Shown here: piece after piece, positions 1 to 64,000 of the stretch | How the letters are laid out: every line of letters begins with the position of its first letter | Numbering within the stretch: position 1 is the stretch's first letter | Origin: an uncultured Lentisphaeria bacterium | GTDB taxonomy: Bacteria > Verrucomicrobiota > Lentisphaeria > Victivallales > Victivallaceae | Direction: 5' to 3' | Length of the DNA stretch: 64,000 nt | Assembly: GCA_949298075.1 (NCBI GenBank) | Contig: CASFVA010000007.1 | Location: 1 to 64,000, forward strand | The notes under the pieces: model-generated | Databases searched by the model: none | What the model was told of the DNA's origin: nothing | The model's input: the letters and a program-made list of their open reading frames with translations, nothing else | Position numbers and translations under genes: made by a program

Positions 1-912
1 CGGCATCGCCAATCCGCTGATGGAACCGCGCAGTTCACGCATGAGTTCCAGCCCGGCGACGATCGGGGTGCGGAAGTGACTGATGCCGTAGACCAGATCG
101 CACTGCAGCAGATAATAAGGACGCACCCGGGCGGCCAGCAACCGGCGGAACAGTTCGCGCAGCACTTCCGCCGAGTCGTTGATTCCCCGGAGCAGCACAG
201 TCTGGCTGCCGAGCGGAATTCCGGCGTCGGCCAGCCGGCCGATGGCCCGGAGCGCGGCCGGATCCAGTTCGGCGGGATGGTTGACGTGGATATTGATGTA
301 AAGCGGGTGGTGACGCCGGAACATCGCCGTGAGCCGGGAGGTGATGCGTTCCGGAAGCATGACCGGGGTCCGGGTGCCGATCCGGATGATGTCCAGATGG
401 CCGACGTCGCGCAGAGGACCGAGGATTCCGGCGAGCCGGTCGTCCGTCAGCAGCAGGGGGTCGCCTCCGGAAACCAGCACGTCGCGGATGGCCTGAGTCC
501 GGCGGATGTAGTCGATGCCGGCGGCGATTCGTTCCGGACTGACATCCGGCGGGGTCCGGAATTTGCGTTTTCGGGTGCAGAAGCGGCAGTAGGTGGCGCA
601 TTGAGCGGAAACCAGCAGCAGACAATGCGAGGGGTAGCGGTGAACCACATTGGGGGCGGGGGAGTCGCGTTCTTCGCCGAGGGGATCCTCCAGCAGCCCG
701 GAGTTGTTCTCCAGTTCGCGCTGATCCGGAATGCACTGGCGGTAAATCGGATCATCCTTGGCGCGGATGAGTTTTAGACAATGGGATGAAATCCGGCACC
801 GGAATTCGCCGGTCACCCGCCGGATGAGCTCCGGCGGCAGATCAAAACGCCGGGCCAGCTCCTCCGGATTCTCCAGCCCCCGGAGCAGTTCACGCTGCCA
901 TTTTTCCATCAT
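1..912 (-). CDS. KamA-family radical SAM amino acid 2,3-aminomutase (C-terminus outside window)
   Basis: The first 304 residues are visible; the frame is still open at base 1. The radical SAM motif C105-x3-C109-x2-C112 (CATYCRFC) is followed by CTRKR, as in lysine 2,3-aminomutases, and by GGDPLLL. Near the visible end are CDL and HFRTP, the substrate-binding region of KamA. The PLP lysine expected in a glycine-rich 'DAPGGGGK' segment lies just past the edge. Two ATGs occur at 912 and 909; there is no strong ribosome site. A sigma70-type promoter lies at 987-1015. Lysine, arginine or glutamate mutase activity, or EF-P lysine modification (EpmB), cannot be told apart here, but the CTRKR motif favours KamA. 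Confidence 0.88.
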   Translation of the reverse strand, partial: MMEKWQRELLRGLENPEELARRFDLPPELIRRVTGEFRCRISSHCLKLIRAKDDPIYRQCIPDQRELENNSGLLEDPLGEERDSPAPNVVHRYPSHCLLLVSAQCATYCRFCTRKRKFRTPPDVSPERIAAGIDYIRRTQAIRDVLVSGGDPLLLTDDRLAGILGPLRDVGHLDIIRIGTRTPVMLPERITSRLTAMFRRHHPLYINIHVNHPAELDPAALRAIGRLADAGIPLGSQTVLLRGINDSAEVLRELFRRLLAARVRPYYLLQCDLVYGISHFRTPIVAGLELMRELRGSISGLAMP

Positions 913-986
913 TCAGAGTTCCCGCCGGCCGGGTGAAATGCATGAGGTCCCGGCCGGGGCCGGTTTGCGCGGCGGAACATCCTGAT

Positions 987-1015
987 ATAATAGCACGCCG
1001 GGGCGGTTTAGTCAA
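987..1015 (-). promoter_or_regulatory. Promoter of the KamA-family gene
   Basis: On the minus strand TTGACT (1010-1015) and TATTAT (987-992) are separated by 17 bases. The KamA-type start codon is about 75 bases downstream. Predicted by eye. Confidence 0.6.
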
Positions 1016-1056
1016 CCTGTCCGGAAATGGAAATCCGGTGGCATCGGCAAAAAAGC

Positions 1057-1089
1057 AAAAAAAATACCGGTCGCCTGACCGGTACTTTT
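1057..1089 (-). terminator. Rho-independent terminator after the repeat-containing membrane protein
   Basis: An 8-bp stem (TACCGGTC / GACCGGTA, 1065-1072 and 1077-1084) with a 4-base loop is followed on the minus strand by eight T residues. It lies 20 bases beyond the stop of the gene at 1109-1624. Confidence 0.85.
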
Positions 1090-1108
1090 CAAACGAGGTG
1101 CTGCTGAC

Positions 1109-1624
1109 TCAAGCCATGGGAGCCGGGGCATCGGGAGCCGGAGCCTTCGGAGCCGGGGCCTTCGGAGGCCGGGCTTTAGCTCCGGGGACCGGCGGCTGCG
1201 GGCGGCCAATTTCAGTTTGGCGGACGCCGCGCCGTTTCAGGTGAGCCCGGTCGGGATGATGACGGCGGACGAAATCGGGAGTGTCGCCACGGAATCCGGG
1301 ACGGCCGTTCCGTTCACCGCGGAAATCGCACCGGCTGTCTTCGCGGAAATCGCACCGGTAGCCGTCGCGGAAATCGCACCGGTAGCCGTCGCGGCGGTGG
1401 AGATAATTACAGCCGCGGGGCCGGCGGTGATGGCGGAAATTTTCCACCGGCACCATCACATATCGGCTGCTGACCGCCGGTTTCCCGCTGGAAACGCTGC
1501 CGCAGCCGAAGAAATCGACCAGGCCGCAGCCGACATGATAGAGCGCCAGAACGATGATCATTGTAAGCAGTGCGATCACGAACACCCGGAGATCTCCGGT
1601 ACATTTCTTTTCGTTGGAACCCAT
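1109..1624 (-). CDS. Small membrane protein with RCDFR repeats and a Pro/Ala tail
   Basis: This is a 171-residue protein of unknown function. A hydrophobic segment at about residues 13-31 is a likely single membrane anchor, preceded by Cys8 and followed by Cys33 and Cys41. The middle is rich in Arg and carries three tandem copies of an eight-residue unit (D/E)(G/D)(Y/S)RCDFR, encoded by 24-bp DNA repeats. The C-terminus ends in repeated Pro-Ala-Lys/Pro-Ala-Pro. An AGGAAAGGA ribosome site precedes ATG at 1624, and a strong terminator follows, so it looks like a real single-gene unit. The Cys-Arg repeats could bind metal or nucleic acid; this is speculation. Confidence 0.65.
   Translation of the reverse strand: MGSNEKKCTGDLRVFVIALLTMIIVLALYHVGCGLVDFFGCGSVSSGKPAVSSRYVMVPVENFRHHRRPRGCNYLHRRDGYRCDFRDGYRCDFREDSRCDFRGERNGRPGFRGDTPDFVRRHHPDRAHLKRRGVRQTEIGRPQPPVPGAKARPPKAPAPKAPAPDAPAPMA
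1318..1389. repeat. Three tandem 24-bp repeats inside a coding region
   Basis: Copies at 1318-1341, 1342-1365 and 1366-1389 share the core CGCGGAAATCGCACCGG. The second and third are identical; the first differs at its end. They encode the RCDFR repeats of the overlapping minus-strand gene, so copy number is likely variable between strains. Confidence 0.9.
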
Positions 1625-1682
1625 ATTGCTTCCTTTCCTGTTGGGCCGCCGGATTACCTGAAGGCGGCGTATTCTTGTCCGA

Positions 1683-2304
1683 TTAACGCGGCATGACGGC
1701 CGAATATTTTACCGGTTCCGGAAATTTACCCGTCTCCGGTTTGCGGACCGGGCAGAAAAAACCTCTGGAAAAATGGCCGTTCATGATAGGCCACACCGTT
1801 TCCGGCCAGAGTCCTGCGGAGAACTCCGCCAGCAGCCGGACAATGCGTTCCCGGGAGTGATGGCGCAGTACGGTACCGTCCGGAAGCGCAAAAACACCGT
1901 AAGTACCGGATCCTGGTTCGAAACGGCGTCAGTGCTCCCGGTTGCGTTATGTATCGTCCAGCCGAAAATCATTGCAGCAGAGCAGGCCGCCCGGTTTGAG
2001 CACCTGCCGGATTTCATCGGTCAGCCGGCGCTGGTCCGAAGTGGCGGCAATGCAGGTCAAGCACCGCGCAGAGCAGCATCGCGTCAAAAGAGGCGTCAGG
2101 AAAGTCAAGCCGCTCAGGACGCCGCGGCAGCTCCAGGCGCAGCCAAGGATGAATCCGGCGGCCGCGCCTCAGCAGACGCTCCGCGATGTCCTCCCCGGTC
2201 AGGTTCCGGTGGCCGGCCGCCTTGAGTCCAGCCGGCACCCGTCCGTAACCGCAGCCGGCATCCGGAATGGCGGCGCCGCGACCCGCCGCCGCAAAGCAAT
2301 TCAA
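1683..2304 (-). pseudogene. Broken class I SAM-dependent methyltransferase
   Basis: Fragments in two frames join into one class I methyltransferase. Motif I (PDAGCGYGRV) and an acidic-to-FDAMLLCAVL segment lie in one frame. After a one-base gain near 2056-2061 (CTTGAC where CTGAC would keep frame) the next frame gives TCIAATSDQRRL, then IRQVLKPGGLLCCNDF, typical of this family. Two in-frame stops follow, TAA at 1947-1949 and TGA at 1929-1931, after which YGVFALPDG, RHHSRE and MNGH continue the family C-terminus to a stop at 1683. No good start codon or ribosome site is seen. Three independent lesions make sequencing error unlikely; it is a decayed gene. Confidence 0.85.
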
Positions 2305-2378
2305 CTGGAAGCGCGTGATGAACTCGCGGCCGCCGGTCTCAGCAGTCCGCCGGAGCGGTTGAAACCGGGGCTGCCGGA

Positions 2379-2699
2379 TCAGAATTTGTCGTCCTCGGAT
2401 TCTTCCTCGTCCTTGAACTCGTCGTCGTCAAATTCGTCCTCATCGAATTCGGCACCGAGGTCGTCGTCGTCAAAGATGTCGTCGTCAAATTCGTCGCGCT
2501 CGAATTCGTCGTCGTCGAAGTCCTCGTCGAACACGTCGTTTTCGCCTTCGTATTCGCCGTAGTCGTCGTCGTTTTCCTCTTCACCGAAGAAAGAGCTGGT
2601 GGCGCTGATTACCGAGCCGCACTCAGGACAACACCCGTCCTCGGCCTCAATCGAACTTTCACTGACTTCAATGTTGCAGTATGGACAAACCGTCGCCAT
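2379..2699 (-). CDS. Zinc-ribbon protein with very acidic tail
   Basis: A 106-residue protein. The N-terminus has two CxxC knuckles (CPYC at 5-8, CPEC at 24-27) forming a likely zinc ribbon. From about residue 40 to the end nearly every residue is Asp, Glu or Phe, giving an extremely acidic tail encoded by a GTC/TTC-rich low-complexity tract. A GGAGGAATTGAATA leader precedes ATG at 2699, and a strong divergent promoter (2770-2797) lies upstream. The family is not characterised to my knowledge. An acidic tail with a zinc ribbon suggests binding to a basic protein or nucleic-acid mimicry; no function is assigned. Confidence 0.8.
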   Translation of the reverse strand: MATVCPYCNIEVSESSIEAEDGCCPECGSVISATSSFFGEEENDDDYGEYEGENDVFDEDFDDDEFERDEFDDDIFDDDDLGAEFDEDEFDDDEFKDEEESEDDKF

Positions 2700-2769
2700 T
2701 ATTCAATTCCTCCACTTTATGCCGGACGCCGCACAGCCTCCGGACTTTGTCCCGGTTCGGGCCATGCGT

Positions 2770-2797
2770 ACTATATTGACTCTTTCGGAATTGTCAA
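2770..2797 (-). promoter_or_regulatory. Promoter of the acidic zinc-ribbon gene
   Basis: Minus-strand TTGACA (2792-2797) and TATAGT (2770-2775), 16-base spacer. Predicted by eye. Confidence 0.7.
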
Positions 2798-2827
2798 ATC
2801 TTTTTTCAAAAAAAAACGGTTTTTTCT

Positions 2828-2856
2828 TGTTGAGTGTGCGGAGAGGCGGTATATTA
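2828..2856 (+). promoter_or_regulatory. Promoter of proB-miaB
   Basis: TTGTTG (2828-2833) and TATATT (2851-2856) with a 17-base spacer. An A-tract, CGG, T-tract element (2808-2827) directly abuts the -35. proB starts 45 bases after the -10. Confidence 0.6.
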
Positions 2857-2900
2857 AGCCGGAAACATCATTAATAAATATTGCTTGTACCAGGAAAGTT

Positions 2901-4019
2901 ATGAAAAACCTCGATTTACGGCGGCAGGCTTTGGACTCCGCCCGCCAGGTGATCGTCAAGGCCGGCACCCGGCTGCTCATCGACCGCGGGTCAATCGCGG
3001 CGCTGGTGGATGGCATCGCAGCGCTGCGTCAGTCCGGCCGCCGGGTGCTGCTGGTGACCTCCGGCGCGGTGGGCATGGGCATGGAAACGCTGGGACTGTC
3101 GGAACGTCCCCGCGAACTGGCCCGGGTTCAGGCGCTGGCCGCCATCGGGCAGTCCCGGCTCATGCGGATTTATTCCGAGGAGTGCGCCCGGCACGGTTTC
3201 GGAGTGGCGCAGCTGCTGCTCACCGCGGTCGACCTGCGCAACCGCGGCCGCTACCTCAACGTCATGAACTGCGTCAACGCCCTGTGGGAGTCCGGAGTGC
3301 TGCCGGTGGTCAATGAAAACGACTCGGTGTCGGTGGACGAACTCAAATTCGGCGACAACGACACTTTGGCCGGCCTGCTGGGTTCGCTCACCGGTTCCGG
3401 GCTGACTCTGCTGCTGACCACAGTAAATGGATTGCGCGCCCGGGACGAGGCCGGCCGGCTGGCCGACCGCATTTCGGTGGTGGAGCGGCTTGACGATGGT
3501 ATCCGGGCGCTGGCCGGCGGCACGGACGATTCGCGGTTCTCAATTGGCGGCATGGCTTCGAAACTGCGGGCGGCCGAGATTGTGACCCGTGCCGGGGAAT
3601 ACCTCTGGATTGCCGACGGGCGCGACCGCCGGATCATGGAGCGGATCATGGCCGGCGAGGATGTCGGCACCCTGTTCACGCCGTCGGGATTGCGTCTGAG
3701 AGGACACAAGCGCTGGCTGAGCTTTTTCAGCCGGTCGGCCGGCCGGCTGCTGGTTGATGCCGGCGCGGCGCGGGCGGTGCTGGAACAGGGGCGCAGCCTG
3801 CTGCCTTCGGGCGTTCGCGGAGTTGAGGGCGAGTTCAAGCGGGGCGACGCCGTGGATGTTGTCGGGCCCGACGGCCGGATTCTGGCCCGCGGACTGGTCA
3901 ACTTCTCTTCCGCCGACGCCCGGCGGATTATGGGCTGCAAATCGGCTGAAATGAGGAACATTCTCGGTTCCGACGGGGATGACGAGATCATCCACCGTGA
4001 TCACCTGTCGCTGCTGTGA
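2901..4019 (+). CDS. proB: Glutamate 5-kinase
   Basis: ProB phosphorylates glutamate with ATP in the first step of proline synthesis. The 372 residues match the full-length enzyme: an amino-acid kinase domain with IVKAGTRLL near residue 18, NENDSVSVDEL and FGDNDTLAG, GGMASKLRAAEI, and a C-terminal PUA domain from about residue 280. AGGAAAG precedes ATG at 2901. miaB starts 15 bases after its stop, so both are probably co-transcribed. proA is not adjacent. Confidence 0.95.
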   Translation: MKNLDLRRQALDSARQVIVKAGTRLLIDRGSIAALVDGIAALRQSGRRVLLVTSGAVGMGMETLGLSERPRELARVQALAAIGQSRLMRIYSEECARHGFGVAQLLLTAVDLRNRGRYLNVMNCVNALWESGVLPVVNENDSVSVDELKFGDNDTLAGLLGSLTGSGLTLLLTTVNGLRARDEAGRLADRISVVERLDDGIRALAGGTDDSRFSIGGMASKLRAAEIVTRAGEYLWIADGRDRRIMERIMAGEDVGTLFTPSGLRLRGHKRWLSFFSRSAGRLLVDAGAARAVLEQGRSLLPSGVRGVEGEFKRGDAVDVVGPDGRILARGLVNFSSADARRIMGCKSAEMRNILGSDGDDEIIHRDHLSLL

Positions 4020-4033
4020 ACCGGAGCTCCGCC

Positions 4034-5362
4034 ATGAGGGTTTTCATCAAAACTTACGGCTGCCAGATGAACGAGCGCGACTCCGAGGCTCTGGCCGCCC
4101 AGCTGACCGCCGCCGGATACCGGATGGTGGAGAGCGAGGATCAGGCCGATGTGCTGCTCTTCAACACCTGCAGTGTCCGGGAGGCCGCCGAACGCAAGGC
4201 CAAAGGGAAAATCGGCTACCTCAAAAAACTGAAATCCCGCAATCCGGCGCTGATTATCGGTGCGCTCGGCTGCATGGCCCAGCGGCTGGGCCATGAATTG
4301 CTTGAAGAACTGCCCCATCTGGACTTTGTTCTGGGGACCGGTCAGCTGCACATGCTGGTTCCGACTCTGACGGAGCTGGCGGCCGCCCGCCGCCGCCTGG
4401 CCCTGACCGAGCCCTCGGCCGAAGTGCTTGACGCGATGGGTGCACACCTGCCGGCGGCGTGGAGCGCCCAGATCGCGATCACCCGCGGATGCAACCGGTT
4501 CTGCAGCTACTGCATTGTACCCTACGTCCGGGGACGCGAGATCAGTCGCGATCCGGCCGACATCGTCGCCGAGGCGCGCCGTCTGGTCGCCGGCGGCGTC
4601 CGGGAACTGCTGCTGCTGGGGCAGAACGTCGCGGCCTACGGACTGGGCGGGAACAACAATCCGCCGCCGCCGGACTGCTCGCCCTTTGCGGATCTGCTGG
4701 AGGAGCTGGACCGGATTCCGGAACTGCTGCGGGTGCGCTTCACTTCACCTTATGTAAGCTATTTCAACGACCGGCTCATTGCCGCGATTGCCGGTTCCCG
4801 GACCGTCTGTCACAATATTCATCTGCCGCTGCAGTCAGGGTCCGATGCGGTGCTGCGGGCCATGAACCGCCAGTATACCCGGGCCGGCTATCTGGAAAAG
4901 GTGGCGGCGATCCGGGCGGCACTGCCGGATGTCACGTTTTCCACTGACGTGATTGTCGGTTTCCCGGGCGAGAGCGAAGCGGATTTCCAGCTCACGCGCG
5001 ACACCATGAATGAGGTTGGTTTTGAACAGGCCTACATTTTCAAATATTCGCCGCGTCCCGGCACCCGGGCGGCCGCGCTGACCGACACCGTGCCGGAGGA
5101 AGTCAAGGAGGAACGCAACCGCATTCTGCTTGACGATCTCGGCGCGCGGGTGGCCGCCGGGCTGCGTTCATACGTCGGATGCGAGGTTGAGGTCCTGACC
5201 GAGGGCGTGAGCGCCCGCAATCCCGGACGCTGGACCGGTCGGACCGGCACCAACATTGTGGTGCATTTCGAGCCCCGCCCGGGACTGGAAGCCGGCACGC
5301 TGCGCCGGGTGCGGGTCACCCGGTCCGGCGGCGTCACGCTGTTTGGCGAACTGGTGGAGTGA
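4034..5362 (+). CDS. miaB: tRNA-2-methylthio-N6-dimethylallyladenosine synthase
   Basis: MiaB is a methylthiotransferase that adds a methylthio group to A37 of tRNAs. Cys10, Cys46 and Cys80 (YGCQMN, NTCSVR, GCMAQR) bind the auxiliary iron-sulfur cluster; Cys153, Cys157 and Cys160 (CNRFCSYC) form the radical SAM motif; a TRAM domain ends the protein. The 442-residue length is normal. I chose ATG at 4034, which has a GGAG site eight bases upstream and begins with the family's usual MRVFIKTYGCQMN; an in-frame GTG at 4016 would overlap the proB stop. Confidence 0.95.
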   Translation: MRVFIKTYGCQMNERDSEALAAQLTAAGYRMVESEDQADVLLFNTCSVREAAERKAKGKIGYLKKLKSRNPALIIGALGCMAQRLGHELLEELPHLDFVLGTGQLHMLVPTLTELAAARRRLALTEPSAEVLDAMGAHLPAAWSAQIAITRGCNRFCSYCIVPYVRGREISRDPADIVAEARRLVAGGVRELLLLGQNVAAYGLGGNNNPPPPDCSPFADLLEELDRIPELLRVRFTSPYVSYFNDRLIAAIAGSRTVCHNIHLPLQSGSDAVLRAMNRQYTRAGYLEKVAAIRAALPDVTFSTDVIVGFPGESEADFQLTRDTMNEVGFEQAYIFKYSPRPGTRAAALTDTVPEEVKEERNRILLDDLGARVAAGLRSYVGCEVEVLTEGVSARNPGRWTGRTGTNIVVHFEPRPGLEAGTLRRVRVTRSGGVTLFGELVE

Positions 5363-5433
5363 ATGCGGGCGCTTCCGGTCCGGATGCCGTCCCGTTTCGG
5401 TTTTAGTGCTGAACATCAACTCAGGGGGATTTT

Positions 5434-7470
5434 ATGAAAAAGTTCGCTCCGGTTATTCGCGGATACGACCATTTTCTGCATGGCGGGGACTACAATCCGG
5501 ATCAGTGGCTCGGCCACCCTGAAATCATTGACGCCGACTTCGAGCGCATGCGCGAGGCCGGCTGCAACACTTTTTCGGTCGGAATTTTTGCCTGGACCTC
5601 ATACGAAAAACGCGAGGGCGAATTCGACTTTGCGTGGCTCGACCGGATTATGGACCGCATGGCCGCCGAGGATCACCGGGTGTTTCTGGCTACTCCGAGC
5701 GGGGCGCGTCCGGCCTGGATGGCCCGGAAATACCCGGAAGTGCTCAGAGTTGATGCCCGGGGCATCCGCGACCGCTACCGGCTGCGTCACAACCACTGCT
5801 GGAGCTCGCCGGTCTACCGGGACAAGGTGGCGGACATCAACCGCCGGCTGGCCGAACGTTACGCCGGGCACCCGGCATTGGGCGGCTGGCATGTTTCCAA
5901 CGAGTACAACGGCTCCTGCTACTGCGATCTCTGCAAAGCGCGGTTCCGGGAGTTTCTCCGGGAGCGCTACGGCTCGCTCGATGCTCTCAACGCCGCCTGG
6001 TGGAGTTCCTTCTGGAGCCACACCTACACCGATTGGGACCAAATCGAACCGGATGACTTCTGCGTGGACGCCCTCGCCGTGGACTGGTACCGCTTCAACA
6101 CCTGGCAGATTGTCGATTTCATGCACCATGAAGTGGCGGCCGTGCGGGAATTCTCCGACGCCCCGGTTACGACCAATATGATGGGGTTCCGGCCGGACAT
6201 CGATTACTGGCAGGTGGCCGGAGTCTGCGACTTCATTGCCGACGATCGCTATCCGGGCTGGCTGGAAGTCCGGGACTTTGCCGGCACTGCGGCGGCGGCG
6301 GCGATGTGCCATGACTTTCACCGCTCGATGAAACGCCGCCCCTGGGTGCTTATGGAGTCCTCTCCGAGCAATCTCAACTGGCAGCCTTACTACCGGCTCA
6401 AGCGGCCCGGACTGCACCGGGCCGAGGCCCTGCTGGCCGTCGGCCACGGCGCTGATGCGGTGATGTATTTCCAGTTCCGCAAGGGGCGCGGCGGCTCCGA
6501 AAAGTTCCACGGCGCGGTGGTGGATCATGAGGGCAGTTCGCGGACCCGGGTGTTTCGTGATGTGGCCGAAGTCGGCGACATTCTGCGCCGGATCGCACCG
6601 GTGCGCGGCACGATGACCGAGCCGGAAGTCGCTGTAGTGTTCGACACCGATGCCTGGGCGGCGCTGATGGCCTCCGGCGGTCCCTCCCAGGGGGAAAAGA
6701 AGTATGCTGAAACTCTCAATCTTCACTACCGGGCGCTCTGGGAGCTCAACCTGCCGTGCGACGTCATCGACAGCACCGCCGATTTTTCGCGCTACCGGGT
6801 GATTGTGGCGCCGATGCTTTTCATGCTCAAGCCCGGCGTGGCGGAGGCGATCCGCAAATTTATCGCCGACGGCGGCGTCTGGGTGGGGAGCTACCTGTCG
6901 TTCTACGTCGGCGACAGCAATCTTTATTTCACCGGCGGACTGCCCGGCGGCGGACTCCGCGACGTGTTCGGCTTCTGGAACGAGGAACTCGACGGACTAA
7001 CTCCGGAGGACCGCCAGAGCCTGATTCCAGCCGCGGACAACACCCTGGGGCTCTCCGGTGATTTCCCGCTCGAAGCCTACGCCGAACTGCTGCACCTGGA
7101 GGGCGCCCGGATGGAGGCCGGCTACGGGAGCGATTTCTACGCCGGAACTCCGGCGCTGACATCGCACATTTACGGCTCCGGCACCGCCTACTATCAGTCC
7201 GCCCGCTGCGGACTGGAGTTTCTGCGGGCATTTTACCGCGCACTGGTGGCCCGGCACGGACTGGAGACGGCGGCTCCGGCGGCTCCCGGTTTCCACGCGA
7301 CTGTGCGCGAGGGCGACGGCGAGCGTTATCTCTTTGTCTACAACTTCAATCCGGAAGCCGGAACTTTTGATCTGGGCGGACGCTCCGGCACGAGCCTCAT
7401 CGACGGCGGACGCCGGGCCGGAGAGATCACTCTGTCCGGCTTCGGCTCCGACGTGCTGCGTCTCGACTGA
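5434..7470 (+). CDS. GH42 beta-galactosidase
   Basis: A 678-residue cytoplasmic enzyme (no signal peptide) of glycoside hydrolase family 42, hydrolysing terminal beta-galactosides. The N-terminal TIM barrel opens with GGDYNPDQW. Glu157 in SNEYNG is the expected acid/base and Glu308 in LMESSPSNLNWQ the nucleophile. Cys121, Cys162, Cys164 and Cys167 form the usual GH42 zinc cluster. The trimerisation and C-terminal beta domains follow. AGGGGGA precedes the ATG. galK at 11.2 kb could use its product galactose. Confidence 0.93.
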   Translation: MKKFAPVIRGYDHFLHGGDYNPDQWLGHPEIIDADFERMREAGCNTFSVGIFAWTSYEKREGEFDFAWLDRIMDRMAAEDHRVFLATPSGARPAWMARKYPEVLRVDARGIRDRYRLRHNHCWSSPVYRDKVADINRRLAERYAGHPALGGWHVSNEYNGSCYCDLCKARFREFLRERYGSLDALNAAWWSSFWSHTYTDWDQIEPDDFCVDALAVDWYRFNTWQIVDFMHHEVAAVREFSDAPVTTNMMGFRPDIDYWQVAGVCDFIADDRYPGWLEVRDFAGTAAAAAMCHDFHRSMKRRPWVLMESSPSNLNWQPYYRLKRPGLHRAEALLAVGHGADAVMYFQFRKGRGGSEKFHGAVVDHEGSSRTRVFRDVAEVGDILRRIAPVRGTMTEPEVAVVFDTDAWAALMASGGPSQGEKKYAETLNLHYRALWELNLPCDVIDSTADFSRYRVIVAPMLFMLKPGVAEAIRKFIADGGVWVGSYLSFYVGDSNLYFTGGLPGGGLRDVFGFWNEELDGLTPEDRQSLIPAADNTLGLSGDFPLEAYAELLHLEGARMEAGYGSDFYAGTPALTSHIYGSGTAYYQSARCGLEFLRAFYRALVARHGLETAAPAAPGFHATVREGDGERYLFVYNFNPEAGTFDLGGRSGTSLIDGGRRAGEITLSGFGSDVLRLD

Positions 7471-7490
7471 GTCCGGAGCGGCGGCCGGCG

Positions 7491-8702
7491 TCAGGTCAGC
7501 GGCGTCAGCGAAGCGGCATAGATGGCGCGCACCGCTTCCCGGTCGGCCCGGTCTGGAGCCTGATCCAGCATGGAGCGCAGCGACGGCGTGGCAAGCGCCA
7601 GATCGGTGAGGTGGTCGACGTCGGCGGCGGCAAATCCGGCATCGGTCAGTTTGCCGGGTGCGCCGTTCCGGGCCAGCCAGAGTTCGACCGCCCGGGCGGC
7701 GCAGCGGGCTTCGCCGGCCTCTCCCCTGAATCCGGGAGCGATCGGCGCCAGCAGCGCGGCCAGCACCGGCCCGGATACCGGCCAGATGTGTTCGATCACC
7801 GCCGGCAGCAGCATGGCCAGTCCGAGGCCATGGGCCAGATCCGGCTTGACGGCGCTCAGCGGATGCTCCAGCGCATGGGTGTAATGCAGCAGGCTGTCAT
7901 CGAATGCCTGACCGGCGATCAGTGCGGCGTAGGCGAGAAAATACCGGGCGGCGGGGTCGGTCGGAGTCCGGAGCGCCCGGGGCAGATACTCCGATACCAG
8001 CCGGCAGGTCTCGCACCCGAGCATGATGGCATGGGGATTGGCCGACCGGGTGGTGGCGGCTTCGACGACATGATTGACGGCGTCGATGCTGACGTAGGCG
8101 GTCTGGTGCGGCGACAGTCCGGTCATCAGGCCGGGATCGTCCACCGCCCAGCGCGGATAGAGAAAATCGCAGGCCAGCGCCGGCTTGAACTCCTTTTCCG
8201 GAATACTGACCACCGCGAACCGGTTGGCTTCCGAGCCGGTGCCGTGCGTCAGGTTGACGGCGATGACCGGCAGTGCCGCTTCCGGTTGAAATTCCCCGCT
8301 GAAAATCGCGGCGGCCCCCACTCCGGGATAGCGCATGGCGATGGCCGCGCCCTTGCCGGCGTCGATGGCGCTGCCGCCGCCGATGGCGAGCACGGCACCG
8401 GCTCCGGAGGCGGCGCCCAGTGCGGCGGCGGCATCCACCTGATCCGCAGTCGGATTTGGGGTGACCCCGTCGTAGATGGCGGCGGAAATGCCGTGCCGGC
8501 GCAGTGAGGATTCAATGGCGTCCCAGGCTCCGGTTGAGCGGTAGGCGCGGCGGCCGGTCACGGCGAGTACGGCGCTGATGCCGGATTGTCTGAGATCGGC
8601 GGCGACAAGGTCGAATGAGTTGACGGCTCCGACGCCGAAGAGCACTTTGGTTTTGAGGTGAATGATTCTGACGTCATGGATGTTTACAGCCTGATCCCAC
8701 AT
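7491..8702 (-). CDS. Iron-containing alcohol dehydrogenase
   Basis: A 403-residue group III (Fe-ADH) NAD(P)-dependent dehydrogenase. It has the nucleotide site GGGSAIDAGKG, the THGTGSEAN segment, and iron ligands in DAVNHVVEA and HALEHPLSAVKPDLAHG. GGGAGGAGG precedes the ATG at 8702. It stands alone, convergent with the GH42 gene and with its own promoter. The family reduces or oxidises varied short alcohols and aldehydes (butanol, propanediol, lactaldehyde); the substrate cannot be read from sequence, though lactaldehyde from fucose catabolism is a reasonable idea. Confidence 0.92.
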   Translation of the reverse strand: MWDQAVNIHDVRIIHLKTKVLFGVGAVNSFDLVAADLRQSGISAVLAVTGRRAYRSTGAWDAIESSLRRHGISAAIYDGVTPNPTADQVDAAAALGAASGAGAVLAIGGGSAIDAGKGAAIAMRYPGVGAAAIFSGEFQPEAALPVIAVNLTHGTGSEANRFAVVSIPEKEFKPALACDFLYPRWAVDDPGLMTGLSPHQTAYVSIDAVNHVVEAATTRSANPHAIMLGCETCRLVSEYLPRALRTPTDPAARYFLAYAALIAGQAFDDSLLHYTHALEHPLSAVKPDLAHGLGLAMLLPAVIEHIWPVSGPVLAALLAPIAPGFRGEAGEARCAARAVELWLARNGAPGKLTDAGFAAADVDHLTDLALATPSLRSMLDQAPDRADREAVRAIYAASLTPLT

Positions 8703-8756
8703 GATCGTGTCCTCCTCCCGGTGAATTTAGTGCCGACTTCAGTTCCGTTCTGATTC

Positions 8757-8784
8757 AACATAACCGGGTCGCCGGAGTTTTCAA
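8757..8784 (-). promoter_or_regulatory. Promoter of the iron alcohol dehydrogenase
   Basis: Minus-strand TTGAAA (8779-8784) and TATGTT (8757-8762), 16-base spacer. An AAAACCGGTTTTT element at 8785-8804 lies immediately upstream of the -35. Confidence 0.6.
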
Positions 8785-8852
8785 GAGGAAAAACCGGTTT
8801 TCGGCTGATTTTTTTCGCCGCCGCGCCGCGGTTTCCGTTCGCGGGACCGGGC

Positions 8853-9623
8853 TCACTCCGCGGACCGTTCCCCGGACTCCAGCGCGGATTCCGCCGCGGC
8901 GAGCAGAGCGGAGACCACCGGCGAGGGGGCGACCGCAGCGGCCAGCCGGCGGAAACAGCCATCCCGCCGGAACGCCTCTCGGGTGAAGCTGAAGTTCAGT
9001 TCTCCCGCCCACAGCAGCCGGGAAGCGAAAAAATCCGCCGTGGTCCGAAGTTCGGAATACGCCGGCGCTTCACCGCGGCGGAGCCGTTCTTCAATCTCCG
9101 GTGACAGGCGGCGGTCCGGAATCAGTTCCAGGGTCACGGTCGGATTGTCCGGCGCGGCGGCGCAGCCGGCCAGGATCCGGATGATGTCGAATTTGTCGGC
9201 GTCCCGGACGATGGCCAGCAGACGACCGGCGGCCGGCGAGGGCGGCGGCGGCGGGGTCAGCGCGTTATGAAATTCAACCGCGAACGCCACCGCGGTGCGC
9301 TCTTCCGGCGCCAGCACATCGAGCCGGTGCTGGGATTCGATCAGTTCGCGGGAACGGCGGCCGTGATTGAAGCTCGCGGCGTCATTGAAGGTGTTGAACT
9401 GCCGCAGTTGCTCGAAGCGGCTCCAGTCGTGGCAGAGCGCGGCGGCAGCGGCCTGCCGGGCCAGTGCCGCATCGCCGGCGAAATGCCGGCGGCAGAGCGC
9501 GGCGGTGAAATCCGCCACCCTCAGCGTGTGGTCAAGTTTGAGCTGTATGTTGCGGTCAAAATCCGGTCGGCCGGTTAGAAAGGTCCGGGCGTATTCGCTG
9601 AAAGTTTTCCGCAGATGCTGCAT
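8853..9623 (-). CDS. HD-domain phosphohydrolase-like protein
   Basis: A 256-residue protein with an HD metal-dependent phosphohydrolase fold: His32 (KLDHTLRV), the His65-Asp66 pair (LCHDWSRFEQ), a later histidine (VEFHNAL) and an aspartate (RDADKFDIIR). The ATG at 9623 is chosen over an upstream in-frame ATG at 9689 because it has a GGGGAGGC site and begins the homologous region. HD proteins of this size often act on nucleotides or (p)ppGpp-like substrates; the substrate is unknown. Confidence 0.85.
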   Translation of the reverse strand: MQHLRKTFSEYARTFLTGRPDFDRNIQLKLDHTLRVADFTAALCRRHFAGDAALARQAAAAALCHDWSRFEQLRQFNTFNDAASFNHGRRSRELIESQHRLDVLAPEERTAVAFAVEFHNALTPPPPPSPAAGRLLAIVRDADKFDIIRILAGCAAAPDNPTVTLELIPDRRLSPEIEERLRRGEAPAYSELRTTADFFASRLLWAGELNFSFTREAFRRDGCFRRLAAAVAPSPVVSALLAAAESALESGERSAE

Positions 9624-9758
9624 GGCTGCCTCCCCGAAGCGTTCGCATGGTTTTCCGCATAATATACCGCCGCCGGATTTCCGGTGCAAGCGCGCTCCGC
9701 TCGCCGGCCGGACGGTTTACCGACCGCCCCGGTCTGACTCCGGCGGACTCCGGAATGC

Positions 9759-9816
9759 AAAAAAGCGCGTTTTTATCCACTGAAAGGCTTGTGTGATGGC
9801 AATTTAAGGGTTATCT
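9759..9816 (+). promoter_or_regulatory. Possible lpxK promoter region
   Basis: An A6-GCGCG-T5 element (9759-9774) precedes TTGTGT (9789-9794), which is 16 bases from TTATCT (9811-9816); a better-looking TATAAT overlaps just downstream. The exact promoter is ambiguous. Confidence 0.35.
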
Positions 9817-9846
9817 TATATAATGGCTTTTTACGCGTGAGGGACC

Positions 9847-11019
9847 ATGCATTCATTTAAATTCAAAGCCGAGGAACTCGAACAGTATTTCCTCGAAGTC
9901 ATGTCGGGGCGACGGCGCAGGTGGCACGACCTGCTGCTGGTGAATCTGCTCTTTGTGGCTTCGCGTTTTTACCGCATGGCGATCCAGTTCCGCAACTGGC
10001 TGTACGCCAAGCGGATCATCCGGAATCACGCGCTCGGCTGCCTGGTGGTCAGCATCGGCAATCTCAGCTGCGGCGGCACCGGCAAGACTCCGGTGGTGGA
10101 GATTTTCGCCCGCACGCTCAGTGCCAAGGGCCGGCGTGTCGCGGTGCTCAGCCGGGGCTACCGGAGCCGGAAACTGCCATTGAGCCGCCGGATCGCCCAT
10201 TTCTTCACCCAGCAGAAAATCGAGATGCCTCCCAAGGTGGTTTCCGACAGTCGGGACCTGCTGCTCAATTCGGAGTACGCCGGCGACGAACCCTATATGC
10301 TCGCTTCCAATCTGCGCGATGTCGCGGTCATCGTCGACAAGGACCGGGTCAAATCGGGAATTTACGCAATTGAGCATTTTCAGAGCGACGTCATCATACT
10401 CGACGATGGTTTTCAGTATCTCATGCTCAAGCCGCATATCAACATCGTGCTGGTGGATTCCACTGATCCTTTCGGCAACGGTCATGTGCTGCCGCGGGGC
10501 ACGCTGCGCGAGCCGATCAAGAACATCCGGCGGGCCGACTATGTGTTTCTGACCAAGTCCGACGGCAGTCACCGGATCAGCCATCTCAAGAACTTCATCC
10601 GCCGGCACACCCGGCGCGCCGAGATCATCGAGTGCTGCCACAAGCCGCAGTATCTGGTCAAGCTCTTTTCCGGGGAACGGGAAGGACTGGAACTGCTTAA
10701 AGGGAGGCGGGCGGCGGCGCTGTCGGCGATTGCGTGTCCGGAGAGCTTCGAAAGTTTTCTGCGTCAGCTCGGGGCTGAACTGGTGCTCTGCGACCATTAC
10801 GCCGATCACCATCGCTACACCCAGCAGGAGGTGATTGACTTCATCAACCAGGCCAAGGCGGCGGGTGCGGAAATGATTATCACGACTGAAAAGGATGCTG
10901 TGCGGATTCCGCGGCTGGACCGCTGCGATGTTCCGCTTTATTATTTGCGCATTCAGATTGATATTCTGAGCGGACGCGAGAATTTTGACCAGTGCATTTC
11001 GCGGATCTGCTTCATGTGA
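9847..11019 (+). CDS. lpxK: Tetraacyldisaccharide 4'-kinase
   Basis: LpxK phosphorylates the lipid A precursor at the inner membrane, the sixth step of the Raetz pathway. The 390-residue protein has an N-terminal hydrophobic anchor (about residues 28-48), the P-loop GNLSCGGTGKTP (71-82), LSRGYRS, and DDGFQYL, all family signatures. Its presence implies an LPS-type outer membrane. No other lpx gene is nearby. Confidence 0.95.
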   Translation: MHSFKFKAEELEQYFLEVMSGRRRRWHDLLLVNLLFVASRFYRMAIQFRNWLYAKRIIRNHALGCLVVSIGNLSCGGTGKTPVVEIFARTLSAKGRRVAVLSRGYRSRKLPLSRRIAHFFTQQKIEMPPKVVSDSRDLLLNSEYAGDEPYMLASNLRDVAVIVDKDRVKSGIYAIEHFQSDVIILDDGFQYLMLKPHINIVLVDSTDPFGNGHVLPRGTLREPIKNIRRADYVFLTKSDGSHRISHLKNFIRRHTRRAEIIECCHKPQYLVKLFSGEREGLELLKGRRAAALSAIACPESFESFLRQLGAELVLCDHYADHHRYTQQEVIDFINQAKAAGAEMIITTEKDAVRIPRLDRCDVPLYYLRIQIDILSGRENFDQCISRICFM

Positions 11020-11199
11020 GCGGATCCCGGCCCGGGTCATGAAGGTGCTTCGTCCCCGGAGCTGCAGATGAGTGGTATTCTGGGGGCGTGAAATTGTCTC
11101 GGGTCCGGGACGGAAAAGACGCGGGGCCCGGGCAGAAAAACGGACCGTGGTTTTTACGAACAGTGCAGAACAGGATTTTAATAACAGGAGCAAGAGCAA

Positions 11200-12360
11200 A
11201 TGATGAATGATCTGATTGACAAATTCACCCGCCATTTCGGCGGGACTCCGACTGCGGCGGCTCAGGCGCCGGGGCGGTTGGAAATTCTCGGCAATCACAC
11301 CGACTACAACGAAGGCTTCGTGCTGTCCTGCGCGGTCGGTCAGAACACCCGCGTGGCGCTGCGGCCGATTCCCGGAACGGTCTGCCGGGTCAAGGATTTC
11401 CGGGACGGCGCGGAGATGCAGTTTGATCTCGCTTCGCCGGGAGCGCCACCACCGCGGGACGGCAGCCGTTACGTCAAAGGCATGGCGCTGGAATTGGCCA
11501 AACGCGGCCACGAAGTTGGCGCATTTGAATGCGGACTGGAGAGTTCAATTCCGCTGTCGGCCGGCATGTCAAGCTCGGCAGCCCTGGAAATCGCCGCCGG
11601 GCTGGCCATGGGGGTGGCGTTCGGCATTGAACTGGATCCGGTGGAGTGGGCGCGGGCCGGGCAGGGTGTCGAAAATGACTATCTCGGACTCAAAAGCGGA
11701 TTGCTCGATCAGTTCAGTTCACTGTTCGGACGTGAAAATTCCATGATCCTCAGCGACTTCCGTTCGGTTGAGGTTCTGCGCACCGTGGCGTTGCCGCCCG
11801 GTTACGCCATCGTGGTCATCAATTCGATGAAAAAGCACAATCTGGTGGATTCCGAATACAACACCCGGCGTGCCGACTGCGAGGCGGCGGCCCGGATTCT
11901 CAGTCAGCTCTTCCCCGAAGTCCGGACTCTGCGCGACGTTTCGCTTGACGAGTTGGCTGCCGCCCGCGCCAATCTGGACTGGCGCGAATACCGGCGCGCC
12001 CAGCATGTGGTCGGCGAAGACACCAGGGTGCTGGCCGGGGTGCGGCTGCTGGAGGAGGGCGATGTGTTCAGTTTCGGAAGGCAGCTGTTTGCCTCGCATG
12101 AATCCAGCCGCATGAATTTCGAGAACAGCACACCCGAGCTGGACTACCTGGTCGAACTGGCCAAATCCACTCCCGGCTGCCTCGGGGCGCGGCTGTCGGG
12201 CGGCGGTTTCGGCGGCATCACCATCCACCTGGTGGAGCAGGACGGCGCCGAGGAATATGCCGAACGGGTCTGCGCCGGCTATCGGAAACGCACCGGAATC
12301 ACGGCCCGGAGCCTGGTCTGCAAGATCGGCGACGGCGCCTGCGCCTATACTCTGGAATAA
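11200..12360 (+). CDS. galK: Galactokinase
   Basis: A 386-residue GHMP kinase that makes galactose 1-phosphate from ATP and galactose. Visible motifs are GRLEILGNHTDYNEG (25-39), the ATP-binding GMSSSAALE (122-130), catalytic Asp170 (SGLLDQFSS) and GARLSGGGFGG near the C-terminus. The first motif has GNHTDYN where the E. coli enzyme has GEHTDYN. CAGGAGC precedes the tandem ATGs. trpS follows after 41 bases, so the two may share a transcript. Confidence 0.9.
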   Translation: MMNDLIDKFTRHFGGTPTAAAQAPGRLEILGNHTDYNEGFVLSCAVGQNTRVALRPIPGTVCRVKDFRDGAEMQFDLASPGAPPPRDGSRYVKGMALELAKRGHEVGAFECGLESSIPLSAGMSSSAALEIAAGLAMGVAFGIELDPVEWARAGQGVENDYLGLKSGLLDQFSSLFGRENSMILSDFRSVEVLRTVALPPGYAIVVINSMKKHNLVDSEYNTRRADCEAAARILSQLFPEVRTLRDVSLDELAAARANLDWREYRRAQHVVGEDTRVLAGVRLLEEGDVFSFGRQLFASHESSRMNFENSTPELDYLVELAKSTPGCLGARLSGGGFGGITIHLVEQDGAEEYAERVCAGYRKRTGITARSLVCKIGDGACAYTLE

Positions 12361-12401
12361 TCTTTAAACAGCTTTACAGCGGGAAAGCGTCAAATTCGGA
12401 A

Positions 12402-13364
12402 ATGAGAATCCTGACTGGAATCCAGCCCTCGGGGACTCCCCATCTGGGCAATTACTTCGGCGCGATGCGGCAGGTCTGCGAACTTCAGGAGAAGGGAGAG
12501 AGCTTTCTGTTCATCGCCGACTACCACGCCCTCACCACCAATCCGGAACCCCGGCTGCTGCGCGAACGGGTGTTCAACCTGGCGCTGGACTTCATTGCCT
12601 GCGGCATCGATCTGGACCGGACGGTGTTCTTCCGGCAGTCAGCGGTGCCGGAGGTCTGTGAACTGGCCTGGATCCTTGACACGGTGACTCCGGTGGGGCT
12701 CCTGGAGCGCGCTCACAGTTACAAGGACAAGATCGCCAAGGGATTTTCTCCCAACAACGGCCTGTTCTCCTATCCGGTGCTGATGGCGGCGGATATTCTG
12801 CTTTACGGCTCCGACCTGGTGCCGGTGGGCAAGGATCAGAAGCAGCATTTGGAAATCACCCGGGATCTGGCGATCAAATTCAACAACCAGTACGGCGGAA
12901 TTTTCCGGATTCCGGAGGGCTATATTCCTGAAGCGGTGGCGATTGTGCCGGGCACTGACGGTCAGAAGATGTCCAAGAGCTACGGCAACACGATTCCGCT
13001 CTTCGGCACCGAGAAGGAGACGCGGAAAGCGATCATGAACATCGTGACCGACTGCCGGGGGCTTGACGATCCCAAGGATCCTGACTCCTGCAATGTGGTG
13101 GCGCTGTTCAAGCTCTTCGCCTCGCCGGAGGAACTCGCGGAAATGTGCGAACGTTACCGGGCCGGGGGGTACGGCTACGGCCACGCCAAACAGGCGCTGT
13201 TCGAGAAGATGTGGAACTACTTTGAGCCGATGCGGCGACGCCGGGCTGAACTGGCCGCCGATCCCGGTTATGTGGAAGAGGTGCTCCGCCGCAACGGCGA
13301 ACGGGCGCGCTCCGAGGCGGAAAAAACCTTGAAGCGGGTGCGTCGGGCGGTCGGATTGCGCTGA
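12402..13364 (+). CDS. trpS: Tryptophanyl-tRNA synthetase
   Basis: Class I aminoacyl-tRNA synthetase charging tRNA-Trp. The 320-residue length is normal. It has the HIGH-type motif PSGTPHLGNY (9-18) and KMSKS (189-193). It lies between galK and argD in the same direction. Confidence 0.96.
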   Translation: MRILTGIQPSGTPHLGNYFGAMRQVCELQEKGESFLFIADYHALTTNPEPRLLRERVFNLALDFIACGIDLDRTVFFRQSAVPEVCELAWILDTVTPVGLLERAHSYKDKIAKGFSPNNGLFSYPVLMAADILLYGSDLVPVGKDQKQHLEITRDLAIKFNNQYGGIFRIPEGYIPEAVAIVPGTDGQKMSKSYGNTIPLFGTEKETRKAIMNIVTDCRGLDDPKDPDSCNVVALFKLFASPEELAEMCERYRAGGYGYGHAKQALFEKMWNYFEPMRRRRAELAADPGYVEEVLRRNGERARSEAEKTLKRVRRAVGLR

Positions 13365-13448
13365 TCCGGCCGGCGCGGCGGACTGCCGTGACCGGTAAAC
13401 CGGTGCTGACCATAATAATTGTCGAACATTTTTAACACAGGATCTGAA

Positions 13449-14645
13449 ATGGGCAAGATTTTTGAAGAATCCGCTGAACGGTACAAAAACTATGTGGTGC
13501 CGACCTATGCTCCCGGCCGGATGTTTGTGCGGGGCGCCGGAACGCGGCTCTGGGATGACGACGGACAGGAATATCTGGACTTTGCGGCCGGCATTTCGGT
13601 CTGCAACCTCGGTCATTGCCACCCCCGGGTGACGGCGGCGATCCGGGAACAGGCCGGCAAACTGGTGCATGTTTCCAACCTCTATATGAATGAGCTGATG
13701 CCGAAACTCGCGGAAAAGCTGATCCGCGAGTCATTCGACGGCAAAGTGTTTTTTGCCAATTCCGGAGCCGAGGCCAACGAGGGCATGATCAAGCTGGCCC
13801 GGAAATACGGCAATGCCCGCGGCGGGCGCAATACCATTATTTCGATGGACAACTCTTTCCACGGGCGGACCCTGGCCACGCTCGCCGCGACCGGCCGGGC
13901 CAAATACCGCAGGGGATTTGAACCGGATGTGCCCGGTTTCCGGCAGGTTCCCTTCAACGACTTTGAAGCTCTGAAGGCGGCGGTTACGCCGGATGTCTGC
14001 GCGATCATGCTGGAAATGGTGCAGGGCGAGGGCGGCATTCTGCCGGCGGATCCGGATTACCTGCGGCAGGTCCGGGCTCTGTGCGACGAGCGCGACATTC
14101 TGATGCTGTGTGACGAGGTGCAGTGCGGCATGGGCCGGCTCGGCACCCGGTTTGCCTATCAGAGTTTCGGCGTGGTGCCCGATGTGCTGTCAATGGCCAA
14201 GGCGATTGCCAACGGATTACCGATGGGGGGATTCATTGTGCGGCGGCCGTTTGCCGACACGCTGGGTCTGGGCATGCACGCCAGCACTTTCGGCGGAACG
14301 CCGTTGGCCTGTGCCGCCGCGCTGGCGGTGCAGGAGGCTTTCGACTGCGACGGTGTGCTGGAAAACTGCCGGGAGCAGGGCGAATATCTGAGACAGCGGC
14401 TGGCGGAAGCGTCCCGGGGTTATTCCTGGGTCAAGGGGGTCCGGGGGCGTGGACTCATGGTAGGACTGGTGCTCGACCGGCCGGCCGGACCGCTTTCGGG
14501 TGCGCTGCTGGAAAAACAGCATCTGGTGACGCTTACCGCCGGTGAAACGGTGCTGCGGCTGCTCCCGCCGCTGATCGTCACTCGGGACGAGGTGGACGAC
14601 GCGGTGACCCGGATCGCGGCGGAACTGGCTCGACAGCCGCGCTGA
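13449..14645 (+). CDS. argD: Acetylornithine aminotransferase
   Basis: A 398-residue class III PLP-dependent aminotransferase of the ArgD type, transferring an amino group between glutamate and N-acetylglutamate semialdehyde in arginine synthesis. Lys251 (SMAKAIANGLPMGG) should carry PLP; Asp222-Glu223 (CDEVQCGMGR) and NSGAEANEG are present. I chose ATG at 13449 with CAGGAT upstream rather than an in-frame TTG at 13419. Close relatives act on ornithine, GABA or succinylornithine, so specificity is inferred. Confidence 0.88.
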   Translation: MGKIFEESAERYKNYVVPTYAPGRMFVRGAGTRLWDDDGQEYLDFAAGISVCNLGHCHPRVTAAIREQAGKLVHVSNLYMNELMPKLAEKLIRESFDGKVFFANSGAEANEGMIKLARKYGNARGGRNTIISMDNSFHGRTLATLAATGRAKYRRGFEPDVPGFRQVPFNDFEALKAAVTPDVCAIMLEMVQGEGGILPADPDYLRQVRALCDERDILMLCDEVQCGMGRLGTRFAYQSFGVVPDVLSMAKAIANGLPMGGFIVRRPFADTLGLGMHASTFGGTPLACAAALAVQEAFDCDGVLENCREQGEYLRQRLAEASRGYSWVKGVRGRGLMVGLVLDRPAGPLSGALLEKQHLVTLTAGETVLRLLPPLIVTRDEVDDAVTRIAAELARQPR

Positions 14646-14683
14646 AAACCGGTGCGGCTCCGGAGAGGCGGCGAAAAAAATTC

Positions 14684-14706
14684 GCCGCCGGGAGCCGGCG
14701 TTTTGT
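14684..14706 (+). terminator. Possible terminator after argD
   Basis: A 6-bp stem CGCCGG/CCGGCG with a 3-base loop is followed by TTTTG. An alternative 9-bp hairpin (14667-14689) overlaps it. Weak T-tract. Confidence 0.4.
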
Positions 14707-14758
14707 CTGGATGCCGGCGGGACGGTTGGAAAAAAAACGGTTTTTTCCGGAGAACCAC

Positions 14759-14787
14759 TTGAATTTCAGCCGGAACCGGAGTATGTT
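14759..14787 (+). promoter_or_regulatory. Promoter of tRNA-Lys (and possibly rpmB)
   Basis: TTGAAT (14759-14764) and TATGTT (14782-14787), 17-base spacer, 35 bases before the tRNA. A palindromic GGA8CGGT6CC element (14728-14748) lies just upstream. Confidence 0.6.
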
Positions 14788-14822
14788 AATAGAACGTTGT
14801 CAATATCACAGCGTTTGACGGC

Positions 14823-14898
14823 GGGTTGATAGCTCAGTCGGTAGAGCATCGCCCTTTTAAGGCGGTGGTCCCGGGTTCGAGTCCCGGTCAACCCACCA
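14823..14898 (+). tRNA. tRNA-Lys (anticodon UUU)
   Basis: Cloverleaf read by hand: acceptor GGGTTGA pairs with TCAACCC; D-stem GCTC/GAGC; anticodon stem TCGCC/GGCGG with loop CTTTTAA giving UUU; T-stem CCGGG/CCCGG with loop TTCGAGT. The CCA end is encoded (14896-14898). Confidence 0.97.
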
Positions 14899-14994
14899 TT
14901 TTTATGGACATCACGGAGCGCTCGCGGTACGGATATCATTTCCGGCGCTTCCTGTATCAGTGCAGCGGATAAAACTTGAAACAGTGAGGAAAAT

Positions 14995-15222
14995 ATGAGC
15001 AAGGTCTGCGCAATCTGCGGCAAAGTCAAGGCCAATGGCGGCCACATCACCCGCAAGGGTCTGGCCAAGAAGGCCGGCGGTATCGGTATGCATGTGGTCA
15101 AGAACACGAAGCGTACTTTTGAAATCAACCTGCAGCCGGTTCGCATCAATGACAACGGCACAGTCAAGAGTGTCCGGATTTGCACGAGCTGCATTCGTAC
15201 CGGAAATTTCCAGAAGGCGTAA
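14995..15222 (+). CDS. rpmB: 50S ribosomal protein L28
   Basis: A 75-residue ribosomal protein L28 starting MSKVCAICGKVKANGG. Two CxxC pairs (CAIC at 5-8, CTSC near 63-66) are the zinc-binding form. GAGGAA lies before the ATG. A clear terminator follows at 15248. It may be co-transcribed with the tRNA-Lys 96 bases upstream. Confidence 0.95.
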   Translation: MSKVCAICGKVKANGGHITRKGLAKKAGGIGMHVVKNTKRTFEINLQPVRINDNGTVKSVRICTSCIRTGNFQKA

Positions 15223-15247
15223 TTCGTCGGGTTTTTTCTGAAGTTGT

Positions 15248-15283
15248 GCGGACGGGTTACAGAGCCTGGTCCGCTTTTTTTTT
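15248..15283 (+). terminator. Rho-independent terminator of rpmB
   Basis: GCGGAC (15248-15253) pairs with GTCCGC (15269-15274), followed by nine T residues. Confidence 0.8.
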
Positions 15284-15347
15284 AGGTTGAAGCGCCGGGC
15301 GCGGCGGCCGATGGGCGGTGCGGAACGTTCGGGAGACGACAATTAAA

Positions 15348-15488
15348 ATGATGCTTGGCTTGGGGGATGCTTCGATTCTGGCGGCGATACTCGGCTGCCT
15401 GGGGGTGACTCTGCTGTGTGTGATTTACGGGGTCCTGCACTGGAATTGCGGCGCCGGATCTGACGACGGAAAGGACGGCCGGCCATGA
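15348..15488 (+). CDS. Symporter small accessory protein
   Basis: A 46-residue membrane protein, MMLGLGDASILAAILGCL at its start, with one hydrophobic helix and an HWNCG segment before a charged tail. It matches the pattern of small accessory proteins found directly before sodium:solute symporters (LGLGD, hydrophobic helix, a W-N motif). GGGAG lies upstream. Its TGA overlaps the ATG of the symporter in an ATGA, so the two are translationally coupled. The accessory role is from genomic association. Confidence 0.8.
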   Translation: MMLGLGDASILAAILGCLGVTLLCVIYGVLHWNCGAGSDDGKDGRP

Positions 15489-17131
15489 CGCCGGAGACCG
15501 TTGGCAGCGGCATGAACGCCGTGGTGCTCACCGCGCTGATTGTCATCTACGTGCTGGTGATCGGCTACCTTGGCTGGCGCGGCTGGCGCCGGACCCGGAC
15601 CGGACAGGATTATCTGCTGGCCGGTCGTTCAGTGCATCCGTTTGTAATGGCCATGAGTTACGGTGCGGCATTCATCAGCACTTCGGCACTGGTCGGCTTC
15701 GGCGGCATTGCCGGGCAGTTCGGTATGGGGCTGATGTGGCTGGTGTTCATGAACATTGCGTTCGGGATTTTCGTCGCGTTCATCTGGTTCGGCCGCCGGA
15801 CCCGGGCGATCGGGCAGGCCCTCAATGCGAAAACCTTTCCGGAATTGATCGGCAAGCGTTTCAAATCCAATGGCTTGAAAATATTTGTGGCGCTGATTAT
15901 TTTCGTGTTCATTCCGCTCTATTCCAGCGTGGTTCTGATCAGCGGAGCGCGTTTCCTCCAGGAAGTGATGATGATCAAATACGCCTGGGCGCTGGTGATT
16001 TTTGTGACGGTGGTGGCGGTTTACGTGATCTTCGGAGGACTCAAGGGCGTCATGTATGTCGACGCCATGATGGGCAGTGTGATGATCGGCGGCATGCTGC
16101 TGCTGCTGGTGCTCTGCTATGTCAGGCTCGGCGGCGTGGTTGACGCTCACCAGGCACTTACCGACCTCGCCGTGCTGGTTCCGGAACGGCTGCCGGCGGA
16201 GTACGCGCTCGGACACCGGGGCTGGACGGTGATGCCTGAATTTAATTCGGTCTGGTGGTGGACTCTGGTTTCCAGTCTCATGCTCGGCGTCGGCATCGGC
16301 GCGCTGGCTCAGCCGCAGCTGGCAGTGCGTTTCATGACGGTTCGTAGCACCCGCGAGCTCAACCGGGCGATTCTGATCGGTTCGGTATTTATTTTGGGCA
16401 CGGCCGGCAGCGCCTACATGGTCGGCGCTCTTTCCAACGTTTTCTTTTACCATACTGACAAGGGGATCGCCTCCGGCATTCGGCAGCTGGCCATTGAGGC
16501 GGCCGGCGGAAATCCCGACCTCATAATTCCGATGTTCATCCGCGAAGCGCTGCCGGAACTGGTGCTCTATGTCTTTTCGCTGACCATGCTTTCGGCGGCG
16601 ATTTCCACCATGAGTTCACTGTTTCACGTCACCGGTTCCTCGATCGGCCATGATCTCTGCCGCGGTATCAGCGGTATGCGGCGCGACAGCACCCTGGCCA
16701 CCCGGCTGGGGGTGTTTTTCGGAATCCTGGTCAGCGTGATTTTTGCGATGATGCTGCCGCCGGGCATGGTGGCCCGGGGGACTGCGATCTTTTTCGGAGT
16801 GGCGGCGGCGGCGTTTCTGCCGGCTTATGTGGCGGCGCTCTACTGGAAGCGGGCCACCCGGGCCGGCGTGTGGGCCAGCGTCGGGGTTGGCGTCGGAGTC
16901 AGTCTGTTCGGACTGATTTTTCTGCACCGCAAGGAGTCGGCCGGTTTGGGCATCTGTCAGGCTCTCTTCGACCGGACCGAGCTGATTGCCGCGCATCCGT
17001 GGCCCTATGTGGATCCTTTTGTCTATTCCCTGCCGCTGTCGATTCTGGCGCTGGTGACGGTGAGCCTTCTGACCGCTCCGCCGCCGGAGCGGCATCTGAA
17101 GCGGTGTTTCGGACGGCACGGCCGGGAGTGA
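15485..17131 (+). CDS. Sodium:solute symporter (SSS family)
   Basis: A 548-residue integral membrane protein with about 13 hydrophobic helices, matching the SSS family. Typical segments are DYLLAGRSVHPFVMAMSYGAAFIS near the N-terminus and GIGALAQPQLAVRFMTV in the middle. It imports a solute (proline, acetate, sugar or other) with sodium. It follows its small accessory protein and is the only obvious transporter in the window. Substrate is not readable. Confidence 0.92.
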   Translation: MTPETVGSGMNAVVLTALIVIYVLVIGYLGWRGWRRTRTGQDYLLAGRSVHPFVMAMSYGAAFISTSALVGFGGIAGQFGMGLMWLVFMNIAFGIFVAFIWFGRRTRAIGQALNAKTFPELIGKRFKSNGLKIFVALIIFVFIPLYSSVVLISGARFLQEVMMIKYAWALVIFVTVVAVYVIFGGLKGVMYVDAMMGSVMIGGMLLLLVLCYVRLGGVVDAHQALTDLAVLVPERLPAEYALGHRGWTVMPEFNSVWWWTLVSSLMLGVGIGALAQPQLAVRFMTVRSTRELNRAILIGSVFILGTAGSAYMVGALSNVFFYHTDKGIASGIRQLAIEAAGGNPDLIIPMFIREALPELVLYVFSLTMLSAAISTMSSLFHVTGSSIGHDLCRGISGMRRDSTLATRLGVFFGILVSVIFAMMLPPGMVARGTAIFFGVAAAAFLPAYVAALYWKRATRAGVWASVGVGVGVSLFGLIFLHRKESAGLGICQALFDRTELIAAHPWPYVDPFVYSLPLSILALVTVSLLTAPPPERHLKRCFGRHGRE

Positions 17132-17233
17132 ACGCGGGACGTGCCGCCGGGGGATGGAGCGCGGGCGGTTTGATTTGAAGAGATTAATGGTTCAGGTTGA
17201 TATAAACTGCAATAATTCTGCGGAGTGATTGAC

Positions 17234-20200
17234 ATGGCGTTTCCCAATGTTTCCAATCAGGTGGATTTCCCGAAGCTGGAAGAAGAGGTGCTGGCATTCT
17301 GGAAGTCGGAAAAAATTTTTGAGGCCTCGTTAGAACAGACCCGGGGCGGCCGGGAATTTGTTTTTTATGACGGTCCGCCGTTTGCCACCGGACTTCCTCA
17401 CTACGGACACCTGCTTGCCGGCACCGTTAAAGACGTGGTGCCGCGTTACCATACCATGCTGGGCGAGTATGTCGAGCGCCGGTTCGGCTGGGACTGCCAT
17501 GGCCTGCCGGTGGAAAACGAGATGGAAAAACAGCTCAATCTGAGCAGCAAGCGGGACATCGAAGCCTACGGCATCGACAAATTCAACGAGGCCTGCCGGT
17601 CGATTGTGCTGCGTTACACTTCGGAGTGGGAGCAGGTGGTCAACCGGATGGGGCGCTGGGTGGATTTCCGCAACGGCTACCGTACCATGGACCGCGATTT
17701 CATGGAGTCGATCTGGTGGGTGTTCAAACAGCTGTGGGACAAGGGACTGGTTTACGAGGGCTACAAAATTCTGCCCTACTGCCCGCGCTGTGCGACGCCG
17801 CTGTCCAACTTTGAAGCCAACCAGGGGTACCGCGACGTGACCGATCCGGCCATTACGATCCGGTTCAAGGCGCTCGATGCCGACCGGACCTGGTTTCTGG
17901 CCTGGACCACCACTCCGTGGACGCTGCCGAGCAATTTGGCGCTCGCAGTCGGTCCGGATATTGATTACGTGGAGGTCCGGGATGGCGATGACAACTTCAT
18001 TCTGGCTGAAAGCCGTCTCGGAGCCTATTATGGCAGCAGCCTGCCCGAGGTGGTCTGGCGGGGCAAGGGCCGGGAGCTGGCCGGACGCCGTTATGAACCG
18101 CTGTTCGATTACTTTGCCGGACTGGCGGAAAAAGGCGCGTTCCGGGTGATTACGGCCGATTACGTCAGCACCGGGGACGGCACCGGAATTGTGCATACCG
18201 CGCCGGGGTTCGGCGAGGACGACGCCGCCGCCTGCAAAGCGGCCGGCATTCCGGAGGTTTGTCCGATTGACGAGGAGTGCCGGTTCACCGCCGAAATCCC
18301 CGACTACTGCGGGCGCGCCGTCAAAAGCGTGGATGGCGACATCATCGCCCGGCTCAAGACCGAGGGCAAGCTGGTTCATCGCGGCCAGATCAAGCACAGT
18401 TATCCGCATTGCTGGCGCGATGACGGTCCGCTGATCTACCGGGCGGTGTCGACCTGGTTTGTCCGGGTGGAGGCGATCAAGGACAGAATGATTGCCAACA
18501 ACCGCAAAATCGCCTGGGTTCCGGCACATCTCCGCGAGGGTCGGTTCGGCAAATGGCTGGAGAACGCCCGCGACTGGGCGGTCAGCCGCAACCGGTACTG
18601 GGGCACGCCGCTGCCGGTCTGGCGCAACGCCGAGGGGGAAACCATCTGCATCGGCAGCGTGGCGGAGCTGGAGCGGCTCTGCGGGCAGAAGGTCACTGAT
18701 CTGCACAAGCATTTCATGGATAAGATTGAGATTCCGTCGCCGACCGGCAAGTCGCCGCTGCGGCGGATCACCGAGGTGTTCGACTGCTGGTTCGAGTCGG
18801 GATCGATGCCTTATGCGCAGATGCATTATCCTTTTGAAAACAAGGAGCGGTTCGAGGCAAATTTTCCGGCTGATTTCATTGCCGAAGGTCTGGATCAGAC
18901 CCGGGGATGGTTTTACACGCTGGTGGTGCTGGCCAGTGCGCTTTTCGATCAGCCGCCGTTCCGCAACGTGGTGGTAAACGGACTGGTGCTGGCCGAGAAT
19001 GGGCAGAAAATGTCCAAGCGTCTGCGCAACTATCCGGATCCGATGCAGGTCATCAACAGCTGCGGCGCCGATGCGCTGCGGCTCTTCATGCTGGGCAGCC
19101 AGGTGGTGCGGGCCGAGGATCTCAAATTTTCCGAAGCCGGGGTCCGGGAGGTGTTGCGCGGCGTGATGATCCCGATGTGGAATGCGCTGAGCTTTTTCGT
19201 GACCTACGCCAATGTCGACGGTTATGAGCCGGCTGCCGGCGAGGTCCGTCCGCCGGAGTCGCCGGCCAACGTGCTGGACCGCTGGATTCTGAGTTCGGCC
19301 GCGCAGATGGTTGAAGAGGTGCGCAGTGAGCTGGATGCCTACAATCTGCAGAAGGCCGCCAACCGGTTCAGCCGGTTCATTGACGACCTCACCAACTGGT
19401 ATATCCGGCGGAGCCGGCGGCGGTTCTGGAAGAGTTCCAGCGATGCCGACAAGCTGCAGGCCTACGCCACGCTCCATTATGTGCTGCTGGTATTTGCCCG
19501 CACCGCGGCTCCGTTCATTCCATTCACCACCGAGGCGATCTACCGTACGCTGCGCACGTCCGGGATGCCGTTGTCGGTTCACCTGGCGCCGTTCCCGACG
19601 CCGGATGACTGCCGCGATGAATATCTGGAGCGCCAGATGGAATTGACCATGACGGCGGTTTCACTCGGTCGCTTCCTGCGTACTTCCAACAATCTCAAGG
19701 TGCGTCAGCCGCTCTCCCGGGCGGTGATCGCGGTGCCCGGGGCCGAGGCCCGGCGCCAGCTGGAGGAGACCGCCGGCATTATCGCCGACGAGCTCAACGT
19801 CAAAGCGGTGGAGTTCTGTGCCGACGAGTCCGAGTTGGTGAGCCGTTCCTGCAAGGCCAACTTCAAGGCGCTGGGGGCGCGCCTGGGCAAGGACATGAAG
19901 GCGGCGGCGGCGCGGATTGCGGAGTTCACCGGTGCCCAGATCAGCGCGGTTCTCAACGGGGAGCCCTGCCGTATTGATCTGCCCGGCGGGGGCACGGCGG
20001 AAATCACCGCTGACGACCTGGTGATCCGGCGCGAGGAAAAACCGGGACTGGCGGCCGCCAGCGAGGGCGGCGTCACGGTTGCGCTGGCTACGGAGCTGAC
20101 TCCGGAGCTGATCGAGGAGGGTTTTGCCCGCGAGCTGGTCAGCCGGATCCAGAACCTGCGCAAAGATGAGCATTTTGAAGTCACCGACCGGATTGTGCTC

Positions 20201-20356
20201 ACCTGCGGAGTGCCCGAACATCTGGCGCCGGTGCTGGAAAAGTTCCGCGACTACATTGCCGGAGAGGTGCTTGCCGCCGACATTGTCGCCGGGCCGGGAC
20301 ACACCGAACTGGACATCAACGGCGAACCGGTGACGGTTACCGTTGTCCGGGCCTGA
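17234..20356 (+). CDS. ileS: Isoleucyl-tRNA synthetase
   Basis: A 1040-residue class I synthetase charging tRNA-Ile. It has PHYGH (about 55-59) in GPPFATGLPHYGH, a large editing domain, KMSKR (592-596), and a C-terminal anticodon-binding part. The long form with FDCWFESGSMPYAQ resembles the eukaryote-like IleRS type found in some bacteria; this form is often insensitive to mupirocin, which is only a family expectation. ATG at 17234 has GGAG eight bases upstream; an in-frame GTG at 17225 is less likely. apbE follows after about 20 bases. Confidence 0.95.
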   Translation: MAFPNVSNQVDFPKLEEEVLAFWKSEKIFEASLEQTRGGREFVFYDGPPFATGLPHYGHLLAGTVKDVVPRYHTMLGEYVERRFGWDCHGLPVENEMEKQLNLSSKRDIEAYGIDKFNEACRSIVLRYTSEWEQVVNRMGRWVDFRNGYRTMDRDFMESIWWVFKQLWDKGLVYEGYKILPYCPRCATPLSNFEANQGYRDVTDPAITIRFKALDADRTWFLAWTTTPWTLPSNLALAVGPDIDYVEVRDGDDNFILAESRLGAYYGSSLPEVVWRGKGRELAGRRYEPLFDYFAGLAEKGAFRVITADYVSTGDGTGIVHTAPGFGEDDAAACKAAGIPEVCPIDEECRFTAEIPDYCGRAVKSVDGDIIARLKTEGKLVHRGQIKHSYPHCWRDDGPLIYRAVSTWFVRVEAIKDRMIANNRKIAWVPAHLREGRFGKWLENARDWAVSRNRYWGTPLPVWRNAEGETICIGSVAELERLCGQKVTDLHKHFMDKIEIPSPTGKSPLRRITEVFDCWFESGSMPYAQMHYPFENKERFEANFPADFIAEGLDQTRGWFYTLVVLASALFDQPPFRNVVVNGLVLAENGQKMSKRLRNYPDPMQVINSCGADALRLFMLGSQVVRAEDLKFSEAGVREVLRGVMIPMWNALSFFVTYANVDGYEPAAGEVRPPESPANVLDRWILSSAAQMVEEVRSELDAYNLQKAANRFSRFIDDLTNWYIRRSRRRFWKSSSDADKLQAYATLHYVLLVFARTAAPFIPFTTEAIYRTLRTSGMPLSVHLAPFPTPDDCRDEYLERQMELTMTAVSLGRFLRTSNNLKVRQPLSRAVIAVPGAEARRQLEETAGIIADELNVKAVEFCADESELVSRSCKANFKALGARLGKDMKAAAARIAEFTGAQISAVLNGEPCRIDLPGGGTAEITADDLVIRREEKPGLAAASEGGVTVALATELTPELIEEGFARELVSRIQNLRKDEHFEVTDRIVLTCGVPEHLAPVLEKFRDYIAGEVLAADIVAGPGHTELDINGEPVTVTVVRA

Positions 20357-20375
20357 ACCGGAGTCGGGGCGGCGC

Positions 20376-21374
20376 ATGATGATGAGAACCGGCATCGGGT
20401 TGGCGCTGGCTGCCTTTGCCGCAGTGACGGCGGTGGCTCTGACTTTCAGCTTCCGGCGCGCCGAAGCACTGCGGATAGACTTCCTGACCATGGGAACGCG
20501 GGCGGCGTTCATATTTTACGCGACGCCGGAGCTGGCGGAGAGAGCCGGGCGGGCCGGGATCGACGATTTCGAGCGGATTACTGAAGCCTGCAATCTGCAT
20601 GATCCGGACAGCGAGCTGTCGCGGTTGAATGCCGCGGCTTTTGAGCAGCCGTTCCGGTGTTCGGATTTGCTGTGGTCGATCCTGAGTGAGGCGCGCCAGG
20701 CTTATGCATTCAGCGGAGGAGCGTTTGACGTCAGCGTCAAGCCTCTTATGGACCTTTGGGGATTCTACCGCAGACGCGGCGCGGAGCCGCCGTCGGAAAC
20801 CGAGGTGGCTGCGGCCCGGGAGCTGGTCGGACTTGACAAGGTAATATTCGATGATCGCGCCCGCACGGTCAGATTCACCCGCAGGGGAATGGCGCTCGAC
20901 CTCGGCGGGGTGGCCAAAGGCTGCGCGGTGGATCGGGCGGCCGCGGCGGCGGTCGCCGCCGGGATCCGGGCGGGGGTGATCGACCTGGGCGGCAATCTGC
21001 GGCTGCTGCCGGAACCGCCGCCCGGGCGCGGATCCTACCGGATCGGCGTGACCGATCCCGGGGCGCCGGACCGGGTGCGGGAGCGGGTGCTGGAACTGCC
21101 CGGCGACACGTCGCTTTCGACTTCGGGTGATTACGAGCGTTTTGTAATTTTGGCCGGCCGCCGCTACGGGCATATCATCGATCCGGCCACCGGTGTGCCG
21201 CCGGCGCCCGGCCGGGCGGTGACAGTCATGGCGCCGTCAGCGTTTCTGGCCGACTGGCTTTCGACCGCGGTTTATCTGCGGGGAGGCGAACTGGCCCGGC
21301 TGGCCGAGGCGCATTTTCCGGGAGTCAGAATCATGATTTACCATCAGGATGACGACGATGAAGCCCGGCGCTGA
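20376..21374 (+). CDS. apbE: FAD:protein FMN transferase (ApbE)
   Basis: A 332-residue ApbE-family enzyme that attaches FMN covalently to flavoproteins such as Nqr or Rnf subunits, outside the inner membrane. An N-terminal hydrophobic anchor (about residues 5-25) fits that location. Family motifs are MGTRAAFIFYA, SGGAFDVSVKPL, ALDLGGVAKG, STSGDYERF and HIIDPATGVPP. Three ATGs in a row (20376, 20379, 20382) could start it. It overlaps the next gene. Confidence 0.93.
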   Translation: MMMRTGIGLALAAFAAVTAVALTFSFRRAEALRIDFLTMGTRAAFIFYATPELAERAGRAGIDDFERITEACNLHDPDSELSRLNAAAFEQPFRCSDLLWSILSEARQAYAFSGGAFDVSVKPLMDLWGFYRRRGAEPPSETEVAAARELVGLDKVIFDDRARTVRFTRRGMALDLGGVAKGCAVDRAAAAAVAAGIRAGVIDLGGNLRLLPEPPPGRGSYRIGVTDPGAPDRVRERVLELPGDTSLSTSGDYERFVILAGRRYGHIIDPATGVPPAPGRAVTVMAPSAFLADWLSTAVYLRGGELARLAEAHFPGVRIMIYHQDDDDEARR

Positions 21375-22329
21375 CGCCGGTCTGGAGCAGCGGATCATCC
21401 GTACCGCGGTGGACTGGAGCGCGGCGGGACGTCGGCTGGACTATCAGCTGGCGGCGCGGTTCACCTACCGGAGTCTGGAGGAGTGGCGCGAGCGGATTGT
21501 TTCAGGTGAAATCACGCTCAACGGCGCCGTGGTGGAACCGGAGCGGATTCTGGCGCTGCACGACATCATTGAATATCGTCCCGGCGACCTGCCTGAGCCG
21601 GAGGCCGATCTGAATTACCGGGTGCTTTATGAGGATGACGCTCTGCTGGTGGTGGAAAAACCCGGCAACCTCTGCATGCACCCCTCAGGGCCGTTTTTCC
21701 GCCACACGCTCTGGCATCTGCTGAGCAGCCGCTACGGCAAAGTGCATTTCATCAACCGGCTTGACCGTGAGACCTCCGGTTTGCTGACCGCCGCACGCAC
21801 TCCGGAAGCCGCTGCCAGACTGTTCAGGACCGAGCGCACGGCGGTCAAGCGTTATCTGGCCATAGTTCACGGCCGTTTCAGCGAGTTGGTGCGGGCCGAA
21901 GGATTTCTGATTGCCGATTCCGGGTCGGCGGTGCGCAAAAAACGCCGGTTTGTCGCCGGCGGACGTCCCCCGGCGGGTGCGGCGGCGGTGGAGTCGGCCG
22001 TGACGTTGCTGGAGCCGGTGAAGTGCGGCGGCGGATTCTCGCTGGTGGCGGCGACGCTCGGCACCGGCCGGATGCACCAGATCCGGGCGACGCTGTATTC
22101 ACTCGGGTTTCCGGTGGTTGGTGACAAGCTCTATGGCGTGGATGAGACTTTTTTTCTGAAGATCCGCTCCAACGCGCTGACTGAAGCCGACCGCGCCCGG
22201 CTGATTCTGCCGCGTCAGGCTCTGCATGCCGATGAGCTGGAGTTTACTCATCCCGAATCGGGGGAACGGTTGAGCTTCAGGGCTGAACTGCCGTCGGACC
22301 TGGCCGCCTTTGCGGAGTTGATCCGATGA
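21358..22329 (+). CDS. RluA-family 23S rRNA/tRNA pseudouridine synthase
   Basis: A 323-residue protein with an N-terminal S4-like RNA-binding domain and the RluA catalytic domain. Asp136 in INRLDRETSGLL is the catalytic aspartate. GRMHQIRATLYSLGFPVVGDKLYG is the family C-terminal motif. ATG at 21358 has AGGA upstream, inside the end of apbE; an in-frame ATG nine bases earlier is possible. Target RNA is unknown. Confidence 0.93.
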   Translation: MKPGADAGLEQRIIRTAVDWSAAGRRLDYQLAARFTYRSLEEWRERIVSGEITLNGAVVEPERILALHDIIEYRPGDLPEPEADLNYRVLYEDDALLVVEKPGNLCMHPSGPFFRHTLWHLLSSRYGKVHFINRLDRETSGLLTAARTPEAAARLFRTERTAVKRYLAIVHGRFSELVRAEGFLIADSGSAVRKKRRFVAGGRPPAGAAAVESAVTLLEPVKCGGGFSLVAATLGTGRMHQIRATLYSLGFPVVGDKLYGVDETFFLKIRSNALTEADRARLILPRQALHADELEFTHPESGERLSFRAELPSDLAAFAELIR

Positions 22330-23729
22330 TCCGGCTGGAGTTCGACCGCGGCACACTGGAGCTTTCCGGCCTGACGGCGGCGGAGCTGCCGTCGGCGGCC
22401 GCACCCTGGTTCCGGCCCGATCCGCGGACCGGGACGCTGCGGGCCCGGGGCTGCGATTATGCCGCGGCGGTGGCCGGTCTGCAGCTGGGCCGGGTGGAGT
22501 TCGAGGATGCCGTCCGGGCGTTTGCTCCGTTGCCGGAACTCCGGCTGCGGACTCCGGTTGAACCGCGTCCGCACCAGCAGACCGCGCTGACCGCCTGGAA
22601 AGCCGCCGGCTGCCGCGGGGTGGCGGCGCTGCCCACCGGCGCCGGCAAGACCATTCTCGCGATACTGGCGATCGCGTATCTGCAGCGGCCGGCGCTGATA
22701 CTGGTTCCGACCATCGATCTGCTGACCCAATGGTGTTCGGTGCTGGAAAAGTATTTCGGAGTCCGGATCGGTATGCTGGGCGGCGGCAGCCGTGAAGTGA
22801 CCGGACTGACGGTCAGCACCTACGATTCGGCCCGACTCAATCTGGAGTTCATCGGCAACCGGTTCGGACTGCTGATCGCTGATGAATGCCACCATCTGCC
22901 CGGTCCCGAGAACCGGACCGCCGCCGCGATGTGCATCGCCCCCTGGCGACTGGGATTGTCGGCCACTCCGGAACTGCCGCCCGACCGGGCGGAAGTGCTG
23001 GCCGACCTGATCGGGGACACGGTTTGCGACATTCCGATTGACGAACTTGAGGGGAAGGTGCTGTCCCCCTACATCACCCGCCGGATCTACGTGCGGCTGG
23101 ATCCGGAAGAAGCGGCGGAATATGCCCGGCACCGGACAATATACACCGGGTTTCTGCGCCGTCACGGCATCACGTTCCGTTCTGCGGCGGACTGGGGACG
23201 CTTTGTGGGACTGACGGCGCGTCAGCCCGGCGGACACGAAGTGTTTCAGTCGTTCCTGGCCCAGCGGCGGATTGCCCGCGGCGGCGAGGCCAAATTCCGG
23301 AAGCTGTGGGAACTGATCACCGCCCACCGCGACGACCGGATCATTGTCTTTACTGCCGACAACGCCACGGCCTATGCCATCGGCCGGCGGTTCGGACTGC
23401 CGGTGCTGACCCATCTTACCCGGGTCGCCGAACGCAAGGCGTTTCTGGATCGCTTCCGCGAAGGGATCTACCGGATTCTGGTGACCGGGCAGGTGCTCAA
23501 CGAAGGTGTGGATGTGCCGGCGGCGGCGGTGGGAATTGTGCTTTCAGGCAGCGGCAGTGTCCGGGAACACGTTCAGCGGCTCGGCCGGATTCTGCGGCCG
23601 GCGGGAGGGAAGACGTGCGCTCTGCTGTATGAGATTGTCAGCGCCGGCACCGGCGAGCAGGGGGTGAGCGACCGCCGCCGCGATCACCGGGCCTATCGGC
23701 GCCATCCTGGGGGAGGGAGCCGATGCTGA
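22326..23729 (+). CDS. XPB-type superfamily 2 DNA helicase
   Basis: A 467-residue helicase close in size to archaeal XPB. It has a short N-terminal domain, PRPHQQTAL (80-88), Walker A PTGAGKT (103-109), DECHH (186-190), SATPE (212-216) and the motif VI QRLGRILRP in the second RecA domain. XPB opens damaged DNA in nucleotide excision repair. Its ATG overlaps the rluA stop (ATGA), and the following gene is a Bax1-like nuclease starting inside its end. That pairing, known from archaea, is the main reason for choosing XPB over a general helicase. Confidence 0.88.
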   Translation: MIRLEFDRGTLELSGLTAAELPSAAAPWFRPDPRTGTLRARGCDYAAAVAGLQLGRVEFEDAVRAFAPLPELRLRTPVEPRPHQQTALTAWKAAGCRGVAALPTGAGKTILAILAIAYLQRPALILVPTIDLLTQWCSVLEKYFGVRIGMLGGGSREVTGLTVSTYDSARLNLEFIGNRFGLLIADECHHLPGPENRTAAAMCIAPWRLGLSATPELPPDRAEVLADLIGDTVCDIPIDELEGKVLSPYITRRIYVRLDPEEAAEYARHRTIYTGFLRRHGITFRSAADWGRFVGLTARQPGGHEVFQSFLAQRRIARGGEAKFRKLWELITAHRDDRIIVFTADNATAYAIGRRFGLPVLTHLTRVAERKAFLDRFREGIYRILVTGQVLNEGVDVPAAAVGIVLSGSGSVREHVQRLGRILRPAGGKTCALLYEIVSAGTGEQGVSDRRRDHRAYRRHPGGGSRC

Positions 23730-24952
23730 ATTTTGATCTGATCAGCTGGCACCGCGCAGGAGTCCGGGTGGTGCCGGACTTTGTCGAACCCGGATCGTCC
23801 CGCCATCTGGAGTGCGCGGCCGCGCTGCTTGCGGTTTACCGGAGCGCACTTGACAGCGGTTCCTCCCGGAGTGCGCTTGATGAATTGACCCTCCCCCTGA
23901 TCAGAGGGGCGTTTGATCCCAGGTTTGCGGCAGCGCTGAACAGGCTGCTGGCCGGCCGGGCGAAGTTTCAGGCGGCGGAACCGGGAGTGGACTACGCCGC
24001 GGTCCGTGACGAAATCTTCCGGCGCTCCTTCGCGTCGCTGGCGGGAGGCGAGACAGATTGCAGCCGGCACCGCGCCCGGGTGTTCGCTGCGGCGGGCGGC
24101 CGTGACCTCTACGGCGATCTGCCTGAGAGCGAGCGGCTGACCGGAATTGCGGAATTTTCGGCGGCCGAACTGCTCAACCGTTACAATCTGGCGTTGGTGC
24201 AGGGGCTGCTCCTGCGCAGTCAGACGCTGAAAGTTACGGTTCCGGAGTCCGAACCGGCGGAGCTGCGTCGTCTGTTCAAATATCTCAAGTTCTTCCGTCT
24301 GCTGGCCGAGCCGCGGCGGTGCCGCGACGGCGGAGTCGAACTGGAAATCAGCGGCCCCCTGGCGCTTTTCGGGCCGACTTCGAAATATGCGCTGTCACTG
24401 GCGGCGTTTTTTCCGGCGGTGGTGCGGATGAAGCGCTGGCGTCTGGAAGCCTTGGTCAGACTCAGGCGCGGACAGGCCCGGCTCAAACTGGATGAATCGT
24501 CGCGTCTGGTCTCCCATTACCGCAGTTTTTCCGGATATGTGCCGGAAGAGATCCGGATGTTTCACCGCCATTTCGCCGCGACGGTGACGGCCTGGCGGAT
24601 TGTCGGCGACACGCCGTTCATTGACAGCGGCGGCGCGGAGTTGATTTTCCCGGATCTGTCTTTCGCTTCGACCGCTTCCGGAGTTCTCCGCCACCTCGAA
24701 TTGTTTCACCGCTGGCACCGCGTTCAGCTTGAACGCCGGATGGAACTGCTGAATCGCCGTCCCGGACTTAATCTTCTGCTCGGGATCGACCGCTCGCTGG
24801 CGGACGATGCCGGATGGCAAGAGCTGCTCCGCCGCTTTCCCGGAGCGGCGGAACACTGTTTCCGGTTCCGGGATTTTCCCGGCGTGACCACCACACTGCG
24901 CCTGCTGGAACGTTCACTTGATTTTGTCGCGGACCCGCCGGCCGGAAAGTAA
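23723..24952 (+). CDS. Bax1-like nuclease (DUF790)
   Basis: A 409-residue DUF790 protein. In archaea the DUF790 protein Bax1 binds XPB and cuts damaged DNA. The N-terminus covers the long helical DUF790 region with a proposed ligand loop (KYALSLAAFFP, about 221-231). The C-terminal part shows IFPDLSF (Pro310-Asp311) followed by Glu326 in LELFHRW, resembling a PD-(D/E)xK nuclease core; the expected lysine nearby is not clear (arginines at 338-339). It overlaps the helicase gene by seven bases and has GGGAGGGAG upstream, so expression is coupled. Confidence 0.82.
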   Translation: MLNFDLISWHRAGVRVVPDFVEPGSSRHLECAAALLAVYRSALDSGSSRSALDELTLPLIRGAFDPRFAAALNRLLAGRAKFQAAEPGVDYAAVRDEIFRRSFASLAGGETDCSRHRARVFAAAGGRDLYGDLPESERLTGIAEFSAAELLNRYNLALVQGLLLRSQTLKVTVPESEPAELRRLFKYLKFFRLLAEPRRCRDGGVELEISGPLALFGPTSKYALSLAAFFPAVVRMKRWRLEALVRLRRGQARLKLDESSRLVSHYRSFSGYVPEEIRMFHRHFAATVTAWRIVGDTPFIDSGGAELIFPDLSFASTASGVLRHLELFHRWHRVQLERRMELLNRRPGLNLLLGIDRSLADDAGWQELLRRFPGAAEHCFRFRDFPGVTTTLRLLERSLDFVADPPAGK

Positions 24953-25004
24953 AATCGCCGCGGCGGCGGTTCAGAAGTTCCGGCCGGCGTCCTGTGCTCC
25001 GGGC

Positions 25005-25412
25005 TCAGTGACGGCCGCCGCAGGAATGTCCTTCGCCGTGTCCGTGTCCGCCGCAGGAATGTCCTTCGCCGTGGTCATGATGATGGCAGCTGAAATCCGG
25101 ATTGGCCGCCAGTGTGCCGTTCAGGTAGGCGGTGACCGCCGCAGTGACATCGCCGGAGACACCTCCCACCAGCCGGATTCCGGCCTCGGCCAGCGCCATC
25201 TGAGCGCCGCCGCCGATGCCGCCGCAGATCAGCAGATTGACCCCGAGATCGGCGAGGAAACCGGCCAGTGCACCGTGTCCGGCGCCGTTGACCGGGGCGA
25301 ACTGCGTGTTGACGATCCGGCCGTTTTCAACGTCGAACACGGCAAATTCCGGAGTGTGTCCGAAATGCTGAAATACTTGACGGTCGGCATCGCAGGTTAC
25401 AGCGATTTTCAT
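25005..25412 (-). CDS. Possible internally started NifX-like iron-molybdenum cofactor-type protein
   Basis: Alternative 135-residue product from ATG at 25412, using the AAAGGAGAT site inside the fused frame. Proteins of this family bind iron-sulfur or metal clusters. The tail GEGHSCGGHGHGEGHSCGG is a repeated metal-binding-like segment. In most genomes this is the whole gene, so internal initiation is likely at least in part. Confidence 0.6.
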   Translation of the reverse strand: MKIAVTCDADRQVFQHFGHTPEFAVFDVENGRIVNTQFAPVNGAGHGALAGFLADLGVNLLICGGIGGGAQMALAEAGIRLVGGVSGDVTAAVTAYLNGTLAANPDFSCHHHDHGEGHSCGGHGHGEGHSCGGRH

Positions 25413-25781
25413 GATGATATCTCCTTTCAAGTTGTGTAATATCCCCATCCTGTCCGGACAGAACCGGCAGATCCCGGCTGCGCCTCCGCACCCGGGGGCC
25501 GACGCTGCTTCCGGGACCGGACCCGTCAGCGCCAGCGGACTGCCGCTGAGCAGTGCGAACACGGTTTTGCGCCGAGCGGCGTACAGCAGGCGCTGCAGCG
25601 TTCCTCTTGATATGCCCATCAGACGGGCGGCCTGACTCTGCTCGAGTTTCTCCAGGTCGACCAGGCGCAGCGCCTCCACCTCGTCGGCGGCCAGCTCAAC
25701 CGGCGGCGCGCCGGTGCCGGGATCAAAAAACCGGCCGGTCATTCGGCGGCAAATCCGGCGGACTTTTAACGGACGCGACAT
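25005..25781 (-). CDS. DUF134 HTH protein fused in frame to a NifX-like protein
   Basis: One 258-residue frame holds two proteins that are normally separate. Residues 1-85 are a DUF134 regulator (MSRPLKVRRI, DEVEALRLVDLE, then an HTH). CGG and CRFC follow. Residues 124-258 are a dinitrogenase-cofactor-type (NifX/NifB C-terminal) domain starting MKIAVTCD, with a His/Cys-rich tail (CHHHDHGEGHSCGG repeated). Residues 118-123 (NLKGDII region) are encoded by AAAGGAGATATCATC, a perfect ribosome site for an internal ATG at 25412. The cell could therefore make both the fusion and the free NifX-like protein. The ATG at 25781 is preceded by GGAAG. Confidence 0.85.
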   Translation of the reverse strand: MSRPLKVRRICRRMTGRFFDPGTGAPPVELAADEVEALRLVDLEKLEQSQAARLMGISRGTLQRLLYAARRKTVFALLSGSPLALTGPVPEAASAPGCGGAAGICRFCPDRMGILHNLKGDIIMKIAVTCDADRQVFQHFGHTPEFAVFDVENGRIVNTQFAPVNGAGHGALAGFLADLGVNLLICGGIGGGAQMALAEAGIRLVGGVSGDVTAAVTAYLNGTLAANPDFSCHHHDHGEGHSCGGHGHGEGHSCGGRH

Positions 25782-25863
25782 GATGGAACTTCCGACATTG
25801 TTTTTCCGTCTCCACCGCCGCCCCCGCTGTCGCCGGGAAAGGGGGTGGTTCCGGACATTGTTT

Positions 25864-25877
25864 TGTGCGTATGCACA
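25864..25877. promoter_or_regulatory. Inverted repeat at the DUF134-NifX transcription start
   Basis: TGTGC-N4-GCACA, two perfect 5-bp arms, sits directly downstream of the -10 where transcription should start. It could be an operator for the DUF134 regulator itself. Confidence 0.5.
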
Positions 25878-25878
25878 T

Positions 25879-25906
25879 AATATAGCGCGCCAATATCGTC
25901 TGTCAA
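25879..25906 (-). promoter_or_regulatory. Promoter of the DUF134-NifX gene
   Basis: Minus-strand TTGACA (25901-25906) and TATATT (25879-25884) with a 16-base spacer; the leader is about 90 bases. Confidence 0.75.
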
Positions 25907-26048
25907 CTCCGGATCGAAAAAAAAGCAATTTTGACCGGATTGCGGATGCAAATTCAGTGAAAGAAGGTTATATTGCTATGGAGCCGGCCGCCATCCGCCC
26001 GTCCGGAACCAACCTTTTTCAGTCCGGCGGACGAGGGGAGACCACATA

Positions 26049-27467
26049 TTGAAAATCATGAAATTTATTACGGCGTTTGCATTCTGCGGCACCTGTCTGG
26101 CCGGTGCCGAAGCCGCGGAACCGGCCGGGACCGCGATCACAGGGCTGGCTCCGGGGGCGGAACCTGCGGTCAACCGGGCGGCATTGCAGCAGGCGGCGGA
26201 TCGCGGCGGAATGATCCGGATCTCGGTGCCCGGAGTTTATGATATTGACGGCACCATCCGGCTGCGGGGCGGCACCACGCTGGAATTCGGTCCGGGAGTT
26301 ATTCTGCGCAAGGTTGCTCCGAAATCCGGCGTTTTTCACCAGGTGTTCATCAACAGTGGAGCCTATACCGGCGTACCGGACCGCGACATCACCATTTCCG
26401 GACTGCATTTGCAGTGCAACGGCGTGGACTCCTGGTTCCGCGATGTGGTCGGACTGCGGGGGCAACTGGGCTTTTTTCATGTTGAAAATCTTGTCATCCG
26501 CGATTTCAAATGCCTCGATCTGCCCAAGGGGGGTTACTGCATTCAGGTCGCTGACTTCGATGGACTGCTGGTGGAAAATCTGCATATCGAGGGTCTCAAG
26601 GACGGCGTTCACCTCAGCGGCGGCCGCAATTTCGTCATCCGCAACGGACGCTTCCGCACTTATGACGACCCCATCGCGCTCAATGCCCATGATTATCCAA
26701 CCGGGTCGCCCAATTTCGCCTGGATCGAAAACGGCCTGATCGAAAACTGCGTCGACCTTGACGACCGGACCACCACCGGTTATTTCTGCCGGCTGCTGGC
26801 CGGCTGCTGGGGACCGTGGCAGAGCGGCATGACCGTGCGCAACGGTGATGCCGTGGTTCACAACGGACGGCTCTACAACGCCATGCTGGCCAATGACGGC
26901 CGGACTGCGGTTTCCAAGACGCCGCCGACCCATGAACGCGGCGTGGTCAAACTTGACGGCATCCGCTGGAACATGCAGAAGCCGTGCGATACTTTTGACG
27001 CGGGCTGCCGCAACATCACCTTCCGCAACATCGTGCTGGAAAAGAAACGTCCCACGGCATTTTCCCTGCATTTCGACGCTGACCGCTTCAGCCAGAGCGT
27101 CCGGCCGGGCTGTCCGCTGCCGGTACAGGAAAACATCGTGCTGGAAAACATTGAAATCCGCGGTGACGTCAAACGGCTGATCGGCGTCAGCACACCGGTG
27201 CGCGGCCTGCGGATCAGCGGGTCCCGACTGGGGAAGGGCGCCATGTGGTTTGCGCCGCGCAACTCTGAAATCGGGGGCTTTGCCGCCGACCTGACGCTGG
27301 ACGGCAATCAATTTGCGGCCGGTCCGGGCAACCGGATCACCTGCCGGGAAGGGGTGAGGCTGGACTTGACCATCACCAACAGCCGCCGGAGCGGAGATTA
27401 TCCCGGACTGCTCCTCGATGGCGACATTGAAGTGCTTAAGTCCGACCTGCCGCTCCGTCGGGACTGA
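26049..27467 (+). CDS. Secreted right-handed beta-helix protein (pectate-lyase/GH28-like fold)
   Basis: A 472-residue protein with a signal peptide (FITAFAFCGTCLAGAEA) and repeated beta-helix rungs such as DITISGLHL, NLVIRDFKC, GLLVENLHIEGLKDGVHL and NFVIRNGRF. The fold suggests an exported polysaccharide lyase or hydrolase; the GH28 catalytic Asp set is not clearly recognised, so activity is open. TTG at 26049 has GGGGAG eight bases upstream and is my chosen start; ATG at 26058 is the alternative. A bidirectional terminator separates it from fucI. Confidence 0.75.
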   Translation: MKIMKFITAFAFCGTCLAGAEAAEPAGTAITGLAPGAEPAVNRAALQQAADRGGMIRISVPGVYDIDGTIRLRGGTTLEFGPGVILRKVAPKSGVFHQVFINSGAYTGVPDRDITISGLHLQCNGVDSWFRDVVGLRGQLGFFHVENLVIRDFKCLDLPKGGYCIQVADFDGLLVENLHIEGLKDGVHLSGGRNFVIRNGRFRTYDDPIALNAHDYPTGSPNFAWIENGLIENCVDLDDRTTTGYFCRLLAGCWGPWQSGMTVRNGDAVVHNGRLYNAMLANDGRTAVSKTPPTHERGVVKLDGIRWNMQKPCDTFDAGCRNITFRNIVLEKKRPTAFSLHFDADRFSQSVRPGCPLPVQENIVLENIEIRGDVKRLIGVSTPVRGLRISGSRLGKGAMWFAPRNSEIGGFAADLTLDGNQFAAGPGNRITCREGVRLDLTITNSRRSGDYPGLLLDGDIEVLKSDLPLRRD

Positions 27468-27492
27468 GCTGAGCGGTTGCGCAGACTGATTG

Positions 27493-27535
27493 AAAAACGC
27501 CGCCCGGGAAATCCCGGACGGCGTTTCGGTTTTGC
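27493..27535. terminator. Bidirectional terminator
   Basis: A 14-bp stem with one wobble pair (27495-27508 with 27513-27526), 4-base loop, with A-rich left and T-rich right flanks, between the convergent beta-helix gene and fucI. Confidence 0.85.
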
Positions 27536-27548
27536 ATGATCCGCGAGG

Positions 27549-29309
27549 TCAGCGGTAAAGCGGTCCGAAGTTGGCGCAGGCGCGGTAATCGGCGCCTTCC
27601 TTGTCCATGCCGAACGCATTCCACACCGCCGGACGGAAAATCCGGTCTTCGGAAACGTTGTGCATCGAGACCGGGATCCGGAGCATCGACGCCAGCGTGA
27701 TCAGCTCGGCTCCGATGTGACCGTAGCAGAACGCTCCGTGATTGGCGCTCCAGTTGGCCATGACGCTGTAGACGTCCTTGAACGCGCCGGTACCGGTCAG
27801 ATTGGGCACGAACCAGGTGGTCGGCCAGGTGGGATCGGTGCGCTCGTCGAGTTTCCGGTGTACTTCATCCGGCAGTTCGAAAGTGTATCCCTCGGCAATC
27901 TGAATGATCGGCCCGAGACCCTTGACCCGGCTCATCCGGCTCATGGTCACGGGCATGCCGCCGCGGGTCTTGAAGCAGCTGGAGAAGCCGCCGCCCCGGA
28001 AATAGCCGTGGCTGGCCGCGCACCAGCGGGTGGCGTCAAGACATTTACGGGACTCGGCGTCGGAGATTTCCCAGAAGGGTTTCATGACCGGCTTGCCGTC
28101 GGCGTCGCACTGTTCGCCGGTGGCGTCGAGCGTGGTGGCTCCGGAGTTGATCAGGTGAATCAGACCCGGCACCGGCAGATCGTAGCCGGTGACGCGCTTG
28201 ACGGCGGCCGGACTCCAGTAGGTGCGCACGTCTGAAAACGCCTGAGCCGAATTGGTGAGCAGATGGCCGAACATCATCATGACGCCGTTGAGAGAATCGT
28301 TTTCAGTGGCGACCACCATGGGTTCGCGGATGCCGTTCCAGTCAAAGGAGCTGCACAGTATCGACTCCATGAAGTCGCCGTTGGGGAAGTGGTCGGTCCA
28401 CTGGCGCTGGCCCTGGAAGCCGCCGGCGATGGCGTTGTGTCCCTCGGCTTCTTCCCGGAATCCGAGTTCGGCCAGCCGGGGATTGCCGCGCATGAGGTCG
28501 CGGCCGATCATGGTCATTTTGACCACGAACTCCCAGATGCCGTCCTTCTGGGCGGCGGTGCGCTGCACTTCGGCGGGATTGCGGTCGGCGCCCTCCTGGC
28601 AGTTGCTCCGGACCCACTGGATCGCCCGTTCGTATTCCTCCTTGTCGTAGATGCCCTCATCCATGCGGCGGAGAAACTCCGAACAGTCGATCGATTCGCA
28701 GCGCATGTTGAAGTAGTCCTCGAACAGTTCCGGATCGACGATCGAACCGGCGATGCCCATGGCGACGCTGCCCATCGACAGATAGGATTTGCCGCGCATC
28801 CAGCCGGCGGCGACCGCAGCGCGGGCGAACGCGAGAATCTTGGTGCGGACGTCATCGGGCACGGAGGTGTCGTCGGCGTCCTGGACGTCATGTCCGTAAA
28901 TTCCGAACGCCGGCAGTCCTTTCTGGGCGTGGGCGGCCAGGACGGCAGCGAGATAGACCGCTCCGGGACGCTCCGTGCCGTTGAATCCCCAGACCGCCTT
29001 CTGGGTCAGGGGATCCATGTCCATGGTTTCGGAACCGTAGCACCAGCAGGGGGTGACGGTCAGAGTGGCGGTGACGCCGGCCTTTTCAAATTTGGCCTGA
29101 CAGGCGGCGGCCTCGTTGACGCCGCCGATGGTGGTGTCGGCGATGACGCATTCGACCGGACGACCGTCGGGATAGCGCAGGGTGCTGCTGATAAGCTCGG
29201 CGGCGGACTTGGCCATGTTCATGGTTTGCGTTTCCAGGGATTCCCGGACGCCGCGGCGGCGGCCGTCGATGGCCGGACGAATGCCGATTTTTGGAGTAGT
29301 TACGATCAT
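27549..29309 (-). CDS. fucI: L-fucose isomerase
   Basis: A 586-residue enzyme converting L-fucose to L-fuculose (also D-arabinose to D-ribulose). The length and the start [21 protein letters not shown], plus [14 protein letters not shown] and [13 protein letters not shown], match FucI throughout. AGAGGTGGA precedes the ATG at 29309. It lies downstream of an AraC-type gene on the same strand and has its own promoter. No fuculokinase or fuculose-phosphate aldolase adjoins it; the aldolase and FGGY kinase at 40-42.6 kb might serve. Confidence 0.95.
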
Positions 29310-29357
29310 ATTCCACCTCTCTGGTTGGTTGAAGGTTTCTTGTAGTCGGCAAGTATG

Positions 29358-29385
29358 AATATAGACAGTTATTCCCTTATATCAA
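29358..29385 (-). promoter_or_regulatory. fucI promoter
   Basis: Minus-strand TTGATA (29380-29385) and TATATT (29358-29363), 16-base spacer. A TATATCA heptamer covers the -35. Confidence 0.55.
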
Positions 29386-29424
29386 CCTGTTAGGATATGA
29401 ATAAAAGATATTTTTTTATGAATA

Positions 29425-30306
29425 TTACATGTCGGACTCCGGGGATTTTACCTGGCCGTGCGGCAGCCGGCTCCGGTAGCGGCCGGGGGAAATTCCGTAA
29501 ATCCTCCGGAAGGCCCGCGACAGCGCGAATCCGCTGCCGAACCCGGTGAGTTCCGCAATCAGTTCAAGTTTGTAACCGGTCGACCGCAGCATGCCGGCGG
29601 CGGCGGTCAGGCGCGCTTCGGTCAGGATGGTTCCCGGGGATTTGCCGTAAACCTTTCTTACGGCAGCGAAAAAATAAGACCCCGAAACTCCGGCGGCGGC
29701 GGCAAGTTCGGCAATGTTCCAGGGATGGCTGAGCCGGCGGAACGCCAAATCGAACGACTTTCCCAGCCGGCGGCGCAAATCCGCTCCGGCGGCGTCGCGG
29801 CTCAGCTCCCGGACCAGCAGCCGCTGCACCAGCTGGCAGGCCAGCTTGAGCAGCACCGGATCTCCGCTCAGCGGCGATCCTTCTCGGTGAATGGTTCCGG
29901 CCAGGGCCGGCAGCGCCTCCAGCGGTCGGGACCGGAAGATCCGGGGCGAATCGCAACTGATCGCCCGCCATTCGGCGGCCTCCGGGCGGAGATGAAACCA
30001 GACCATGCTGAACGGCTGGTCCGAAAAGTAACGCTGGGGGCGGCCGGCGGGCAGGAACACCGTGGTTCCGCCGTCGGCGGTTCCGCCGCCGTCCGGAGTT
30101 TCAACCTGAAGCGTTCCGGAGGTCAGATGCAGCAGCAGATGAAAGGATGGGGACGTCCGGTTCACCCGATACCCTCCCGCCAGGTCGCTGATGCCAGACA
30201 GCGTCACGCTGTGGTCGGGCCACTCCCGCGAGCCGCCGGCGTCGAACACCGCGAATTCCTCATGCGAACCGGAGGGGATTATAATAGTCTGAGTTATGTT
30301 TTTCAT
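29425..30306 (-). CDS. AraC-family transcription regulator
   Basis: A 293-residue regulator with an N-terminal cupin-like sensor domain (HLLLHLTSGTLQVET, VFLPAGRPQRYF) and a C-terminal pair of AraC helix-turn-helix motifs (WNIAELAAAAGVSGSYFF; AELTGFGSGFALSRAFRRIYG). The ATG at 30306 is chosen because the promoter -10 at 30344-30349 would leave only about 7 bases before the alternative ATG at 30330. It lies between fucI and a divergent GH2 gene and probably activates one or both in response to a sugar. Confidence 0.9.
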   Translation of the reverse strand: MKNITQTIIIPSGSHEEFAVFDAGGSREWPDHSVTLSGISDLAGGYRVNRTSPSFHLLLHLTSGTLQVETPDGGGTADGGTTVFLPAGRPQRYFSDQPFSMVWFHLRPEAAEWRAISCDSPRIFRSRPLEALPALAGTIHREGSPLSGDPVLLKLACQLVQRLLVRELSRDAAGADLRRRLGKSFDLAFRRLSHPWNIAELAAAAGVSGSYFFAAVRKVYGKSPGTILTEARLTAAAGMLRSTGYKLELIAELTGFGSGFALSRAFRRIYGISPGRYRSRLPHGQVKSPESDM

Positions 30307-30317
30307 AATTCCTGTGT

Positions 30318-30371
30318 TTGCATGCGCCATCCTGCAATACTATAATATATCAGAGGCCGGATTTATATCAA
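30318..30371. promoter_or_regulatory. Overlapping divergent promoters of araC-type gene and GH2 gene
   Basis: Plus strand: TTGCAT (30318-30323) and TATAAT (30341-30346), 17-base spacer. Minus strand: TTGATA (30366-30371) and TATATT (30344-30349), 16-base spacer. Two direct TATATCA heptamers (30346-30352, 30364-30370), 18 bases apart, could be the regulator's sites. Confidence 0.6.
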
Positions 30372-30413
30372 GTCGCACGGCCGGGAGTTGACCAATTTCA
30401 TCGGGAGTCGAAC

Positions 30414-32201
30414 ATGAGTACTGTGCCCAGACCGGAGTATCCGAGAATGCAGTTCCGCCGCGAGGCGGCATGGATGAACCTCAACGGCGAATGGGATTTT
30501 CTGGCTGATCCGGGCCAATCCGGACGGGAACGCCGGGTGTTTGAGCACCCCGAGGCGTTCAACGAGAAGATCATGGTGCCGTTTGTGCTTGAGAGCCGGC
30601 TTTCCGGACTCGGCCGGACCGATTTCATAGAATCAGTCTTTTACCAGCGGGAGATCACCGTGCCGGAAACCTGGCGCGGCCGGCGGATTTTTCTCAACTT
30701 CGGAGCGGTTGATTACCGGGCCACGGTGTGGCTGGACGGCGTCGAAGCCGGCTGCCATGTCGGCGGCTCCTCCAGCTTTTCCGTGGAACTGACCGGAATG
30801 GTCAAGTGGGGGGAAGCCCAGCGTCTGGTGGTCCAGGCCATGGATGAGCTCCGCTCCGGAACCCAGGGCGGAGGCAAGCAGTCGTCGAAATACGGTTCTT
30901 ACGGCTGCTATTACACCCGAACCACCGGCATCTGGCAGACCGTGTGGCTGGAGGCGGTGGCCGACGGCGGACTGCGTTCCTGCCGGATTTCCGCCAATCC
31001 CGGCTCCAGTCAGGTGGTGTTCTCTCCCTGCTATTTCAACGCGCATCCGGGCGACGCGCTCCGGATCACGGTTCGCGCGGCCGGCCGGGTGACGGGGCAG
31101 GGTGAATTCGGCACCGCCGACGGCATTCCCTGCGCTCTGACCCTGTCGGAGGTGCGGCTCTGGAACACCACCGATCCTTTTCTGTACGACGTTGAGCTGG
31201 AGGTCTGCCGCGACGGCCGGGTCATCGATGCGGTCGCCAGTTATTTCGGTATGCGCACTGTGACGGTTTCCGGCGGACGCATTCTGCTCAACGGCCGCCC
31301 GGTGTTCCAGCGTCTGGTGCTGGATCAGGGGTTTTACCCCGATGGCTTGTGGACCGCTCCGAGCGATGCCGAACTGCGGGCCGATATTGAACGCAGCATG
31401 GCGGCGGGGTTCAATGGCGCCCGGCTGCATCAGAAAGTGTTTGAGGAGCGTTTTCACTACTGGGCCGACCGGCTCGGATATCTGACCTGGGCGGAGTATC
31501 CGAGCTGGGGGATCGACCTGTACAGTTTTGAGGCCAAGCAGAATTTTCTGCGGGAGTGGCAGCAGGTGGTGGAGCGGGATGTCAGCCATCCCTCAATCAT
31601 CGCCTGGACCCCGTTGAACGAAACCGCCAAGAGCAGGGAAATCCGTCTGGGATTTGTCTGCGATGAGGACAGCCTGCCGCTCTACCGGGAATTTATCGAG
31701 CAGGTTTATGACCTGACCAAGGCGTTGGATCCCTCCCGACCGGTCAACGACTGCAGCGGATATTTCCACATCAAAACCGATTTGTGGACTATTCATCCCT
31801 ATGTGAGTACCGGCGAAGAACTGAAGCAGAAGCTGCATCCGGAAGGCGAACCGGTGTTCCGGCAGGGAGGGGAACTGGAAACCGGCTACCGCGGTCAGCC
31901 CTATCTTGTGGACGAGTGGGGCGGATTCAAATACATTCCGCCGGCGAACCGGACCGGGACGGAAAACGGCTGGGGTTACCACGGACTCAATTTCCGGACT
32001 CCGGAGGAGCTGCTGGCCCGGATTGACGAACAGATCGAGGTCATGATTGCCGATCCCGCCGTTGCCGGCGCCTGCTACACCCAGCTTACCGACGTGGAAC
32101 AGGAGCAGAACGGGCTTTATCTCTACAATCGCACTCCGAAACTGGCGCCGGAACGGTTCCGGGCGGTCTTCGGCAAAAAACCGGCGTGGTCGGAGGAATA
32201 G
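30414..32201 (+). CDS. GH2 glycoside hydrolase (beta-galactosidase/beta-glucuronidase-like)
   Basis: A 595-residue family 2 enzyme without a signal peptide. It opens with NLNGEWDF, the sugar-binding jelly roll, then an Ig-like domain and a TIM barrel. Glu403 (PLNETAKS) is the expected acid/base and Glu501 (LVDEWGGFKY) the nucleophile. It is shorter than LacZ and lacks its C-terminal domains. ATG at 30414 has GGGAG upstream. Beta-galactosidase, glucuronidase or mannosidase activity cannot be decided. Divergent from the AraC-type gene, its likely regulator. Confidence 0.87.
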   Translation: MSTVPRPEYPRMQFRREAAWMNLNGEWDFLADPGQSGRERRVFEHPEAFNEKIMVPFVLESRLSGLGRTDFIESVFYQREITVPETWRGRRIFLNFGAVDYRATVWLDGVEAGCHVGGSSSFSVELTGMVKWGEAQRLVVQAMDELRSGTQGGGKQSSKYGSYGCYYTRTTGIWQTVWLEAVADGGLRSCRISANPGSSQVVFSPCYFNAHPGDALRITVRAAGRVTGQGEFGTADGIPCALTLSEVRLWNTTDPFLYDVELEVCRDGRVIDAVASYFGMRTVTVSGGRILLNGRPVFQRLVLDQGFYPDGLWTAPSDAELRADIERSMAAGFNGARLHQKVFEERFHYWADRLGYLTWAEYPSWGIDLYSFEAKQNFLREWQQVVERDVSHPSIIAWTPLNETAKSREIRLGFVCDEDSLPLYREFIEQVYDLTKALDPSRPVNDCSGYFHIKTDLWTIHPYVSTGEELKQKLHPEGEPVFRQGGELETGYRGQPYLVDEWGGFKYIPPANRTGTENGWGYHGLNFRTPEELLARIDEQIEVMIADPAVAGACYTQLTDVEQEQNGLYLYNRTPKLAPERFRAVFGKKPAWSEE

Positions 32202-32343
32202 CAGCATCGGAGCGCTTGAAAATTCCCCGGGGCCGGCTATTGTATTTTGCAACATGCCGGCCGGGAGGACGGAAGTGCGGACCTGAGCCGCAATTCCCTC
32301 CTTGAAAATTGGGGAGGCGCCGGCGGAACAGGAGGAAAACAGA

Positions 32344-33722
32344 ATGAACCGGTGGCGGAAAGCAACGGGCCGGCTGGGACTGGCGGTCTGGTTTACGTTT
32401 GCGGCGGGGGTTTGGCCGGCTGTCGTGTCCGGAGGGACGGTCACGCCGTTTCAAAACGGCGAAAAGGTGACGGCGCTGGGTGACAGCATCACCCACGGCG
32501 GTTTTTATGAATATTACCTGCAATTGTTCTTTGCCTTGCGTTCTCCGGATCCCCCATCGTCGAAAACGCCGGAGTGAGCGGCGACCGGGCCGCCGGGGCC
32601 TTGAAAAGGCTCAAGCGCGACGTGCTTGACCGCCGTCCGGACCGGGTGCTGGTGATGTTCGGCATGAACGACGTCGGCCGCCGGTTGTATGCCAAAGATG
32701 GCGATCCGGATCCCGGCATGGCGGAACGGCGGGAGGCGGCGCTGAGCTCCTACCGCAAAAACCTCACCGAATTGGTGCGGCGCCTCAAGGCCGCGGGCTG
32801 CCGGGTGGTGCTGCTGACGCCGACTCCTTATGACCAGTACGGCGAACTCAAGATACCTAACTTGAAACTCTGTAATTCGGAAGGGCTGAGCCGGTGCGCG
32901 GAAATTGTCCGCAACCTGGCGGCGGCCGAGAGTGTCGGTCTGGTGGAGCTGCACCGGCCGTTAACGGAACTGCTCGAACAGCATCCCGGAGCACACCTCT
33001 GCGGACCGGACCGGGTGCACCCCGGGCGTCCCGGCCACCTGATTGTGGCGGCGCTGATTTTGCAGGCTGCCGGCGCCCCGCCGATAGTGGGCGATGTGGT
33101 GATTGACGCCGGGGAGGGACGGGCTTCGTTTGAAAATGTGAAACTGGACAATCTGAAATTCAACCGGGAGGGTGCGAGTTTCCGTTATGTGCCCCAGAGG
33201 CTGCCGTTTCCGGTCACGGCCGATTACGAGGCCGCGGAACGGGTGTTTCCTCTGAGTGCGGCATTGAACCGGGAAGTGCTTAAGCTGACCGGTTTGAATC
33301 CCGGTCAATATCGGGTGACTGCCGGGGGCCGGGAACTGGGCCGGTTTTCCGCTGAACAGCTGGCCGCCGGACTTGATCTGACCCGGCTGCCGACACCGTC
33401 CGCTGAAATTTCCGCCCGGTGTCTGGCCCTGCTTGAACAGCTGGCTGCGGTCGAGCGGCGGTTGCGGATGTTGGTGCTGGTCGAAGAGACCATGCGCAAC
33501 CGGCAGGTCGATCCCGGCGATGCGGCGGCGGTGCGGGAGTTCATTGCCGCTGAGCAGGCAGCAAAGAAAGGCATGCCCGCATATTTGCGGCGTTACCGGC
33601 AGTATGAGGCGGATCTGCCCCGGCGGGAGGAGCTGACGACGACGGCAGAGAAGCTCCGCGCCGAACTGCTTGAAACGGCCCGTCCGCGTCCGTTTGACGT
33701 GGAGGTGGCGCCGGTCCGCTGA
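32344..33722 (+). pseudogene. SGNH/GDSL-type esterase interrupted by a frameshift
   Basis: The first frame (from ATG 32344, after GGAGGAAAAC) gives a signal peptide-like start and block I GDSITHGG, then runs into a stop at 32577. The second frame continues IVENAGVSGDRA, block III FGMNDVG, and block V DRVHPGRPGH to 33722. One extra base in the C5 run at 32551-32555 would join them perfectly. The joined protein would be about 459 residues: a secreted lipase-like esterase, perhaps removing acetyl groups from glycans, with a helical C-terminal extension. It could be a real mutation, a sequencing slip in the C run, or phase variation. Confidence 0.8.
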
Positions 33723-33763
33723 CGCCATTGGTCCGACTCCGGATAAATTTTCCGGAAAACCGC

Positions 33764-33793
33764 TTGTTTTTTGCAAAAAGCGGGTTATATTAT
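33764..33793 (+). promoter_or_regulatory. Promoter of tRNA-Gln
   Basis: TTGTTT (33764-33769) is followed by TATATT (33786-33791, 16-base spacer) or TATTAT (33788-33793). TTTTCCGGAAAACC lies just upstream. The tRNA starts about 10 bases later. Confidence 0.5.
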
Positions 33794-33803
33794 AAAACCG
33801 CGC

Positions 33804-33877
33804 AGTCCTGTGGTGTAACGGTAGCACAAGTGATTCTGGTTCACTTTGTTGAGGTTCGAATCCTTACAGGACTGCCA
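33804..33877 (+). tRNA. tRNA-Gln (anticodon CUG)
   Basis: Acceptor AGTCCTG pairs with CAGGACT; D-stem GTGT/GCAC; anticodon stem AGTGA/TCACT with loop TTCTGGT giving CUG; T-stem TGAGG/CCTTA with loop TTCGAAT. The weak A1-U72 pair and G73 fit glutaminyl identity. CCA is encoded at 33875-33877. Confidence 0.93.
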
Positions 33878-34134
33878 TTTTTTTTGCCGCGATTTTCTTC
33901 CGGAGTCATGTCCGCCGCTTTCCGCCGCCGTACGGCAAACGCCAAAATTATTAAAAATGAACAAATCTTGATAGATAATACTCGAATAATGAATTTTTTG
34001 TATTATATTAGTTCGGGACAGGTCGCTTAAGTATGGTTTCATTCAGTTTTTTAATGTAAAGAATAACTTTCATATTATTTTCTGTTCAGTTAAAACTTGA
34101 CCGGCAGTCTAAATCACGATGATCGGATGCGGCA
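33878..34134. other. AT-rich spacer without a gene
   Basis: A T-run follows the tRNA, then strongly AT-rich sequence to the next gene. No good open frame or clear promoter is seen, though TATTAT-like boxes occur near 34010. Confidence 0.6.
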
Positions 34135-35112
34135 GTGAAATTACCTAATCGCCTTTCCTGTGAACTCGGCGCCGCCATCAAAGCGGCGTTAAAATCGGGG
34201 CGACGTCGACAGAAAGCCCTGGCCGGACATTTGGGGATCACCGCTTCGGCAGTGTCTCAGATGTTGCACGGCCGGTTGTTGCCGGACCGGGAGAAGATGG
34301 AGGCGATTCTGGAGTTCCTCATGGCCGACGCCCGGCTGTCCGGACTGTTGATGGAACTGTGGCGGCGCAGCCGGCTGGGGGATTTCCCGGAACGGTCGGA
34401 TTTCAACCGGCGGTTTGTGGAATTGTGCCGCGGCCGGGGATTGTCGATTCCGCAACTGGCAGTGCGTTCCGGACTGACGACGGCGCGGCTTCGGGAACTG
34501 AGTGATGATCCCGGAGCCCGGCCGGACAGTGAGGAGCGACGGATTTTATCCGGAATTTTCGGCAGTGCTCCGGAGGACTGGCTGTCGGATGGGGACAAAC
34601 ATCCCTACGGGGATTTTCCGACTCCGGTGCTGGAAGCCGGTGACCGGAATGGCGGCGAGGTGCTGACGCCCGAGTGCTTCCCCGGCGGCGGCCGGATTGA
34701 AGAGCTGCCGCTGCTGTCGTTGGCCGAACTGGCCGCCTTTTCTCCGCAAACGGATTCGCTGGCCGGATTCGCTGAGAGCAATTCCCGACGCAGCCTGCCG
34801 CATCTGCCGGTTGAAGCCGTCGGCGTAGTGGCGGTCAGCGCCGACAGTGCTGACCTTGGATTGGTCTTGCCGGGCGAGGTGCGGCTGCTGCTGGCCGAAC
34901 ACCGCCCGCCCGGCTTTCACAAGCTGGATCTGGCCGCTGACCGGAATGGAGGTTTCAGGCTGTGCATGCAGGATCGGGACGCCGGAAAAATCCGCAATCT
35001 GATGCACGGCCGCCGTCGCGGGCGGTTCCGTGAGCGCTGGAGACTGCCGGTGCTGGAACTAACCCTGGTTCCACGGGCGGGAGCGGAGCCGGCGGACGCC
35101 CGGGAATTCTGA
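34135..35112 (+). CDS. Double helix-turn-helix (XRE-like) regulatory protein
   Basis: A 325-residue protein with two XRE-like helix-turn-helix segments: residues about 24-58 (QKALAGHLGITASAVSQML) and about 100-140 (LSIPQLAVRSGLTTARLREL). The C-terminal part (about 225-315) is beta-rich and could be a degenerate sensor domain; a LexA-like Ser-Lys pair is not identified. GTG at 34135 is the only plausible start, with a weak ribosome site. Nothing nearby shows what it controls. Confidence 0.6.
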   Translation: MKLPNRLSCELGAAIKAALKSGRRRQKALAGHLGITASAVSQMLHGRLLPDREKMEAILEFLMADARLSGLLMELWRRSRLGDFPERSDFNRRFVELCRGRGLSIPQLAVRSGLTTARLRELSDDPGARPDSEERRILSGIFGSAPEDWLSDGDKHPYGDFPTPVLEAGDRNGGEVLTPECFPGGGRIEELPLLSLAELAAFSPQTDSLAGFAESNSRRSLPHLPVEAVGVVAVSADSADLGLVLPGEVRLLLAEHRPPGFHKLDLAADRNGGFRLCMQDRDAGKIRNLMHGRRRGRFRERWRLPVLELTLVPRAGAEPADAREF

Positions 35113-35331
35113 TTTACCGGTTTCCGCGGGCGGCGGCGCCGCTCCGCGGCAAATGCGGGGAGAGGCCGGATCCCGTTTATTTGTCTTACGCCCGGCGGGA
35201 TCACCGTTGAAGCGCCGGAAACCGGGATCGCCGGTCCGGTCCAGACCAAATTGAACCCGCAGAGCGCAGAGATGCTCCGCTGCCCGGAGTTGAATTTTCC
35301 AACGGGTTATTCCGCTCCGGACCTCAGACTG

Positions 35332-37251
35332 TCAGTCCCGACTCTCCGCTTGCGGGAACAGCTCTGCCGCCTCCGGGGCCGGTGCGCAATGGAAGTATTT
35401 GACCTTTACGTCGTTTGAACCGGGAGTGACCGGTTCAAATCGCACATACTCCACATCAGTGCAGCCCGCCGGCAGGGGATAGCGGCACCGGTACCACATA
35501 ACGCCGTCGGAATCGCGTTCAGGAAGGCATTCACCTGAAATTTCCGGATACCGTCCGTCCAGTTCGTAGGCATCCTGAATGGAATCGGGAATGTCCTGCC
35601 GGGCCGGGTTGACGGACGAATCCGAGATGTTGGTTCCGAAAACCACCGGAAACCGCAGTATTCTGCCGCTTGCCTTGTCCCGGAACAGGTGGTGTCCGAG
35701 CAGATAGGCGTTTTCATCGAGCAGGAAGCCGTCGAAAAAATAGCGGAATGCAATACCCGCCCGCACCGTGTGGCAGACCGTCAGTTCCGCCGTGTCCGGC
35801 GCGGGGAAGGTGCGAAAACGGTACAGGCGCTCAAAGACGATCCGGTTCAGATCAGGATAGTCCTCGGAACCGAATTCGGGTTCCCACATCAGCAGCGAAG
35901 TGTAGACCAGATTGTAGAGAATTCCGTTACGCTGGAGAGTCCGCAGGTCGGTCTGACCCCAGTTGGAAATGCAGACGCCGAATGCGTTGGAGGCACTGAT
36001 CCGGCTTTGCCAATTTTTGAAGAGCGGCGCGTTTAAATTGGCAAAACAGTATTTCAGTCCGTGCTCGGCATAGTTTTTTTCCAGCTCCCGGTCCACGTTC
36101 CAGTACCAGTGGAAAACGGTCAGCGGCCCGATCTTTTCAATGGCCGGCCAGGTGGCCGGAAGCGCCTCCAGTGCAGTGCTCGCCGGGCAGGCTGCGCCTC
36201 CGATTGGCTCGCCGTTCCGCCAGTGGGAGTTCAGCAGCTTTTCCCCCCAGATGATCGGTTCGATTTGCCGGGCGCGCAGAAAGCCGGCGATGGTGTTGAT
36301 GTCCTGCGCATAAAGGTCGGCGATGTTTTTTCCCCGGCAGCGCGGACAGAGTCCGGCCGTGTAATATTCGTCGTGTCCGATGTGGATCCGACGCGGATGC
36401 AGCAGCCGGATAACTTCATCAAGCAGGTCAAAATAAAGCCGATGATAGCCCGGATTCCGCGGGCAGCAGGTGTCGGGCAGAGGATCCTCCCGGCGTTCAG
36501 CGAGTTCCGGATGGCGGGTCAGCAGATAATCCGAGTGCGAGAGCGACGGCATTTCCGGAATGACTTCAAGACAGCGGTCGCGGCAGTATTCGACCAGTTC
36601 CATGAACTGCGCCTGGGTCAGGACCCTGCCGCCGCCGTTTTCCGAATGGATCGAATTTCTGCGCCACGGAAACCGGGTCTGAAGGTCCAGGGTTTTGCCG
36701 GGATACTCCCGCATGAATGCCGTGTATTCGATCCAGCCGGCGTTGATTTCCGGGTGGCTTTTGTATTCCAAGGCGCCGCCCAGTTCGAGCATGACGAAAT
36801 TGAATTTGCATTGCGCCGCCAGGTCGATTATCCGTTTGAAGTCCCGGAAACCGGCTTCGGAGGGATCCGGCAGATAAATTTTCAGGCCGCGGTCACCCAG
36901 CGGAGACTGGTAAAGCGTGAATGCCCGCTGACCGGTTTCCTCAAGTTTCTGCAGAAAGGTCTGCACTCCGTAATAGTGTCCCGCTTGGCAGGCGTAACTG
37001 ATGTGGACGCCGGTTTCAGTAAAATTGACCAGGAAAGCCTCTTCCCGGGTTTGCAGCCGGACGCCGAAAATTTCTTCGGCCAGCCGGTTCAGTTCCCCGA
37101 CCGATACTTCGGTCTGCCGGAAGGGAACAGCCAGTTTCAGCTTTTCCAGCAGACGTATGGATTTGGGCGGCATCTCCGGGGATATTACGGGACTGCCCTG
37201 GGGAAAATTCAGCGGTTCGCCGTCGATGCAGTGGTGATAAGGTGATTTCAT
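35332..37251 (-). CDS. GH20-like beta-hexosaminidase family protein
   Basis: A 639-residue enzyme with an N-terminal alpha/beta domain (HYYGVQTFLQKL) and a GH20-like TIM barrel (DRGLKIYLPDP ... RIHIGHDEYY). Asp294-Glu295 is the expected catalytic pair that cleaves N-acetylhexosamines by substrate assistance. No signal peptide. Residues after about 520 form an extra C-terminal domain. ATG at 37251 is chosen over an upstream in-frame start at 37377 because homology begins there. It follows the LacI-type gene on the same strand by 126 bases. Confidence 0.8.
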   Translation of the reverse strand: MKSPYHHCIDGEPLNFPQGSPVISPEMPPKSIRLLEKLKLAVPFRQTEVSVGELNRLAEEIFGVRLQTREEAFLVNFTETGVHISYACQAGHYYGVQTFLQKLEETGQRAFTLYQSPLGDRGLKIYLPDPSEAGFRDFKRIIDLAAQCKFNFVMLELGGALEYKSHPEINAGWIEYTAFMREYPGKTLDLQTRFPWRRNSIHSENGGGRVLTQAQFMELVEYCRDRCLEVIPEMPSLSHSDYLLTRHPELAERREDPLPDTCCPRNPGYHRLYFDLLDEVIRLLHPRRIHIGHDEYYTAGLCPRCRGKNIADLYAQDINTIAGFLRARQIEPIIWGEKLLNSHWRNGEPIGGAACPASTALEALPATWPAIEKIGPLTVFHWYWNVDRELEKNYAEHGLKYCFANLNAPLFKNWQSRISASNAFGVCISNWGQTDLRTLQRNGILYNLVYTSLLMWEPEFGSEDYPDLNRIVFERLYRFRTFPAPDTAELTVCHTVRAGIAFRYFFDGFLLDENAYLLGHHLFRDKASGRILRFPVVFGTNISDSSVNPARQDIPDSIQDAYELDGRYPEISGECLPERDSDGVMWYRCRYPLPAGCTDVEYVRFEPVTPGSNDVKVKYFHCAPAPEAAELFPQAESRD

Positions 37252-37377
37252 TGAAGTATACCTGTTCTTTGGCTTTGGTTTTACTGAAAATCCCGCACTT
37301 GATTTTTTAGTGTATTCCGTTGAAATCCGTGCGGCAGGACCGCAATTGGAAGAGCGGTCCGGAGGGACCGGCCGCAA

Positions 37378-38376
37378 TCAGCCCGAATCGCGCACGATGA
37401 GTTCGGAGTTGAACATCCGGCGCCGAATCGCCGGGGGCTCTCCTCTCAGGCACTCCTGCAGCATTTCAAAGGCGGCGGCGCACATGGCGTTGAGCGGCTG
37501 GCGCATGGTGGTCAGCGCCGGACTGGCATAGGCTCCGAAACGCAGATCGTCATGGCCGCCGGTAAAAAAATCCTTTCCCGGAGTCAGACCGTATTTCCGG
37601 ACTGCCGCCATCGCGCCGAGGGCGGTGGTGTCGGTCACACAGAAGAGGCCGCCGCAGCTGTTTCCGGAACTGAAAAAGGCGGAAACGTTTTCGAAAGCGA
37701 AATGTTCGTTGTCCTGACGAATTGTGCTCCGGACCGGCAGATAACGCGGCTCAAGACCATGGCGGCGCATTTCGTCGGTGTAGCCGGCGCGGCGTTCGAC
37801 CGCGGTGGGATTGCCGTTGCCGTAAAAGCTGTCCAAATACCAGATGTCCGGAGTGTGTTTGAGCAGCCGGGCAGTCATGGCGGCGCCGGAAGCGCGGTTG
37901 TCGTTCAACACGCAGAAGCAGTCGTCCGAGAGCGGCCGGTCGAGGTAAATCACCGGCAGATTACGGGCGGCGAGTTCATGGGTTTTCAGGTCAGCTCCGG
38001 GCGTGGCCGGAACCGCCAGCAGAGCGCAGACCTTGAGCGCCAGAAAACTGCGGATGATGGCGCGTTCGACTGCGGCGTCATTATAACTGGATTTGTAAAT
38101 GAGCATGAAGCCGGCGGCGGCGGCCAGCTGTTCAAGTTCTTCGATCATCGCACTGTAGAATTGATCGGTGACATAGGGTACGACCAGCGCGACCAGGTTG
38201 GTGGCGCCGCGCCGCAGTCCCCGCGCGTTGTGATCGGGAATGTAGCCGAGCTCATCGCAGATCCGCAGCACCCGGTCCCGGGTTGCCTGACGTACTCCGG
38301 CGGCGCCGTTGAGCACCTTCGATACCGTATAACGCGACAAGCCGGCCTGTTTGGCGATGTCTTCAGCCGTTATCAT
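37378..38376 (-). CDS. LacI-family transcription regulator
   Basis: A 332-residue LacI/GalR repressor. Residues 1-50 are the HTH and hinge (TAEDIAKQAGLSRYTVSKVL), followed by a periplasmic-binding-protein-like sugar domain (LVALVVPYVTDQFYSAMIEEL; YLDRPLSDDC). It precedes the GH20 gene and is divergent from the isomerase operon, whose promoter carries two palindromes of LacI-operator type, so it probably represses that operon, itself and GH20. Confidence 0.92.
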   Translation of the reverse strand: MITAEDIAKQAGLSRYTVSKVLNGAAGVRQATRDRVLRICDELGYIPDHNARGLRRGATNLVALVVPYVTDQFYSAMIEELEQLAAAAGFMLIYKSSYNDAAVERAIIRSFLALKVCALLAVPATPGADLKTHELAARNLPVIYLDRPLSDDCFCVLNDNRASGAAMTARLLKHTPDIWYLDSFYGNGNPTAVERRAGYTDEMRRHGLEPRYLPVRSTIRQDNEHFAFENVSAFFSSGNSCGGLFCVTDTTALGAMAAVRKYGLTPGKDFFTGGHDDLRFGAYASPALTTMRQPLNAMCAAAFEMLQECLRGEPPAIRRRMFNSELIVRDSG

Positions 38377-38667
38377 TATTATTCTTCAAAGTTCGTTAAA
38401 AATGTTGCTTTATTTGCGGTGCCATCTCTGTTCAGACGGCATGCCGCAATTTTCATCCGGGATGGTTCATTATACCGAATAAAAATATATCATTCTGGGG
38501 CCTTAGTCAAGCCTTGCCACTATGTTTTTAAGGATTGAATATGAAAAATTGTCATTGCAGTCTTCCGGTTGGATCGGGGCAATAAGACGCCTTTATTGAG
38601 AATTTCATCAGCAGAGTTTTGTTCGCCCCGGTGTGTATAGTTACTTAAATTAAAATCGGAAAAACAC

Positions 38668-38681
38668 TTGACACGTGTCAA
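38668..38681. promoter_or_regulatory. Palindromic operator 1 (TTGACACGTGTCAA)
   Basis: A perfect 14-bp palindrome with a central CG, the form used by LacI-family proteins. Its left half is the -35 hexamer TTGACA of the isomerase operon, so binding would block polymerase. Confidence 0.8.
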
Positions 38682-38696
38682 TTTGTGTGCTATAGT
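38668..38696 (+). promoter_or_regulatory. Strong promoter of the isomerase-aldolase-kinase operon
   Basis: Consensus TTGACA (38668-38673), 17-base spacer, TATAGT (38691-38696). Transcription should begin inside operator 2. Confidence 0.85.
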
Positions 38697-38709
38697 TGAC
38701 ACGTGCCAA
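38696..38709. promoter_or_regulatory. Palindromic operator 2 (TTGACACGTGCCAA)
   Basis: Same sequence as operator 1 except one base, 28 bases further on, covering the transcription start. Confidence 0.8.
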
Positions 38710-38726
38710 AAAAGGAGGCAGGCCAT

Positions 38727-40133
38727 ATGCGGAACAAATTCAAGCTGGGATTTCTCCCAACCAGGCGGGTTTTTTTCTCGCAGGAGGAGTCAAGACTGGA
38801 AAGAGACAAAATTATAAAACGGATGCGGGAACTTGCTCCGGAGGTCGAACTTATTGACTTGCATGGGACCTGTTCCGATGGCTTGCTGGTCACCGAAAAC
38901 GAGGCTGTCGCCGTCGCCGAGAAATTCCGGGCGGCGGGAGTTGACGCGGTGTTTGCGCCTCATTGTAATTTCGGATGTGAAGGGGCAGTGGCCCTTGCCG
39001 CCAGATCCATCAGTCGTCCACTGCTGCTGTGGGGGCCGCGGGATAATTCTCCTGAACCTGATGGCACTCGGCTTCGCGACACTCAGTGCGGGCTCTTTGC
39101 AACCGGAAAAGTGCTTCAGAGATTCGGGGTCCCGTTCACCTACATTGTCAACTCACGTCTGGACGAACCGGTTTTTGGACAGGGCTTTGTCAATTTTCTC
39201 CGGGCTGCCAATGTGGTTAAACACTTTAAAAACGCCCGAATTGGTCAGATCGGCACCAGACCGCGGGATTTTTATTCGGTGATTATAAATGAAGGCGAGC
39301 TTCTGGAACGGTTTGGAATCCAGGTCATCCCCTGGGAACTGTCGGCCCTGGTGCGGCAGGCGAAACGCCGGCTTGCTGCCCGTGGTTCTGAATTGATAGA
39401 AGAAGCTGAGTCTTTTGGTCATGTGGCTGATTTTTCGGCTTGCCCATCCGATACCGCACTCAAGCTGGCGGCCATCAAACTGGCAATTGATGAATGGAGA
39501 TCGCATGAGGGACTCGATGCCGCCGCAATTCAGTGCTGGGATTCCCTGCAGGATGAGTTTGGCGTCACCCCCTGCTTTGTCAATGCGGTGTTGACCGGAA
39601 AAGGGTTTCCGGTGGCGTGTGAAACGGACATTCACGGTGCGATAAGTTCGCTGATGCTGCAAAGTGCGGATCTGGCAACGCAGCCAACCTTTTTTGCGGA
39701 TCTGACGATTCGTCATCCCGGGGATGACAATGCAGAACTTCTGTGGCACTGCGGTCCGTTTCCGCCGGAACTGGCCGCTGGATCGTGCAGCGTTGGCCGG
39801 CACTTTGTACTGCCCAGCCACGCGCCGGGGACTTGTTCCTGGCGGCTCCGGGACGGTGATGTCAGTTTGGTTCGCTTTGACGGAATCGGCGGCCGGTATT
39901 CTTTGTTCTGCGGTGAGGGCAGGATTGTTGAAGGGCCCTTCAATCAGGGAACTTACGGATACGTCAAAGTCGAGAACTGGCCATTGTGGGAGGAAAAGCT
40001 GGTCCGGGGGCCGTACATTCATCACATCTCGGGAGCGTTCGGAAAATTTACGCCAGTGTTCAGGGAAGCGGTCAGATATCTGGATGTAAATCTTGATCTG
40101 CCTCTCAGTTTCGGAGGTGAAGCATGCCGCTGA
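38727..40133 (+). CDS. Sugar isomerase of the fucose/arabinose isomerase fold
   Basis: A 468-residue protein resembling the FucI/AraA-type isomerases in its three-domain layout: N-terminal Rossmann-like part with DLHGTCSDGLL, a middle part with IGQIGTRPRDFYSV, and a C-terminal part with AVLTGKGFPVACETDIHGAISSLM and HPGDDNAELLWHCGPFP, the metal-site region. ATG at 38727 follows GGAGG; an in-frame start at 38703 would overlap operator 2. First gene of a three-gene operon with an aldolase and a kinase, so it should convert an aldose to a ketose. The sugar is unknown. Confidence 0.8.
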   Translation: MRNKFKLGFLPTRRVFFSQEESRLERDKIIKRMRELAPEVELIDLHGTCSDGLLVTENEAVAVAEKFRAAGVDAVFAPHCNFGCEGAVALAARSISRPLLLWGPRDNSPEPDGTRLRDTQCGLFATGKVLQRFGVPFTYIVNSRLDEPVFGQGFVNFLRAANVVKHFKNARIGQIGTRPRDFYSVIINEGELLERFGIQVIPWELSALVRQAKRRLAARGSELIEEAESFGHVADFSACPSDTALKLAAIKLAIDEWRSHEGLDAAAIQCWDSLQDEFGVTPCFVNAVLTGKGFPVACETDIHGAISSLMLQSADLATQPTFFADLTIRHPGDDNAELLWHCGPFPPELAAGSCSVGRHFVLPSHAPGTCSWRLRDGDVSLVRFDGIGGRYSLFCGEGRIVEGPFNQGTYGYVKVENWPLWEEKLVRGPYIHHISGAFGKFTPVFREAVRYLDVNLDLPLSFGGEACR

Positions 40134-41101
40134 TTGTCGAAAAACGCGCCGCCAGACGGGAGATGGACTTGGTGTCGGCCTGCGGAGCGGCCATGCCAAT
40201 ATTCTGCACTGCAAGCCATTGGAATACGGAGGCGATTCTGCTGGCTGCCCTGAAATTCTGCGAAAAATACCAATTGGAGACGATCCCGTTATCGGTGGCA
40301 ATGACTTTCAACTACCCATACATGTCGCAGGCTCGGCGCGTAACTCGTTCCGGGGAGGCGAAGCTGGGATTCATTGCCATAATGCGGCATCTGGATTTGT
40401 TGTGCAACGGCACCGGCTCGCCTTATCAAAGGATCAAGGTGCTGCCGCATCTTGATCACGCCGACCCGAACCGGGATCACTGGGCATTGACGGAGGGCGC
40501 CAAATACCTGGCTTCGGTCATGTTTGATGCCCAGGCCTATCCAAAAGCTGACAATGTGAGGATGACGGGGGATTATGTCCGACGGTACGGCAGCGATGTT
40601 CTGGTCGAGGGAATTATGGAAGAGCTTGCTGTTTCGGCACGGCACGAAGGTGCGCATTCGGTGGCGAATGACAATTATTTTCAGGCGGCAGAGGAATATG
40701 TCCGCCGGACCGGAATTGATTTTTTAGTTGCCGACCTTGGCACCGAGCAGCAGTCGGTTTCAAGCGGGCAGGTTAATTATCAGAAAGATAGGGCGAGGAG
40801 GCTTACCAAGGCGCTTGGCCGTCCTATGCTGGTTCTGCACGGCACGTCATCGTTGACTGATTGCCAGATGCAGGGGCTGGCCGGTGACGGGGTGGTCAGA
40901 GTTAATATGTGGACCAGGATCGCCAGGGAAGCGGGAAAATTTGCCGCATTTCAACTGTTCCGGGACATTGAACAAATTTGTGCCGGCAATTTCGAAGCCA
41001 TAGAGTCCAGACAGTACATTTACAATTCCATTGACAAGGCTTCCGAGCTGATGCTGGAAGTGCTGGAAACCCTTAACTATGCTAATTTTGCCAAGAGATA
41101 A
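40124..41101 (+). CDS. Class II aldolase (fructose/tagatose-bisphosphate aldolase family)
   Basis: A 325-residue zinc-type aldolase. HLDHAD (109-114) carries zinc and catalytic residues, a further histidine lies in HEGAHSV, and VLHGTSSL is the third histidine/glycine loop; VADLGTEQQSVSSG corresponds to the 'AIGT..HG' strand of the family. It overlaps the isomerase end by ten bases. In this context it should split the phosphorylated ketose made by the neighbouring isomerase and kinase into two three-carbon (or 2+3) units. Confidence 0.85.
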   Translation: MPLIVEKRAARREMDLVSACGAAMPIFCTASHWNTEAILLAALKFCEKYQLETIPLSVAMTFNYPYMSQARRVTRSGEAKLGFIAIMRHLDLLCNGTGSPYQRIKVLPHLDHADPNRDHWALTEGAKYLASVMFDAQAYPKADNVRMTGDYVRRYGSDVLVEGIMEELAVSARHEGAHSVANDNYFQAAEEYVRRTGIDFLVADLGTEQQSVSSGQVNYQKDRARRLTKALGRPMLVLHGTSSLTDCQMQGLAGDGVVRVNMWTRIAREAGKFAAFQLFRDIEQICAGNFEAIESRQYIYNSIDKASELMLEVLETLNYANFAKR

Positions 41102-41103
41102 CC

Positions 41104-42600
41104 ATGAGTTTGATGGGCATTGACATTGGTACCAGCGGCTGCAAAGCGGTGGTTTTTCGAAGGGACGGAAAAATGATCAGCCGGGCCTATCGGAGTTACG
41201 GGCTGCGTTATTGCGACTCGGGCTGCGTCGTTCTGCCCAGTTTGGAAGTCTGGCGGAAAGTCAGGGAAGTAATTGCCGAGGCTGCTGGAATGAGCGGCAA
41301 TGATCCGGTTTGTGCTTTGGCGGCGACATCAATGGGTGAAGCTGTGGTGCCGTTTGATGCCGGCGGTGTCATGCTTGATGATTGCATAACCGGACTTGAC
41401 CGCCGCGGCAGTGACTTGTCGCATCAGCTTCAGACTGCAATTTCCGCCGAGGAATTATATCGCATTACCGGACTTTGGCCGATACCGGGTTTGACTCTGA
41501 ACAATTTGATGTGGATCCACCGGTACCGCCGCAAGTTGTGGAATAACACCGCTTGTTTTCTACCATGGGCCGATGTTGTGGCGTATCGTCTCTGCGGCCG
41601 GGCGGTGTTCAACCACTCACTCGCCGGCCGGACACTGTTGTTCGATCTTGGCGCCGGGAGCTGGAGCGGGAACATTGCCGAGGCCTCTGGAGTTGATTTA
41701 GGCAAAATGCCGCCTCTGACCGGTTCGGGGATCCCGCTGGGTAGAATTCGTTCCGATGTTGCCGGTGAGTTGAATCTGTCTCCGGAAACCTTGATTGTCA
41801 GCGGCACTCATGACCAGTGCGCCGCCTCCATGGGAGTCGGTGCATGTCGACAAAACGGAGTAATGCTCGGACTGGGAACTTTCGCCTGTCTGGTAATAAC
41901 CCACCGGGAGGGCGGGGATTTCTCTCCGTTCAGATCACTAAAGTTGAATGTTGAACTGGGGGCGATTGACGGGCTGTTCGCCAGTTTTGCTTATCATGCG
42001 TCCGGTGGAGCGCTTATCAACTGGATGCGTCGTGAATTTTATCGTGATCTAAGTGAAGATGACGCGTACCGGTTTATGTATGCTGAGATTAATGATGAAG
42101 CCGAGACTCCTTGCGTTCTGCCCTATTTTGCCGGGACCGGATTTCCCCACGAGGCCGGCGGCGGCTGTGGAGCATTCTGCGACCTTGGTTTCAACCAGTC
42201 GCGGGCTGCTCTGCTCAAGGGAGCGATGGAGGGGGTTGTCCTCTTTTTCCGGGAGGTGTTGGAAAAACTGCGATCGTTTGGTGTCTGTCCGGATGAAATC
42301 AGCATCACCGGCGGCGGCAGTGAGTCAGAAATCTGGCTGCGCCTGGTCGCTGATCTGCTGGAAACTCCGGTGCGCCAAGCCGAAATCCCGGATTGCGGCG
42401 CGCTGGGCGCGGCAATTCTGGCAGGGATAGGGGCCGGTGTATTTTCCGGTTCGGCCGAAGCGGTGGCTCAAATGGTCCGGCCCGGCCGGTTGATTCTGCC
42501 TGATCCTCGGGCAGCCCGGCGCAGTGCCGGATTGTTCCGCCGTTATCTGGATCGCAGAAAACGCCTGTTTGAATGCGGCGGCGGAGCCGGATGGCGGTGA
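41104..42600 (+). CDS. FGGY-family carbohydrate kinase
   Basis: A 498-residue kinase of the xylulokinase/fuculokinase family. It starts with GIDIGTSGCKAVVF (phosphate loop), has SGTHDQCAASMGVG in the middle and ITGGGSESEIWLRLVADLL near the C-terminus, the adenosine site. It starts three bases after the aldolase. It presumably phosphorylates the ketose made by the isomerase. Confidence 0.92.
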   Translation: MSLMGIDIGTSGCKAVVFRRDGKMISRAYRSYGLRYCDSGCVVLPSLEVWRKVREVIAEAAGMSGNDPVCALAATSMGEAVVPFDAGGVMLDDCITGLDRRGSDLSHQLQTAISAEELYRITGLWPIPGLTLNNLMWIHRYRRKLWNNTACFLPWADVVAYRLCGRAVFNHSLAGRTLLFDLGAGSWSGNIAEASGVDLGKMPPLTGSGIPLGRIRSDVAGELNLSPETLIVSGTHDQCAASMGVGACRQNGVMLGLGTFACLVITHREGGDFSPFRSLKLNVELGAIDGLFASFAYHASGGALINWMRREFYRDLSEDDAYRFMYAEINDEAETPCVLPYFAGTGFPHEAGGGCGAFCDLGFNQSRAALLKGAMEGVVLFFREVLEKLRSFGVCPDEISITGGGSESEIWLRLVADLLETPVRQAEIPDCGALGAAILAGIGAGVFSGSAEAVAQMVRPGRLILPDPRAARRSAGLFRRYLDRRKRLFECGGGAGWR

Positions 42601-42627
42601 CGGCGCCGGAATTTTTCCTGGATTGTT

Positions 42628-42656
42628 TTGCAATGAATCGACAGCGGAGTTATAAT
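42628..42656 (+). promoter_or_regulatory. Promoter of the GH36-like gene
   Basis: TTGCAA (42628-42633), 17-base spacer, consensus TATAAT (42651-42656). Confidence 0.75.
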
Positions 42657-42690
42657 AACAATGGAATAATCTTAACGACGGAGGCAGGCA

Positions 42691-44859
42691 GTGTATTTGA
42701 ATTACAAACGGTTTTCCCTGGTGTTTGATCCGGAGCATTTCAGCTTTTCCGTGCTGTACAGCCCGGAGGCGGACGGGGGCGAACAGACGGTGGTTGATCA
42801 GGCTTTCATCACCATGACCACTATCGACGGCCGGCCGCTGACAACGGCCGATTTTGCAGCACCACGGATTGATTCCGGCATGGAAACCGACCGGGTATGG
42901 TGGCGGATCACCTGTCCCGGGGGACCGGCTTCCACGCCGGAGGTTGCCGTGCTGCTCAGTCTGGACTCCCGGGGCGCACGCTGCCGATTCAACGGCCGGG
43001 CGGTATTTTCGGTGCGCGGTGGTTTGATCTGGGGCGCTGATCCCGGGAAAGCCACCTTTGCGGTCCGCGAGGAAAAGTCGGAGAATCCGGTGCTGCGGGC
43101 GTCCTCCGGGCCGGCGGCGCCGGCGGGGGCGAACGCGCTTTTCGACCGGCTGACGGACCGGATTTTCCGGATTTTCTGCGAGGGGACGCTGCGTCTGCGC
43201 TTCAACTGGGCGGAGCAGCGGTACGAACTGGGTTACCGCTCCGGGTTGGACTACGGCCGTGAACTGGTATTCTCGGTCCGGGAAAACCTGATGCGCGACC
43301 GCTTCAATCTGCCCTATGCTCCGATTCGCAAGGCGCACGGATTTGCCGTGCCGCCGGTCGGCTGGATGACCTGGTATGCAGTCCGGTTCGGCGCTTCGGC
43401 CGAAGTGGTGCTTGCCAACGCTTCGGAGTTGCTCCGCCGGTTCGGCGCCTACTGCGGGCGTCTGGTGGTCTGGGTTGACTGGGAGTGGTGCCACCGCGAC
43501 TGGGAAGGTCACGGCGAGCCCGGCGCGGACATTTTTCATCCCCGTCGCGACCCGTATCCGGAGGGCCTGGCGCCGGTGGCAGCGGCACTGACAAAGATGG
43601 GACTGATTCCGGCGCTCTGGATCGGGGCGACCAACGAAGGCCGGCAGAATGCCGAACTTGAGGCTCATCCCGAGTGGGTGTTGGGACGGCATGCGATGTG
43701 GTGCGGCCAGTGGTGGGTGGATCCGAGTCATCCCGGAGTGGTCTCAGAGTATATCCCGAAAATCTTCCGGCAGGTGCTGGACTGGGGCTACCGGATGATC
43801 AAGTGGGACTGTCTGCCGGCCACACTCGAGAACGCCTGCCGTTTTCATGACCGCTTCGCCGATCCCGCGCTGTCGCCGGCAGCGGCGCTGCGACAGGTGG
43901 TGCAGGCGGCGCGGCGGACGGTCGGCGATGAGACTTATATGCTTTCGTGCGCCGGAGACAGCGAGCGCGACATCTGCTGCGCGATGGACAGCTTCGACGC
44001 CGCCCGGATCGGCGGTGACATTTTCGGCTGGGAAGAGTTCATCGACCAGGCCGTCGGCCGGGTGCTGCACTGCTACGCCTGGCACAACACGGCCATCTAT
44101 TGCGATGCCGACAACCTGGTGCTGCGTGATGAATTCAACAACCTGGAGCAGGCGCGGAGCCGGGTTTCATTCTACGGGCTGACCGGACTGCCGGTCACTG
44201 TCGGCGATGCGTTTGCCGAATTGGACGACCGCCGTACCGATCTGTTGCGCCGGATAATTCCGCCGGTGGAAGCGCATCCGGCGGAACTGGTGCGCAAGCG
44301 GCGTGGCGGGCGCTGGCAGCTGGTTCAGCTCAATGTCGCACGGCCTTTCGGCGAATGGGTGGCGGCGGCGGCGATGAATCTGGGCGGCGACGAGGCGGAG
44401 CTGGTGATTGATCTGGCCGCCGATCTGGATCTGGAGTGCGGAAACGGTCGCCGATATGCGGTGTTTGATTTCTGGAACCGGAAGTTTCTCGGCGAATTCT
44501 CAACCAGACTGGTGGTGCGCGCTGCCGCCTTTGATACTGTGGTGCTGCGGATAACTCCGCTGGAAGCCGGAGTGCCGGCGGTGATCGGTTCATCGCGTCA
44601 CATCACTCAGGGTGGCGTTGAGCTGCTGGATTTCCACTGGGATCCGGCGGCGGCGGTGGTGTCGGGGACGGTGCTCTGTGCCGAGGGTGAAGTCGAAGAA
44701 CTCGTTCTGCTGCTGCCGGATTCCTTCCGGATCCGGGAAGCCTCCACCCCATGCCGGAGTTCCGGACGGCTGGCGGTGCTGGAGCTGACCGGCTCCATCG
44801 CCGCACCTTCCGGCTGGCGGCTGGAGCTGGAAGCGGGGGACGCCGCACCGGATGCCTGA
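42691..44859 (+). CDS. GH36-like alpha-galactosidase/alpha-N-acetylgalactosaminidase
   Basis: A 722-residue clan GH-D enzyme: N-terminal beta-sandwich, TIM barrel and C-terminal beta domain. GWMTWYAV begins the barrel. Asp373 in MIKWDCLP is the expected nucleophile and Asp443 in RIGGDIFGW the acid/base. No signal peptide. GTG at 42691 with GGAGG upstream is the start. The sequence is diverged from typical RafA/AgaR enzymes, so the sugar removed is uncertain. It ends 15 bases from the convergent flavoprotein gene. Confidence 0.8.
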   Translation: MYLNYKRFSLVFDPEHFSFSVLYSPEADGGEQTVVDQAFITMTTIDGRPLTTADFAAPRIDSGMETDRVWWRITCPGGPASTPEVAVLLSLDSRGARCRFNGRAVFSVRGGLIWGADPGKATFAVREEKSENPVLRASSGPAAPAGANALFDRLTDRIFRIFCEGTLRLRFNWAEQRYELGYRSGLDYGRELVFSVRENLMRDRFNLPYAPIRKAHGFAVPPVGWMTWYAVRFGASAEVVLANASELLRRFGAYCGRLVVWVDWEWCHRDWEGHGEPGADIFHPRRDPYPEGLAPVAAALTKMGLIPALWIGATNEGRQNAELEAHPEWVLGRHAMWCGQWWVDPSHPGVVSEYIPKIFRQVLDWGYRMIKWDCLPATLENACRFHDRFADPALSPAAALRQVVQAARRTVGDETYMLSCAGDSERDICCAMDSFDAARIGGDIFGWEEFIDQAVGRVLHCYAWHNTAIYCDADNLVLRDEFNNLEQARSRVSFYGLTGLPVTVGDAFAELDDRRTDLLRRIIPPVEAHPAELVRKRRGGRWQLVQLNVARPFGEWVAAAAMNLGGDEAELVIDLAADLDLECGNGRRYAVFDFWNRKFLGEFSTRLVVRAAAFDTVVLRITPLEAGVPAVIGSSRHITQGGVELLDFHWDPAAAVVSGTVLCAEGEVEELVLLLPDSFRIREASTPCRSSGRLAVLELTGSIAAPSGWRLELEAGDAAPDA

Positions 44860-44873
44860 ATCCGGCCGTCGGA

Positions 44874-46226
44874 TTAGAGCTTTTCCACGGCGTCGTTCAG
44901 TACCCGGCGGACCAGCCGGACAATCGGAAAATCCGGCAGCCCGGCGAGGCGTTCCGCACCGGCCCGGAGCCGGGATGCGTCCGCGCCGGGGATGAAGTGG
45001 TCGTTGAGAATGGCCGCGATTTCCGCATAGACGGTATCCGGAACCGTCAGCAGCGGCGGCGGTTCCGGCGGATCCGGTTCCGGGGCCGCCGCCGCATAGT
45101 CGGCCGCGCTCCGGCCGGCGATCCGGCCGAACACCAGCACTTCCAGTCCGGCGTTGCCGCCGATCCGGTCGCGACCATGCACCCCGCCGGCGGCCTCACC
45201 GGCGGCGAACAGCCCGGGAACGGAGGTCGCTCCGCCGGCGTCAATGCGAATTCCCCCTAACGTGGTATGGGCTCCGGGACGGACTTCGAACTTCAGCTCC
45301 CGAAACGACGGTGTCAGTTTCCGGAACCGGCGGTAATACCCCGGATACCGTTCCGCGAAAACGGATTCGTCCAGCTGTGACAGATCGTAGCAGATGCCGC
45401 CGTGCGGCAGGGCCCGTCCGGCATTGATGGCGTGCTGAATCAGTTCCGCCAGCCGCCGCTTGGGCGGCACCGGTTCCCCGGGATCGAGCAGGGAAACGCC
45501 GTGGCGGTCGAGCAGGCGCGCCCCTTCATGCAGCAGGGTCGTGATGACGGGGAAACCGGACAGCGACTCCGGATGGACAGTGACGGTCGGTTCAAACTGT
45601 ACCAGTCCGGGATCGCGCAGCTCGGCCCCGGCTCCGATCGCCAGCAGCAGGGCGTCTCCGCGCAGTTGCTTGCTCCACGAGCTGAATTTCCAAAGTCCGG
45701 CGAAGCCACCGCCGGCGAGAATGACCGCCCGGGTCCGGAGAGTTGAACCATCCGCGAATTGCGCTCCGGCGATCCGTCCCCCTGAGGTCAGCAGCCGCAC
45801 TACCCGGCGCGGTTCGACCGGAGCGGCCAGACACCGCATGGCCTGAAGTCCGGTGGAGGTGCCGGAGTGCACCACTCTCGGAAAACTGGAGCCGACCGCG
45901 TGCCGTGTGTCGTAGCTGCCGTCGGCCTTCCGGTCGAATGCCACGCCGAGGGTTTCGAGGCGGCGCAGTTCCGGCCGGGCGTGAATCGCGAGCGCGTGGA
46001 CCAGTTCCGGATCGGCGGCGCCGCCGCCGGAGCGCAGCGTGTCGCGCTCCAGCGCTTCGGGCGAATCGCCGGGAGCGACCGGGACCGAGAAACCCATGAT
46101 CTCCGGACTGGCCGCGCCGCCGGCATCGACAATCCGCACCCGCAGGTCCGGAGCACATTCCCGCAGTTCGGCCGCGGCACTCAGCCCGGTCAGCCCGGCG
46201 CCGACGATCAGCACGTCGGTGGACAT
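44874..46226 (-). CDS. FAD-dependent oxidoreductase (fumarate reductase/L-aspartate oxidase family)
   Basis: A 450-residue flavoprotein. The N-terminal DVLIVGAGLTGLSAAAEL binds FAD; HTTLGGIRID and GLFAAGEAAGGVHGRDRIGGNAGLE are the FrdA/NadB-type catalytic and FAD segments. It is shorter than fumarate reductase and lacks its C-terminal helical domain in full. It begins seven bases after the dehydratase stop. In this operon it may oxidise or reduce an intermediate of sugar-acid breakdown; no substrate is proposed. Confidence 0.85.
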   Translation of the reverse strand: MSTDVLIVGAGLTGLSAAAELRECAPDLRVRIVDAGGAASPEIMGFSVPVAPGDSPEALERDTLRSGGGAADPELVHALAIHARPELRRLETLGVAFDRKADGSYDTRHAVGSSFPRVVHSGTSTGLQAMRCLAAPVEPRRVVRLLTSGGRIAGAQFADGSTLRTRAVILAGGGFAGLWKFSSWSKQLRGDALLLAIGAGAELRDPGLVQFEPTVTVHPESLSGFPVITTLLHEGARLLDRHGVSLLDPGEPVPPKRRLAELIQHAINAGRALPHGGICYDLSQLDESVFAERYPGYYRRFRKLTPSFRELKFEVRPGAHTTLGGIRIDAGGATSVPGLFAAGEAAGGVHGRDRIGGNAGLEVLVFGRIAGRSAADYAAAAPEPDPPEPPPLLTVPDTVYAEIAAILNDHFIPGADASRLRAGAERLAGLPDFPIVRLVRRVLNDAVEKL

Positions 46227-46232
46227 GGCCGC

Positions 46233-47894
46233 CTACTCCCAGATCGCGCCGTTGGCCAGCGAGCCGACGTTGCGGCAGAAAATCCGCAGAAACGGCGGAA
46301 TTCCCTCCGGATTAAACTTCCACTGCCAGTTTTTGCGCCGCTCGGCCAATTCCTGCTCCGGCACCGCCAGATCGAGGCGCCGGGCATCGAGGTCGATATC
46401 AATGCGGTCGCCGTCGCGCACCAGGGCCAGGGGACCGCCCAGCGCTGCCTCCGGCGACAGATAGCCGATGGCCAGTCCGCTGGAGCCGCCGGAAAAGCGT
46501 CCGTCAGTCACAATGGCCACATCGTGCGCCAGGTTGCGTCCCTTGAGTTCCTTCTGGAAAACGTAGGCGGTCGTGCCGAACGCCCCCTTGGGGCCGAGGT
46601 AACGCAGCACCGCGACGTCTCCGGCGACGATCCGTCCGGCGTTCAGGGCGTCGAGAGCGGCTTCAAGCGAATCGAAACACTTCGCCTTTCCGGAAAAACG
46701 CCGCATGGTTTCATCGCACGCCCCGGATTTGATGATCGCGCCGTCCGGCGCGAGCGAGCCGTAAAGTACGCTGAGCGCTCCTTCGACAGTCACCGGGCGG
46801 TCGAGCGTGCGGATGATTTCGGTGTCGTAGATTTCGGCATCACGGCAGTTTTCCTCCAGGGTGCGGCCGGTGACGGTCAGCGCGCCGCCATGCAGTTTCG
46901 GCATGAGGTTTTTCAGCACCGCCCGCGAACCGCCCGCCCGGTCGATGTCCTGCAGATGCCACGGACCGCTCGGGGAGGCGGCCACAATCTGCGGAACCTC
47001 CCGTGACGCCCGGTCGAAGACCGCCCACCATTTGCCGTGCAGTCCGGCTTCATTGGCGATGGCGGGCAGATGCATGAAAAGATTAGTCGAACCGGCCATG
47101 GCCATGGTCATGGCGATGGCGTTTTCCACGCTGTCGCGGGTGATGATCCGGCGGGCGGTGATGCCGCGACGCAGCAACTCCATGACCTGGAGTCCGGCCC
47201 GGTACGCGCACTGCAGCAGTTCCGGACTCATTGCGGACATGCCGCCGTTGCCCGGCAGCGTCATGCCCAGCGCCTCGGCCGCAAGGCACATGCTGTTGGC
47301 GGTGGTCATCACGCCGCAGGCTCCGCAGCTGGCGTACATGCAGGAGACTTCCCGTTCCGCCTGTCTGCGGTCGTATTCGCCGCTCATGACACGTCCGACG
47401 TGATCGGTCAGTTCGATGTAGTTCGCGCTGCGGCCGTCAACAAAAGTCATCGGCATGTAGCCGCCGGTCACCATGACGGTCGGAATGTCAAGCCGGGCCG
47501 CGGCCATGAGGTGTCCCGGCACGATGGAGTCGCAGGTTGAGAGCAGCACCATGGCGTCAAACATGTTGCCTTCGACGATGAGTTCGACCTCGTCGGCGAT
47601 GAGGTTGCGGCTGGGCAGCTCGATGTAGCGCGGATTCTTGAGCACCATGCCGTCGCAGATGCCGCTGGTCATGACTTCGAACGGCAGACCGCCGGCTTCC
47701 CGGACGCCCTGTTTGACCCGCTCGGCGAGCGCCCGCAGATGGACGTGCCCGGGGTTGTATTCGTTCCAGGAGTTGACCACCGCCACGATCGGCCGCCGGA
47801 ACTCCTCCTCGGTATAGCCCATGCCGCGAACCAGTCCCCGGCGGCATTCGCGCGCCACCCCGTATTCACTGTCACTGCGCTCATTGATTTTCAT
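46233..47894 (-). CDS. IlvD/Edd-family dehydratase
   Basis: A 553-residue iron-sulfur dehydratase. STCDSIVPGHLMAA and CGACGVMTTANSM carry expected cluster cysteines; the early NEYNPGHVHL has Gly-His where pentonate dehydratases have a cysteine, so it belongs to the PGH subtype. KGAFGT and GRFSGGSSGLAIGYLSPEA are family C-terminal motifs. AAGGAGG precedes ATG at 47894. Neighbours (SDR, flavoprotein, glycosidase) point to a sugar-acid dehydratase rather than branched-chain amino acid synthesis. Confidence 0.9.
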   Translation of the reverse strand: MKINERSDSEYGVARECRRGLVRGMGYTEEEFRRPIVAVVNSWNEYNPGHVHLRALAERVKQGVREAGGLPFEVMTSGICDGMVLKNPRYIELPSRNLIADEVELIVEGNMFDAMVLLSTCDSIVPGHLMAAARLDIPTVMVTGGYMPMTFVDGRSANYIELTDHVGRVMSGEYDRRQAEREVSCMYASCGACGVMTTANSMCLAAEALGMTLPGNGGMSAMSPELLQCAYRAGLQVMELLRRGITARRIITRDSVENAIAMTMAMAGSTNLFMHLPAIANEAGLHGKWWAVFDRASREVPQIVAASPSGPWHLQDIDRAGGSRAVLKNLMPKLHGGALTVTGRTLEENCRDAEIYDTEIIRTLDRPVTVEGALSVLYGSLAPDGAIIKSGACDETMRRFSGKAKCFDSLEAALDALNAGRIVAGDVAVLRYLGPKGAFGTTAYVFQKELKGRNLAHDVAIVTDGRFSGGSSGLAIGYLSPEAALGGPLALVRDGDRIDIDLDARRLDLAVPEQELAERRKNWQWKFNPEGIPPFLRIFCRNVGSLANGAIWE

Positions 47895-47924
47895 GCTGGT
47901 ATCCTCCTTGGCCTGGTTGCAGTT

Positions 47925-49646
47925 TTAAACCCGGATGAACGACAATCCGCCAATCCGGTGCCCGTCACATTCGACCTGGTCGGCGTTGAAGTTGAAAATG
48001 AGTACCGATCCGTCGGCGTAGACCACTTTGAAGACGCCGGGAGCGGCTTCTTCGAAATCATCCATGAATTCAAATTGCAGATCGCTGATGGTCCGGAACC
48101 GCTCGTAGTCGGCCTTGATGCGGCCGACATCCGCCGCAAGCTGTTCCGGCGTCGTGAATCCGAGATCTTCTTCGCCCATCCAGTTGGTGCCCGAGGAAAG
48201 AAACTTGGCGTAAAAGTAAGACAGCGGCCGGCCGCCCCACGCCAGATTCAGCAGGGCCAGGCGTCGGTCGGATTTGATTGCAGCGTTCACCGAGTCGCAG
48301 CAGACGTTGTAGTGGACAATCCCGTGATAGACCAGGTGCCAGAACGGAATGTGCCGGTCGATCAGCGGCCGCGGCCGTTCGCCCTGAAGATGGAAGATCG
48401 TGTACAGCACATAGTCCAGGTCGCCGATGCAGAAGTCCAGTGAACCCTCCGAACCGCTGGCTCCGACGGTTTCGCGGGCGAGTGCGAGGGTCCGGCCGCG
48501 CCAGTAAGCCGACTCCCGGCGGCTCAGCGGATGGCGCGGATCATAGCACTTTTCCGGTTCCAGAATGCTCATGACGTCAAGGTAGTGAGTTCCGTAAAAT
48601 CCGAGCCGGCGCATGGCCGCCATGTCCTCGGCGGCGTATTGCCTGTGCGCCATTTCAGGACACAGGAAACGGGACTTCCCGCCGCCCCAGTCGCCGCCCA
48701 GCATGATGGAGCCGTCCCGCTGGCGCAGACAGTTGTCGGCGTTCCAACGTTTGGCGATCGTGTAGGAGTCGAGCAGATTGGTGTGGGCGCAGATCAGATA
48801 GCCGTAGTTCCGGGCCTTGCGGATGACTTTTTCAAGCGCGGCTTCGCCGCCGAGCAGCGGTTCGACCGGGAAGAGGTCCGGGAAACGGCCGTCGTGCCCG
48901 GACTTGTTCCAGCCGACCAGGCAGAATTCCGCATGCTCAATTCCCTGCCGGTGAAACTCATCGATGATTGCCTCACACTGCCGGAAGGTGATTGCAACGT
49001 GAATCGGCGGTTCAGTTGCCTCCGTCTGGTCCGGAACCGGTGATGGCACCGGCTTCCAGGCCAGGCGGATCCGGACCTCGGGACCGAGTGCCGCTTCGCC
49101 TGCCGCCGGAAACGTGCGGCGGCGGTCACGCAGCGGCGAGCAGGCGCCGCGATCGAGCTGATACTGCCGGTAGCGCCGGGCCGCTCCCTGCCAGCAGGCG
49201 TCCCGTCCGGAGAGTTCAAAGAATTTCACTTCGATATCCTCGTCGGCGGCATCGCCGTCCAGAATGAAGCGGGGATAAAGGTAATAGATGCCGTCGCGGA
49301 CTCCGGCGATCAGGACGTAGTCCAGCGGCATGCCGGTGACGACGGCGAGGGTGGCGCGGTCGCCGTATTGCCGGAAATAAAGCGGCATATCGCTGCATTC
49401 AAATTCGCACTCCTGATTTTCCCGCCGGAAAAAGCGGATTTCGCCGGCGTGGCCGTTGCGTTCGACGCTCGGTACGACAAAGCATCCCGGAGTGCCGGCG
49501 GCGGTATTGAAGAAATCCGGCAGAAAATCGATGAAATTGACGGCCTCCGGCAGGTCGCGTTTCGCCAGCAGCGCTGAATTGCCGGTCATGGTTACCGGCA
49601 GGTTGCGCACCGTGCCGTCACAGAGGGTGAGCCGGGCAGTGTACAT
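47925..49646 (-). CDS. TIM-barrel glycosidase-like protein (DUF5696-like)
   Basis: A 573-residue protein with no signal peptide. The N-terminal part is beta-rich; the middle (about 215-430) looks like a TIM barrel with AEFCLVGWNKSGHDGRFPDLFPV, SYTIAKRWN, GTHYLDVMSIL and DFCIGDLDYVL, resembling DUF5696 proteins related to endo-alpha-N-acetylgalactosaminidases. The C-terminus is beta-rich. Catalytic residues are not assigned. Second gene of the SDR operon, so it probably releases the sugar that the dehydrogenase then oxidises. Confidence 0.55.
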   Translation of the reverse strand: MYTARLTLCDGTVRNLPVTMTGNSALLAKRDLPEAVNFIDFLPDFFNTAAGTPGCFVVPSVERNGHAGEIRFFRRENQECEFECSDMPLYFRQYGDRATLAVVTGMPLDYVLIAGVRDGIYYLYPRFILDGDAADEDIEVKFFELSGRDACWQGAARRYRQYQLDRGACSPLRDRRRTFPAAGEAALGPEVRIRLAWKPVPSPVPDQTEATEPPIHVAITFRQCEAIIDEFHRQGIEHAEFCLVGWNKSGHDGRFPDLFPVEPLLGGEAALEKVIRKARNYGYLICAHTNLLDSYTIAKRWNADNCLRQRDGSIMLGGDWGGGKSRFLCPEMAHRQYAAEDMAAMRRLGFYGTHYLDVMSILEPEKCYDPRHPLSRRESAYWRGRTLALARETVGASGSEGSLDFCIGDLDYVLYTIFHLQGERPRPLIDRHIPFWHLVYHGIVHYNVCCDSVNAAIKSDRRLALLNLAWGGRPLSYFYAKFLSSGTNWMGEEDLGFTTPEQLAADVGRIKADYERFRTISDLQFEFMDDFEEAAPGVFKVVYADGSVLIFNFNADQVECDGHRIGGLSFIRV

Positions 49647-49669
49647 GGTGGAGGATTCCTTTGTTTTGA

Positions 49670-50458
49670 TTAAATCATGGCATCAATGGCACCATCAATG
49701 GACTGGCCGCCGTCAATTACGAAAGTTTGTCCGGTGATGAAGGCGGATTTCTCATCGTCGGCGAGGAACAGCATCATCGGGGTGATGTCCGCGACTTCCC
49801 CGAGCCGGCCGAGCGGAATTTTCCGCTTGAAGGCGGCCAGCTCCGCCGCGGTGTAGCGGGCGGAAATTTTGGTCATGACAAAGCCGGGCGCGATGGCATT
49901 GACGTTGATGCCGTACCTGGCCACCTCAACCGCAAGCGCCCGGGTGAACATGTTGAGTCCGGCCTTGCCCGGCGAGTAGGGCAGCATTTTGCGCCGCACC
50001 CAGGTGACCAGCGAATGGATGGAGCTCACGTTGATGATTTTGCCCCGGACGCCGTGCTCAATCATGTGCCGCACCGCAATGCGCGAGGTGTAGGCGGCGG
50101 CATTCAGGTTGAGATCGATCTGGCGGTTCCAGTAGTCCACCGGCATGTCGATGAAACCGCCCTCCGGAATTTTCAACGCTCCGCCGGCGTTGTTGACGAG
50201 CACGTCAATGCCGCCGAATTCCGCAATGAAGTTCCGGACCAGCTCCTCGCTCTGGTCCGGATCACTGACGTCGGCCTGATAGACCGCCGTCCGTTGGCCG
50301 AGGCGGCGGATTCCGGCTGCGACGGCCTCGGCTCCTTCCGGGTTTTTGCAGAAGTTGATGCCGACCTCGCAGCCTTCGGCCGCGAACGCCAGCGCCGTGG
50401 CCGCGCCGATGCCATGGGATGAACCGGTTATCAGCACCCGTTTGCCTGTTACTGCCAT
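49670..50458 (-). CDS. Short-chain dehydrogenase/reductase
   Basis: A 262-residue classical SDR. TGSSHGIG (11-18) binds NAD(P), NNAG is at 89-92, and Ser145/146, Tyr161 and Lys165 (YSPGK) form the catalytic set. It is the first gene of a four-gene leftward operon and follows a promoter with a TATATCA-type operator. It could oxidise a sugar to a lactone (glucose-dehydrogenase-like) or act as a ketoreductase. Confidence 0.92.
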   Translation of the reverse strand: MAVTGKRVLITGSSHGIGAATALAFAAEGCEVGINFCKNPEGAEAVAAGIRRLGQRTAVYQADVSDPDQSEELVRNFIAEFGGIDVLVNNAGGALKIPEGGFIDMPVDYWNRQIDLNLNAAAYTSRIAVRHMIEHGVRGKIINVSSIHSLVTWVRRKMLPYSPGKAGLNMFTRALAVEVARYGINVNAIAPGFVMTKISARYTAAELAAFKRKIPLGRLGEVADITPMMLFLADDEKSAFITGQTFVIDGGQSIDGAIDAMI

Positions 50459-50484
50459 TTGACTGTGTCCTTTGGTGATTTAAT

Positions 50485-50502
50485 TATATCAACGATGATA
50501 TA
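50485..50502. promoter_or_regulatory. Operator TATATCA-N4-TGATATA upstream of the SDR operon
   Basis: Two perfect 7-bp arms (8 bp if the flanking T/A is counted) at the transcription start just after the -10. The same sequence occurs at 58008-58025. Confidence 0.75.
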
Positions 50503-50530
50503 AATATACGGCATAAAAAACGATAGTCAA
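50503..50530 (-). promoter_or_regulatory. Promoter of the SDR operon
   Basis: Minus-strand TTGACT (50525-50530), 16-base spacer, TATATT (50503-50508). An AAAAAACGG element abuts the -35. Confidence 0.75.
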
Positions 50531-50547
50531 CCGTTTTTTCGGAAAAA

Positions 50548-51687
50548 TCAGAAAAATTTCTCAAATGCGAGCCGGGCCGCTCCGATGGCGGATTGAAATT
50601 CACCGAGAGCGGTGATGTCGATGAAACATTTGCACCGCTCCGGCGGCAGGATGTCACCGAGTTTGCTGAGCGTGGCGTTGAACAGAGCGCCGCCGGTCCG
50701 GCTCTGGCCGCCGGAAAAAATCAGCGCTTCGGGGGAATAAAGCTGAATCATCATGGCGGCGCCGGCCGCGTTGTATTCGGCGGCCCGGTTGATGATCGCC
50801 AGCGCATCGGGATCGCCCTGAGCTGCGGCCCGGTCGAGTTCGGGAGCGCCGTGCAGTTCCGGGCGGTCGGGAAGGGACTCCATGGCCACCTGCCGGAGAT
50901 TGCGGGCACCGCTGTAAGCCTCGAGGCAGCCGCGGAATCCGCAGGTGCATCGCCTGAGGTTGCCCGGGATCAGCGTGTGACCAATGTAGCCGACCGGTCG
51001 CCGTGGATGGCTGATCAGAAGCAGGTGATTGGCAATGACCCCCGAGCCGATGCCGACACCCAGGCCGATGGTGACCAGGTTGCCGCAGCCGGCGCGGCGG
51101 CCGAAGTGGTATTCGGCGCAGACGGCTGCCACCTGGGTGGTGACGGCGTAGGCGGGGGTGCCGAGCCGTCTGACGAGTTCCGCCACCGGCAGGTGGGCTC
51201 CCTGTTTCAGCCCCCAGTTGCCGCCGGAAACGATGATGTTTGCTTCGGAATCCACGATTCCGGAGACGGCGATTCCGGTTCCGAGCAGCCGGTCCGGCGG
51301 CAGTCCTGATTCCGCCAGCGCGGTCTGGAAAAGTCCGGTCACCCAGTTGAAGAAACGCTCTTCGGAAGTGAAAGGCTCCGTCGGCCGGATGAAACGGCTG
51401 CGGATTTTGAAATTGAGATCGCAGAATATGATCCTGGTACTCTCCGCCCCGATGTCCATTCCAGCCCAGAACCCGGCGTCGGCATTGACCGTCAGCGGTA
51501 CGCTGGGGCGGCCCGGGGTGGTGGTTCTGCCCTGGCGGGCCAGCAGCAGTCGGCGGTCCACCAGATCATTGACCACTTTGCACATCGTTCCCCAGGCGAG
51601 GCCGGTGGCGGCGGCGATGGTTTTTTTCGAGGCCTCGCCGTTGCCGCGGCGCACCGCGTCAAGAACTTTTACCGCGTTGGACGGCAT
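50548..51687 (-). CDS. ROK-family transcription regulator
   Basis: A 379-residue regulator: N-terminal winged helix (KKTIAAATGLAWGTMCKVVNDLVD), then a ROK sugar-kinase-like domain with the zinc motif CTCGFRGCLEAYSG and the DIGAESTRI phosphate loop. It sits directly upstream of the SDR operon and has its own promoter containing a TATATCA half-site. It is the best candidate for the protein that binds the TATATCA palindromes; the ligand should be a sugar or sugar phosphate. Confidence 0.9.
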   Translation of the reverse strand: MPSNAVKVLDAVRRGNGEASKKTIAAATGLAWGTMCKVVNDLVDRRLLLARQGRTTTPGRPSVPLTVNADAGFWAGMDIGAESTRIIFCDLNFKIRSRFIRPTEPFTSEERFFNWVTGLFQTALAESGLPPDRLLGTGIAVSGIVDSEANIIVSGGNWGLKQGAHLPVAELVRRLGTPAYAVTTQVAAVCAEYHFGRRAGCGNLVTIGLGVGIGSGVIANHLLLISHPRRPVGYIGHTLIPGNLRRCTCGFRGCLEAYSGARNLRQVAMESLPDRPELHGAPELDRAAAQGDPDALAIINRAAEYNAAGAAMMIQLYSPEALIFSGGQSRTGGALFNATLSKLGDILPPERCKCFIDITALGEFQSAIGAARLAFEKFF

Positions 51688-51747
51688 GAAGTTTTCCCTT
51701 TGATTGTCCGGCTGCCGGCTGGGACAGTTCCGGTGTTTTTTCCCAGT

Positions 51748-51775
51748 AATATATCATGATTGCCGATTTCTTCAA
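51748..51775 (-). promoter_or_regulatory. Promoter of the ROK regulator gene
   Basis: Minus-strand TTGAAG (51770-51775), 16-base spacer, TATATT (51748-51753). A TATATCA heptamer (51750-51756) overlaps the -10. Confidence 0.6.
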
Positions 51776-51815
51776 GGCGGAATGCCGGGCAGAGGGGAGG
51801 AAAACAATCCCGGGA

Positions 51816-52793
51816 TCAGACCGGCAGGCCGAGCCGGCCGAGATTCTGCCGCAGACGAAGCAGCGCGTCGGCATATTCCGTCCGGATCACGCCGGTCCGG
51901 TCCGGCGGCACGTTCAGCAGCAGATTGGCTCCCCTGGACCGCGTCACCAGATACATGCCGAGCAGTTCAGCGTCGCTGCGCGGGGGATCGTTTTCCGTGA
52001 AAAACCATTCCATTCCGATGGTGTCGCTGACTTCAGCCGGCAGATAATAACGGCGGTTTTCGATATCCCGCCACTTGATCTGACCGGCGCTGCGGGGCAG
52101 CCCCCGTTCGACCGCCATGATGTCGGCGGGAAAGGCCAGCTCATAGGGGTAGTGTTCGCCGTCCCCGAAACTGTTGTTCATCATGACCACCGCCTCCGGA
52201 GCCAGCCGTCCGGCCAGGTCGTAGAGCCGGTGCCGGAAATGCCGGGGCAGAATGGATGGGATGTCGATCCAGATTTCCCCCCAGCCGGAGTAATCGGTCA
52301 GCAGCTCCGCGACCTGACGGTATTCGAAATCCAGATATTCTCCTGTCAGGTAGGCTTTCCGGTGGGGGTGTTCCACCGGTACGGCGTCGCTCGGGGTGAC
52401 GGAACCGAACCGGTGATGGTTGTCCCATGAACAGTAATAAAAACCGGGCATCAGACCGAGACGGCCGCATTCATTGAGAAAAATCTCCACCACGTCGGCC
52501 GGACAGCCGCTGTTGCCGACGTGGTAGTCCGTATACCGGCTGGGCCACAGGCAGAATCCCGAAACGTGCTTGGCGGTCAGCACTGCGTATTTCATGCCGG
52601 CGCGGGAGGCGGTTTCCAGCCATTGCCGAACGGACAGCCGATCCGGAGCATACAGCGTCGGCGGCGCCTGGCCGTCGGAGAGTTCCGCTCCGTCGAAGGT
52701 GCTCATGCCGAAGTGGATGAACATGCCGTAGCCAAGTTTTTCCCAGGCCTGAAGTTTCTCCAGACTCAGGCGCTGGTCTCCCTGGTGGTTCAT
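51816..52793 (-). CDS. GH29 alpha-L-fucosidase
   Basis: A 325-residue catalytic domain of family 29. IHFGMSTF (26-33), the KHVSGFCLW segment (75-83) and GEIWIDIP (172-179) are signature motifs; Asp177 is the expected nucleophile. The usual C-terminal beta-sandwich is missing, and no signal peptide is present, so it acts on imported fucosides. AGGAG lies upstream. It follows the URO-D-like gene by 79 bases. FucI at 28 kb would take the released fucose. Confidence 0.88.
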   Translation of the reverse strand: MNHQGDQRLSLEKLQAWEKLGYGMFIHFGMSTFDGAELSDGQAPPTLYAPDRLSVRQWLETASRAGMKYAVLTAKHVSGFCLWPSRYTDYHVGNSGCPADVVEIFLNECGRLGLMPGFYYCSWDNHHRFGSVTPSDAVPVEHPHRKAYLTGEYLDFEYRQVAELLTDYSGWGEIWIDIPSILPRHFRHRLYDLAGRLAPEAVVMMNNSFGDGEHYPYELAFPADIMAVERGLPRSAGQIKWRDIENRRYYLPAEVSDTIGMEWFFTENDPPRSDAELLGMYLVTRSRGANLLLNVPPDRTGVIRTEYADALLRLRQNLGRLGLPV

Positions 52794-52872
52794 ATGTCAG
52801 TTTAAACTCCTGAAGTTTTAAAGTTCAATTTTACCGGCGGGGGCCGCGGTGGAACCGGGAGCCGCTTCCGGT

Positions 52873-53865
52873 TCAGGCCGGCTCGTGGAACACGGTCAGA
52901 TTTTCCAGCGGCGTATCCGGCGTGATTTCGCAGCCGCCGGAAAGGATCAGACGGCCGGGGGCCTGGGCCAGAACCGTGCGGACGGCGGCGGCGATGTCGG
53001 TGCGGCTGCCGTTCTGCAGCACAGTGACCGGGTCGAGGTTGCCGCAGAAGAACTGGTGCGGCGCCAGCAGACGGACAAATGGCGACATGTCGCGCACTCC
53101 GTGATCAATGTCGATGATGTCGGCTCCAGTTGCGATCATGAGCGGAATAATGGCTGTGGTGTTGCCGCAGATGTGCAGCTTGGCCAGCGCTCCGCGGGCG
53201 TGAATGCGGTCGACCAGCCGCTTTTCCCCGGGCCAGGCGAAGTCCCGGTAAAGCTCAGCGCCGATTTGGGAACAGGCCGCGTCCCCGATGCCGATGCAGT
53301 CGGCGCCGGCGTCAAGCTGGGCGTCGATGAAACGTTCGGCCGTTGCGGTGATGTTTTCCAGCGCAGCGTGCATCCGGTCGGGAAAATCGTAGAAATCCAG
53401 GAAGGCGTTGCCGATGCCGCGCAGGTCGCAGTATTCGGCGACAGGACCCTCCACCCAGCCGGTGATCAGATATTCTCCGGCACAGGTGCGGCGGTATTCC
53501 CGGATTTGTTCAAGCCGGCCGGCGGTACGGCGGTTATCCGGCAGCCGCGGTTCGGGGAGGCGCTCCAGATCCCCGATTTCCGGGCAGAGGATCACTTCAT
53601 TGAGCGGCAGATCGTTTTCGACGTACTCAATCTCGGCTCCGTAGGCGTCCAGTTCGCAGTAGGGGTCGCTCATGGTGTTGACCCAGCAGGAACCTACCCG
53701 TCCGGCCAGGGCGGTATTCGCCGCGCAGTGGGCCCGGGGGTCCAGCACGAAGTCGCGGTACCGGAGCCCTGCGAAGCCGGCGCAGTAGCGCATGAAAATC
53801 GGCATGAAGGGAACCCGGTCGCTTTCGCGGTTCATGAAGGCGAGGAGCTGCTGTTTCAAAGTCAT
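52873..53865 (-). CDS. Uroporphyrinogen decarboxylase-family protein
   Basis: A 330-residue protein with the URO-D/MtaA/CmuA TIM-barrel fold: VPFMPIFMRYCAGFAG, AGADCIGIGDAACSQIG, KLHICGNTTAIIPL and FCGNLDPVTVLQ. The HICGN segment with a cysteine resembles corrinoid methyltransferases rather than true HemE. Many PVC genomes carry such proteins next to glycosidase genes with no known role. Here it lies between a double-SIS protein and a fucosidase. Confidence 0.85.
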   Translation of the reverse strand: MTLKQQLLAFMNRESDRVPFMPIFMRYCAGFAGLRYRDFVLDPRAHCAANTALAGRVGSCWVNTMSDPYCELDAYGAEIEYVENDLPLNEVILCPEIGDLERLPEPRLPDNRRTAGRLEQIREYRRTCAGEYLITGWVEGPVAEYCDLRGIGNAFLDFYDFPDRMHAALENITATAERFIDAQLDAGADCIGIGDAACSQIGAELYRDFAWPGEKRLVDRIHARGALAKLHICGNTTAIIPLMIATGADIIDIDHGVRDMSPFVRLLAPHQFFCGNLDPVTVLQNGSRTDIAAAVRTVLAQAPGRLILSGGCEITPDTPLENLTVFHEPA

Positions 53866-53943
53866 GGTGTCATGATGCTTTCAGTCGCGTTTTCCAGCCG
53901 TCCCGTTCTGATCCGGGGCGGTAATGTGCACGGTTCCGTACCG

Positions 53944-55641
53944 TCACTGTCCGTCCGGTCCGATGGCGGACTTTTTCAGTTCGTCAAGCACAAACTGCAC
54001 CGCCGAAGGTTTTCCGGCTGGCGGAACCGGCAGGCGGCTGATTTTTTCGATCGCGTCAAAGAGTCGGAAACAGCTTTCCCGATAGTCCAGACCGCCGATT
54101 TCGGAAATCAGACGGATACCGCGATCCATAAGTTTTTTGTTGGTGACGTCGACCCAGCTCATCCAGTTGCCGGTGACGCGGCCGAGCACCACCATGATTC
54201 CGGTCGAGGCGGTGTTCAACACCAGCTTGACCGCCAGATGGTGCATGATCAGCAGCGGAGTTTCAGCTCCGGAATACTCCACCTTGAAATCGGCGGCGGC
54301 GGCGCCTCCGACCGCCAGACGGCGGACGAAGCGGAAGCCGGTGGCCGATTTCTCGAAGGCCCGCTCCAGTTCCGGAGCGCCGTCGGCTCCGACCGTCACC
54401 AGCACTGCGGCGTCGCGTCCGGTGGCGCAACGTTCTTCCGGGGATTCCCGGCCGACTTCGAATTTCAGGAGTTCGGCGGCTGAAATCAGCGGCGGATTCG
54501 TCTCAATGTTCGGCGGAGCCCCCATTGCCCGGTAATCCTGCGGCGTCCATTCCAGGCAGCGCAACGGGCGGTGCATGCCGTGTTTCCAGACTTCCGGAGT
54601 CGACCGCAGCGGATTTTTGACGAACGCCCAGGGGGCCGGTGAAGTGCGGTCGTCGCTTTTGCGGAACGGCGGCAGCATGAAAGTCGGGGAACGTTCGGTA
54701 GTGTCGGTGAAAATATCCAGCAGAAAATCGTCTGCGAAATAGGTGACAAGTCCGCCGTCGCGGTAGACTCCGGCTTCAAAATCGATGTAGGCGGCAATGG
54801 CCGGCGCTGCCGTTTCCAGCTGGTCGAGCAGCGCTCTGAAGGCCGCGGCGTAGTCGGGAACCGGGACGCCGAGCAGACCGCACATGATGCTCTCCAGCGC
54901 GGCTCCGGCCACGAGTTGCTCCGAGGTGGTGGCCTGCATCCGGGTCGAGCCGGACAGAGCCATCGGTCCGCAGTGCAGATCCAGCACCGTGACTGCCGGA
55001 TTGCAAATGGCCTGCCGGGAACGTTCCAGGTGTTCGGCCAGCAGTTCGGCCGGATTGTTGAACATCAGAAACACTCTGGCTTTGCGGCGCAAAGCTTCGT
55101 CAACCGTGCCGAGCACTGAGGAGGTTTCGCCGCCTTCGGTGATGGCGACCAGCATGTCATCCGCCGTCAGGTTGAGTTCGCGCACCTGCTGCCGGCCGAA
55201 TTCCTGATAATCTTCGAAAAATTCCACAGACCGCACGAGCGCATAATCGCCGCCGGTCATGATGCTGGCAACCTGGTCCGCGTAAGGGGAGGCGGCGGCG
55301 TTTTTGCTGCAGCAGTCGCGCCACATGCACTCGAGCAGAATGCTGAGGCGTCCGGTGGCGCCGCAGCCGGAGAAGACGATCCGGCCTCCGGCGGCAACGG
55401 TCCGGCGTCCGGCTTCGACCAGGCGGTGGAATCCGGCGCTCCGGAATATGCGTTCCGCCATATCCAGCACATTGCGGTCGACCCGCTGAAGGCAGCGGAC
55501 GCCTTGTTCGCTGCCCGCCGCGAATTCACGATCAAGGTTCCGGGTCAGCGGATTGGATTGTTCCGTCGGCAGAAATCCGAGATGAAACTGTTTTTCATTT
55601 TCAATGAAACTCGATGCCAGAAGATTGGATTGACTGCTCAT
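53944..55641 (-). CDS. Double-SIS protein of the MurQ/GKRP family
   Basis: A 565-residue protein with two SIS sugar-phosphate domains. SGCGATGRLSILL, AITEGGETSSVLGTVDEAL and GPMALSGSTRMQATTSEQL lie in the first; MHHLAVKLVLNTASTGIMVVLGRVTGNWM and TNKKLMDRGIRLI in the second. These are MurQ etherase motifs split across a protein twice as long, the layout of glucokinase regulatory protein (GKRP). It may be an etherase, a sugar-phosphate isomerase or a regulator. ATG at 55641 is chosen; an in-frame ATG at 55713 would be inside or upstream of the promoter's start region. Confidence 0.75.
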   Translation of the reverse strand: MSSQSNLLASSFIENEKQFHLGFLPTEQSNPLTRNLDREFAAGSEQGVRCLQRVDRNVLDMAERIFRSAGFHRLVEAGRRTVAAGGRIVFSGCGATGRLSILLECMWRDCCSKNAAASPYADQVASIMTGGDYALVRSVEFFEDYQEFGRQQVRELNLTADDMLVAITEGGETSSVLGTVDEALRRKARVFLMFNNPAELLAEHLERSRQAICNPAVTVLDLHCGPMALSGSTRMQATTSEQLVAGAALESIMCGLLGVPVPDYAAAFRALLDQLETAAPAIAAYIDFEAGVYRDGGLVTYFADDFLLDIFTDTTERSPTFMLPPFRKSDDRTSPAPWAFVKNPLRSTPEVWKHGMHRPLRCLEWTPQDYRAMGAPPNIETNPPLISAAELLKFEVGRESPEERCATGRDAAVLVTVGADGAPELERAFEKSATGFRFVRRLAVGGAAAADFKVEYSGAETPLLIMHHLAVKLVLNTASTGIMVVLGRVTGNWMSWVDVTNKKLMDRGIRLISEIGGLDYRESCFRLFDAIEKISRLPVPPAGKPSAVQFVLDELKKSAIGPDGQ

Positions 55642-55729
55642 TACCACACCTAATTCAGACTTGACTGCGGTCGACCGGTTCGACGTTGATGGCATGCCGC
55701 AGCGGCATTGCATCGCGGGATGCCGAATA

Positions 55730-55764
55730 TTACATTAACGTAACATACAATTTGTGCAAGTCAA
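55730..55764 (-). promoter_or_regulatory. Promoter and palindrome upstream of the double-SIS gene
   Basis: Minus-strand TTGACT (55759-55764), 16-base spacer, TACGTT (55737-55742). The near-palindrome TTACATTAACGTAA (55730-55743) covers the -10. Confidence 0.5.
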
Positions 55765-55826
55765 ATCGCGGTCATGAGGATTTTGCGGTTTTCTGCGCCG
55801 GCGCCGGCCGGGACGGCGGTTCCCGG

Positions 55827-56771
55827 TCACCTTGACACACTGTAGGCTGAGACAAAAGTCCGGGACTCCCCCGCATTGAGAGCGGCAAAACCGCTGACCG
55901 CCGGCGGCAATTGCAGATTCGGCGCATTGGTCATCCAGCTCATGGGTTCGATGCAGAAGAATTCCCGCCCGCCGCCGCCGTTCCAGCAGGCGAGATGGCG
56001 GTATTGGAGATCAAAGCGGTAACTGATGCGCCAGCCTCGCCGGAGAACCACCGCCGCATGACCGGTGCCAAGCGGAAAATGGCAGGCGATCGCCCGGGAA
56101 TGCGCGGGAATACGGCCGTCCAGCAGGTCCAGCTCGTCCGGAGCCCACGGCCGCCGGCCGCCGGTGGGAAGGCGGCGGACCGGATGCACCTCCCAGCAGC
56201 TGTCCTGATGAGGCACCTGCACGGTGGCGGATTCCTCCGGCGGCAGCAAAAAGGTGGTGTGAAAGCCGACCCCCAGCGGCATGGCTCCGGAACCGCGGTT
56301 TTCCACTGTAAGGGTGTGTTCCAGCGTCTCCGGGGCCAGCCGGTAGCGCATTTCCAGATGGAATTCGTACGGCCAGCCGGCGAATTCAGGTTCGCCGCGG
56401 GTGAAATCGCAAGCAAGGGTGACCGTGTCGCCGCTCATGGCGTCCAGCCGCCAGGGGCGCCCCAGCATCAGGCCGTGCAGGTGGGAGCCGGTCGCCGGTT
56501 CGTTGACCGGCAGCCGGCAGAGCCGCCCGTTGAAGCGGAAGCAGCCGTCGGCAATCCGATTGGGGGGCAGCAGCAGCGGTGTGCCGTGGCACTGCGGATT
56601 CGTCCGGAGTTCTGCGGAGTTCCGGGGCGGACGCAGTATTTCCAGGCCGCTCGGGCGGTGGAGCAGCCCGATCAGATTGCCGCCCGAGGCGGGAGCCAGA
56701 GTGGCGCGCCAGCAGTCCGAGGTCAGCTCCAGCAGTTCCAGGTCGTCGAGTTGGCGCCGCCGTTCCTGCAT
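55827..56771 (-). CDS. Aldose 1-epimerase-like protein
   Basis: A 314-residue galactose-mutarotase-fold protein. GGNLIGLLHRPSGLEILRPP, PNRIADGCFRFNGR, GSHLHGLMLGRPW with the conserved histidine, and FCIEPMSWMTNAPN near the end match the family. It equilibrates alpha and beta sugar anomers. Its ATG overlaps the stop of the DUF1116 gene (TGATG), so the two are coupled. Confidence 0.87.
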   Translation of the reverse strand: MQERRRQLDDLELLELTSDCWRATLAPASGGNLIGLLHRPSGLEILRPPRNSAELRTNPQCHGTPLLLPPNRIADGCFRFNGRLCRLPVNEPATGSHLHGLMLGRPWRLDAMSGDTVTLACDFTRGEPEFAGWPYEFHLEMRYRLAPETLEHTLTVENRGSGAMPLGVGFHTTFLLPPEESATVQVPHQDSCWEVHPVRRLPTGGRRPWAPDELDLLDGRIPAHSRAIACHFPLGTGHAAVVLRRGWRISYRFDLQYRHLACWNGGGGREFFCIEPMSWMTNAPNLQLPPAVSGFAALNAGESRTFVSAYSVSR

Positions 56772-57988
56772 CAGCCGAGCGCCCGTTCGAAACACGCCGG
56801 CGGAGTTCTGGCCCAGCCCACGCCGATCTGTCCGCCGGTCGTCCGGGAGAGAATGCCGCCGTGCATTTTCGGAGTGGTCCGGTGCGCCACGGCCAGTTCA
56901 GCTGAAATACCCGCCGGCGCTCCCCCCTCGGGCAGCTGCGGAATAACGAATCGGGGATTGCGTCCCAGGCAGATGGTCGCCATCTCGGCGCACTGCCGGA
57001 TTCCGTCATCCGGAGTTTCGCCGCGTTCGCGCAGCAGAGCCGGACTGGCCGCCGCGGCCAGTCCGCCGAGTCCCCAGGCTTCGACATTGCTGCTGTCGCC
57101 GAGCCAGGGCGCCGCGTCCGTCAGCGAGTCCGTCGGCGAGAAGCAGCGGCCGCTGAAGGTCGGGGCCGGAGCGGTGAACCACTCTTCGCCGCGTCCGCTG
57201 ATCTTGATGCCAAATTCGCATCCGTTGCCGCACATCGCCGTCACCAGTGTGGAACCGGTTATTCCGGACGCGGATTTCAGCGCCGCGACTGCCGAGGCAC
57301 ATCCGACATGATGCACGAAGCGGCGGCAGGAGTTGAGCCAGCTCAGCAGCGCCAGCCGGTCGGCATCGCTCAAATCCGCCGCCAGCGCCGGTTCGATCAG
57401 TTTGGAAATGAAAAGCTTGTCGGTGGCGGTCTGCCGGGTGTGTTCCTCATCGCCCATCAGCAGTCCGGCGGCGAAAAGTTCAGCCACGTCGATGCCGCCG
57501 GCCTGTTTCAGCACGAGGTCGAGCCGGGGGGCGATGAAGTCGGCGATGAATTTGAGATTGGTCAGTACCGCCGGAGTGCAGACTCCCCAGCCGCCGAGTC
57601 CGCCGCCCTGTTCTCCCTCGATCGGCGCGGCGAAACCCGGCGTTCCGGAATTTTCCTCGCGCACCGCCAGCACCGTCATGGAATAAGAGGTGATGCCCGC
57701 GCCGGGACCGCCGGAATGGAAATCGTTGGCGCAGCCGAGTTCGATTTCGCCGGACTCAATTTTGGCCGCGGTTTCGGCGTCGTCGCGGGCGAGGCCTTCG
57801 AACCGGGCCGCTCCGGCAATTCCCATGCGGTGGGGGCCGCGCATATCCCGGTATGCCACCGGCGGGCCGGAGTGCAGGATCAGGTTTTTTCTGAATCCCG
57901 GAATCAGTTTCCCGGCAGGGCCGCAGCCGATGAGTCGGGGCCGCGCTTCGATCAGGCGTTGCAGGGCGGTTTGGTCGGCGGAAATCAT
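56771..57988 (-). CDS. DUF1116 protein (AllG/YlbE-like)
   Basis: A 405-residue DUF1116 protein, the family of E. coli AllG (YlbE), a subunit of oxamate carbamoyltransferase in allantoin use. NDFHSGGPGAGITSYSM, GIDVAELFAAGLLMGDEEHTR and TAMCGNGCEFGIKISG are conserved-looking segments. The usual partners FdrA/AllF and AllH are absent; its neighbour is a sugar epimerase, so it probably serves sugar catabolism here. AGGAGC precedes ATG at 57988. Confidence 0.8.
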   Translation of the reverse strand: MISADQTALQRLIEARPRLIGCGPAGKLIPGFRKNLILHSGPPVAYRDMRGPHRMGIAGAARFEGLARDDAETAAKIESGEIELGCANDFHSGGPGAGITSYSMTVLAVREENSGTPGFAAPIEGEQGGGLGGWGVCTPAVLTNLKFIADFIAPRLDLVLKQAGGIDVAELFAAGLLMGDEEHTRQTATDKLFISKLIEPALAADLSDADRLALLSWLNSCRRFVHHVGCASAVAALKSASGITGSTLVTAMCGNGCEFGIKISGRGEEWFTAPAPTFSGRCFSPTDSLTDAAPWLGDSSNVEAWGLGGLAAAASPALLRERGETPDDGIRQCAEMATICLGRNPRFVIPQLPEGGAPAGISAELAVAHRTTPKMHGGILSRTTGGQIGVGWARTPPACFERALG

Positions 57989-58007
57989 GGGTTGCTCCTG
58001 AATTAAT

Positions 58008-58025
58008 TATATCAAATCTGATATA
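58008..58025. promoter_or_regulatory. Operator TATATCA-N4-TGATATA upstream of the DUF1116 operon
   Basis: Two perfect 7-bp arms immediately downstream of the -10, the same arrangement as at 50485-50502. Confidence 0.75.
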
Positions 58026-58052
58026 ATATAGCGCTCTGATTGGGGAAATCAA
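58025..58052 (-). promoter_or_regulatory. Promoter of the DUF1116-epimerase operon
   Basis: Minus-strand TTGATT (58047-58052), 16-base spacer, TATATT (58025-58030). Confidence 0.65.
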
Positions 58053-58133
58053 GTTCCCCAAGTGAAAAAAACGGATCTCCGCTCCGGCCTCCGGGAATGA
58101 CGAGGCCCGCGTCATTCCGATGCCTGCCGCGGA

Positions 58134-61100
58134 TCAGAGAGTGAGCACCACTTCGTCGGGAGAGAAAGGCAGCGGCGCCGCCTCGTCCAGCAGCTCGTCG
58201 ATTGCGGTCCGGTAGGCCTTGATTTCGGCCCCGGAACGGGTGAAGTCCATCTGGTTGCGGACCACTTTCTCCGGAATCTGCAGCACCGCCCCGGCGCGGC
58301 GCGCGAAATCCGGCGGCCACGCCTCAGGGCGTTTTTCCGCTTCTCCGGCCGCCCGCTCCAGCAGCCGGTAGGCGGCCAGATCTTCAAAGCCGTCGCGCAT
58401 GTTTTCCAGCGGAAAGGAGGCCAGCGGCCTGGCGCCCGGACCGGCATAGACAAGGCAGCCGTCGCCGTTCAGGCTGGCAAAGCTGTTGGGATTCCACTTC
58501 AGAAAGGGGTCGGGGTCAGTCAGCGGCTCATTGTCTCCCCACAGGTTGACGGCGTAGTACAAATAGCCGTCCGGACGGAGCTTGGCGGCCATGAAGCCGT
58601 GCATGATCCGCTGATCGATTGCGTCGGACTCCACCCAGACGTTCGGATAGGGCCGGCTTGCCGACGGACTCAGGTACCACCAGACTTTGCGCCCCTGCCG
58701 CCGCGCTTTCGCGGCCTGTCCGGCATCGTAGAAATTGATGACCGGACACCAGATGTCAACATTTCTGAACAGTTCGCGCAGTCCGTAGGCCGGGTCGTGG
58801 GTGGTGGTCATGACTTTCAGCCCGGGAAATTCCCGATGAATGGCGTCGGCGCAGCGTCCCAGCGCCGACCACTTTTCCCGGGGAGATTCATCGAAACCGT
58901 AGACATAAGCGGTGTCGAGCAGGCCGAGCTCCCTGGCGCGGAGGTAATGCGGTCGGATTCGATCCACCGCTTCCCGGACGTAACCGTCAATGGTCTTGGA
59001 CTTCATCATCTGCTCGAAGGAGCAAAGATTGAAAGCCGCGTGTCTGCCCTGTGCCTTGAGGTGCTGCATCATCTCGAAATCCGGTCCCGAGGGTCGGTAA
59101 ATGCCGTCCGGTTCCACCCCGAAATCCGCCATGAAATCGGCATACTCCAGCCGCAGGCGTTTCCAGTTGACGCCCAGCCGTCCGGCCATCTGCCGCATGT
59201 CGTCGCCGTTGGAAGTCGCTGTCGGCATGATTGGCCGGATCGGCAGCTCGTAACGGCGGACCCGCAGCCGCAGAGCGAGGCTGCCGATGACGTTGCCGGC
59301 GGAAAGAATTTCAATCCGCCCGCGGTAGAGACCGGGCTCCTGACTGCGCGGCGCCCGGAAGCGCAGATAGAAGGCCTGCAGCACATGGGGATTGACGTCC
59401 AGGGTATCGAAAAAATCCAGAAAAACATGGGGATAATAACCGACATACGGCACCGGATAAGACGGCCGGATCGTGGTTTTCAGTGAGCCGACCACCAGGG
59501 TTTGCACCGATTCGGCGGGGAACTCCGTTCCCTGATCGTTTTTCAACGGGCCGATCCGCACGGTGACCTGACTGAGCTTGCGGTCGCCGGCCAGTACGAA
59601 AATCTGTACGCCCTCTTTTTCCCCGCGGGCCAGGCTGAGTCCGGTTTCTCCGGTGACGTTCAACTTGAACGGCACCTCCACCGGCGGCAGTTTGACCATG
59701 GCCGAATCCGCGCCGAAAGCGAAGGAACCGTCGGTAAGTTTCCGGCGTTCAGCTTCGGCCCGGGCGGTCAGTTCGGCGTTGACCCGGCGGATGCGGTGAG
59801 GCAGGTGGTCGCAGATTTTCCGGAGTTCCAGGAATTTTTCGAGCGTCAGCTGCCGGTCGTTCAGTGCCGCAGTCAATGTTTCCAGTTCCCGTTCCAGCTC
59901 CGCCAGTCGGGTGCGCGATTCCCGGCCCCAGGCGGTGTCGGCGGCGAATTTCAGTTTCTCATCGGAAATCAGCTTGCGCATTTCCCGGTCGGAAAAACCG
60001 CTGTGCCGCTGGTTGAGCCGCAGAATTTCCTGCTCAAGTTCGGGCGGAACCGGCCGGGAAACGCCGCTGGGTTTGAGCAGATGAAAGTTGTCGAAGTACA
60101 GTTCGCAGTCAATCTGCTGCGGCTTGTAAACGATGAAGTGGAGCATGCGGATGTCGGACAGATCGATTTTTTCCGCCGCCCGCGAGAGCGGAATGACCAC
60201 CCGCTGGAGGGAATAGGCCTTGAAATTGAAGCCATCGCTCCGATAGCCGGAACGGAACGGGGTTTTGCCATCGGTGAGGAAGAATCGGATGTGGTGCCGT
60301 TTTCCGGTCGGATTGACCACGTCGAAGACCAGCCAGTCGTAACCGGTCCAGTTTTTCCGCTCGAATGAGGGGAACATGCGCAGTGCCCGCCACTCATTGG
60401 CGCCGTCAACGTGCACCGGACTGCGATAATGCAGCGCGTATTCTCCGTCGGTGGCGTAACGTTTTTCCCGGCTGAACTCCCCCGGTCTGATCAGCTGAAA
60501 ATCCCGGAGTTCATCCGGTGTTTCGAAGCTGTAGAGTTCCGCCCGGCTCTGAGGCGGACGCATTCCTTCGCGATAAGTGCCACCGGGGAGCTTATTCAGC
60601 AGTTCCGGGTTGACCTCCGGCAGCGTTTCCCCCCGCCCGGTCAGCCGGAAGTTGTCAAATGCCAGATCCGCGCCGCGCCCGGCTTCGGGCAGGCAGAGGG
60701 AGATGCTGTTCACCCGGGACAAATCGATCTTCCGCCCGGCTTCGGCCAGATCAACGCAAACCGTGGTATGAGTGCCGGGCTGCAGGTAGATCACCCGGTG
60801 GGTGTAACCCCGGTTGAAGGCCTGGCCCTCCGACGCCAGAAACAGCAGAACCTGCTGTTCATTCTCAGTCGGATTTACCGCGTCGAAGACCAGATATTCT
60901 GCATTTTTCCAGTTGCCAAGCCCGGGCGGCACCGTAATTCCGAGGCCGGGCCAGTTCTGTTTCGACTGGGGCATGACCCGCATCCGGGCGTGAAACCGGC
61001 CTTCGGAAGGAAAGCTCCCGCCGACCAGTCCGGGTTCGACCGGTCCCCGGCTCGACACCATGTCCTGTTCTGCCCGGGACTCGAAAGTGTTGATGCTCGT

Positions 61101-61163
61101 CGTCCCCATGGCCGCAAGCGGCAGGGCGAGGGCACCGATGAAGAGACTTGCTGCTTTCATCAT
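58134..61163 (-). CDS. Large secreted modular glycosidase-like protein with DUF4091
   Basis: A 1009-residue protein. A signal peptide (about residues 1-19, ending AAMG) is followed by two carbohydrate-binding-like beta domains (about 25-175 and 205-370), each ending in a 'FDNF.L' strand, then a helical linker rich in charged residues (about 390-480), and a GH123-like catalytic TIM barrel ending in a DUF4091 domain (YYAVNLWGDNEP ... ENMRDGFEDLAAYRLLERA). AGGAG precedes tandem ATGs. It follows the GntR/LacI-type regulator on the same strand. It should act on outside glycans; the substrate is unknown. Confidence 0.8.
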   Translation of the reverse strand: MMKAASLFIGALALPLAAMGTTSINTFESRAEQDMVSSRGPVEPGLVGGSFPSEGRFHARMRVMPQSKQNWPGLGITVPPGLGNWKNAEYLVFDAVNPTENEQQVLLFLASEGQAFNRGYTHRVIYLQPGTHTTVCVDLAEAGRKIDLSRVNSISLCLPEAGRGADLAFDNFRLTGRGETLPEVNPELLNKLPGGTYREGMRPPQSRAELYSFETPDELRDFQLIRPGEFSREKRYATDGEYALHYRSPVHVDGANEWRALRMFPSFERKNWTGYDWLVFDVVNPTGKRHHIRFFLTDGKTPFRSGYRSDGFNFKAYSLQRVVIPLSRAAEKIDLSDIRMLHFIVYKPQQIDCELYFDNFHLLKPSGVSRPVPPELEQEILRLNQRHSGFSDREMRKLISDEKLKFAADTAWGRESRTRLAELERELETLTAALNDRQLTLEKFLELRKICDHLPHRIRRVNAELTARAEAERRKLTDGSFAFGADSAMVKLPPVEVPFKLNVTGETGLSLARGEKEGVQIFVLAGDRKLSQVTVRIGPLKNDQGTEFPAESVQTLVVGSLKTTIRPSYPVPYVGYYPHVFLDFFDTLDVNPHVLQAFYLRFRAPRSQEPGLYRGRIEILSAGNVIGSLALRLRVRRYELPIRPIMPTATSNGDDMRQMAGRLGVNWKRLRLEYADFMADFGVEPDGIYRPSGPDFEMMQHLKAQGRHAAFNLCSFEQMMKSKTIDGYVREAVDRIRPHYLRARELGLLDTAYVYGFDESPREKWSALGRCADAIHREFPGLKVMTTTHDPAYGLRELFRNVDIWCPVINFYDAGQAAKARRQGRKVWWYLSPSASRPYPNVWVESDAIDQRIMHGFMAAKLRPDGYLYYAVNLWGDNEPLTDPDPFLKWNPNSFASLNGDGCLVYAGPGARPLASFPLENMRDGFEDLAAYRLLERAAGEAEKRPEAWPPDFARRAGAVLQIPEKVVRNQMDFTRSGAEIKAYRTAIDELLDEAAPLPFSPDEVVLTL

Positions 61164-61254
61164 CTTCTCCTGTTTGGTGGATTTCAGCCTGCCGGCCGCG
61201 GCACATCAGGCAGAATGAGGCGCCGCAACCGGAACAGCAGGCCGGATATACGAT

Positions 61255-62316
61255 TTACGGCGCGGGAATGGATTCCCGCTCGATCCAGGCCGGCGCGATT
61301 TCCCGGGCCGGAAGCGGAGTGTCGGAGTTGCGGATCAGGGTCCGCAGCATCTCGCATGCACAGCGGGCGATGGCATCACGGGGGATGTAGGTGCCGGAAA
61401 GTCTGGGGCGCAGCACCGTATTGCTCTCCAGCCCGTCGATACCGACGACCGCGATGTCGCGTCCGACCCGCAGGCCGCGCTCTTCGCATACGCCGTACAA
61501 ATCGGCGGCGAAAGCGTCGCCCGCGATCAGGGCGCTGATTTTTTCGCCGCTGTCAAACATTTCGCGCAGCGCTTCGCAGCTGCTCTGGGCGGTGAAGCCG
61601 GCAAACCGCACCAGTCCGGCGTGCTGCGGCAGGCGGCGTTTCATGCATTCCTCATAAAAGTATTTTTCGCGTTCGTACAAATCCCGGGAGAAATGTTCGA
61701 CATCCGCGTGATGCAGGAAGGCGATGTCCCGGCAGCCGGCAGCGGTCAGCCGGTCAAAAATCAGGCGGATGATGGTGCGGTTGTCGATGTAGATGCTGTT
61801 GGGCAGTTTCCGCATGATGTCGGGAGAAACCGCCACGTGGGCAATGCCGTTGCGCCTGAAGTAGTGGTAGAACTCGGGATTGTCCATGAAGACGCTCAGC
61901 ACCGCCTGTCGTCGGAGTTTTCTCAGCGTTTCCTCGGCGTCGTGCAGTGAACCGCCGCAGGGGAAGATCGACACGGTAGCGCCCACTCCCTCTTCTCCCA
62001 GTTCCAGCGAGAGGTAATGGATCAGGTCGCGGACATAACCGGAGGCGTTAAGGCTTCTTTCCGTACCGAAGTAAAGGATGTCCACCACCGGGGGCAGCGA
62101 GGCGGTGGCCGCCGCTTTTTCAGTGGTATAGATGCCGCTGCCGTGAATGATGCGGACCTTTTCCGCTTTTTCCAGTTCCGCGAATACGCGGTTGAGGGTG
62201 GTCAGGCTCACTTCGAGTTCAGTTTTCAGCGTCCGCAGCGGCGGGAGCTTTGCTCCCGGGGGCAGTTCGGCAATCATGGTATTGAGTTTCTGGAGGGTCT
62301 GTTCACTCTTTTTCAT
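61255..62316 (-). CDS. GntR-type HTH regulator with a LacI-like sensor domain
   Basis: A 353-residue regulator. The first 70 residues are a GntR winged helix (LPPGAKLPPLRTLKTELEVSLTTLNRVFAELEKAEKV); the rest is a LacI-type ligand domain (SLELGEEGVGATVSIF, AGDAFAADLYGVCEERGLRVGRDIAVVGIDG). The AraR-like domain order fits sugar-responsive repressors. It has a strong divergent promoter and lies 91 bases before the DUF4091 gene, its probable target. Confidence 0.9.
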   Translation of the reverse strand: MKKSEQTLQKLNTMIAELPPGAKLPPLRTLKTELEVSLTTLNRVFAELEKAEKVRIIHGSGIYTTEKAAATASLPPVVDILYFGTERSLNASGYVRDLIHYLSLELGEEGVGATVSIFPCGGSLHDAEETLRKLRRQAVLSVFMDNPEFYHYFRRNGIAHVAVSPDIMRKLPNSIYIDNRTIIRLIFDRLTAAGCRDIAFLHHADVEHFSRDLYEREKYFYEECMKRRLPQHAGLVRFAGFTAQSSCEALREMFDSGEKISALIAGDAFAADLYGVCEERGLRVGRDIAVVGIDGLESNTVLRPRLSGTYIPRDAIARCACEMLRTLIRNSDTPLPAREIAPAWIERESIPAP

Positions 62317-62375
62317 CGTTCTCCACGCCGGCTGAAATTAAAATAGAATAACAATTGATGATGTGTTCTCTTTTT

Positions 62376-62404
62376 ATCATACCCGAAGAGTGTCGATTTG
62401 TCAA
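62376..62404 (-). promoter_or_regulatory. Promoter of the GntR-type regulator
   Basis: Minus-strand TTGACA (62399-62404), 17-base spacer, TATGAT (62376-62381). Confidence 0.75.
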
Positions 62405-62511
62405 GAGCATTTTTCAGAAAATTGTTTTTTTTCTTACAATTCCGCTTGAAATAAAATAATATCACTTTGAGAACGCTCCTGGAAAATTTTGTTTTTTTTT
62501 CAAAATCTCCA

Positions 62512-62539
62512 TTGACAATCCAATTTCCAGCAGTATAAT
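62512..62539 (+). promoter_or_regulatory. Promoter of the prepilin-like gene
   Basis: TTGACA (62512-62517), 16-base spacer, TATAAT (62534-62539), giving a leader of about 120 bases. Confidence 0.75.
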
Positions 62540-62665
62540 ATGAATAAAGTTCCAAAATTGAATCCAGTGATTTGTAATTGTTATTAAAATAATGAAAAAG
62601 TGATAACAATTTTGCGGTGCAACCTTTTTCCCCGGTCATTCTCAACTTAGGAGACATCACGAAGG

Positions 62666-63301
62666 ATGAAAAAGACGAGATTCACTCTGATCGAATTGCT
62701 GGTGGTTATCGCGATCATCGCCATACTGGCTTCAATTTTGTTGCCGGTGCTGAGTAAAGCCCGTGAAAAAGCCAATCTGAGCACCTGCAAATCCAATCTT
62801 AAGCAGATCGGAACCGGTTTTCAGCTTTATGCCAATGACAACAACAGTTTTTTCCCTTATCAGGAGAATGATAAACGGTTTATTTCCACGGAGCTGATTA
62901 CCGGGGCCAACTGGGCCAACGGAGCTTACATCAAGATGAACAATCGTGAGGTTTTTGCTTGTCCCAACGCACAGCAGGCGACGGGTGCCGGAGCTTATGT
63001 GAAAGGTGAAAGCACATCGTATCACGGCAATGGCCGGGTGTTTCTGGAAAATCCCAAGGTCACCAGGATCCGGAAACTCTCGCTGGTTATTCTGCTGCAT
63101 GAGAGCGCCTGGCTCAATCGCGACATTTATCTGCGGCCCGGTCCGGCCGACTGGAGCAATTGGAGTTGGAACGGTAATACCAAGTTGCACATGTTTGACG
63201 CTAAAACCAAAGGCAGCGGCAATCTGTTGTATGGCGACGGCCATATTGAGCAGAAATTTAATTACGAACTTCGGGATTACATGTTTAAAGTCGATCCCTG
63301 A
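62666..63301 (+). CDS. Type II secretion/prepilin-like surface protein
   Basis: A 211-residue protein with an N-terminal prepilin signal ([20 protein letters not shown]) cut before the methylated residue, a hydrophobic helix, and [19 protein letters not shown], then a globular part ending [11 protein letters not shown]. Such proteins are present in very large numbers in Lentisphaerota and Planctomycetota (H-x9-DG type), usually beside glycosidase operons. AGGAG lies upstream. It probably belongs to the extracellular glycan-capture surface with the oxidoreductase downstream. Confidence 0.92.
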
Positions 63302-63395
63302 AAATCAACTTTGTGCGGACTGTCACGCGCCGGCGGTGCGGCAGACACCGGCGGTCAGGGGTGGCAGTCCGGTTTTTCAATCGTAAGGAGAAGAT

Positions 63396-64000
63396 ATGCT
63401 GCAGCCAGATCCAATCAGAATCGCAATTATCGGCCTGGGCTCCCGGGGCCGTTTTCTCGGAGAGGCCATTCAGGGCGACTCCCGTTACCGGCTGACCGCC
63501 CTGATCGATACCGATCCGGATAATCTCCGCGGCGGGCGGGACTATCTGCACAGCTCCGCCGCTCTTTACACTTCGCTGCCGCAGGCGTTGCGGGAGGGGG
63601 ATTTCGAAGCGGTTGCCGTCGCCACTCCGGATTTCACCCATGAAGCCGTAGCGGTGGCCTGTTTTGACGCCGGTCGGCACGTGCTGTGCGAGAAGCCTCT
63701 GGAAATCACCGCTAAAGGCTGTGAAAACATTCTCGCCGCCTGGCGGGCCAGCGGCAGAATTCTGCTGATCGGTTTTGTGCTGCGCTATGTCCGCAAGCTG
63801 CGCAAAATGCATGATTTGATCGCTTCCGGCGAGATCGGGCGCCCGGTCATGGCCTACGCCAATCACGAGGTTCCCGAGGGCAGCCGCTGGTATTTTCACG
63901 ACTGGCACGCCCTGCGTCGATGCTCCACCGGACTTCTGCTGCAGAAGGGCAGTCATGACATCGACATTCTCAACTGGTTCATGAATGCGACTCCGGTACG
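63396..64000 (+). CDS. Gfo/Idh/MocA-family oxidoreductase (C-terminus outside window)
   Basis: The first 201 residues of an NAD(P)-dependent sugar oxidoreductase. IAIIGLGSRGRF (9-20) is the Rossmann glycine motif, ATPDFTH (77-82) and CEKPLEIT (98-105) hold the conserved lysine, and GEIGRPVMAYANHE begins the second domain. AAGGAG precedes the ATG. It is 95 bases from the prepilin gene and probably co-transcribed. The sugar substrate is unknown. Confidence 0.92.
   Translation, partial: MLQPDPIRIAIIGLGSRGRFLGEAIQGDSRYRLTALIDTDPDNLRGGRDYLHSSAALYTSLPQALREGDFEAVAVATPDFTHEAVAVACFDAGRHVLCEKPLEITAKGCENILAAWRASGRILLIGFVLRYVRKLRKMHDLIASGEIGRPVMAYANHEVPEGSRWYFHDWHALRRCSTGLLLQKGSHDIDILNWFMNATPV

Follow-up and report, generated by a model that had tools for sequence, protein, structure and literature searches.

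The 64,000-nucleotide stretch of Lentisphaeria DNA analysed here (the window) holds two separate operons of otherwise unrelated enzymes with the gene of a ROK-family regulator between them, which raises the question of whether the two sets form one regulon under that regulator and, if so, what the enzymes accomplish together. An earlier note on this DNA had proposed a single pathway, probably under the ROK protein, on the grounds of a shared promoter type and a shared palindrome.

Palindromes and promoters in the window

The same palindrome was indeed found at both operons. TATATCA-N4-TGATATA occurs without a mismatch at 50485-50502 (putative operator 1, directly past the SDR-operon -10 box) and at 58008-58025 (putative operator 2, overlapping the corresponding box of the AllG–epimerase operon), neither being assigned to a strand. 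The window contains no further match at up to three mismatches, and the two observed compare with 0.28 expected from 100 shuffles, five of which gave at least two matches. The 7-mer TATATCA by itself is present in 11 copies, counting both strands, four of which are arms of the palindromes.

The promoter type described earlier, with a 16-base spacer and TATATT, is likewise seen at both operons. On the minus strand, the SDR-operon promoter (50503-50530) consists of TTGACT (50530-50525), the 16-base spacer and TATATT (50508-50503), followed by the palindrome, while the AllG-operon promoter (58025-58052, minus strand) consists of TTGATT (58052-58047), a spacer of the same length and TATATT (58030-58025), the last base of which is overlapped by the palindrome. 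Comparable layouts of promoter followed by operator occur in six loci of relatives (L071-L073 and L076-L078). The ROK promoter (51748-51775, minus strand) reads TTGAAG-16-TATATT and includes the half-site TGATATA at 51756-51750. This half-site had also been pointed out and is present (TATATCA at 51750-51756 on the plus strand), but it is weak as an operator: given its overlap with the -10 box and the further copies of the 7-mer in the window, it means little by itself. Autoregulation of the window ROK gene through the half-site was for the same reasons set aside, and the half-site was not counted as an operator. In relatives, the ROK gene directly follows the gene of an MBL-fold hydrolase, downstream of a full operator.

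Rarity of the sites

In the organism's own genome, the palindrome is found three times at up to one mismatch, each time on the window's contig. The third site, with one mismatch, lies 15 kb further on, before an MBL-fold hydrolase gene outside the window (C7:73289-74176), where the palindrome falls within the promoter spacer. At two mismatches, three more sites appear, on contigs C14, C22 and C40. The core pattern obtained by comparison, TAWATC-N6-GATWTA, is matched exactly three times in the 2.33 Mb genome, before the two operons and the MBL gene, and four more times at one mismatch, on other contigs. The genome scan suggested in the earlier note thus revealed no crowd of copies before unrelated genes, as all three exact core sites lie in the putative regulon. 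Markov sequence trained on the window at orders 1, 2 and 3 gave 0, 1 and 0 core matches per 4 Mb, respectively.

Across 12 genomes, chosen for holding the ROK or AllG gene, there are 19 exact core sites versus one for the reversed pattern, a control that may be biased low because it contains CTA/TAG triplets, which are rare in many bacteria. Thirteen of the 19 lie at ROK- or AllG-linked promoters and six elsewhere. Three of these six outlying sites were read (L124, L125 and L131) and stand near no gene of the set; the others are at G050:C307, G064:C321 and G064:C373.

Conservation of the putative operator and its neighbours

For comparison, 12 genomes supplied 13 loci in which a ROK ortholog is encoded. 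As ROK was the search query, its presence in 13/13 loci is by construction, and the operator and the neighbouring genes are the independent part. A palindrome with at most three mismatches was found 3' of ROK in 12 of the 13 loci, in the same place as operator 1, and another, at the same threshold, between the MBL gene and AllG/FdrA in all nine loci holding that pair. The site in L081 is oddly placed. The MBL hydrolase, ROK, SDR, IlvD, flavoprotein and AllG genes stand together in one locus in 8/13, so that the window copy represents a single regulon with its genes rearranged.

A search with AllG recovered core sites also in G109 (L114) and G172 (L115), as well as a one-mismatch site before the SDR gene of G179 (L117), together with a ROK protein of 54% identity. 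No ROK gene accompanies the site of L115 within the 18 kb retrieved, and the sequence of L114 ends before any ROK gene could appear. Two loci (L067 and L068) encode ROK proteins with Cys36, yet no such site was detected in them within three mismatches, and L116, L118 and L120 have the enzyme set while the operator is absent. In the 27 aligned sites, ATC and GAT are invariant and the middle bases vary, though the sites were picked by their likeness to the motif, so that the invariance is partly built in. Taken together, the sequence comparison supports the regulon well. The putative regulator-operator pair would be testable, and it is common to Lentisphaerota, Verrucomicrobiota and one Armatimonadota genome.

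The ROK protein as the probable regulator

The ROK gene (50548-51687, minus strand) encodes a predicted repressor, recognised by domain and profile matches, with a helix-turn-helix and a ROK domain (PF00480, 5.9e-34, residues 75-375). Its N-terminal winged helix-turn-helix matches MarR_2 (4.6e-06, 27.1 bits versus a cut-off of 27), and the protein aligns with Lmo0178 and Mlc from residue 6 or 18 onward. The ROK-family zinc motif CxCGxxGCxE reads CTCGFRGCLE here and is kept in the orthologs with small changes (D for G in L083). Compared by eye with kinase motifs, DIGAES replaces the GGT loop and TTQ stands at the kinase Asp position.

Residue 36 of the recognition helix (Cys versus Tyr/Phe) tracks base 7 of the operator: Cys36 goes with an A there in 35 of 38 half-sites, Tyr/Phe36 in 1 of 14. 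The exceptions are an A in one half of the L117 site and a G in three Cys36 half-sites. On the tree, the link amounts to only two changes (three on a second tree), and significance was out of reach in an independent-pairs test.

The ROK protein probably acts at these operators on these operons, as the earlier note had supposed; the palindrome beside distant ROK orthologs, the failure of four other regulators to follow it and the link between residue 36 and base 7 all point that way. These other regulators, a GntR-LacI hybrid (61255-62316), two LacI-type proteins (C7:68678 and C7:75727) and an AraC-type protein (C7:77231), are all encoded no more than about 5 kb from a site, and LacI-type proteins also use palindromic operators, so that one of them might bind the palindrome with ROK as a bystander. 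However, the GntR-LacI hybrid and both LacI-type proteins are found in 0/13 of the operator-keeping loci and the AraC-type protein in 2/13, at no more than 32% over about 120 residues; a looser blastp added AraC matches in L071-L073 and L077, at family level only (25-29% over about 100 residues). As the residue-36 link also favours ROK over the other regulators, such a bystander role is very unlikely. It is still less probable, to the point of being negligible, that no dedicated protein binds the palindromes, these being just AT-rich promoter sequence that arose by chance or for reasons of DNA structure: they are AT-rich, overlap TATA-like boxes and have three to four weaker copies elsewhere in the genome, but all three exact core matches in the 2.33 Mb genome belong to one functional set, and ATC and GAT stay fixed, in part through site selection, where the middle bases vary.

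That the other regulators do not follow the site while residue 36 tracks base 7 suggests that ROK is the likely repressor. Some ROK proteins have wider roles than plain repression, and a palindrome inside the MBL-promoter spacer could in principle help remodelling, whereas the SDR and AllG sites lie on or just past the -10 box, the classic position for steric repression; an activator or dual regulator is accordingly improbable, if somewhat less so than a bystander ROK. As a repressor, ROK would bind TAWATC-N6-GATWTA as a dimer on the start sites of the SDR–glycosidase–IlvD–flavoprotein and AllG–epimerase operons and at the MBL gene, and so block RNA polymerase. Release would then follow when the ROK domain binds a sugar or an intermediate of the pathway. 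Binding, repression and inducer are inferred alike.

The enzymes and their predicted pathway

The gene calls made earlier hold, with AllG (PF06545) being what had been named DUF1116. On the minus strand, the SDR operon encodes a dehydrogenase (49670-50458; adh_short_C2, 1.8e-57), predicted to be an aldose 1-dehydrogenase, although none of the best 25 of 229 named models listed for it reaches its cut-off; a glycoside hydrolase-like DUF5696 protein (47925-49646) with remote likeness to the alpha-N-acetylgalactosaminidase 5wzn, found in 4/13 relatives' loci (L074, L075, L080 and L082) and in L117; an IlvD/Edd-family dehydratase paralog (46233-47894), predicted to act on a sugar acid; and a FAD_binding_2 flavoprotein (44874-46226) resembling fumarate reductase and L-aspartate oxidase, predicted to oxidise a keto-deoxy acid and present in 8/13 loci. 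The other operon, also on the minus strand, encodes a stand-alone AllG family protein (56771-57988), predicted to cleave a diketo sugar acid, and an aldose 1-epimerase (55827-56795), present in 6/13 loci at 35-56% identity. A branched-chain amino-acid role for the window IlvD was judged unlikely, since it scores 549.5 against a cut-off of 618 while a full-scoring IlvD (765 bits) is encoded on contig C14. The MBL protein was rejected as a resistance beta-lactamase, its scores being far under the cut-offs of the 25 of 37 models listed.

Most likely, these enzymes make up an inducible, non-phosphorylative sugar oxidation route, each step being predicted from family membership; the SDR, MBL-fold and IlvD-family genes are linked in 8/13 loci, with assignment at family level only. 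The epimerase would supply the right anomer, the SDR would convert the sugar to a lactone, the MBL protein would open it, IlvD would dehydrate the sugar acid and the flavoprotein would oxidise the resulting 2-keto-3-deoxy acid, the product of which AllG would cleave in place of the usual diketo-acid hydrolase. Both the substrate and the AllG chemistry are thus putative.

Alternatively, the enzymes may have separate duties and merely be co-controlled, with AllG as a remnant of oxamate carbamoyltransferase. The one activity of the AllG family known to us is indeed as a subunit of that E. coli enzyme (PMC11326118), and the GKRP-like, URO-D and fucosidase genes between the operons, which were rejected as core members, are not conserved with the locus (0/13, 0/13 and 1/13 at 28%, respectively). 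On the other hand, L116, L118 and L120, loci found by the AllG search alone, have the genes for SDR, MBL, IlvD, flavoprotein and AllG in a compact operon with a different gene order, and the solo AllG retains 74 positions common to all 12 AllG proteins aligned. Separate duties are therefore rather unlikely, though not to the degree of the regulatory alternatives above.

Neither FdrA nor AllH was detected in the window's genome (87% complete), in which AllG stands alone, and the same holds for eight AllG genomes including this one (G000, G045, G132, G109, G092, G093, G094 and G179; 87-99% complete). A tentative proposal, which we consider doubtful in its entirety, is an unrecognised sugar oxidation in which a 2,4-diketo-3-deoxy sugar acid is split by AllG-type enzymes, phosphorolytically where FdrA, AllG, an acetate kinase and AllH occur together, and hydrolytically or with an unknown partner where AllG is solo. 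In the former relatives, phosphorolysis would yield pyruvate and an acyl phosphate, from which the acetate-kinase-like enzyme could make ATP, paralleling the use of carbamoyl phosphate by carbamate kinase. The substrate of AllFGH, oxalurate (HOOC-CO-NH-CO-NH2), is isosteric with such a diketo acid (HOOC-CO-CH2-CO-R). If AllG/FdrA do cleave diketo sugar acids with phosphate, this would be an energy-saving version of a pathway known as hydrolytic. To our knowledge, the AllG family is known from allantoin breakdown only, and the conserved regulon would link it to sugar oxidation.

Comparison with known systems

The window ROK has the helix-turn-helix, ROK domain and CxCGxxGCxE motif in common with the ROK-family repressors Mlc, NagC, XylR and Lmo0178, and gives profile matches to Mlc (1z6r/3bp8) and Lmo0178 (5f7r), both of which combine a helix-turn-helix with a ROK domain. 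It differs in that the best solved match is just 85 bits, and it would have its own operator, TAWATC-N6-GATWTA, and control an oxidative gene set. In Thermotoga, sugar genes are under the control of XylR and other ROK regulators (PMC3750489).

The E. coli oxamate carbamoyltransferase is AllF-AllG-AllH, accompanied by the carbamate kinase AllK (PMC11326118). That enzyme comprises all three proteins, whereas the window's genome has AllG alone. The FdrA (AllF), AllG and AllH genes are also neighbours in the relatives L076, L079, L083, L115 and L119; where E. coli has carbamate kinase, L076, L115 and L119 have an acetate-kinase-family gene, and L079 and L083 have none.

Route III of L-fucose, L-rhamnose and pentoses, as outlined in Watanabe 2019 (PMC6336799), proceeds by dehydration of the acid sugar, a second oxidation at the 2-keto-3-deoxy acid and a cleavage that yields pyruvate and an acid from the 2,4-dioxo acid. 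The pairing of an SDR 4-dehydrogenase with an FAH-family enzyme is not seen in the window operon, which has one SDR and a flavoprotein, and the FAH family (PF01557) was not found in 6 of the 12 genomes searched, including the window's own. These three steps of Route III are nonetheless also predicted for the window set, with an FAD enzyme in place of the SDR for the second oxidation and AllG in place of the FAH-family hydrolase for the cleavage.

Candidate operator sites in the window genome

The palindrome TATATCA-N4-TGATATA is present in two exact copies, at 50485–50502 (the operon of an SDR, a DUF5696 glycosidase, an IlvD paralog and a flavoprotein) and at 58008–58025 (the operon of AllG, PF06545, and an epimerase), and the window holds no other copy with up to three mismatches, against 0.28 expected. 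An earlier note had ascribed one promoter type to both operons, and a 16-base spacer and TATATT are indeed found at each exact palindrome. Scanning of the whole genome (2.33 Mb, 87% complete) yielded one extra palindrome at one mismatch, at position 73223 of the same contig (C7), 5' of an MBL-fold hydrolase gene (C7:73289–74176), while three further ones at two mismatches lie on other contigs; all three palindromes with at most one mismatch thus share a single contig. The core TAWATC-N6-GATWTA, obtained by comparison of relatives, matches exactly at these three regulon sites and nowhere else in the genome, with four additional sites at one mismatch, and Markov sequences of orders 1–3 gave 0, 1 and 0 hits per 4 Mb, respectively. 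Many copies ahead of unrelated genes had been named as one observation that would speak against a local regulon; since the exact sites are few and confined to the regulon, the proposal survives the genome scan.

Two plus-strand TATATCA heptamers spaced 18 bases apart were also seen at 30346 and 30364. The gene at 53944–55713, between the two operons, is not conserved with the locus; its product of 589 residues has a MurQ/GKRP-like SIS domain at the N-terminus, followed by a long extension. At C7:62666 and C7:69699, proteins with prepilin-like N-termini adjoin LacI-type regulators. Outside the window, at C7:79375–82514, another SDR (the second) is clustered with a third paralog of IlvD and a DHDPS-like gene.

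Conservation of sites and genes

Alignment of the ROK regulator (gene at 50548–51687) gave 13 loci from 12 genomes, labelled, where labels are given, as Lentisphaerota, Verrucomicrobiota or Armatimonadota. With up to three mismatches allowed, the pattern occurs 30 times in these loci; 21 of these sites, tallied by hand, fall at two conserved places. One is 3' of ROK, ahead of the next gene, and is occupied in 12 of the 13 loci (in the exception, L081, the site is 5' of ROK); the other, between MBL and AllG or FdrA, is occupied in all nine loci having that pair. This divergent region holds one candidate operator. With respect to the AllG/FdrA gene it follows a -10-like box; read in the opposite direction, in the window genome and L071–L074, it forms the spacer of the MBL promoter, TTGAAT-16-TATATT. 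In the window genome MBL, 15 kb distant from AllG, retains its site. The placement of sites over the start of transcription argues for steric repression, which a ligand bound in the ROK domain would release.

SDR, MBL and AllG were each present in 9/13 loci (for AllG, L077 is cut at a contig end), and IlvD and the flavoprotein each in 8/13 (L071 stops within SDR); all five genes are missing from L078, L080, L081 and L082. Where present, MBL adjoins ROK.

Assignment of the probable regulator

Other regulator genes near the sites could in principle encode the binding protein, and were compared with the same loci. The GntR-LacI gene and both LacI genes were found in none of the 13, and the AraC gene has matches there at family level only. 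ROK itself covaries with the operator: nine proteins carry Cys at residue 36, and 35 of their 38 half-sites have A at base 7; six carry Tyr or Phe, and A is found there in 1 of 14 half-sites (Fisher p = 1e-8, kinship ignored). This residue aligns with a helix-turn-helix position of Lmo0178, which we take to be in the recognition helix. In a ROK tree omitting the first 45 residues, two changes suffice for the link, one pair lying on well-supported branches. Because the p value ignores kinship and so few changes are needed, the link is a pointer to ROK as the probable binder of the palindrome rather than proof. Moreover, L067 and L068 have Cys36, yet no site was found there, so judging from these sequences Cys36 by itself does not predict the operator. 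The genome of L065 carries a second, paralogous ROK (L066/L078) with a variant site, TATATCCAAATAGATATT, ahead of different genes, and the two ROK proteins offer a natural pair for studying specificity.

Distribution of AllG

AllG was detected in 12 of 197 genomes of the class. Eight belong to the window's order, seven of which also have a close ROK ortholog; in the remaining one, G109, AllG is accompanied by an exact core site and by a partial MBL at a contig end. ROK orthologs at E 1e-60 occur in 10 of 137 genomes, including a distant one in G024; G064 has ROK without AllG, and G055 has ROK with an AllG fragment at the end of a contig. Within the window's genus AllG was detected in the window genome alone, and the enzyme set is therefore sporadic there.

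A compact flavoprotein-(FdrA)-AllG-SDR-MBL-IlvD operon was found in G172, G174 and G179. In G172 and G174 a ROK of 40–41% identity lies upstream, and the TAWATC operator is absent there; the enzymes thus also occur together as a set where this operator is lacking. The loci of the compact operon (L116, L118 and L120) differ from the window in gene order, and L116 also has a gene of the DHDPS family. An inverted repeat, TAATTAAAACATCGGTATTTTAATTA, separates ROK from the operon in L116 and L120 and may be the operator of that ROK. G172 also has an FdrA-AllG-acetate kinase-AllH cluster with a core site, around which no ROK was found within the 18 kb examined.

Proposed pathway and comparison with known systems

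ROK regulons as such are known; what is taken as new is the operator and the gene set that contains AllG. Among the titles and abstracts surveyed (most subscription journals lay outside the survey), none dealt with AllG in sugar oxidation or with TAWATC-N6-GATWTA. In the proposed pathway the epimerase would supply the anomer, the SDR would oxidise the sugar to a lactone, MBL would open it and the IlvD paralog would dehydrate the product, followed by a second oxidation by the flavoprotein and cleavage by AllG.

AllG occurs without FdrA or AllH in eight genomes, and no FAH-family (PF01557) gene was found in six of these, which are incomplete (G000, the window's own, G132, G109, G092, G093 and G094), while G045 and G179 have one. 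The pattern is consistent with cleavage by AllG without demonstrating it, because of the incompleteness of these genomes and because FAH-family genes also have other duties. An alignment of 12 AllG proteins, solo and FdrA-linked, retains 74 invariant positions, and the solo form therefore shows no visible decay.

The families FdrA (AllF), AllG and AllH are those of the oxamate carbamoyltransferase AllFGH. The order FdrA-AllG-acetate kinase-AllH is seen at L076:380–5423, L115:5728–11536 and L119:1–4830 (cut by contig ends), with an acetate-kinase-family gene in the place that carbamate kinase takes in E. coli allFGHK; L079 and L083 have FdrA, AllG and AllH and lack the acetate-kinase-family gene. 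In other bacteria the non-phosphorylative Route III (PMC6336799) ends with oxidation by an SDR 4-dehydrogenase and cleavage by a hydrolase of the FAH family, whereas here the flavoprotein and AllG are predicted in these roles.
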